This document shows positions 1 through 36,634 of a DNA stretch of 36,634 nucleotides, piece after piece. The position numbers and the translations under genes were made by a program. The number at the start of each line of letters is the position of its first letter. The first letter of the stretch is position 1. The notes below the pieces were generated by a model. It had not been told where the DNA came from and searched no databases. It was given only the letters and a program-made list of their open reading frames with translations. Where the stretch lies: contig MU616608.1 of assembly GCA_025201705.1 (NCBI GenBank), positions 46,942 through 83,575 on the forward strand, written 5' to 3'. The DNA is from Dissophora ornata (lineage: Eukaryota > Mortierellomycota > Mortierellomycetes > Mortierellales > Mortierellaceae).

Positions 1-2362
1 CCCAACGATGAAACTTACTGTTAGAACTGCGACCATGCAGCACATTGTGGTCACCCAGTCAAACATGGCTATTGTGGATTTGCAGGGGGGGAAAAAAGGC
101 GATTTAGCGCTAGGATCGTATCAAGAACCACATCCAGAATTCACATACACACGCCTCTTCCTCACCTGCGCGCGCGATCAACACACTGTAGAACACAAAG
201 TCTCCCAATCCCAACTTCAATCCTCCACCTAGAGAAACGGGCGGTGAATACCAAAGACGATTAGCCTATTGTCATTTTAAACCGTGTGCACCGAATCAAA
301 ATCAGTTAAATCATTCAGATATCCTGGATCAATACCATCGTCATCCTCATCATCGCCGTTGCGGGTATTATCAATACGGCTATCAGGTTGCATTCCAGCG
401 TCCGAGTTTTGTGCCTGCCTGACCGAAGGAGAGCGTCCAGCTCTGTTTGATGACGGACTGCCTTCGGGATTAGTGGGTCCTCCGGAGCGAATTCTCTCTC
501 GTAGTTCAATGTCCCCACGTTCCACAGACTCGTTACTCGTGGCAGGCACGAGTGCAACTGTGGAACCGGCGCCGAAAGAGGCATCAAGGCCACTATTGTG
601 GCTACTACTGATGCTCGCGCCACCTTCCCTGCCTGTCGCACGTGAATGCCCACCAATATAGGCATCTCCATGACTGTTGTCGCCATCCACTAACACATCC
701 TCGACATTAGCTCCTTCCTTTGAACGGTTTGTTTCACGCTCCAGGATGCTGTTCGGCGGCGAGGCCATAAACCATACAGCGTTGACGGTGTAAAGCAGGG
801 CCGGAACGTCCTGGTTTTGATCCCTTGAGCTCTCCACCAGGATCTTGAGTGGACCAAAAGGACAAAGCACTGCAATGAGATCTAGTGCACCAAAATAGAA
901 GTATGTCAATCGTAGCGACGTCTGGGAGAAATAGCGCTCACGAGGGTTCATATATATTCGACATACCCCAGATGACGAGCAATGCCAACAACATCCATGT
1001 AGTCCACTCGGCGAGTCCTGTCAGCGAGAACGCCTATACGCCGAAAAGAAAGAATGGTCAGCTATTGTCCAGGCGTAACAATCCCAAGCTCATCATAATG
1101 ACGATTTATAGTACCATCAAACTGCTCATGACCGTCAGATAGACTTGCTGGAGCCACATTGGACCTTTCCAGAAAACAGATATCAGTCCTGTGACAGCAA
1201 AGTTCCATAGCGCAAAAGACATGGTCACGTAATCCAGCGGGATCCTTAGAACCTGGATCAGATTGAGAACCAGAACGTATCCCATAAATCCAAGCAGCAA
1301 GGCCACGACCACCATAAAGAATCCAATGAGAACCTAATAGTAGCCAATACAAGCGATGGTTGTTAGGAAGAAGGACTTGATGCGTTTTCGGAGAGGCCGT
1401 CCAAATTTAGGTACCTTGATATGCCCTCGCTTAAATAGGATTACAATGATGATTGTAACGATTACAATCTGACCGATGATAATTCCTGCATTGGCAAGCG
1501 ATCCCAGAATGTTTTGCGACACTGTTGAGGTAGACGACTCTGTGTATACGGTGTAAGATGACTGCGTTGGTCTACCATCGAGAACAAGAAAAAGAAGGCT
1601 TATTAGCCATCCCGCTAACGACTGTGCTGCAACATGCTGGAGCTCCCGCAGACGACAGCGTTACCTGTAGTCACTCCCAGCCAAGGAAATCTTGACCCAC
1701 AAAATACTGAGACAGATGCAAATGACGACTGGCTTGATGATCTTGTAGATTTGCAGCATATAAAACTTCATGTCTGCTATCCTCTCTGCCTGCTCGTACG
1801 CTGCCTTTTGCTCTGGTGTCAGTTGAGGCCGTCTCCGTGGTTCCCGTGGTCGTCTTCGAGGCTGGTTCGCCACAGCCCTGACATTCTCAGCTTCGTCTCC
1901 AAGATCGCCCCCCATGGGTCCTGGTACGTTCGAACGTCGCTGGGAGGCCCTTGCGCGGCTCCCCTGTTCCACGTCAGGGTTGGAGCTTGATCCTTCTTGC
2001 TCTTCCTTCTTTGCTGCAACGATTTCTGAACACTCTCGATAATGTGCCCTCCAGTCGGCGGCCTGGCATTCCTGAGAGCAGTATCGGACGCTCTGGCAAG
2101 CTGAACACTGGAATCGAGCTGGAAAGGCGTCGCAAATCTGGCAAGGTTGGTCATCGCCGCTGTTTGCTACCGTCGCCTGACCTTCCGGTCCAGCCTGGCC
2201 CTGAGTGGGAACTTGGGAATCGCGGTTCCCTTCAGGTATAGTGTTGTTGCGAATGGGCGTTGCACTTTGTGATGAATCGGCTCCTGGAGGTGAAGGGTTC
2301 GACTGGGAGAGGAGACCCTGGCCAGGCGGAGCTGTTTCTCCAGGAGTGTCTAGCGCCGACAT
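1..2362 (-). CDS. Presenilin-type intramembrane aspartyl protease with N-terminal MYND zinc finger (3' end outside window)
   Basis: Proposed exons, 5' to 3' on the minus strand: 2362-1665, 1571-1415, 1333-1115, 1033-967, 881-336, 228-166, 68-19, then a GTAAG donor at 18-14. This gives 600 visible codons and all phases agree. Residues 74-111 form a full MYND finger: C74/C77, C86/C89, C95/C99, H107/C111. The first membrane helix (about residues 199-227) lies in the same exon as the finger. Presenilin landmarks follow: FWKGPMWLQQ after the early helices, then D381 in DLIAVLCPFGPLKILVE (first catalytic Asp), PALLY, a long acidic, Ser/Gly-rich loop, and D572 in LKLGLGDFVFYSVL (second catalytic Asp). 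The PAL motif should lie past the left edge. By family it is the catalytic subunit of a gamma-secretase-like membrane protease. The finger's role (protein binding) is inferred. The exon 5 donor (GTATTG) is the least certain join. Confidence 0.9.
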
Positions 2363-3107
2363 TCAATCACTGTCGACTCTGTCCTCTGTTAACACTGGTG
2401 TGTCGAGCCTATGGGTCGCGGTTGTTTGACGTGTGGTGATTCAATGGGGGAAAGAGAAAAGGACAGGGACGTGCGACAACGAATCTACTCTAGTTGAGGG
2501 CTCTGTGTTGAAAGAGGAGGGAGTGATGATGACGAAGAAGAAGAAGATGATGATGGAGATGATGGAAGAAGAAAAGATGAAGAGCCTTTGTGTCCCTCCA
2601 CTGTATTGGAACGCAGAGTGGAGCAGGCAATGCGAGGCTCAGCAACTCTGTTTTTCAATAATCTAAAATTACCAATTTACGCTCGGCGACTCTGTCCGTG
2701 CCTGCGCGCTGTGTTGCCGTCCCAGTGCATGTCGTCCCTCGTACTGCGTGGCACAGGCGAACACATCCTGCATGCACATGCTCTGTATTCCTACCACATG
2801 AGAGGCGCTGACGATGTCGCCTATATCTCCCAGATCAAACGAGCCGTCTGCTGGAGGTCCACGCCATCCACGGGTAGAATGCCCCCAGGGGTCGAGGTTG
2901 CCACGCAATTTGTTTAGGTGGCAGGCGATTCGGTACACGCGGTCTTGTATTTCATGTACATTTTACCTTGACGCTCTACAAGCAGGGACACTGGCCCCGT
3001 AGACAACGCGACGGGGTGGCATGTGACTGCTCGCGATGTTATTTCTTTTCTTTTTTTTTTTTTTGAGGTCGAATTTCAACCCACTCCAACCTCGCATCAA
3101 CATCACC
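2363..3107. promoter_or_regulatory. Divergent intergenic region between presenilin and the small basic gene
   Basis: The two flanking genes point away from each other, so this 745-bp stretch should hold both promoters. A purine-rich tract of AAG/GAT triplets at about 2516-2582 reads as a CT-rich leader on the presenilin strand. A T-rich run at about 3041-3064 lies just before the plus-strand start. I see no convincing gene; the ORFs here lack family features. Confidence 0.5.
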
Positions 3108-3608
3108 ATGCCGTCATCAAAGAAAAGTGGCCCGTCCAGGAATGTAAAGCCGGCCACAAAGTCGACTCCCTATAGCAAGAATACCAAGGGTGCCAAGGCT
3201 AACCCTACGCCCACCAACAAAAAGCACAGTGCCCCGCCCAGCAAGCCACACCAAGCTAGGAATAAGCACCTGAACGTCAACCTGACCTCAGAGCTCGACT
3301 CTCTCCTCGGGGACCTCAACAGCCAATTACAGCGAAAAAAGACAAAGAGAGACGCTCGGTTAGACGTAAGCCTTTATTTTTGTTCAGCTTCAGCTTCTCA
3401 ACGGGGTAAACTGTCGTTTAATTCTCGCCGCTTACATCCTGCCTGTTTTTTTTCTCTCTCTTGTATTGGCAATCCTATCCTCTAGTCTATCAGCTCCAAT
3501 GGCGTTTCGGAATCGGAGAAGAGGTTAAACGAGGCTCAGGCAAAGCACGAGTCTTTGCAGGACGACATGATGAGCGCCCTGGATGGCATTTCGTCTCTCG
3601 GGAAGTAA
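3108..3608 (+). CDS. Small basic protein of unknown function, two exons
   Basis: Exons 3108-3365 and 3486-3608 are separated by a 120-base intron (GTAAGC donor, CCTCTAG acceptor), giving 126 residues. The ATG sits in a good fungal context (CATCACCATG). The first half is rich in Lys, Pro, Ser and Thr and is probably disordered and nucleic-acid- or nucleolus-friendly. The second half, from about residue 58 (LTSELDSLLGDLNSQLQRKK) to the end, has heptad-like Leu spacing and charged residues, suggesting a short helix or coiled coil. I do not recognise the family. The clean splice phase and the sudden end of coding character at the stop support a real gene. Confidence 0.65.
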
Positions 3609-3898
3609 CAATCTCGCAACTTGGTAGCGGCAGGAGATAGGCGACAAGTCAATTGAACCCGCACTGCATCATATCAGCATGTACTATAATGGATACTTGA
3701 GCCAATTCATTAGACACGGGTTCACCGTGACCAATGGCTTGAAGGACCTTTTTCTCTTTTTTTTTTCTCATTCTCCTCATTCTCCAGCCCTTCCCTCCCT
3801 GCATCCTTGCACGCCAATGCAAAACGTTCTACACTGCAACACTGCGCAGACACGCTCGATGCAATAATAATAATAAACGCCATCAATTGTCAATCAAT
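3609..3898. other. Intergenic, 3' region of the small basic gene
   Basis: This is non-coding by eye. A TTTTTTTT-CTC pyrimidine stretch occurs near 3751-3790, and an AATAAA polyadenylation-type hexamer lies at 3872-3877, about 265 bases after the upstream stop. No gene is seen. Confidence 0.4.
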
Positions 3899-4252
3899 AT
3901 GGATATGCTCGCGGGTCAAGGAAAAGGCGACATGAATCAGAGGCGGAACAAAACATTCCTCCTCCCAGGTGGCACGACGCAGCAACCGCCGAAAGAGCGG
4001 CCAAAGAGACCCCGCCAGCCAAAGAAGACTAAGCTTGGACCCTCGGCAGAACTCGAGGGGCAAGCTGGGCCCTCCACAACACAACCAACCTCACCATCTT
4101 CCGTTTCCGTTTCACGCCCTCAAAAGACATCGACTCAACGACTGCAACGACAAGGACAAGGGACTCTGCAACAATGTTTAAGGGAGAAAGTCAAAGACAA
4201 CAACACTATCGCCCTGTCCCTGATCTCCTCTCTTCCACAGCGATCCCTATGA
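3899..4252 (+). CDS. Hypothetical ORF, low-complexity basic protein (uncertain)
   Basis: An ATG-started frame encodes about 117 residues, rich in Gln, Pro, Lys, Arg, Ser and Thr, with MDMLAGQGKGDMNQ at the N-terminus and a KERPKRPRQPKKTK basic cluster (possible nuclear localisation signal). No domain is recognised. The AATAAA of the previous gene lies only 22 bases upstream, so independent transcription is doubtful. It could be exon 1 of a spliced gene ending in one of the open frames to about 4497, but no donor/acceptor pair gave a satisfying phase (see the next entry). Confidence 0.3.
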   Translation: MDMLAGQGKGDMNQRRNKTFLLPGGTTQQPPKERPKRPRQPKKTKLGPSAELEGQAGPSTTQPTSPSSVSVSRPQKTSTQRLQRQGQGTLQQCLREKVKDNNTIALSLISSLPQRSL

Positions 4253-4496
4253 CTATGTCTGCCATGACCGATACGCAGATCGCAGACGCAAGGAGGCGAT
4301 CGGCCAACGAAGTTTCCGTGACACAAAGATTCTTTGTGGTGACTATATACCACAGAAAGCTAGGACGATATCTAAAATTACCTTTCAGGTTTTTTATGTC
4401 GCTGGAGGACCAAAATATAAAGACATTGTGTTGCAATCAAAACATACGCTTTCTTTATTCCATCGCAAACACCCTCAACTTCATCTTCGATAGCTG
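4222..4496 (+). other. Long ATG-less open frame, possible downstream exon
   Basis: Starting right after a TCTTCCACAG acceptor-like site (ending at about 4241), one frame stays open to TAG at about 4494. It looks protein-like (DPYDYVCHDRYADRRRKE, then FQVFYVAGGPKYKDIVLQ). The frame that would join directly to the ORF upstream is a different one, and no suitable phase-2 donor was found. The family is not recognised. From 4497 to 4896 I see no gene, only pyrimidine-rich sequence. Confidence 0.2.
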
Positions 4497-4896
4497 ATAT
4501 TGATACTTTGTTGAACTGATTGTTATTCTGTCACATGTGTTTGGCAAAGGACATTGACACATTTTCCCTTCAGCCTAACTGGCCATTTGTTTCCTCTGTG
4601 CTTTTGCCTCTTTATTACAGCTCCTACCTTCCACCTTGCCAAATCTTCTCGTTATACTTGCCTCCATCTCGAGTGTGTTCTCACTTGCACCACATTTTCC
4701 AACATCCAGCTAACACTGATCCTCGCTGAGCGGCTTTGTGCCCGACCAAAACTCACTTTTGTCAGATAGCTGACCACCAAAGACACAGTAAATTGTAAAT
4801 ACAAAGGACTTCCCAGGAGCTCTTGGGCGCATACTCTCGTATCTGCATGCCGTTATGGTGAGCACCAAAAGACACTATTTGAAATTATCTAGTAAC

Positions 4897-5430
4897 ATGG
4901 GTATTCAAGGCTTCTACGACGCGCTCAAGAAACACGGCTTCCCTCCTCTGCCAACTGATCTCACGCAGCTCTCGGACTGCAGAGTGTAGATTGACCTATT
5001 GGGGTCGTTTCGATCAAAAGTCTTTTCACTCCTCACGGATACCTATAGCCCTGCCAGGACGACTGAAGTGAGGCGAGTCATAGCCGCGGTCATATCGTCC
5101 CAACTACCATTTGATCCAACTCAATGCTGTATACATATCGATGGTGCCCATAATCTCGAGAAACAAGTGGAGCACGCAAGCCGGCAGTTGGAGCTCGACA
5201 AACAGCAAGCCAAGCTCGATCGAGCTTTAAGTAAAATGCAAGAACGGTCGGACCAGGGCAAATGGACTGCTCGAAGCACGATGACCGAGATCACCCAAAT
5301 CTTTGGGCTCACGCCCGGCGACAAGCAATACCTTGGTAAAAGTCTTGCGGAAACCTTTCGAGTCTGTCACTGTGCCGTCTCTCGTGGGCCAATCGATCCT
5401 CACCAGGGTCTCGAGAGCGACGGGGAGTGA
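4897..5430 (+). pseudogene. XPG-N / PIN-like nuclease remnant with in-frame stop
   Basis: An ATG at 4897 opens MGIQGFYDALKKHGFPPLP, resembling the XPG N-terminal (FEN1/XPG superfamily, PIN-like fold) start of the type MGIxGF. The frame hits TAG at 4987-4989 directly after DCRV and then continues as IDLLGSFRSKVFSLLTDTY through a Gln/Lys-rich helical stretch to FRVCHCA. It then drifts into unrelated sequence and stops at about 5428. The stop lies inside a conserved-looking block, and the acidic XPG-I motif expected after CHCA is missing. I therefore call it a decayed, truncated copy. The XPG assignment rests on the N-terminal motif only. Confidence 0.55.
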
Positions 5431-5431
5431 G

Positions 5432-5889
5432 GGGGGCTAACAGGCCGGATGGTACCATCATGAAGGAGCAATTTGATGTGGGCTTTGCTGAAATCAAGGC
5501 CCCCAAGGACGATAACAACACCCGCCTCTACATCGAGGACAAGTGGGCACTGACGTCGTTGGCCAAGGATACTATTGACCAAGGATACTATTGACCTGCA
5601 CCTGCGGGAGCGGCGCACTATCACATCGGTCTATCGCCTGCAGGTCTTTGGTAATCAAGAGTACATCGAAACTGGATGGGTATTCTTCTTTACTGTATTA
5701 CTGTATCGTTCTCTGTGGCAGTGTATATGTGGACAGAGATTGGTACCGGATACCTGCCACGCGATAAGAATGACACACACACTGCTTGATTCGCTGCATG
5801 GAACTTCTCAACACCCTCAGGGTAATTTTAATGCTCTGGGACAACAAACACAACATGGGACTCAAGGACTCCAAGAACTAACTCTGTAG
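5432..5889 (+). pseudogene. Broken fragment of an unrecognised multi-copy-type gene
   Basis: One frame reads RPDGTIMKEQFDVGFAEIK, then LYIEDKWALTSLAKDTID, and stops. A shifted frame repeats KDTID and continues LHLRERRTITSVYRLQVFG. The shift coincides exactly with a 16-bp tandem duplication at 5563-5596; skipping one unit would make the two frames continuous. No start codon or intact 5' end is visible, and the fragment abuts the XPG-like remnant. I do not recognise the family. Juxtaposition of two gene scraps suggests an unstable, repeat-prone patch. Confidence 0.5.
5563..5596. repeat. 16-bp perfect tandem duplication
   Basis: The unit ccaaggatactattga occurs twice back to back, followed by cc. 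Because 16 is not a multiple of three, it shifts the reading frame of the surrounding fragment. Confidence 0.9.
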
Positions 5890-6414
5890 TGTTGCTTTTT
5901 CCTTGTATCGTTCTCAACAGACTCTTCTCAGTATGTCCATACGCCGCCTCGACCTCGACGCGAGCCCGACCATTTTTTACCAGAAGAGCTTCGACCGCAA
6001 CCAACTAACACTTCCCATTCGTCTCGACCGTTCTTTTGTCGCATTGTCAAGGCAAGCACTAACAAATCTACGACAGGTTGACGTGGTCGCCTTGTGCAGC
6101 ACATAAGTTCTCTTCCTTGCACACACGCACACCGTATACAGGCAGAGTGAATCGCAGCATCTAAAATCCATTTCTCAAAGAAGAAAAGTGATCAAGTGAT
6201 TTGCAAAATTGACGTTGTCCAGTGTGTGCCCGTGGCAGCCTCGGGTGTCGTTTTGTCTCCATGTCTTTTTTTTGTGTCTCTCTGTTGGATCTTGGATCTT
6301 TGTTGTCTTGTGCTATTAGAACGCTTCGCGAAAGACAATATTTCTTGTGTATACTCTCATTCTTGACTAAAACCTTGGTGTTTGATCGACTTGTTTGCGT
6401 GGATTTTATTTTAA
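5890..6414. other. Intergenic stretch, no gene seen
   Basis: Short ORFs on both strands lack family features. A frame running from 6222 into the downstream duplicate stays open but has no recognisable content before 6415. T-rich tracts occur at 6255-6410. Confidence 0.4.
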
Positions 6415-6821
6415 GTAAGAGTAAGATGAGCAAACGATTACCACGATCCTGGGAGTCCTTGCTGTTATGCAGTCGCGCCTGTTTGCTGGATGCGGCGGTT
6501 TCTGAATGGAGTGTGTCTTGGATGCCCCCGGGCCAAGCTTCTTCCAATTTTCATATTTTAGAGATATGTGGGATAATTTTCAACCGCCATCGCACCAACT
6601 TTTGTCCCACCAACCGTTTATTTTGGCCTCATCACATCCACAACGAAGAGCAGCGCCGTAGAACGTGGCGCCGGGTTGGCCTCTCTCTAGGGATTGCCTT
6701 GCTATTTCTAAGCAACAGCCTGAACAATATTTTGTTCAGCTTCGCCTCGCCAGTGCCACAGGCCATCTTCCGCGCAGGTAACGCTGGGCAGCAACAGGGC
6801 GCAAACACGGGTGCAGCCACC
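6415..6821 (+). pseudogene. Truncated duplicate of the fasciclin gene 5' end (repeat copy A)
   Basis: This 407-bp stretch is a near-identical direct copy of 8733-9153, which covers the leader and first-exon start of the intact fasciclin gene. It encodes the same NEEQRRRTWRRVGLSLGIAL membrane/signal segment and stops matching at the codons for GAAT. Relative to copy B it lacks 30 bases that include the start ATG (CCATGCACG in copy B). After 6821 the sequence is unrelated. A 273-codon frame still runs through (6222-7043), so transcription cannot be excluded, but the FAS1 domain is absent. I call it a 5' gene remnant. Confidence 0.8.
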
Positions 6822-7093
6822 GGTCAGTGTCAAGCATATGGCAGTTGTGGCCGACGACTGTCACAAAAGCTACAGATCACAGCATACTTTCGTGAAATCG
6901 TGGCGAGAGGACAAACATCCGCCAAACTACAACGTGATTGGCAATTGATATGGCACAGCTACGAGCTCCGCTATAGAAATGGCTTGTGTATTTTAAACAA
7001 GAGCAAAGACGCGAGCAGTAAAATGGGACCATCGACTATGTGAGTCGCATGACTTACGTTCAGTCCAGCATTTAATACTGACTAGTCCGTGGC
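6822..7093. other. Sequence after the truncated duplicate, no gene
   Basis: An open plus-strand frame continues to 7043 but has no recognisable domain. The region also holds the F-box gene's 3' flank on the minus strand. Confidence 0.35.
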
Positions 7094-8344
7094 TCAAAAG
7101 TCGCCTTGATCATACTCATCCTCATCATAATAATAATCTTCAAAATAGTACTCAGACTCCTCATCACTGTGTCCGTCATAGAAGTCAGACAACTGCGAAT
7201 CGTCATCGCGATCGGTTCCAAAGTCCGTCGTGAAAACCTGCACCCGGGGCCAGTGCAGCTCGACCCACCTCTGCTCGTTCTCGTCATCAATACCGACTTC
7301 CATGTCCTCCAGTGCCACCACCTCCAAGCTCTCGAGACCGCCCAGCAGATCCAATCCGCTATCGAGACTCATGGCAAGGCAATCATATTGTCTTTCGGAT
7401 TCCTTGTCGTGGCGACGGTAGTTCAGGTGCTCGGTGTCATAGGGGATTCCCATTCGGAGTTCTTGAAGGTGCGTCAGACGGGCAATTTGAGAGTAAACTC
7501 GTTTTTGGAGGGCGATACTCTTTTGATGGTCGCCCTTTAGCACATGATAGTTTGTGGGTCCGTCGTGGAGTTCTCGTTCGATATCGGAGCGGGGTATTCC
7601 TCCTATGAGGCAGCCAAAGACCCTAAGGGAGGTGCATGACCAATCTTGGTGAACAACATCACTTGCATCCAACCACTTACAGAATTTAATTGGCTGCTTG
7701 CGGTCCTTCGATAGTATATTAAAAACCCTGAGCCTGGGGGTCGCACATAGCAGTTCCTGGATCTCCTTGCTCGAGAACTCGGGAGCCTCGACACAAAACA
7801 CCTCTAGTGTTGAAAAATGCTCCTTCAAAGCCCTGACCGACTTTTTTCCAAAGGCAAATAAGCTTCCATCATATCCGCAGTCATCAAGGTCAAAGACTAC
7901 CCGTTGCAGTCCCACACCACCACGGCGTCGAGAGCATCTCCACAAGAGATCCGCAATCAAGTCATCGCTACTCACATGCCCCATCAACTCAATGGAATGC
8001 AACAGCGAGAACTTTCTTGGTGCGACGGTGTGGAACAGTTGAAAGTCCTCGTCCATGCACTCGATTTTCAGTGTCCGGATGTGGTGTCCGTACTTCTTTA
8101 GTGATCCTGTGGCGGCAGCACTGCGGACGAAGGTAGAGATTTCGTCTGCGTCCCGGCGGGTTCTGCGTGAGACCCGGTAGCTCTTGATGGCCTTCCAGAG
8201 AATGGGATTGAAAACGTTGTGCCAGTCGCGGCTGACGAGTGTGCAGGAATGGAGGTCTTGCGCGTCGTCCAGGAGTGAGACTATCATAACTTGAAGCTCA
8301 GGAGGAAGGCCTGCGAAAGACGCGAGGTGCATCATGGGTGACAT
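7094..8344 (-). CDS. F-box protein, fungal LRR-type
   Basis: This is a single exon of 416 residues. The start chosen is the ATG at 8344 (context GTCAACATG), directly before the F-box; an in-frame extension to 8473 is hydrophobic, T-rich leader and is unlikely to be translated. Residues about 6-50 form the F-box (FAGLPPELQVMIVSLLDDAQ through VSRDWHNVFNPILWKAI). The middle has irregular leucine-rich segments (LRTLKIE, LLHSIELMGHV, LQRVVFDL, TLEVFCVEA, LESLEVVALEDMEV), as in the large F-box/LRR families of Mortierella-type fungi. The C-terminal 35 or so residues are almost entirely Asp, Glu, Tyr and Ser. By family it would recruit substrates to an SCF (Skp1-cullin) ubiquitin ligase; the substrate is unknown. 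It lies divergent to the fasciclin gene. Confidence 0.85.
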   Translation of the reverse strand: MSPMMHLASFAGLPPELQVMIVSLLDDAQDLHSCTLVSRDWHNVFNPILWKAIKSYRVSRRTRRDADEISTFVRSAAATGSLKKYGHHIRTLKIECMDEDFQLFHTVAPRKFSLLHSIELMGHVSSDDLIADLLWRCSRRRGGVGLQRVVFDLDDCGYDGSLFAFGKKSVRALKEHFSTLEVFCVEAPEFSSKEIQELLCATPRLRVFNILSKDRKQPIKFCKWLDASDVVHQDWSCTSLRVFGCLIGGIPRSDIERELHDGPTNYHVLKGDHQKSIALQKRVYSQIARLTHLQELRMGIPYDTEHLNYRRHDKESERQYDCLAMSLDSGLDLLGGLESLEVVALEDMEVGIDDENEQRWVELHWPRVQVFTTDFGTDRDDDSQLSDFYDGHSDEESEYYFEDYYYDEDEYDQGDF

Positions 8345-8732
8345 GTTGACCGAGTGTTGTCGTTGACGGGAAGAATGTGAGAGGGGAGTATGAATAGAGA
8401 GAAGGGTGAGGCAGTGAAATAAAAAGAAAGAAGAAAGACATGAAAAAAAATCAAGAACCCCTTGCACATCCAAGAACAGACGAAGAAGGAAATAATATGA
8501 AAACGTTGGTATGCATGTGAAAGCATTTGAGCAATAGTGTAGGGGGGCATGATGAGACCCGGCTTGAAAAATATACAGGTGAAAAAGTTTGATTACAAAT
8601 GCTAATAGTGAATGGTGAATGGCAATGTCTGTATTTCTTTTTACTTCGCCATGCTCGCCGTGAAACGGTCGGCGGGAAATTGAAGAGAGAGTAAGATGTT
8701 TGAGTAAGATGTTTGAGTAAGATCTGACAAGA
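8345..8732. promoter_or_regulatory. Divergent region between F-box and fasciclin genes
   Basis: The plus strand is purine-rich near the F-box start (GGAAGAATGTGAGAGGGGAG and following), giving a CT-rich leader for the minus-strand gene. A short 13-bp tandem repeat lies at 8689-8723. No gene is seen. Confidence 0.4.
8689..8723. repeat. Short tandem repeat, unit gagtaagatgttt
   Basis: Two full 13-bp units (8689-8701, 8702-8714) and a 9-bp partial unit are followed closely by gagtaagagtaagatgag, where the 421-bp duplicated block begins. The repeat abuts the left breakpoint of copy B. Confidence 0.8.
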
Positions 8733-9153
8733 GTAAGAGTAAGATGAGCAAACGATTACCACGATCCTGGGAGTCCTTGTTGTTATGCAGTCGCGCCTGT
8801 TTGCTGGATGTGGCGGTTTCTGAATGGAGGTGTCTTGGATGCCCGAGCTTCTTCAATTTTCATATTTCAGATGCACTGACCACAACCGCCGTCGCACCAA
8901 CTTTTGTCCCACCAACCGTTTATTTTGGCCTCATCACAACCACAACAAACACCTTTTCTCCATGCACGTCCACAACGAAGAGCAGCGCCGTAGAACGTGG
9001 CGCCGGGTTGGCCTCTCTCTAGGGATTGCCTTGCTGTTTCTAAGCAACAGCCTCAACAATATTTTGTTCAGCTTCGCCTCGCCAGTGCCGCAGGCCATCT
9101 TCCGCGCAGATCACACTGGGCAGCAACAGGCCGCAAACACGGGTGCAGCCACC
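8733..9153 (+). repeat. Direct repeat copy B (leader and first exon of fasciclin gene)
   Basis: This 421-bp block matches 6415-6821 with scattered substitutions and small indels, the largest being 30 bases present only here. The two copies are 2318 bp apart and flank the F-box gene in direct orientation. Confidence 0.85.
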
Positions 9154-10844
9154 ATCCTTGACATCCTGGGAGAGCGACCCGAGTTTTCAAAGCTGCTCGA
9201 TCTGATTCAAAAGGATGAAGGTAGAATTCCTATATACATGTTTACACGCCAAACAAGCGTGAACTTATCTCGGTTTTTGCAGACTTTTCCGCGATATTCA
9301 GCATCATTATTCGACCCCTCTAGATCTTATGCATTTACTGGGTGATGCCGACACACAGGTTAGTAATAATTGCTAGTCGCAATCTCCTCGACGCTAGATG
9401 TTAACTGATCTAATCCAACATCGCAATTGTTTTGACTCCACAGTCCACACTATTTGCGCCCACAAACGAGGCTTTCGATTCCGTCTCTGATATTGATTAC
9501 CCCACCCGCGACGTGTTGATGTATCACATTGCCGATCGAGCCTACAACTCTTCCAGTCTACATGACAAGCACGTCATCGCATCGCTCTACGAATCGCCCG
9601 GACTCGATAATGTCGCGCAACTCTTACGTATCTCGTTGGAGAAACCTGATATTCCTTCCGCTGAAAACTCTGTTTGGATGCAAGATGAGCCCGAGATCTG
9701 GATCGCCGATTCTGCTATTGCGGAAAACGCTGCGATGACAGAAGGGTCTTCTGGTCTCTATATCAACCGCGCAAAGGTCGTCATTCCAGACCTGGTCGCA
9801 CATTCTGGTGGAGTCGTGCACGGCGTGAGCCACATCATTCAACCTCCGGGCAAGACCATTCTGGACGAGATTGAGAGACATGGCTTGCACTTTACTTGTC
9901 TCAACAAAGCCTGGGTCAGGACTGGAGTGGATGCACACATTCGAGACGGCAAGAGCATGACCTTGTTTGCTGCACACGACGAGGCTTGGAAAGGTATCTA
10001 TCATGTTAAGTTGAGGACACCTTCACCGTGTTTATGAAACGCGTGCGTAAATTGATAACAACGGTTCTTCTGCACGGTAGCGCTACCCAAGAAGTTGGTC
10101 AAGTGGCTATTCTCGAACAAAGGCCGTGATCACCTCAAGATTTTTTCGATGTACCAGATTGCCAACAGGGTCGTTTACACACCCGAGATTTTCAACAGGA
10201 CTCGAAAGGATGGTACTCCCGACGAAGATTACCACGAAATAGTCCTCCAATCGCTTCTGCATTCACCCAAGTACCTATTGCATGTCAAGGGTGAGGTCAG
10301 GGAGAAAGATACTGAGAATGATGCCCTTAGTCACCGCAAGATTGATTACAAATCTAGAGGCCCCACCGATCTCATCGAGTGGGGCGACCCTACGCCTAAG
10401 AAGCCCGACAACAAGACCGGTCACCACTGTCTACACCATGACCCAGACCATCCGCACCACCATCCACATCACGGCAGCAAGCGTCATCGCCATCACCATC
10501 ATCACCATCACCATAAACACCCACACGACGAGGACGACAAGACCGACAGCCACAAGCCGCATCATCGACACCCTGTCCCCCGACGGGACGAGATCGTTGT
10601 TAACGAGAAGGCGCACGTCATGCATGGATACGAGGACTGGATCGCCGGCAATGGCGTTATCCATGTCGTTGATAAGGTTCTCATCCCTCCCCGCAGCGAA
10701 GGGTGCGAGAAGATGACGGCTGCAGAATGCTCTGCCTGGGAGACTATATGGGATCTGAGCAACGTGGGTCTACTAAACACTGTTGTGGATGATGCTGCGG
10801 CATGGTGGGAGGATCTTATGCTCTTTAATATGACGGATGCTTAG
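8962..10844 (+). CDS. Secreted or membrane-anchored fasciclin (FAS1) domain protein with His-rich insert
   Basis: Exons 8962-9220, 9324-9358, 9444-9993 and 10081-10844 give 535 residues with consistent phases. The second exon is only 35 bases; its acceptor CCCCTCTAG avoids an in-frame stop that a nearer acceptor (TTTTTGCAG, 9283) would include. The N-terminus has a basic stretch then a hydrophobic segment (RVGLSLGIALLFLSNSL), a signal peptide or anchor. FAS1 unit 1 starts at ILDILGERPEFSKLL, with box STLFAPTNEAFD and box VVHGVSHII. Unit 2 holds MTLFAAHDEAWKALP and ends near GNGVIHVVDKVLIPP, interrupted by about 50 residues dominated by His (10430-10570). FAS1 proteins act in adhesion at the cell surface. 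A metal-binding role for the insert is inferred. Confidence 0.88.
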
Positions 10845-11295
10845 GCTGCAGAGAACCTCGCTTCAGCCGAGTTTTTAAAAACTGGCTGCGATCGTCGCGC
10901 GAAAGATTCCGCGCTCTTTGTACATAATCCATATCTCTCTCTCTCTCTCTCTCTCTCTCTAAATTAAACACTCATGAATCGAGCACGACGTTGCTTCCGA
11001 CCTCCGGGCTCGAGATTTACTACCAGATCCGCTGTATGATTGAGCAATTACTTATTACTGGAAATGTATAAAAATAGTCGTGCACTTTGACTAGATGCCT
11101 CCTTTTCCCATCTCGAGGCAATTGGGAGTGACTTCGTAGTAGCTTGGATGTTCCCGACGCTCCCATACTAGCATGAGATTTTGGAATCTAGCGGAGAGGA
11201 AGAAAACGGAAAAAAAGTTAATCAATCCTGTGCAAAGAATCGTTTACAGAACAACAACTGCTTGATAGTTTTTCTCCTTACGGTGCAACCCAATC
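10845..11295. other. Convergent 3' region, no gene
   Basis: The flanking genes end towards each other here. The region contains a (CT)n microsatellite at 10934-10960 and AT-rich sequence around 11060. Nothing coding is seen. Confidence 0.5.
10934..10960. repeat. (TC)n microsatellite
   Basis: About 13 TC dinucleotides form an uninterrupted run 90 bases after the fasciclin stop, likely in its 3' UTR. Confidence 0.9.
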
Positions 11296-11945
11296 TTAGC
11301 AGTTCTCTAGACAAAAGTCCCCGACGCCATCTATCATGGCAGCTCTGATCTCTGGGGACTGGCGGTCATATGTCCGGCTAACCGTGTTCACGACTGCCGC
11401 ATGAACACTGTCGAACACACTGCGTCGATGGCCCCAGGCTGCAAAGCAGGCGATGCTCTTTGCGCTTCCACAAAACTCATCAGGGCCTCGTTCCCCAGGC
11501 TGGTTGGCACAGGGGCCACGAAAGTTGCTAAAGATGGCCTTGTCAATGGCGTGCCCGCGACCCTGCAGTTGGCTGGTAACTCTGGGAATTAATCTCTTGG
11601 CAATATTGGAGAACTGTGGGTTCGAGAGCGTGTTGGCCTGTTGCAGGAGTACGGCTTCGTATTTTTCGACGAGGTATTTGACAGGATCGCCACGGCATGC
11701 GTCCTCTGGAGACAGTCATCACAGCAAAAACCCACGTGAAGTGAGAGCGAAAGAAAGGGAATGAGAGATAAAAAGAAGAGGATTTAGAGGTGTGAGTAAA
11801 CATGCATGTCGGCTGTTGAGGCAAGTCTGTGGCCAAATGCATTGTTGGATAGAAGGAATGGCTTATTACCGCAGGCTTGGACATAAGAAACGCTGATGCA
11901 AAAGAGGACAATAGCTAGCAGGGCAAACCTGCAACAAAGCTTCAT
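11296..11945 (-). CDS. Small secreted cysteine-containing protein, two exons
   Basis: Exons 11945-11870 and 11705-11296 flank a 164-base intron (GTAATA donor, GTCTCCAG acceptor, phase 1), giving 161 residues. No single ORF covers it, so it is easily missed. Residues 1-24 form a classic signal peptide (MKLCCRFALLAIVLFCISV, then SYVQA) with likely cleavage before CGEDAC. The mature part of about 137 residues has seven Cys, two at the start (CGEDAC), three in the middle (GPC, EFC, IAC) and two at the very end (DFCLENC). It is otherwise helix-like (LVEKYEAVLLQQANTL, SVFDSVHAAVVNTV). I do not recognise the family. Secretion is inferred from the signal peptide; function is unknown. It is convergent with the fasciclin gene. 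Confidence 0.78.
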
Positions 11946-12445
11946 GATGCGAATCGGTTGTCTTGAATGCAAATGTGTGTGAAAAAAAATGGCAACTTAA
12001 CAGTGTGATCGTCGGGAGGGTTGAAGTTGTGGAGAAGTAAAGGAAAGGATTAAGGAAGAGTAGCATCGCACAAAATGGGATACATGCTATTTAACAGTTA
12101 GTTCTCCTGAACTTTCGTCGCCCTGCCCTGAGCATTCTAAACCACCCTTAGTTCACAGCGCAGTCTTTTTCTCTGGAGTGCCTTTAGTCCATAGCACAGT
12201 GGAATTCCTAGTGTCTTCATGCAGTGTATTCTCTTCCTTGGATCGACGCGTCGACGATCTGTTGACTGTGTGCGCTCGGGCCACTGCACTCGTGGCTGGT
12301 CTTCTGCCGGACTGCCGGACTGCTTCGTTTAATTTGATTTGACGCGACTGTTCCTGAGAATAACATTGGTGCCTGTTGCCACCAACCAACACCTGATTCT
12401 CCATCGCCCATGGTTCTCCTTTCATTGTCCATGACCTAACTCACA
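11946..12445. promoter_or_regulatory. Divergent promoter region between secreted-protein and LRR genes
   Basis: The flanking genes are divergent. The minus-strand ORFs at 12153-12432 have no family features and overlap the probable leader of the plus-strand gene. No other feature is seen. Confidence 0.4.
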
Positions 12446-14704
12446 ATGGCTTCCACACTCTCCCGGATGCCTGCCCAACAGGACTTGACGCTCCACCGGC
12501 GAAACAACAGTCCTTCTAACTTCCCCACCTTATTCCATCTCGCCATCCAATCCTGCATCTCCCATCTCCAAATTTTTGCCTCCCTCGACGGACTACCCTT
12601 CCACCCTTTTGGCCAAGCCCTCTTTCAAGAGTTCGTCTACCGTTCCACGCAATGGCGACTCACCACAGAACAACGTCAAGTCGGCGCCATTCTTTTTGCA
12701 GAAACCTATGGAGAGGACGATAATGCGGCGTTGGGCCCCGAGTACACGGGTCTACGGTGTTCGCTAGCTCAGGATATTTCGTACCTGGGATCGTTTGCGG
12801 AATGTCTTGTTTACCTGGACCTGTCCGGTGGCGCAGGGGCCAATGGCAGTCTGGTTGGCTTCACTGACAAGGATATGGCTGGCTTGTCTGGATTGTCGCG
12901 CCTTCGAGTTTTGAGCCTCCAGGGATTAACAGTTGGGGATACAGGTGTGAGCCATTTAATACGAAGTGTCACATTCGGATCTTCAGGACCTGTTGGGTTA
13001 GAGTACCTCGATCTGTCTGGAACGAACGTCACAGATGTAGGTCTTGCCCGGTTGTTCGGTCAGGCGCCTGGGCAGAAGGAAGGTGGGAAAAGGCTCCCGG
13101 TGTTTAAACGGCTCTTGGGAATCGATTTGACGGACTCCAAGGTTCATCAGGAGGTGGCGTTGACACTGTTCAAGAAAATTTGTCCATCGACGAGTTCTTC
13201 CTGTGGATGGAGGCCGTTAGAAGACCAGATGATCTTGTTCCCTACTTTGACGACTAAAGAGCAAAACGCTGCCAAGGGCAAGGACAAGGACAGCAAAGAG
13301 TACTATCTTGAGATCGGATCCGACAAGAACCCTATTCAAAAATGGGTCGATCGCCTCAATAGGACATACAGACTGTCCTTTGGACGGCGGCCTGATCTAG
13401 CAGGCGATGATGGCTTAGGGATTTCGGAGTGTCTGGCACTTGCGAAACTAAGCCAGATCTACCTTCACCCACTCTCGGATCCGGTTCCGGCACATCAGCA
13501 GGAGTATGCGCGACGTAGGGAAAAGTATCAGGCGGATGCATTGGTAAAACAGGTCAAGATGATGGAAGATAAACGGTACATCAAAAAAGTTGAGGACACA
13601 ATAAGGGCCGTCTTGAACGGTGAAATAAGAGTATCTCGGCAACAACAACAGTCGCAGACAGAGTTGGAACATATGTATAATTTGACAATGTACGAGAAAG
13701 TTCTGAGCTCTGTTCGATCGACGTTTGGTACACACCCAGTACCGAAATCGCCCAACAAGACATCGGCAGTAACTGTAACGGAGAAGCATAACCGTCTGGC
13801 GTTCGTTCGGAATAGAGCTGAAGTGGAAGGACTGTTGGACAGATTAGAGTTGGAGGAGATTGTTCCAAAACAGAGCCACCAGCATGAGCAAGTGGTCTCC
13901 GTAGCGAAAGACACGACGGGCGTGATGAAGGCGAAAATTCGTGATCGATACCATCGACCCACAGTAGCTTCCAGCGCACTAAAGCCCCTACCTTCGCTGT
14001 CGCCTTCAACCCATATTTCTCAAAAGCCATTTAGCGATCAATACTTCACTCGACCTGAACCATCGCCATCGTTTGGTTCAAAAAATCCCTTCGCAAAGCG
14101 TCCAAAGGCGGTAGCTACATCACGCATCTTTATCAAACAAGAACCTCCTACACAAGTCCTTGATGGCCATTTGCCTGGAAGACGACGAACACATGGCGGA
14201 GCAAACACATTACAACCTTTCGTGAAGCCAGCTGCGGAGCAAACACTCAACAGCATCTTTATCACACCAGTTCCTCCAAAAGAGGGAAATCAACAACCTC
14301 AAGCAAAAACGACGCCTGCTCCTTCTATCAACAGCAAGCCCAAGTCCTCATCAACGAAGACAATGATGGACCGATGGGTAACGAAAGCACTGCCTACTGA
14401 TGCCTCTACGACGCCATCGGATCTTTCACATCTGGCGGGCAAGAGACATCAAGGATCCGATAACACTACCAGCGGCCAGACGAGTCGTGAAAGCAATGTT
14501 GTGAGAGAGTTCTACTACACTAACGAGAACAATGACACAATCAACCTTGATCGCTGGATCCGCTCAGGTCAGATTGCCCGTAACGGAAAAACCAGCATAA
14601 ACGACAGCGAAGGGCCGCCTCGAAAGGTAATTCGATTCGATTCACGGAGTGGGCCGTTTGCAGACAAGGACGACGCAGAGTACGACGAGAATGTCAATCC
14701 TTAG
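12446..14704 (+). CDS. LRR-containing protein with long disordered C-terminal half, unknown function
   Basis: This is a single exon of 752 residues with ATG in a good context (CTCACAATGG). Residues about 110-240 hold leucine-rich segments (CLVYLDLSGG, LRVLSLQGLTVGDTGVSHL, LEYLDLSGTNVTDVGLARL), the amino-acid-hydrophobic pattern of cysteine-containing/RNI-like LRRs. A charged helical part follows (about 330-470, including a Gln run RQQQQSQTE). From about 500 on the protein is Pro/Ser/Lys-rich and probably disordered, with short islands such as SRIFIKQEPP (a consensus-type SUMO site, IKQE) and MMDRWVTKAL. The end is conserved-looking (EFYYTNENNDTINLDRWIRSG). No catalytic domain is recognised. 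The combination suggests a nuclear scaffold, but that is inference. Confidence 0.8.
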   Translation: MASTLSRMPAQQDLTLHRRNNSPSNFPTLFHLAIQSCISHLQIFASLDGLPFHPFGQALFQEFVYRSTQWRLTTEQRQVGAILFAETYGEDDNAALGPEYTGLRCSLAQDISYLGSFAECLVYLDLSGGAGANGSLVGFTDKDMAGLSGLSRLRVLSLQGLTVGDTGVSHLIRSVTFGSSGPVGLEYLDLSGTNVTDVGLARLFGQAPGQKEGGKRLPVFKRLLGIDLTDSKVHQEVALTLFKKICPSTSSSCGWRPLEDQMILFPTLTTKEQNAAKGKDKDSKEYYLEIGSDKNPIQKWVDRLNRTYRLSFGRRPDLAGDDGLGISECLALAKLSQIYLHPLSDPVPAHQQEYARRREKYQADALVKQVKMMEDKRYIKKVEDTIRAVLNGEIRVSRQQQQSQTELEHMYNLTMYEKVLSSVRSTFGTHPVPKSPNKTSAVTVTEKHNRLAFVRNRAEVEGLLDRLELEEIVPKQSHQHEQVVSVAKDTTGVMKAKIRDRYHRPTVASSALKPLPSLSPSTHISQKPFSDQYFTRPEPSPSFGSKNPFAKRPKAVATSRIFIKQEPPTQVLDGHLPGRRRTHGGANTLQPFVKPAAEQTLNSIFITPVPPKEGNQQPQAKTTPAPSINSKPKSSSTKTMMDRWVTKALPTDASTTPSDLSHLAGKRHQGSDNTTSGQTSRESNVVREFYYTNENNDTINLDRWIRSGQIARNGKTSINDSEGPPRKVIRFDSRSGPFADKDDAEYDENVNP

Positions 14705-15048
14705 ACGCATCTACAAAATTATATCAAAAAAGAAAAAAAATCGCTGCAGCTGCAGCTGCCCTGTCTCTTTGTCTTATTTCTTTATTTCTGCTCGTTCACT
14801 TTGTACGAGAACGATGGACACAATTGTTGTTGTTTTATCCTCTGATGAAAATCGCCTTCTCTATGCCCAGCCTGTTGATCCGACTAGATCTGTCAATGTG
14901 GTCTAGACCAAGTTTCTCTCCTTGTGAAAGGTCTTTTTCTGAAAGAACATCGTCTTAAAAAAAAAAAAAAAAAAAAACTCTCATCAGCAAAAAGATTCAC
15001 CTCAATATACTGACAAACGCCAGCCAATAACACGTAGAAAAATCAATG
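14705..15048. other. Convergent 3' region with A-run
   Basis: This lies between the LRR gene and the USP7 gene, which end towards each other. It contains an uninterrupted run of about 20 A at 14957-14976 and a small GCTGCAGCTGCAGCTGC palindromic cluster near 14742-14758. No gene is seen. The A-run reads as a U-run on the USP7 strand. Confidence 0.5.
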
Positions 15049-18000
15049 TCAAAATTTACCATCATTCAAAGACGTAACACGGCCAACATCATTGCTCAAG
15101 ACAAACTTGACTTTTGCGAAATCCTTGTCACTCATACCCAGCCTTTCACGAATACGGGCCTTGGTCTCCGCAAATGTCTCCCCCTGACAATACAACCACA
15201 GAGAGTCGTTAGTCACCTTGACCGCGCTACAATCATGATTAACGACTCTACTTCGCAGTGAGGTTCTGAACCTTCTTACCTCCTTTAGCACAATGTTGAA
15301 CGGGACTCCGTGCGTACGACCGATATCTCCTTGGAAGTGGAAACAGTGCAGAATTTCCTCTTGCTCATACTCCTCCTCGGGGATCTCTTCCGCGTAGAGG
15401 CCATATACATCATGCACGGTGCTGAGTGGGTCCATTTCTGAATACTCCTTGACGAGTTTTCCATTCGACACTGCAAACATGCGTAGCTTTTTCGAGCCGT
15501 CTGGAGCGAGCTTGATCTTGTGTAGCAACCCTGCTATGACCGCACTCATCGTGCTCGTCTTCAATAGTAACAACTCGTGCGTCGACTGTAATACCAAAGA
15601 ATCCCAAGTGTAACAGAGATGGGATGTATTAGACAGAAATTAACAAACAAAGACGAAAACAGACAATGAGGCTCTCTCCATACCTCGTCATTGCGGGAAG
15701 GCCCCAGCCAAGTGATCTTGATCCACCGCTTGCTCTCCAGTTCCACGATACTCATACTCAGCTTCTCGTAGTATAAGAAATTAGGTGCCGGTGCAGGATG
15801 GACACATCCCGAAGAGAGCATTTCATGCAACAGCATGTTTGTTGATCGCTTAATCGTGTTTTTGGGCTGCCCATTGGGATGCGATGCCGACGTGAACTGA
15901 ATGTGCAATGGATCCGTTTCCAACTTCTCTGCCAACTTTGCTGCCACCTGATCATACGTGTTCTTCTTACTGAGCTCGATTGAGTATGTTTGAAGGGTGT
16001 CCTGCTGTTCGTATTTGGGTTTGAAATCCACCACGACTCGATTAAAAAGGTACTCGTAATGCTGAGGGATAGACGCTCTAAGGTTCTGCTGCTGGATCTC
16101 TACTGTCTCTTTGGGCGTCAATTCCTTTTGGAACACGATAATGTCACCGCTTTGGATTTCGCATTGATGGAAGGTCGACTTCATCTTCATAGGTTCGATC
16201 ATCGTTGGTTTAATTTCCTACAAGGTTAATAGCGGTAGCTGTTTGTCAGTCCTTCTTGTCCTTCAAGCCCCGATTCTCTTCTTTAATCACATTGTCTAAT
16301 TCACGCAATGAGCGCCTCATACCTCAAACAGCTTTAACGATGTGTTCGCTGGGAATCCCTTCTTCTCGTTCAGCTGCCCGATGATGTCACCAACTTTGGC
16401 CTGCTTGTGGACGTGAAGTTTACCTACACCCCTACGAAATGAAAACAAACAGCGTTAGTGAAAGTGCACAGGAGAAGGAGAAAACGTGTGGCGGCTGACC
16501 TGCTGTAGTCGTGGAGCGCCCACTTACTCTAATGTCGAAGTGAAGGGGTCATAGTACTTGATGAAGATCATGATGTCGCCATTCTGGCTCTCGCTCTGGA
16601 ACCAAGACGTCTTTCCGTTGGCGACCTTTGCGGTCTTTTCGGGGAATTCAACGTAGATCTTCAGATCCGGCAGTGTACGGGTACCATGCTTTTCCTTGAC
16701 AAGCTCCATTGCTAAACAGAGTGGAAATGTCCAGCGTTATTATAATATTGATAGCATTTAAACCTCCAACTGCTTACGACAAAAAGCCACGATACTTTAC
16801 TGCTTTTCAGATCACTATCGGGAATGGCAAGTTCGGCGCGGACAGTATCGTTCTGACGCTTCACAAGAGTCCAGAGGCGAAGTTGGTTCTCCGGAATGCC
16901 ATAGCTTTCAGCGACCACCTGTCTAAACGTTGAGAACGGGTCCTCTTTCCGTACTTTGAACACTTTCCCTGCAGTTGGCGAGAGAGGATTGTACAGGTCG
17001 AAACCATTATGTGCCTTAAAGTCATCATCTGAAACTACTCGGGCGTTAAAGTACAGAAGTGACTCGTCACGCTCCTTTCGTTTGTTCTCCAATGCTGCAC
17101 GCTCGTCGTTCAATCGGCGCTGGAGATGCTCTGGGATATCTTCAGGCGTCAAAGGCCTCAAAATCTCATCCATTGAGTTATTTCGAATGTAAACCAGCAT
17201 GTAGGCGTTGGTGAAGCGCTTGTGGCGATTCAGCTGGCGCATGGCAGGAGACATGCTGGCAAAATTTTCAGGAGCCTCCCCTCCTCCATAGTTCTCATCC
17301 AGCACCTCCTTCAAAGAGACCGGAATGACACGATCATCGTCGAAACGGTACCATTTTCCATCGCGCTCTGGCTTGAGAAGGGCAAAGTAATGACCTCCAT
17401 GGAGATCCCCTGAGTGAACTAAGACACTATCAATATAAGTGCATAGGACAGCGTCAGATATCAGAAGGGGATTCATCTCACTTTCATCAGTCAACAGCAT
17501 CAGAACTTACCCATGAAGAGTGTACTTGAATCCATCGTGCCCAGCCTTTTCCTTCTCTTCACCTTCTGCCACAAAGTCGGCGAGATCAATCTCAAGCGGG
17601 AATTCGTGTCTGTCGTTGATTTTGACCATGGCATCACGTTCCATATCGTATTCAAAGCGCTTCAGCTGAAGATGTAAGACCGGCGGGAGAGATTCAAAGA
17701 TGACACCTTTCCTGGCATCCTGAAGACCATAACCTTCGGCTTGATACTTGTTCTCGCCATCCAGTGTCTCCACATCAATGTAAGTGGCGAACGAATCCCG
17801 TAGAGTCTTGCATTCCTTGACGTTCAATTGAATGTCTATCGAGGATAACAGGTAGGTAGGTCGGTATTTAACATCGTGGACATAAAACGCCTATTAGCCT
17901 TTGTCGTAGCTTGGTGTAGTAACATCGCTTACCATAAAAGTTCTCCACCCGCGACGACTCGTAATCAACATTGATGCATTTGACGTAACTCTTCATCTTT

Positions 18001-19469
18001 CCTAGAAAAAGCTGCTGTATGGCGCCTTCCGCGTCGGTGCCCTACATACAAATAGGAGAATAGCAAGGTTAGGACCAAAAGAACATTTCGCTCGAAAGGG
18101 TCAGCCGGTAAGCTTCAAAATAGCATTAAATTCATGCTGCCACCTGCCCTACTTTCATCTTTCCTTCCAGGTTATCCTGAAGCACTCGGTTGAACTCTTG
18201 TACATCGTGCTGCATGAAACTCTCGAGCGAGTTCCATCCGAAAGATTTTGTCAGCTCAGTAGTTCCAACCGAGGTAGGGCTCGTTGCCAGTTGGTAGAAG
18301 ACACGTTGAAGCGCTAGAGACACAGACTTTGATGGCTCGTCATCCTCTGTTGGTATCTCAAAGACTGCCTTGCGGAAGTAATTGGTGAAGAAGAGTGACT
18401 GGAGCAGTGAATTCATGTAGCACGTTGCACCTTGGTTCTTCAGCCCGACGCATCCTGTCATAGTCTTGGAGTCGTAGTTAGTGAAGTTGTGCCAAAGCAC
18501 GCCTGTAGGATCTTCGTACACTCTCACATAGGCAGTGATGACCGTGTGACCATTGTCCAGAATCGGAAGGCCACGGTGGTCCAACGGCATCTCAAGTTTC
18601 GCGAGGTCAAAGAACCGGGTGAATCCCCAATCAGCCTCGTCGACAGTAAAGCGGTGAGCTGCAGCTAGATGTAGAAAATGATTATCGGCCATTGTTACTT
18701 TATCGCGGGAAGCTAATGCGCTCTTCAACTAGTTCCAACAACTAGCAATCCTTCATATCTTCAAACCTATTGACTTACCACTGATGGTGTGTACTGTCGG
18801 GTCGCTGGGGTTAGACATCGCAAGAGCGAACTGAGCACAGACGTGCCAGTTCGGGTCCGCTTGCTCGCGCGGCTCTGCAGAGTCCAGATATACAGCCACA
18901 AGGTCGTTGACATTGTTTCCTTGTGGGAAGAGCAGAATACGCCTGTAGGTACACAAACGAATGTGTGGTCAGCGCTTGATTAGGCTAACCATCCTGCACC
19001 TGATCCTAGACAAGCATAATAGGTTGTAATCATCCACTGTTCCCAAAAAGAAGCGGTGCCCACTTGCCATTTGTAACCTCCGATCTCAAACTCAGGGCCG
19101 GTGACTCTCTTGTCAAGCGCTCCCCAGTCCTTGATTTCCCATTGAAAGATCTCATAGGCGCGCTCTTCCAGGTCGTTGTGTACGGGAATGTGCTTTCGAG
19201 TCACCCACTCGACTATGTTTGTTCCCACATAACATCCATAAGAATGTCAAACGTAGCAATAGAGAAGATGGATATTTGGTGAGCATCGGAGATAACGATG
19301 TTAGTATTTGCGTAGCGCGTCTGGACGCCAGCTGTTAATGGGCTCTTCAAGATGCAAGCATCCTTCTGCAGTCAGTCTATGGACGTGTCGTACCATCGTT
19401 GACAGAATGGAACTCCTCGATGGGTGGTTTCTCGTCAATGGGTGAGTTTCGCTCAGGGGTGATCTCCAT
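15049..19469 (-). CDS. Ubiquitin carboxyl-terminal hydrolase 7 (HAUSP / yeast Ubp15 type)
   Basis: Twelve exons: 19469-19394, 19212-19068, 18942-18779, 18664-18153, 18041-17933, 17835-17511, 17426-16801, 16711-16528, 16431-16323, 16217-15684, 15585-15280, 15183-15049. This gives 1074 residues, like human USP7 (about 1100). Order: short acidic N-terminus; MATH/TRAF domain (about 40-180, FQWEIKDWGAL, GGYKWRILLFPQGNN); USP catalytic domain with Cys210 in GLKNQGATCYMNSLLQ and His456 in HSGDLHGGHYFALL, then WYRFDDDRV; and ubiquitin-like C-terminal repeats (for example DPFSTFRQVVAESYGI, GKLHVHKQAKVGDIIGQL). The family removes ubiquitin in nucleus and cytosol. Intron 2 is GC-AG. The start is uncertain: a one-codon ATG exon at 19655-19653 could add four residues. 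The last codons (GKF, stop) could be intron read-through. Confidence 0.93.
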
Positions 19470-20145
19470 TGGTTCATCCTAAACCACAAGGAACAACGAA
19501 AAGTATGGCGGTGATTTCGATTTCAAAAACGGGAAATTGATTAGCGTCAACGTCCATTGACATGCAACCAGTTTTCGACAGCTGCAACTGAGCCTCAACA
19601 AATAACCGGTTTTCCGGAAGACATGTCCAAGTTAATTGCTGATGCGTAGTTACCATTTTGGCGTAGAGATAGTGGAATGCAATCAAAAGTGCACAGAGGA
19701 CGAGGAGACTTTGGAGATTGGCGAGGTCTACGAGGTCGGATAGGCTTTCAATGGTGGGAAGCGCTCTTCAGCAAAATATAAACCTTTGCTGGAAAGTTGT
19801 CGGGGGAATTGTTTTTGGGTTGCAGCTCGTGTGTCCAGGTCAACCAAAAGGGTGCGCTGCAGAGTATTTCCAAGTCAACTGGTTCTCAAGGCTGTATGTA
19901 TCAGGCACGTCAGGGGAAGACGAACGACAACGGAACTTGAAGACGTGAAAAAGGTTGAGGAGGGAAAGAGAAGAGAGGAGGAGGTGGAGGTGGAAAACTC
20001 AAAAGTTGACAAAGGTGCCAATGACGTTTGCGACATCACGTGTAACCTATCGTAGGAAATGAGAACACGCGTCGTCTCCACAGCTGCTAGGCATGCCGCT
20101 CAAGTGACCATGCCACGTCTTATCGAGCTTTATTATTACGCTTGT
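19470..20145. promoter_or_regulatory. Upstream region of USP7 gene and 3' flank of NEPRO-like gene
   Basis: Both neighbours are on the minus strand. A purine-rich tract at about 19935-20000 (GAGGAGG/AAAGAG-rich) forms a pyrimidine-rich leader on the transcribed strand. An ATG followed by GTAACT at 19655-19650, together with the acceptor GTTTAG at about 19482, marks a possible tiny first coding exon of USP7. No other gene is seen. Confidence 0.45.
20129..20134 (-). terminator. Polyadenylation-type hexamer for NEPRO-like gene
   Basis: The plus strand reads TTTATT, so AATAAA lies on the gene strand 12 bases after the stop codon at 20146. Confidence 0.5.
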
Positions 20146-21998
20146 CTACAGCGCAATTTTCTTCTTCTTTTTCTTCGATGGCGGTCCAAAGATCTCGTCA
20201 ATCTCAGATCCCGGCAACTTTTTCTTTGGCGTTTTGATTGCTTCGAAAATGTTGTCAATCTCCTTCTTATCCTTCGCCGCCTTCTTTGCCAGCTCACCCG
20301 ACTTGAGCGATATCGATATTCCCGCCTTTGATCCTCCTCTTGGTGGCGTTGAATCTTGATCAAACTTAGAAATATTGTCGAAATTCGACGCAGATCCTCC
20401 TGTAGACTTTTTCTTTGGGCCAGTTCCGGGTGTCAAGACAGAAGATGATGATGGCGACGGCGATGCAGAAGAATCGCCTGTTTTCTTCAGCTTCTTCTTC
20501 TCCTTAATGCTATGCTTCTTTCTGTCTCCAAAGATTTGGTCCAAATCTAGCAGAGATGATGGCTCTTTTGTGTAGCCGGGTTTGGCACTTGAAGTAGAAA
20601 CCTTTTTCCCGAAGACGGTGTCGAGTTCACCGAGCAGGCTAGTATGTGCGCTGTCTAGCTCCATCACCGTTTCGCTAATGTCGCGGTCATTATTCGTCTC
20701 TAAGGACGGCGGTAGACTTTCCTGAAGGGGCCGGGGCGAGGAAAAGGTATTTGGCGTGGTCGAGGGCTCTTTTCGCTGAATTACTTCGCCCAGGTCTGAT
20801 CCTCCCATGGACGCCTGAGATGCGGTACGTTCTTTCCGCAGGACAACTTGGCCTATGTCCGATCCCATTATTGATGCTTGTTCTGTTGCCCGTGAAGAGA
20901 CTGATACTGGTAGGATATTTGGTATTTCAGGTAAATTGGTCGTAATTAAGCTGTTGATGGATTCTGGAAGCTGCTTCTCGTAATCGACCGCGCCCAGAGG
21001 GAGATTCTCTTTCGGAAACGATTTTACCCATGTACCCAGAAACTCATAGCAGTCTACGAGCTCGTTCATCCATGCTTTCGAGACAAGTGAGAGTCTGCTG
21101 CAGAGTCCAATAGCGATGAGCGCGAAGGACATGAACTGTGTCTTTGACATGAGCTGATAGAATGCCCTAAATGTTACAACAAGACGTTCATGTTAAATAT
21201 GAGTGTCGAACGATCCAAACTGAGAGGTCAAGAGTGTATCATACCCATAAGTTTCATGCAGTGCGGACTGCATCTTTCTCAGCAAAAGGATCGCTCCGAT
21301 TATGCGAGTCATGGTGAAGGCTACTGTGGATCGGTATGGGATAGAATCCCATTGGTTCTTCATGGTCAACAGTGTCTTCAGGCTACAATCAATGGCGGTC
21401 ATGATTAGTGACAACCCCAAAAAACCCCATCAACTGCCACGCTTGGAAAGGTACTAACCTCCTGCAAGAGTAAAATTTCTTGACGAGTTCGTCCACTAAT
21501 CCAGCGATATCCAGCTCCTTGATCCGTGAGACGAGACGACGGCACTACAACGAACTAACTGTTGTGAGTAGTAGCTCCTGATGATGGGACATAATCGACT
21601 TGAGGAAATAGTTCAGTTTCAAGCTGAATGTTTACCTCGCACAGTCGTTGAAAGTATCCAGCTTGCCTGTGCTGAGATTTGTTCTTGTAATACATCCTCT
21701 CAAGGATTGCACTCTCCTCCCAAAACTCTCTCCTGTGGAAGCATTCTTGAAAGGAGAGTAGCTTGTGGATGTTGGCTCCGTGGTCAGGCGAACTGCGAAG
21801 GGTATTGCGAGGCAAGAACGTCTTCTGTGGCGTCGGGTCTGAGAATGATTTGGTTGATGCCAAAGAAGGGGAGGAGGCTGGCGAGGCGAATCGGGATGAG
21901 GATCTGGATGCAGCTGAAGCAGGCAATGTCGCTGTCAGCGGAGCAACGAGAATCCTCTGCTGGTATAGTGGAATGCTGGGCTGATCAGTCGCTGCCAT
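20146..21998 (-). CDS. NEPRO-like nucleolar protein (Nepro N-terminal domain family)
   Basis: Exons 21998-21636, 21544-21459, 21382-21245 and 21166-20146 give 535 residues with agreeing phases. Residues about 80-250 match the Nepro/DUF4477-type N-terminal domain: LLSFQECFHRREFWEESAIL, then ERMYYKNKSQHRQAGYFQRL, a CRRLVSRIKELDIAGLVDEL segment, and the basic/hydrophobic helices around FTMTRIIGAILLLRKMQSAL. The C-terminal half is Ser/Lys-rich and carries four copies of a short motif, an acidic-Leu/Ile-Asp-x-Ile/Val-Phe core followed by Lys runs (ELDTVFGKK, DLDQIFGDRKK, EIDNIFEAIKTPKKK, EIDEIFGPPSKKKKKK). Human NEPRO is nucleolar. Here a role in nucleolar RNA or ribosome maturation is inferred from the family and the basic tail. 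Confidence 0.78.
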
Positions 21999-22092
21999 GA
22001 AGTCAAGGATGTGGAATCAAGGTCATTCAAACGGAAATAATAAAAAATTTATCTGGCAGACGCAAAGTCGTTCGTTACAAGGGTGAGCAAGA

Positions 22093-22098
22093 TTTATT
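22093..22098 (-). terminator. Polyadenylation-type hexamer for J-domain gene
   Basis: TTTATT on the plus strand equals AATAAA on the gene strand, 8 bases after the stop at 22106. The 107-base gap to the next minus-strand start (21998) is otherwise empty. Confidence 0.5.
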
Positions 22099-22105
22099 TT
22101 TTAGT

Positions 22106-23304
22106 CTATGTATTCTTTCTCTGCAAAAGCCGCCTTTGGACTGAACCCCTAGTCTCGTTCAACATCTGGTCCTGCGTCAGCTGCGCGTCCAGAGCCATCA
22201 TGCCCATCTGTCGCTTCAACAACGCCATGCATTCCTCGTCTCCCCTGAATACGTCAAATGCGCTCTGCAGCTGTCCAATCGACTCAGCATCTGGGGTTGT
22301 TCAATTACATAGAATATCAGCTTTGTGCATTCGAACAGAAGCAAATGACAGCCTCTGGAAGACAATTCAAGATATCATGGCGTGTAGAATACGTACTCGA
22401 AATGGCAGTCAGGAGTTCCAGTCGGTTGATGAGGTCCTTAGTGTTGTTTCTCGCTTGCTCCTTGGAGGGAACAAGGATGGGCCCGATCTGAGATATGGCA
22501 ATGAACGTCGAGATGAAGATCTGATGAAGGATTGCCACTTGCTCAAATGTCACCCGATGGGGCAAAATCCACGACAAAAGCGTGATCGGTTCTGCACGGG
22601 TCACCATTGCCAACTCCAGCGCTGCCATGCCAAAGAGAACGATGAAGCGCCAATACCGCCCAAACTGCCCTTTCCCTACAACACTCATCAAGATTAATAC
22701 AACTCCTGATCCGAGGTAGAACGTATAGAACGACCCGAGGCCACGCATGACGTAGTCTTTGGTTGTCTTGCAGGTGGTGCAGACAGTAATTTCGGGTCCG
22801 AAGCGGTCGTACGCCATCTTGGCCACAGGGTCACTCAGGACCTCGTGAGCTGCTCGAATCCTTACAAATGTGTCTGTGATCAATCGAGCAACTGACGGTT
22901 ACCAACAGAGGTGTGGGGATAGAAATAACACGGTAGTAGGCTGCATAGATCCGTGGCTCCTTACCTGCGCCAGCCTGTCCAACCTTGTCTGGGTGGTACA
23001 TTAGCGACGCCTTCCTGAAATTGGTCCTCAGCTGCTTCTGCGAGAATGAGTGGAAGTTGATATCGAGCAAGTCATAGCAATTGATCGGGGTAGCCCTGTC
23101 GACCTCGACGACGGTATATGCCAGATAGGCCAGGACGACGGCGCAATAAATCCGGTTGTAATGACGGCGATATTTCGGAGTGTTTGGTGTGGGCTTTGCT
23201 GCCGAGTTGACCGGGTATTTGTACGAGTACCAGATAGACTGGAGAAAATTCGTAATGAAGGATGGCAGGAACGCCCAGCCGGCGAGCCCAAGATAAGATT
23301 CCAT
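22106..23304 (-). CDS. Membrane-bound J-domain (DnaJ/Hsp40) protein, likely ER
   Basis: Exons 23304-22965, 22873-22397 and 22290-22106 give 333 residues with agreeing phases. Two hydrophobic segments precede the J domain (about 7-27 and 51-68, YCAVVLAYLAYTVVEV). The J domain starts at NCYDLLDINFHSFSQ, has the HPD triad at 104-106 (LMYHPDKVG) and continues across intron 1 as TFVRIRAAHEVLSDPVAKMA. Further membrane segments follow (FYLGSGVVLILMSVV, RFIVLFGMAALELAMV, and a stretch near ILHQIFISTFIAISQIGPIL), then a short helical C-terminus. HPD stimulates Hsp70 ATPase. The layout resembles fungal ER-membrane J proteins distinct from Sec63. Location is inferred. It is divergent to the USP48-type gene. 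Confidence 0.82.
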
Positions 23305-23568
23305 CCCGATGTAAAAAGCTTCAGTAATAGGGGTGAGATGATGAAAGGATCGCGTTTTGCATTAAATGGACGTGGCCGACAGTTGTCGATGAGCAGATCG
23401 TCGCACAGTCACAGGCTCGAGAAATGCTGGCAAGGCGAAGCATGCTTGTCGTATTGCATGCCTTCCAAAACTTCAATTAGGACAGCTAGAACCCGTTAGA
23501 ATCTGAGAAACAACGTCGCAGAGCATCAACCCTTCACTTGCGAAGTAGCAACATTTTCCAGCTCCAGC
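23305..23568. promoter_or_regulatory. Shared divergent promoter, J-domain gene and USP48-type gene
   Basis: Only 264 bases separate the two start codons, which face away from each other, so any promoter elements must be shared or interleaved. No TATA-like element is obvious. Confidence 0.5.
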
Positions 23569-26500
23569 ATGGCACCTTTTGGGAAAAAATCCGACAAGCA
23601 GTGGCGTTTTGTGGGCCACGAAGTGACACGTATTGAGGACCTGACTCTTTCCCATATCCGCTCAGTCTATGGCTTGGGCTGCAAGAATCAGGAACAAGAC
23701 AACGCAAAGGAGCCCTCAGGCCAAGTCAGTATGGAGGAGAGCAGCGAGAGTATCTTCCCGTACTGTAGCAATCGGTATTTTGACTCACCTCCGCTCAGTC
23801 CGTCATCGGTCAAAGGCCATGGTACCTGCTCTGCGGCTCGCTGTAAAGATGGAAATCCCCACTGCCTAAATTACTTGGGACAGGAACAATGGGAAAAAGA
23901 TGGTATGTAACAATGATTATTGTTGATATTTTTGCTTGACAATATCTCATCTCATTAGATATCAACCATTGCACTTCATAGACTCCATGGAAAATTACTT
24001 TGCGACCGTTGCGCGAAAACCAAACCCGAGACTTTTAAAACGACCAGAGGGTACTCCTTCAGGCATGAAGGTGAGGGGAGAAGATCATTGGGCACCGGAT
24101 GAAATTGTGTCGAGCTTCGTAACATTTACATTTAATTTGATCTGCCTAGAATCTTGGTGCGACCTGCTACGCAAATTCATTACTGCAAGTTTGGTTTCAC
24201 GATCTGGCCTTCCGTGATGCGATATACCGGTGTCAGTTCAGAGACGATATAGCTTTCTCAACGGTAATTGGACTTTGTAATCGCTAAATTGATAGGTAGC
24301 CTGGGATTACCCATTAAACACAGTACAACTCTACGTATTAGGACGCACTCTATCAACTACAACTGCTGTTCGTGCACCTGGATCGGGGACTGAAGAGCTT
24401 TTATAACCCACTGTCTCTTGTGAATTCACTCAAGCTTGATACCGCCATGCAGCAGGATGCGCAAGAGTATGTCGCAAAACAAAACTATGTGAGTTTTCAG
24501 CGGACGCTTCAAACTATTAACTCAAGGATAACCATTTGTTTTTGCTTCCAGGTTTTGCAATTTGTTTATGGCCAGGATCGATACCCAGCTCCAGAAGCAG
24601 CAAGATCCCCAGCTTGGAGATTTCATCAAGAGTCAGGTGCGAAACATTTGCATTTGCACATAGATCGAAGCGTGGAGCATTTTATGACAGGGATTGCAAT
24701 TGACAGCAACGTTGATATAGTTTCTGGGCCACTATTCTTACAACACGACTTGCAAGAACTGCAAAAAGACGTCGAAGAGGGATTGCCAGTTCTACGAGCT
24801 GATGCTCAACATCAAGGATAATTGCACTCTCATGGACTGCCTCGAGGAGTTTGTGGAACCCGAGGATCTTGTTGGTGCAGATCAGTAAGGGATTCTCTCA
24901 AAGTAGCAGTGGATACATTTTTCGACCCAATTATTGATTCACCGCTGTATCTTGTAGGTACTCGTGTTCTATTTGCGGTTCGTTGCAGGATGCGTCAAGA
25001 GAGATAAAGTTGGACAAACTACCAAATGTGAGTACAACTCGTCTTTGAGCCGGGGATAGACAATACAACCCATAATTCTGAAAGCACTCTTAACTCACTG
25101 TATCATGCACATAGGTCCTGAACATTCAGTTGATGAGGTTCGTTTATGACAGTGTGACATGGACGAAGAAGAAATCCAAGGACACGATCCGGTTCCCGGA
25201 GACAATCGACTTTTCGGAGCTGCTAGGATTGGGAGAGAGTGTGGTGTATGAACTATCCGCCGTGCTGGTTCACAGCGGACCAAGCGCTCATTCTGGCCAT
25301 TTCATGGCGCACGTCTTAGATCGAGAGTACGTGATAGGGAGCAAGACCCCAGAGACTTATGCACACTTGAACGTAATAGCTTGTAGCGAACCCGTGCTAA
25401 ATAGCACAGCTCTGTGTCCTGTAGGAGCAACAAGTGGTTTGTGCTGAATGATGAAGAGGTGTCAGAGTTCCACGGCACAAAGTTTGACCTGGAAGATTAC
25501 TCTGAGAGTGCCTCTAGCGCTAAAACCAAGAAATCGGCAGCCAAGAGCACAGGGAGCAATGCTGAGAAGAATCTCAGGTAAGGGTGGCGCATTTGATCCA
25601 TACATTCAGAACAACGTTCATGTATGAAGCGTAAGTTAACCATGTAGGACGTGCTTTTGTGACTCAAGCATCCTCTCGTCCCGGAATGCGTACATGCTAA
25701 CGTATACAAAGAGGTGCCCAGAACCTGCGTTCAAGCCATGTGCGCCACCTGCGAAAACACTCGCGATTGCGATGCAAGACAACTCAGATTTTATGAATGA
25801 ACTAGAGGAATATGCACAATAGTAAGTGCACAAATGACACTCACTACGGCGCACTTCTTGAGTCGGTTTATTAACGGTGGTATGCAAATCGCTTTCACTA
25901 GTAAGGAGGGAATTGAAAAGAACTTTAAGAAAGCGCGTGATGAGCGTCGGGAGCTCTATCAATGCTGGCATGTCAGTTGCGACCAAGTAAGTATATGTGT
26001 ATATAATTCAAGAGGAGCAAGACCCTCGCAGTTCTCCTGACCTTTGCGTTGATTTCAGGATAATGGCTATTACGTCTCAGCCGAGGCGCTATCAAACTTT
26101 ATCCAATTTCAAGACGAGATACCTCTGACACTGGATAACAGCAATCTATGCTGTGAACATGGAAAACTGTGTCCTACAGGAGTCCTGAAAAGCAAGCGCA
26201 TTAGCAAAGTAAGCACTGAACCATTGATCTCATCTGCCACCTCATCCCATACCACAGTCTAACTTTAGTATAACTCAAGACGGCAGGAAAACTCTTGGAG
26301 GATAGGTGGCAAATCAAGATGACTCCTTCCTTGACCTCTGAGGATATCTGTCTGACATGCGCAAGGGATCTATTCCAGGGTACGACGATTGAATATCTGA
26401 ACAGTAACGGCTGCGAGAATGCTCATAATCTAATCTCCCAAACTCGCCTACAGACAAACTGTATAGCTTTATACACCGTCGAGATGTTGAAGAATTTGAA

Positions 26501-28415
26501 CGCAAAGCCAAAGGGGTTCGAAGTCCAGCAGCTGTATGGATATCCAAACCTTGGATAGCGGACTGGGTAAAAGTCTCTCCTCGGCTTCATACTGCTCAAG
26601 GAACTACGGCAGATGATCCCAGTCCTGTGTCTATGGCATATCTGCCTGATGTCCTGTGTCCGCACTCTGGTCTCTCGAGTGATAAGACGAAGCGAAAGTT
26701 GATCAATAGGGCGGTGAGTATCTCTCGGTAATACTCGCTAGTATCCTACGATAGGTGCCTGTATACTAACCTCGAAGGTTATATTACTCTCGTTCAAACA
26801 GGCGCTCGAGGTGCTTACTCGTATTTTCGGTGAGATGCCCTTGCCTGATAGCGAAGCTGTTGAATGTCTTGTATGTCGCGATCAACTGCAGCCAAAGCTG
26901 GATGATTTGAAGGATTTGGCTGCTAGGGCAGCGTCTGAAAAGGTAGGCCGTGCATGAATATGCAAGCCGTGACGTGTCTTTGACACGATTCTAACCTAGT
27001 CGTAACTTTGACTGACTTCATAGTCGGAGCTTTCTGATATGATCATGAGAGGCGCACGCGTCCGCCATATGAAACCTGGAGAGAAATACTACGTTATTGC
27101 TCAAGGTAAGAGAGTCACTCCACGGTACTGATCGCAGGATAGCGTTTTCGTCTGCTTACAACCCTTCATTTGTGACTCAGACTTCATGAAGATCTGGCTG
27201 GACTTTATCAAGAGACCCATGGTCAATAAGCGACCAACTGAGATCGACAACACTTGTCTCCTCTGCAAGCACGGTCAGTTCACGTTTGATCTCGATAATA
27301 TTATTGACGTCGAGAATGAGGATGAAATTGCTGTGATCAAGGAGGAAGAGTGGGCGTACCTGCACGCGACGTATGTCTCCCTTCCATGTCTGTCTTGGTT
27401 GTGTTGATTCACGAGAATGAAATACAGCTGACGCTTGCACTTGACATTTGGTGTAGGTACGAGGGAGGACCTGAGATTACTGTCACCAGAACTGAGGTAA
27501 TGCAACCAGACCACGTCCAAACCAATCTCCGCTCGGTGGCCGAGTCCGTGCCTAGCCTTTGCTCAAGTTGCAGGAATGAAAGGTGAGTGACACGATCCTC
27601 AATGGTACTCTTCCTTTTCGAATATTTGCAACAAACTCATGAACTTTCCCCTACAGGATCCTGGACTTTTCGTCCACCACTCTGATTATCCGAGTGTTTT
27701 CTCCGGGAGAAGCTGGAGTTGAAGGTAATGACTCTATAGCACCCTCCGACTCTGGATCGGAAAAGGTTCCCGATATTCAAGACTCTGGCTCCTCCAAGAA
27801 GTCATCCACCAACAAAAGAAAAAAGCAAGCCCTATCCACCCCTACACTTGAAATTGGCTCCCGGCGATCTAAAAGATCCAAGGCGACCAAGAAACCGTAT
27901 AAGGAGATCAAGATCCCAGTCAGCAAATGGGAAACTGTCATGGGCCTAAAGCTGAAGGTGATAGCTCTAAGTGATGGACTAATTATATTCTTTGTCCCCT
28001 TTTTATTTTCGCTTGATCTGACCGACTTTTTTATTTTTTGTATACCAACATGCTGTGCGACTAGATTATGCAAAAGACAGATATTGTTCCATTGTACCAA
28101 AAGCTTGTGCACGAGAAGGTCGAGCTGGACAAGAATGAAACGACAATCGCGGATCTGGAGATACCTCCAAACGCGGTGCTGGACCTTATCGCGTTCGATC
28201 AGAGGATAGACGATCTCACGCTGAGCAGCCTGCAAGGTGAGCCTACAAAGTGTAGTCATTTGTCACGTCGCTCATTTCATTGCCGAGTGTTTGGCTTGTG
28301 CTGAAGCTCACCGTTATTTATGTCCATGATTGCTGTGCTTTGCTTAGATTTCCCGCCGATGCCGGGTGACGAGGGCGGCTTTGGCGGGACTGGGCTTGCA
28401 GAGGACTGGCTATAG
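23569..28415 (+). CDS. Ubiquitin carboxyl-terminal hydrolase 48 type deubiquitinase
   Basis: Twenty-one exons: 23569-23902, 23982-24070, 24150-24263, 24342-24466, 24552-24636, 24721-24884, 24958-25027, 25115-25326, 25425-25577, 25648-25821, 25902-25986, 26059-26208, 26280-26379, 26454-26713, 26802-26942, 27024-27105, 27181-27370, 27457-27582, 27657-27957, 28065-28236, 28348-28415. All phases agree, giving 1064 residues (human USP48 about 1035). Cys147 lies in [16 protein letters not shown], followed by QQDAQEFCNLFM, paired CxxC (zinc ribbon) motifs, [12 protein letters not shown] and His389 in [19 protein letters not shown]-like parts follow, each with a C/H cluster ([32 protein letters not shown]), then a ubiquitin-like end and the tail [12 protein letters not shown], much like the GFKGTGLLGH end of USP48. 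Joins 1 and 12 have in-phase alternatives. Confidence 0.92.
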
Positions 28416-28442
28416 AGTATAGACGTTTGACTTTGGGCTCAC

Positions 28443-28448
28443 AATAAA
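28443..28448 (+). terminator. Polyadenylation-type hexamer for USP48-type gene
   Basis: AATAAA lies 28 bases after the stop codon, showing that 3' UTRs here can be very short. Confidence 0.55.
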
Positions 28449-29155
28449 GGATGCCCAAGCAGTGCGTGACCAAGCTCGTGACGAGTACTGAACATGAACT
28501 GTATTCATGGACAGTCTATGGGAGCATGCAGCAGAGCTTGGACTATCCAAAACATGTCATGGCACGAGTCGAGTCCACGGGTAATCGCAGTCGTGTGTTC
28601 TGCCCTTGCCTGCTCCTTTTCAACCACACCCGCCTGGTGCGACATAGACTAGTCCAGGCAGCCTTTCGTTTTCTCCATCATTCCACCCCTTTCCCCCTCC
28701 CCATCCAACTTGGTTTACCTTGTACGTCAGTCAGACCAGAGCCCCCCGTCCATCTCTCCCTTTTTGCTTCTTTTGCTCCTGCGCTTCGCGCTTCTTGTTT
28801 TCTCCATCTCGTTCCCATTCAACCTCCATTCCATTCGCTTTCCTTGACGCACGAACAGGCCTCTCAATCTCTTCGCAGCCGAGTGACCCGCAGATAGAGA
28901 CAAGAGGTATCGTCGACCTTTATCCTCGTGTATTCCTGCTCAGCGTCTCTGGGAATAGGAGAGCTATTTCCGCCAGAGAACAAAGCGACTTTAATCTCAT
29001 TCCCATTTGTACCCTTTCTTGCTCTTCTCCCTAATCTTGTCATTCTCATCCCAGCAGAGCCACGACACGCCACGAAAGCTCCCAGAAAACCCTCATACTT
29101 TTTCTTCAGGAAAAGCTACCTCCCTCCCCAACAACCAAAATCAAAGTAGAGCGCC
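28449..29155. promoter_or_regulatory. Promoter and long pyrimidine-rich leader of LisH/CRA gene
   Basis: The plus strand from about 28610 to 29130 is dominated by C and T, with clusters of CTCC/TTCC, consistent with a fungal promoter plus 5' UTR. The frames open here (28451-28897, 28720-29034) are low-complexity Leu/Pro/Ser strings with no domain. No separate gene is supported. Confidence 0.45.
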
Positions 29156-30553
29156 ATGGACTTGGATTCGGACATTCAAGGCTCCACCAAAATTGATACG
29201 GCCATCCCGCGACAGCTTGTACTCGACTATCTGCTCCACAATTGCTATGGCGAGACTGCCCGTGCATTTATGAAGGATGATTTGGATGCAGCCAAGGATT
29301 CTGAAATTAGGAAAGGCGCCGGTGGCCATGTCGCCAATGGAAGCAATGGCAACAGCGCCAGCAATGGGATCAAGCATCAGAATGGGATTACGCCAGCGAC
29401 AAGTCACATTCAAGGAGGTATCATGGCGCGGAATGCCTCTGACGATAGCCAGCAAATGACAGAAGATTCCGCATCATTGATGATGGAGACGGAAAAAGAA
29501 GAGGAGCTGGATCAGGAGGGGGACTCGCCGATGGGTGAGAGCTATCTCGACGTAGGAGATAGCTTGAGTACAAGCACATTCACAGCAGACAAGGCACACG
29601 CGCTTCATATTGACGAGCAGCTCAAGAATTTAGAAATCCGAAAAGGTACAAACCGCAAGCACGATGGTTTTGCTACTTTGCGGAGGAACTCCCATCAACA
29701 AGACCCCTCTGCTCCTTCCTCCTCACATCTGACTGTAATCCATATCACCCCTCTTCTATCCATTTGTAGCGATCCGCTCTTTGATCTCCCACGGTGATAT
29801 CGGACTTGCAATGGAGTTGTGCAATTCTGCATTCCCAGGCGTTCTTTCGATCGATCCGCACAGCCCGCTCACATCGCCTGCGTCGATCCAAATGAATTTC
29901 GAGCTCCAATGCCAGAAATTCGTTGAGATGGTAAAGTCTGGTCCAGACCACGGGACGGAGGCACTGATGTTTGCACAGGGGGTCGCACACGACTTTGGGC
30001 AGCTGGATCCAACACGCAAGGATACGTACATCAAGCGCATGGAGGGTTTTTTATTGATCATTGCTTATTCCAATCCAGAGGAGTCTCCGAACGCTCGTTA
30101 TTTGAAGCAGGAGGCACGGGATCAGTTGGCAGACATTATGAACAGCGCAGTTCTCGGTAGGACAGGGCAACAATACGTCGATTTTGATTTGTTTCCTACA
30201 TAGTCTTTTTTCGGTATCTGACATAGTGGGACCTTATTCTTGGTCCGATGAATGGGATAGGGTACAATGGCATTTCATGCGAGCCAGTATTGCTGACGAT
30301 TGTGAAGCAGGCAACACTTGTGCGAGAATACCTAGCTGGAGATGCGTCAAAGACAAAACGCGGACTAAAGGTAACGGGCAGAAGGCCAGATGGCGATCAG
30401 AACGCGTTGTCGATTGCGTTTCTCATGGGCATAAACATATTTTCTTATACTCCCTTTGCCTCCTGCGTTTGCACAACATGTTTCCACCTTAATCTTGTGC
30501 CGCAGGCGCCAGCAAGATGGCGACTATCAACATTTTTAGAAGAGTCAAGTTGA
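29156..30553 (+). CDS. LisH-CTLH-CRA protein, RanBPM / GID-complex class
   Basis: Exons 29156-29645, 29770-30156, 30261-30370 and 30506-30553 give 344 residues. LisH occupies about residues 17-40 (QLVLDYLLHNCYGETARAFM). A Gly/Asn-rich and acidic linker follows. The CTLH-type segment starts at QLKNLEIRK/AIRSLISHGDIGLAME and continues through FELQCQKFVEMV. The CRA part holds FLLIIAYSNPEESPNARYL and ARDQLADIMNSAVL. Members without SPRY are known in GID/CTLH E3 ubiquitin ligases and related scaffolds, where CTLH-CRA mediates pairing. The third exon start (30261) was chosen on phase and on PVLLTIVKQATLVREYLAG continuing the CRA helix; other acceptors gave a wrong frame. The C-terminus is uncertain: a second phase-0 acceptor could replace exon 4. 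Confidence 0.8.
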
Positions 30554-30793
30554 AAAGTCGGTCAAAACGGCAAAGTAGAGTATCATCAGGAACGGCACAA
30601 TCACTATCCACCACAGCAGCAGCAACAGTTGGAACCGCAGGAGCTGCAACTGGAGCTGCAACAGATGCTGCTAACATGGGGAGGATGGTTATTTTTAGTC
30701 TTGAATCGAGGCAATCTTCGCTTTCATGTCCTGTATGTTTTTTTTGCCGTCATTGTTGCATTTATATTGTCTCGTCGTCATCCCTGGGAGTAA
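30554..30793 (+). other. In-frame 79-codon extension after the LisH/CRA stop, with hydrophobic end
   Basis: Directly after the TGA the same frame runs 79 codons to TAA at 30791-30793. It encodes a Gln/Glu/Leu stretch (QQQQQLEPQELQLELQQ) and two hydrophobic segments (LLTWGGWLFLVL; FHVLYVFFAVIVAFIL, then SRRHPWE). An acceptor-like ATCATCAG at 30582-30589 is phase 0 with the exon 3 donor, so splicing 30370 to 30590 would skip the TGA. AATAAA sits 97 bases after this TAA but 337 after the TGA. It may be an alternative last exon or 3' UTR. Confidence 0.35.
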
Positions 30794-30889
30794 AAAAAAA
30801 AGAGACCAGAAAGCAAAGCTGTTTAATTTTTTTTTCTATCATTTTTTTTTCTTTTTTTTTTTCTTTTTTTCGCCATAAAACCTCTTTCA

Positions 30890-30895
30890 AATAAA
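30890..30895 (+). terminator. Polyadenylation-type hexamer for LisH/CRA gene
   Basis: AATAAA follows a T-rich tract (about 30830-30870) of the kind often seen near fungal 3' ends. Confidence 0.5.
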
Positions 30896-30947
30896 GAATC
30901 TTTTCAGAGCATTACTTCATCGCGTGGTGCAACATATGTTTTTCACT

Positions 30948-30953
30948 TTTATT
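30948..30953 (-). terminator. Polyadenylation-type hexamer for ABC transporter gene
   Basis: TTTATT on the plus strand equals AATAAA on the gene strand, 78 bases past the stop at 31031. The two convergent genes therefore have signals only about 55 bases apart. Confidence 0.5.
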
Positions 30954-31030
30954 TGTGCATAATATTAATGAACCGCCGGTACAGCATGCACGAGATTATC
31001 TTCCTTTCCTTTTTTTCTTGTTCTAATGCT

Positions 31031-34000
31031 TTAGCGCTTGTTCCACTTCAAGTAGCGGACAGCGACCACGACTACGATGATGTTAAACACGAGGTAGATG
31101 CACATGATTCCCATGTTCCTCCATCGGTGTGCGAAGTCCATGCTCAAGCCCGCGTAAAAGTCCTGACCGTACGAGTACTGGCAGTACTGGCAGTTGGATG
31201 TATCGTCAGGGTTGTTGATGTATCCGGCTGCGACCTTCATGAAATCGGTTGTGTACTGACCGCACGTCTGACCAGAAGGTGGGTTAAAGACCGAGAACTC
31301 ATCATCCTTGCAGTGCACTTGAACGCCGTGCAGCTGGACAGTTACCAACCCCTCAATAACGTAACTATTTAGTTATTTTTAACAAAGACGCGGAAGGTGA
31401 AAGTGGTTGGTTAGAAGATGGATAGAGCAAAAAACATAAGGCACTGAAGTGCAAAAACAGCAAAGACTTACTGGTAGGGGTTAAGCCAGTACATCCAAGA
31501 GGACCAGAACTTGGGCATCGAATCCTTGGGCATCATGACACCACAGAACAAGTTGAGCGATGAGAAGATGAAGGGGTTGAGCAGTGCAGCCACCGTGGTC
31601 GAGGGCGTGAGCGCAGCAATGGCCTGACCCAACGAGATGGCGAACAAGCAGAAGATGATCAGCATAAGCCAGGTGTAGAAGGTCAAGATCGAGCTCGTCA
31701 CAAATCCAACAGTCCAGTAAAAGACAAGGAAGAAGACGGTTCCGGACAGGATAACGTAAGGGACCTCGACCAGGACGATGGAGGCCGCGAAGGGCTTCCA
31801 ACCATAGTACTTGCCCGCGAGCTCACGGTAGAACCACTGACGTTCTGTGTGGAATCGGGGCTCAACCATGTTGACAAGCAGCGCAGCCATAACCATGATC
31901 TGGAAAATGACGAACACACGCGACTGAAGGTCCACCTTGGATGAGCCAAGCCTGAAGAACGAGAAGCCATTCAACAGTGCAAAGACGACCATCATGAAGA
32001 TACGACCAAAGTTGTACTGGGGTAGGCGGAAGTAGGTGCGAGACAGGCGCTTGAAAACATACTTAAACTGCGTCCTGGTGCTCGAGGCATATTCAAGCGC
32101 ATCATCCTTCTCAAGGGGTGACTGTTGGAAGATGGAACTACGGCGGCGGACTGGCTGGGGGGCACTTGGGAGCTTGCGTGTGGCCTGAATGGCGACCAAG
32201 AGCTGTTCTTTCTCGGGAGAGTTACTCCAGATATCAGGCCAGTCCAGGTTAGAGTGGCGGGCATTAACAACATCCAAGATGTACTCAGCAGGGTTAGCGT
32301 CCGGCGCGCACTTGGGAGCACCGTTCTTCTCAAAGTACCGGATCAACTCGACAGAGTCCACACCGAGATCACCAAAGAAGACAGTCCTTCCGCCCTTTGC
32401 CAAAAGAAGCAAGTCATCAAAGAAGGCAAACAGCTGCGAAGAGGGCTGATGGATCGTGCACAGAATGGCCTGGCCTTGATCAGTCAACTTGCGCATGAAA
32501 CGCATGATGTTGTACGAGGCTTGAGCGTCCAGACCAGAGGTGGGTTCGTCCAGGAAGAGCAACTTGGGCTTAGCGACCAGCTCAACTCCGATGGTAAGAC
32601 GCTTGCGCTCCTCGACCGAGATACCGAAACCAGACTCCGTAGTACCAATGATGGCGTCAGCGATGCTCTCCATCTCGAGAATCTTGATGATCTCCTCGAC
32701 ATAGGCATCCTTATCAGTTTCAGAGACGTTTTCGGGTTGGCGCAGGCGCGCAGAGAACTGAAGAGCCTCGCGGACAGTGGCTTCGGGGATGTGCACATCA
32801 AGCTGCTCGCAGTATCCGGTCGTACGCTGGAAATCGCGACGAAGGGGTACGCCATCGACCTCGACGATTCCAGAGACAGTTCCAGTGTTCTTGCGCTGAG
32901 CCAGCACATCCAAAAGTGTAGTCTTTCCGGCTCCAGAGGAGCCCATAAGTGCAGTCATGGTTCCAGGTTTGACAAGTCCAGCAATGTTGGTCAACAGTTG
33001 CTTCTTGCCCGTGGGATCAAATTTGTAGGGAACAACATAGTCGAGATTCTCCCAGGCGAAGACAGAACCCTTGGCCATGTCTTTGATCTCAATGGTCGAT
33101 TCGTCTTTCTCACTTTGTGCCTTGGTCATTGCACCGGCTGCGACGCTATTGACGGTCGAGGCCGATGTATTGGGGAGAGTCTCCTCGTCCACGTGTTGAT
33201 GCTGAGAAATGTGGGCGCCCTTCTTGTAGACGTTGGTACTGAATCCACCCTTTCCGAACTCGACCCTCTCGAGAGCGATGCAAGTGATGAGAACAAAGAA
33301 CAGCCAAAACAGGATAACAGCCACGATGTCGACTCCCAACTGGGAGGTCTTGTAACGGAAAGCGGCATACAGATAATCTGATCCATCCACAAGGTTGGTG
33401 CCAGCCTTGGCGCCGGCGAGACCGCAGACTTGGTAGGCCACGTCGGTGTAGGTCGGACCGGAGGGGATCATTGCCGTACCTGTACAATCAAAAGTCAACC
33501 CGCTCATCTCGTTTGATATCAACGCCTTGAAAGCGTATGCCAACGGATTGATCCAGAAGATCCAAATGAACCAAGGATGCATTGATTGGTACGGGATCAT
33601 GTATCCGGAATACAAGATCAAAGCCAAAAGGATCAGACCAGAGTTGCGGGACGCGGCATCGAAAGTGGCAGACACGGCTGCCCACTAGATTGGAGAAGTG
33701 ATAGAATTATCGTGATTTTTGATTATGGATAGTGTTCGCAATCACGAATGCAACGTTTTTCCGGATTTTGACATAGAACGTACCATTCGGAAGAACGCGG
33801 TCATGCAAAGAGCGGTGAGGAATAAAATGACACAAAACAATAGCCATTTCACGAACGTCCTTTGTAATCCGGCCATGAAGTACAGCACGACCGAGAAGAG
33901 GAGGATCTGAACAATATTCAATGGGATATCAACACAGATCTGTGAAATGGCAAAGGCGGCAGGACGGTACATTGCGAACCCTTTGTGCTATAACGTGCAA

Positions 34001-36449
34001 CAAAATAAAGTTGGCCATCTTGCGTTAAACTCGGGGGGCCATCAAACGTTAAACTCGGGGGGGGATCTGACAGAGATACTAAAATCACGACTTGACAAAC
34101 CTTGTACAAAATGGGACGACCTTGCATGGCATTGGGTAATTCGGCTTGGGAAATCAGGGCATTGAACAGCAGGGAAAAGAACAAAACACCTCCACGAGTG
34201 AAGGCACCGTTGGCAGACAGGGGCAAAAGAAAGAAGACACTTCCGACAATAAGAGCTTTGATAACCTAAAATAGGGAAAAACAAGACCGATAGCGTGAGA
34301 TTGCAGGTCCTTCCTCTTCCTTTCGCCAACCAAAGCAAATGACAAGACACATACGTTTGAAGCATAACGAGAGACCACAGAAACCATGTCTCCTGCGGTG
34401 AGCTGGAATTGGCGCACGGTCAATGCCTGGACCTGACCCAGAAAGTTGATGGTGTAGGGAGTCTTGACAGAGACGTGCTTCTGCTTTTGCTGCTTGGTCG
34501 CCTCCGTGAAGTCCCCGGCGGGGTTGATCTCTTGGACCTGGCTCTGATACTCGATGCGCTGCTGCTCCTCTGCTTGATAGAATCGTGAGGCCTTGTATGC
34601 GTCTTCGAACTCTTTGGGAGTGCGGGGCACATTTCCTGAGAAGCCGGTACGGGGCTTGCGCTCATTAGGGTCAGTGACTGCAGTGAGGAAATCGGCGGTG
34701 GTCTGACGAGCGGGGCACGCGAATCCAAGGTCGATGAAGTACTGACGAGCCTCGTTGGCGGGACCAAAGTAGATACAGCGACCCTCGTAGAGAAGAATGA
34801 CCTTATCGAACAGGTCGTAAATGTTCTCAGACTAGAGAGGACAACGTGTATTTTCCAAACGAAAGCATGTCAGTATACTCCCACACACAGACCCCGAACG
34901 GGGATAAACAACAGCTGATATTGACAGAGGGCCCGAACTTACAGCCTGGTAAATAGTGACAACAGTTGCTTTCTTGAGCAGGTTCTGGATTCATGGATAG
35001 TGAACAAAGAAACGGTCAGGTCAACGTGTGAAGCAGGCTTGTGCGAGACAATGATAAGACGAAGTGGGTCGGGATCGGTCAACTCACGGTTTGCACACGC
35101 AGCGACTTGACATAGTCCAGGGCAGAGGAGGCGTCGAGACCACGGGTGGAACCGTCCCACATGTTGACAGCGGAGCCCGTAGCCATCTGCTCGGCAATGG
35201 AAAGACGCTTACGTTCGCCTCCAGAAATACCGCGGATGAAGGCGTTTCCGACCACAGTGTTGACCTGCTTGGTGAGACCGTACATCTTTGTGAGCACATC
35301 ATGTAACTCCTGGACAAAGTCCTTGCGGTGGTCCTGCAGACGCTTCGAGGGCGTCTTGGTCTTGAGGGCCATCTCCAAGGTCTGGCGCACAGTCAGGGTC
35401 GGGTAGTGGAAGTCATCTAGGTGGAGGTGGGGTTACGCAATGGATCCGATTGGATCCGGGAGATCGTTATCCCAACTGGTTAATGCAAATCCTTTGGACA
35501 CACGCCCACATATCGCAACACAAGCAGAAACACCACCACTCATGATCAACAAATGCGAAAAATCCAAGCGCGACAATTGTGAAGCGCCGCCGATCCTTCA
35601 TTCAATAATGCAGAGCTGGTTACCTTCTTGGTTGTACAACACCTCGCCACGATGGTGCTTGGCGATGTCTTCAGCCGTAAAGGGGCCATAGGTGACATCG
35701 CCCGTGATCTGCTTGTAGTTCTTCCTCTCGTTCGCAAGAACGCGCAGCAGAGTCGAGCATCCTGCGCCAGGACGACCAAGCACCAGGATCATTTCGCCAT
35801 TGCGGCAAAACCCGTTCATGGGGTAGATGATCGTCTTCGTGATCGTCTTGGGCAATTTCGATTCGCGGGATGAGAAGCACTTCTTGGCCCAGAACCAGGG
35901 GTTGACGAGGTTCGCTATCCCGATGAATGGGTCCGCAAAGGTTGTGGCGTGCTGGGCACCAACACCTTCGCCCAGAACCTCGAGGTTCTCCCACGCGACA
36001 CCGAGGTTGCGGCGCTTGATGCCAGCGGCCCGCGCTTGGGGCAGGATGTTTTGGAGATATTCTGTCAAGTCGAAGTCGCCACCAAACCCATCTTCGGGTC
36101 CCTTCTCGCCTGTCGCGACTCTGTAGACTGAGGATCGTCTGGTGAGCATACGCTCCAACGTTTTAAACTCCTTTTCAGCTCCGATAACGTTCACACGCGA
36201 AGGGCCTTCGCCCCAACGACCGCTGATGGCATCCTCATAGGTGCCGTTCTCGGATTCCTCGTTTTCATTGTCATTGTCATCGAGTTCTTCTTTCTCGTTG
36301 TCTAAGCCAGAGATAACAGTCTCGTGTTGGACGGGCTGCTGCTGCTGGATGGGTTGCTCTTCTGTATGTTGTTGTTGTGGGGGCTGGTTGTGCGAGATGC
36401 CATCGCCTCTAGGCTCGGCATCCCCCAAAGGTCCACTTGGGTTAGACAT
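31031..36449 (-). CDS. Full-length PDR-type ABC transporter (ABCG, fungal drug-efflux class)
   Basis: Eight exons: 36449-35624, 35416-35088, 34984-34943, 34831-34355, 34265-34101, 33987-33784, 33684-31472, 31364-31031. This gives 1529 residues, normal for PDR/CDR proteins, in the order NBD1-TMD1-NBD2-TMD2. The start is the ATG at 36449 (MSNPSGPLGD). NBD1 has the Walker A of this family with Cys for Lys (GRPGAGCSTLLR, about 225-236), signature ISGGERKRLSIAE and Walker B VNMWDGSTRGLD. NBD2 has canonical Walker A GSSGAGKTTLLD and LLFLDEPTSGLD but a degenerate signature (ISVEERKRLTIG). Membrane segments include GGVLFFSLLFNALISQAELP and YSGYMIPYQSMHPWFIWIFW. The N-terminus is Gln- and Asp/Glu-rich. 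The family exports lipids, sterols and xenobiotics at the plasma membrane; the substrate is not predictable here. Confidence 0.95.
34023..34064. repeat. Short G-rich direct repeat inside an ABC transporter intron
   Basis: The unit cgttaaactcgggggg occurs at 34023-34038 and again at 34047-34062 (with two more G), 24 bp apart, within the intron between 34100 and 33988. Confidence 0.8.
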
Positions 36450-36634
36450 GAGCAAAGAGGTGTCTAGGGAAGTTGCAGGAGTGTTAGATCAGCTTGGTGG
36501 TAGGAATGCGAGAGTGTGAGGCGGGAGGAGGGGGGGATTTATGGGTATCGGGACAAAAAGGACGAAAGGTAAAAGCGAGGGCAGGGGTACGGATTGGCAA
36601 ATATATGAAGGGCCAGACCGAGGCAGCAAGGGGG
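36450..36634. promoter_or_regulatory. Upstream region of ABC transporter gene
   Basis: 185 bases precede the start to the window edge. They are purine-rich on the plus strand (GGCGGGAGGAGGGGGG at about 36521-36536), hence a CT-rich leader on the gene strand. No specific operator is recognised. Confidence 0.4.

What the first reader, a model, noticed from the sequence alone, without database searches (positions are those of the whole stretch)
1665..2362. MYND zinc finger fused to a presenilin
One uninterrupted 698-base exon encodes a complete C4-C2HC MYND finger (C74 to C111), a basic linker and the first presenilin membrane helix. The downstream exons carry both presenilin catalytic Asp motifs. 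Known presenilins are polytopic membrane proteins with short N-termini and no MYND domain that I am aware of. MYND fingers usually bind proline-rich peptides of partner proteins, so this could tether an intramembrane protease to a nuclear or regulatory partner, or the finger could be a cleavable cytosolic module.
Basis: partly seen in the sequence, partly recalled or inferred. Interest (0 to 1): 0.9.

Follow-up and report, generated by a model that had tools for sequence, protein, structure and literature searches.

The report
Fungal presenilin with a MYND finger
A fungal gene for presenilin, the cutting subunit of the gamma-secretase enzyme known from Alzheimer's research, also codes for a zinc finger in front of the enzyme; the same pairing recurs in early-branching fungi from aphelids and chytrids to moulds, and the finger likely docks partner proteins.

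Summary
One open exon (2362-1665, minus strand) encodes a C4-C2HC MYND finger, a basic linker and presenilin helix 1. Six further GT-AG exons extend it to a 600-residue predicted protein with both catalytic Asp motifs; NCBI's model of the same gene (Dissophora ornata) is identical over its 583 residues.

It is neither a freak of one genome nor a gene-caller join. Of 155 distinct presenilin homologues listed by two searches, 90 carry MYND plus Presenilin, from Mortierella relatives through Mucoromycota, arbuscular mycorrhizal fungi, Zoopagomycota, Basidiobolus, chytrids and blastoclads to an aphelid. Many relatives without a finger appear truncated, and three misread the finger's codons in another frame. 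True absence looks likely in gut fungi (Neocallimastigomycota) and one aphelid. The other three gamma-secretase subunits are encoded in the same genome.

Best reading: the catalytic subunit of fungal gamma-secretase with an ancient, flexibly tethered, cytosolic docking finger. Ligand, substrate and function are untested. Fungal gamma-secretase was reported in 2023; my searches of an open-licence library found no description of the MYND fusion, although sequence databases already label it automatically. New variant of a known kind. Whether the fusion predates fungi remains open.

The parts
1665..2362 (-). Exon 1: disordered N-tail, MYND finger, basic linker, presenilin helix 1
   Evidence: open frame with adjacent upstream stop; identical to NCBI P0001
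2030..2143 (-). MYND zinc finger, residues 74-111 (C4-C2HC)
   Evidence: Pfam zf-MYND 36.9 bits, cut-off 22.7; modelled at pLDDT about 89-95 with an alignment
1775..2029 (-). Linker (residues 112-196), predicted cytosolic, with basic RRRPREPRRRP stretch
   Evidence: low conservation, 0.81-1.33 bits; pLDDT under 50 at residues 128-152
1676..1744 (-). Approximate first presenilin transmembrane helix
   Evidence: Pfam Presenilin from residue 200; alignment to human PSEN1; helix in model
1415..1571 (-). Exon 2 (loop after helix 1, TM2)
   Evidence: GT-AG, frame kept
1115..1333 (-). Exon 3 (about TM3-TM5)
   Evidence: GT-AG, frame kept
967..1033 (-). Exon 4 (TM6, up to first base of D381 codon)
   Evidence: GT-AG, frame kept
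336..881 (-). Exon 5 (rest of catalytic D381 codon, large hydrophilic loop)
   Evidence: GT-AG, frame kept
166..228 (-). Exon 6 (GLGD motif, catalytic D572 at 202-200)
   Evidence: GT-AG, frame kept
19..68 (-). Exon 7; the gene continues beyond the window
   Evidence: donor GTAAGT at its end; relatives continue to PALP

Best explanation
The gene codes, within one uninterrupted exon, for a MYND zinc finger joined to the start of a presenilin, and the whole protein is predicted to be the catalytic subunit of a fungal gamma-secretase whose finger likely sits in the cytosol and would dock proline-containing motifs of partner or substrate proteins. Shown by sequence: the fusion, zinc ligands, groove-type residues, both catalytic Asp motifs, recurrence across fungal groups, and the three partner subunits in the same genome. 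Inferred from known presenilins: cytosolic N-terminus, assembly with nicastrin, APH-1 and PEN-2, self-cleavage in the TM6-TM7 loop leaving the finger on the N-terminal fragment. Inferred from known MYND domains: the finger uses its Ser/Gln/Trp groove to bind a short proline motif. Untested: which partner, and whether docking brings substrates, an adaptor or a regulator. The distribution suggests a single early gain in fungi followed by losses.
Confidence: 0.6

Rival explanations
1. The finger is a stability or quality-control handle: it would recruit ubiquitin machinery to the N-terminal fragment and set the amount of gamma-secretase, rather than bringing substrates.
For: A fungal MYND protein, yeast Mub1, works with the Ubr2 ubiquitin ligase (recalled, not from a call). 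The finger is tethered by a long spacer (median 90 residues, range 34-171 in 55 members).
Against: No degron or ligase link was tested; the closest solved fingers are those of ETO and DEAF-1.
Confidence: 0.15
2. The finger acts within the same molecule: it binds a proline motif in the large TM6-TM7 loop and gates self-cleavage or activity.
For: Both parts would be cytosolic; the loop is long and poorly ordered. PxLxP occurs in 4 of 55 loops against a shuffled mean of 1.23, a slight excess.
Against: No motif is common to the family: PPPL in 0 of 55, PPxL in 2 (shuffled 1.28), PxLE in 1 (shuffled 1.91); two of the 55 rows had no loop that could be cut out.
Confidence: 0.07
3. The finger is released by cleavage and acts in the nucleus, as the first reader suggested as one option.
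For: MYND fingers occur in transcription cofactors such as DEAF-1, ETO and BS69 (PMC3555993, passages); the linker has a basic run, RRRPREPRRRP.
Against: No call points to a cleavage (sites were not searched for); a basic run next to a first membrane helix is equally expected from the positive-inside rule (general knowledge).
Confidence: 0.05
4. The finger codons are present but the working protein starts at M150 or M198, giving an ordinary presenilin.
For: M150, M198 and M202 are the only later in-frame Met codons in exon 1; automated models of three relatives start at the M198 equivalent (P0035, P0038, P0042).
Against: The finger is conserved as protein (2.63 bits) between two poorly conserved stretches across phyla, which an untranslated stretch would not show; three finger-less relatives misread the same exon in another frame.
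Confidence: 0.04

Closest known systems
Human presenilin-1 (PSEN1), catalytic subunit of gamma-secretase
   Same: Homologous over residues 177-435 and 558-599 (E 1.6e-57); D257 and GLGD Asp positions kept; partner subunits encoded in the same genome.
   Different: The two stretches matched in the human chain (467 residues) do not include the finger; here W precedes the first catalytic Asp where human has Y.
Early-diverging fungal gamma-secretase (Merenyi et al. 2023, PMC10406608; start of abstract in a listing and passages seen)
   Same: [quoted passage not shown] this gene would be its catalytic subunit in a Mortierellaceae genome.
   Different: The main text has no occurrence of MYND, domain architecture or fusion.
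MYND domains of ETO/CBFA2T1 (2od1, 2odd) and DEAF-1 (4a24, 2jw6)
   Same: Closest solved sequences (best E 4.6e-05); equivalents of the Ser/Thr, Gln and Trp groove residues are present.
   Different: Those sit in nuclear transcription cofactors; this one is tethered to a polytopic membrane protease.
MYND-type presenilin entries already in sequence databases (for example Phycomyces P0065, Lichtheimia P0069)
   Same: Same architecture, labelled automatically as MYND-type or Presenilin.
   Different: Automatic labels only; no description found in the papers searched.

Membership tests
Presenilin (gamma-secretase catalytic subunit) | Profile match over the whole protein | tested here: met
   PF01080 335.8 bits, cut-off 34.3
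Presenilin (gamma-secretase catalytic subunit) | First catalytic Asp in TM6 | tested here: met
   D381 in WDLIAVLCPFGPL; WDL pattern in 55 of 55 aligned relatives
Presenilin (gamma-secretase catalytic subunit) | GxGD Asp in TM7 | tested here: met
   KLGLGDF, D572; GLGD in 53 of 55
Presenilin (gamma-secretase catalytic subunit) | PAL motif near the C-terminus | tested here: inconclusive
   last exon lies beyond the window and could not be read; PALP in 52 of 55 aligned proteins, the three without including this gene's own partial record
Presenilin (gamma-secretase catalytic subunit) | Partner subunits nicastrin, APH-1, PEN-2 encoded by the same genome | tested here: met
   all three over Pfam cut-off; PEN-2 by one scored exon (positions 4-47 of 93) plus a second exon seen by eye
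Presenilin (gamma-secretase catalytic subunit) | Proteolytic activity in a four-subunit complex | not testable with these tools
   needs biochemistry
MYND zinc finger | Profile match | tested here: met
   PF01753 36.9 bits, cut-off 22.7
MYND zinc finger | C4-C2HC zinc ligands | tested here: met
   C74 C77 C86 C89 C95 C99 H107 C111
MYND zinc finger | MYND fold | tested here: inconclusive
   [not shown]
Peptide-binding MYND (ETO/DEAF-1 type) | Ser/Thr, Gln and Trp of the peptide groove | tested here: met
   S87, Q100, W104; register, residues from PMC3555993
Peptide-binding MYND (ETO/DEAF-1 type) | Binds a proline-containing motif | not testable with these tools
   needs binding assay

The most novel reading that the evidence does not exclude
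Fungi have run gamma-secretase since close to their origin with a catalytic subunit that carries its own zinc-finger docking arm, so the ancestral fungal enzyme recruits substrates or adaptors by a cytosolic proline-motif grip that animal and plant enzymes lack; the arm was lost in gut fungi, and Dikarya lost the whole enzyme.
Probability: 0.5. Interest if true: 0.78.

Novelty: new variant of a known kind. Interest (0 to 1): 0.62.

Why it matters
Gamma-secretase is studied mostly in animals, where how it chooses substrates is a long-standing question; I know of no established fungal substrate (general knowledge, not searched for). A built-in protein-binding module on the catalytic subunit, kept in many fungal groups that keep the enzyme, gives a direct handle: use the finger as bait to fish out partners or substrates of fungal gamma-secretase. 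It also gives a domain-architecture marker for early fungal evolution.

Tried and rejected
Gene-model or assembly artefact: rejected, because finger and helix 1 share one open exon and the architecture recurs in independent genomes.

Finger-less Mortierellomycotina as true losses: of 16 such models compared with the three forward frames of the window's exon 1, P0028, P0041 and P0050 match the exon in another frame across the finger, so their DNA probably keeps it; the remaining 13 match only downstream of the finger. DNA of these relatives was not available, so for the 13 truncation is inferred.

Intramolecular ligand in the loop: no family-wide motif; PxLxP in 4 of 55 against a shuffled mean of 1.23 is the only clear excess.

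First tree: it kept 22-25 columns of the finger itself (the script counted under two numberings), so it was replaced by a tree of columns from residue 197 on. In the new tree several deep forks are weakly supported; Gonapodya and the gut fungi fall outside the chytrid group, on long branches.

Origin outside fungi: the third protein search, with the finger of P0105 as region, found only itself and says nothing. One search lists the best 120 of 420 matches, all with fungal or aphelid names or without a name; the one named non-fungal hit, a green alga (P0120), has no finger. No nucleariid, choanoflagellate or amoeba was named in the lists, so these were not tested.

Finger alone folded without alignment: pLDDT 77.1, no PDB match.

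Literature (search listings only, unless said): MYND+presenilin+fungi 0 papers; zf-MYND+presenilin 0; MYND+presenilin as whole words 12, each with MYND once and none on such a protein by title; at least three of presenilin, gamma-secretase, fungi, Mucoromycota: 269, of which 15 were listed; presenilin+early-diverging fungi 1; presenilin+Dictyostelium+Physcomitrella 4; at least three of presenilin, chytrid, Mucor, gamma-secretase: 3; MYND+gamma-secretase+fungal 2, both medical reviews by title; presenilin+Mortierella 1, on Ube3a by title. Subscription journals are mostly not in that library.

Full report
What is there. On the minus strand the window holds most of a presenilin gene. Exon 1 (2362-1665, 698 bases) is open throughout; an in-frame TGA stands directly before its ATG. 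It encodes a disordered tail, a C4-C2HC MYND finger at residues 74-111, a linker with a basic RRRPREPRRRP run, and the first presenilin helix. Six more exons (1571-1415, 1333-1115, 1033-967, 881-336, 228-166, 68-19), all bounded by GT and AG, keep the frame and give 600 residues before the gene runs off the window. NCBI's partial protein for this gene, 'Presenilin-1, partial [Dissophora ornata]', equals this model letter for letter over its 583 residues. Pfam gives zf-MYND 36.9 bits and Presenilin 335.8 bits, both over their cut-offs. The locus is the only presenilin match found in the 31.4 Mb assembly; all four exon-wise hits lie on contig C47. The assembly holds 13 other MYND matches elsewhere.

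Not a one-genome oddity. The search with the model listed 120 homologues, 68 of them with both Pfam domains. A second search with a ten-member alignment of divergent members matched 420, of which the best 120 were listed; 35 were new and 22 of those carry both domains. So 90 of 155 distinct listed proteins have the fusion by precomputed Pfam. A few more have a finger below cut-off (P0057, P0072, P0108) or by pattern (for example P0071, P0112). Named holders include Mortierella, Lobosporangium, Mucor, Rhizopus, Phycomyces, Rhizophagus, Gigaspora, Calcarisporiella, Syncephalis, Basidiobolus, Rhizoclosmatium, Spizellomyces, Batrachochytrium, Catenaria, Blastocladiella and the aphelid Amoeboaphelidium protococcarum. 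Lineages were looked up for six species; other placements are general knowledge.

Absences. Sixteen Mortierellomycotina models lack a finger. Compared with the window's exon 1 in three frames, three of them match it in another frame across the finger, a sign of mis-spliced models over intact codons; the other 13 match only from behind the finger on. Real absence is likely in Neocallimastigomycota (Piromyces P0103, and P0095-P0100, P0102, P0106, P0107 from unnamed sources; three of those nine were placed in the tree and group with Piromyces) and in Amoeboaphelidium occidentale (P0141). Five chytrid models (P0134, P0138, P0142, P0145, P0148) have no finger, four of them with the conserved linker motif; truncation and loss cannot be told apart.

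Conservation. In 55 finger-bearing members, chosen from the 155 because a finger was recognised, C86, C89, Y94, C95, C99, Q100, W104 and H107 are invariant together with catalytic D381. My selection pattern left Q optional and did not require W. Mean information is 2.63 bits for the finger, 0.81 for the tail before it, 0.81, 1.26 and 1.33 for three successive parts of the linker, 2.95 for the core and 0.92 for the loop. As a control, the 8 other genome fingers whose alignments were printed (of 13) all keep Q and W, so these residues mark a working MYND in general.

Ligand-type residues. DEAF-1 T516, Q529 and W533 are named as corepressor-contact positions by comparison with ETO (PMC3555993; passages read). 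By the alignment they correspond to S87, Q100 and W104 here. ETO, DEAF-1 and ETO2 are the closest solved fingers by sequence.

History. A tree of 49 chosen rows of the 155, built on 377 columns from residue 197 on, groups chytrids, blastoclads, aphelids (with two unnamed rows), Basidiobolus, Zoopagales, Glomeromycotina, Mortierellomycotina and Mucoromycotina with Calcarisporiella; Gonapodya and the gut fungi fall outside the chytrids on long branches. With 32 rows scored present, 6 absent and 11 left out as unclear, three changes suffice; if the unclear rows count as absent, ten are needed. This fits one early gain with later losses, but several deep branches are weak.

Complex. APH-1, PEN-2 and nicastrin are all in the genome over Pfam cut-offs. 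Merenyi et al. [quoted passage not shown] passages read). The main text contains no MYND.

Mechanism. The best-supported reading is a gamma-secretase catalytic subunit with a cytosolic docking arm. Cytosolic placement, complex assembly and retention of the finger on the N-terminal fragment are inferred from known presenilins; peptide binding is inferred from known MYND domains. Partner, substrate and phenotype are unknown. A ligand within the protein's own loop has little support: PxLxP in 4 of 55 loops against 1.23 in shuffles, other motifs near chance.

Novelty. The fusion is visible in databases as automatic labels, and fungal gamma-secretase is published; I found no paper describing the MYND presenilin in the searches, which cover only an open-licence library and, only 15 listed of 269.

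Noticed in passing
linker between finger and helix 1; P0044, P0046, P0067, P0080, P0094, P0105, P0128 and others: A second conserved element, roughly RGNxAQ[IVL][IL]N, stands in the linker: the pattern AQ[ILVM][IVLT]N is found in 23 of 155 proteins from chytrids to Glomeromycotina, and looks decayed in Mortierella relatives. Human PSEN1 has 'GNSRQVVEQ' before helix 1; whether they are related was not tested.
   Followed up: partly
window 967 / 881-880 and relatives: The residue before the first catalytic Asp is Trp in 143 of 155 proteins (Tyr in one, the green alga P0120; other letters in 4; pattern not found in 7), where human PSEN1 has Tyr. Drosophila also has Trp (recalled).
   Followed up: partly
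P0028, P0041, P0050: Gene models in which the finger exon is read in a different frame; probable annotation errors in public records.
   Followed up: yes
P0047, P0126, P0127, P0152: Models with further unrelated Pfam domains (for example PF06094, PF00514, PF01699), possibly neighbouring genes merged.
   Followed up: no
P0103, P0095-P0100, P0106, P0107: Gut-fungus-type presenilins have no finger but share another N-terminal extension with a conserved 'PKLKQELDEY' stretch.
   Followed up: no
[not shown]
   Followed up: no
window 3108-3608, plus strand: Small divergently placed gene of two apparent exons ('MPSSKKSGPSRN...ISSLGK'), not identified.
   Followed up: no
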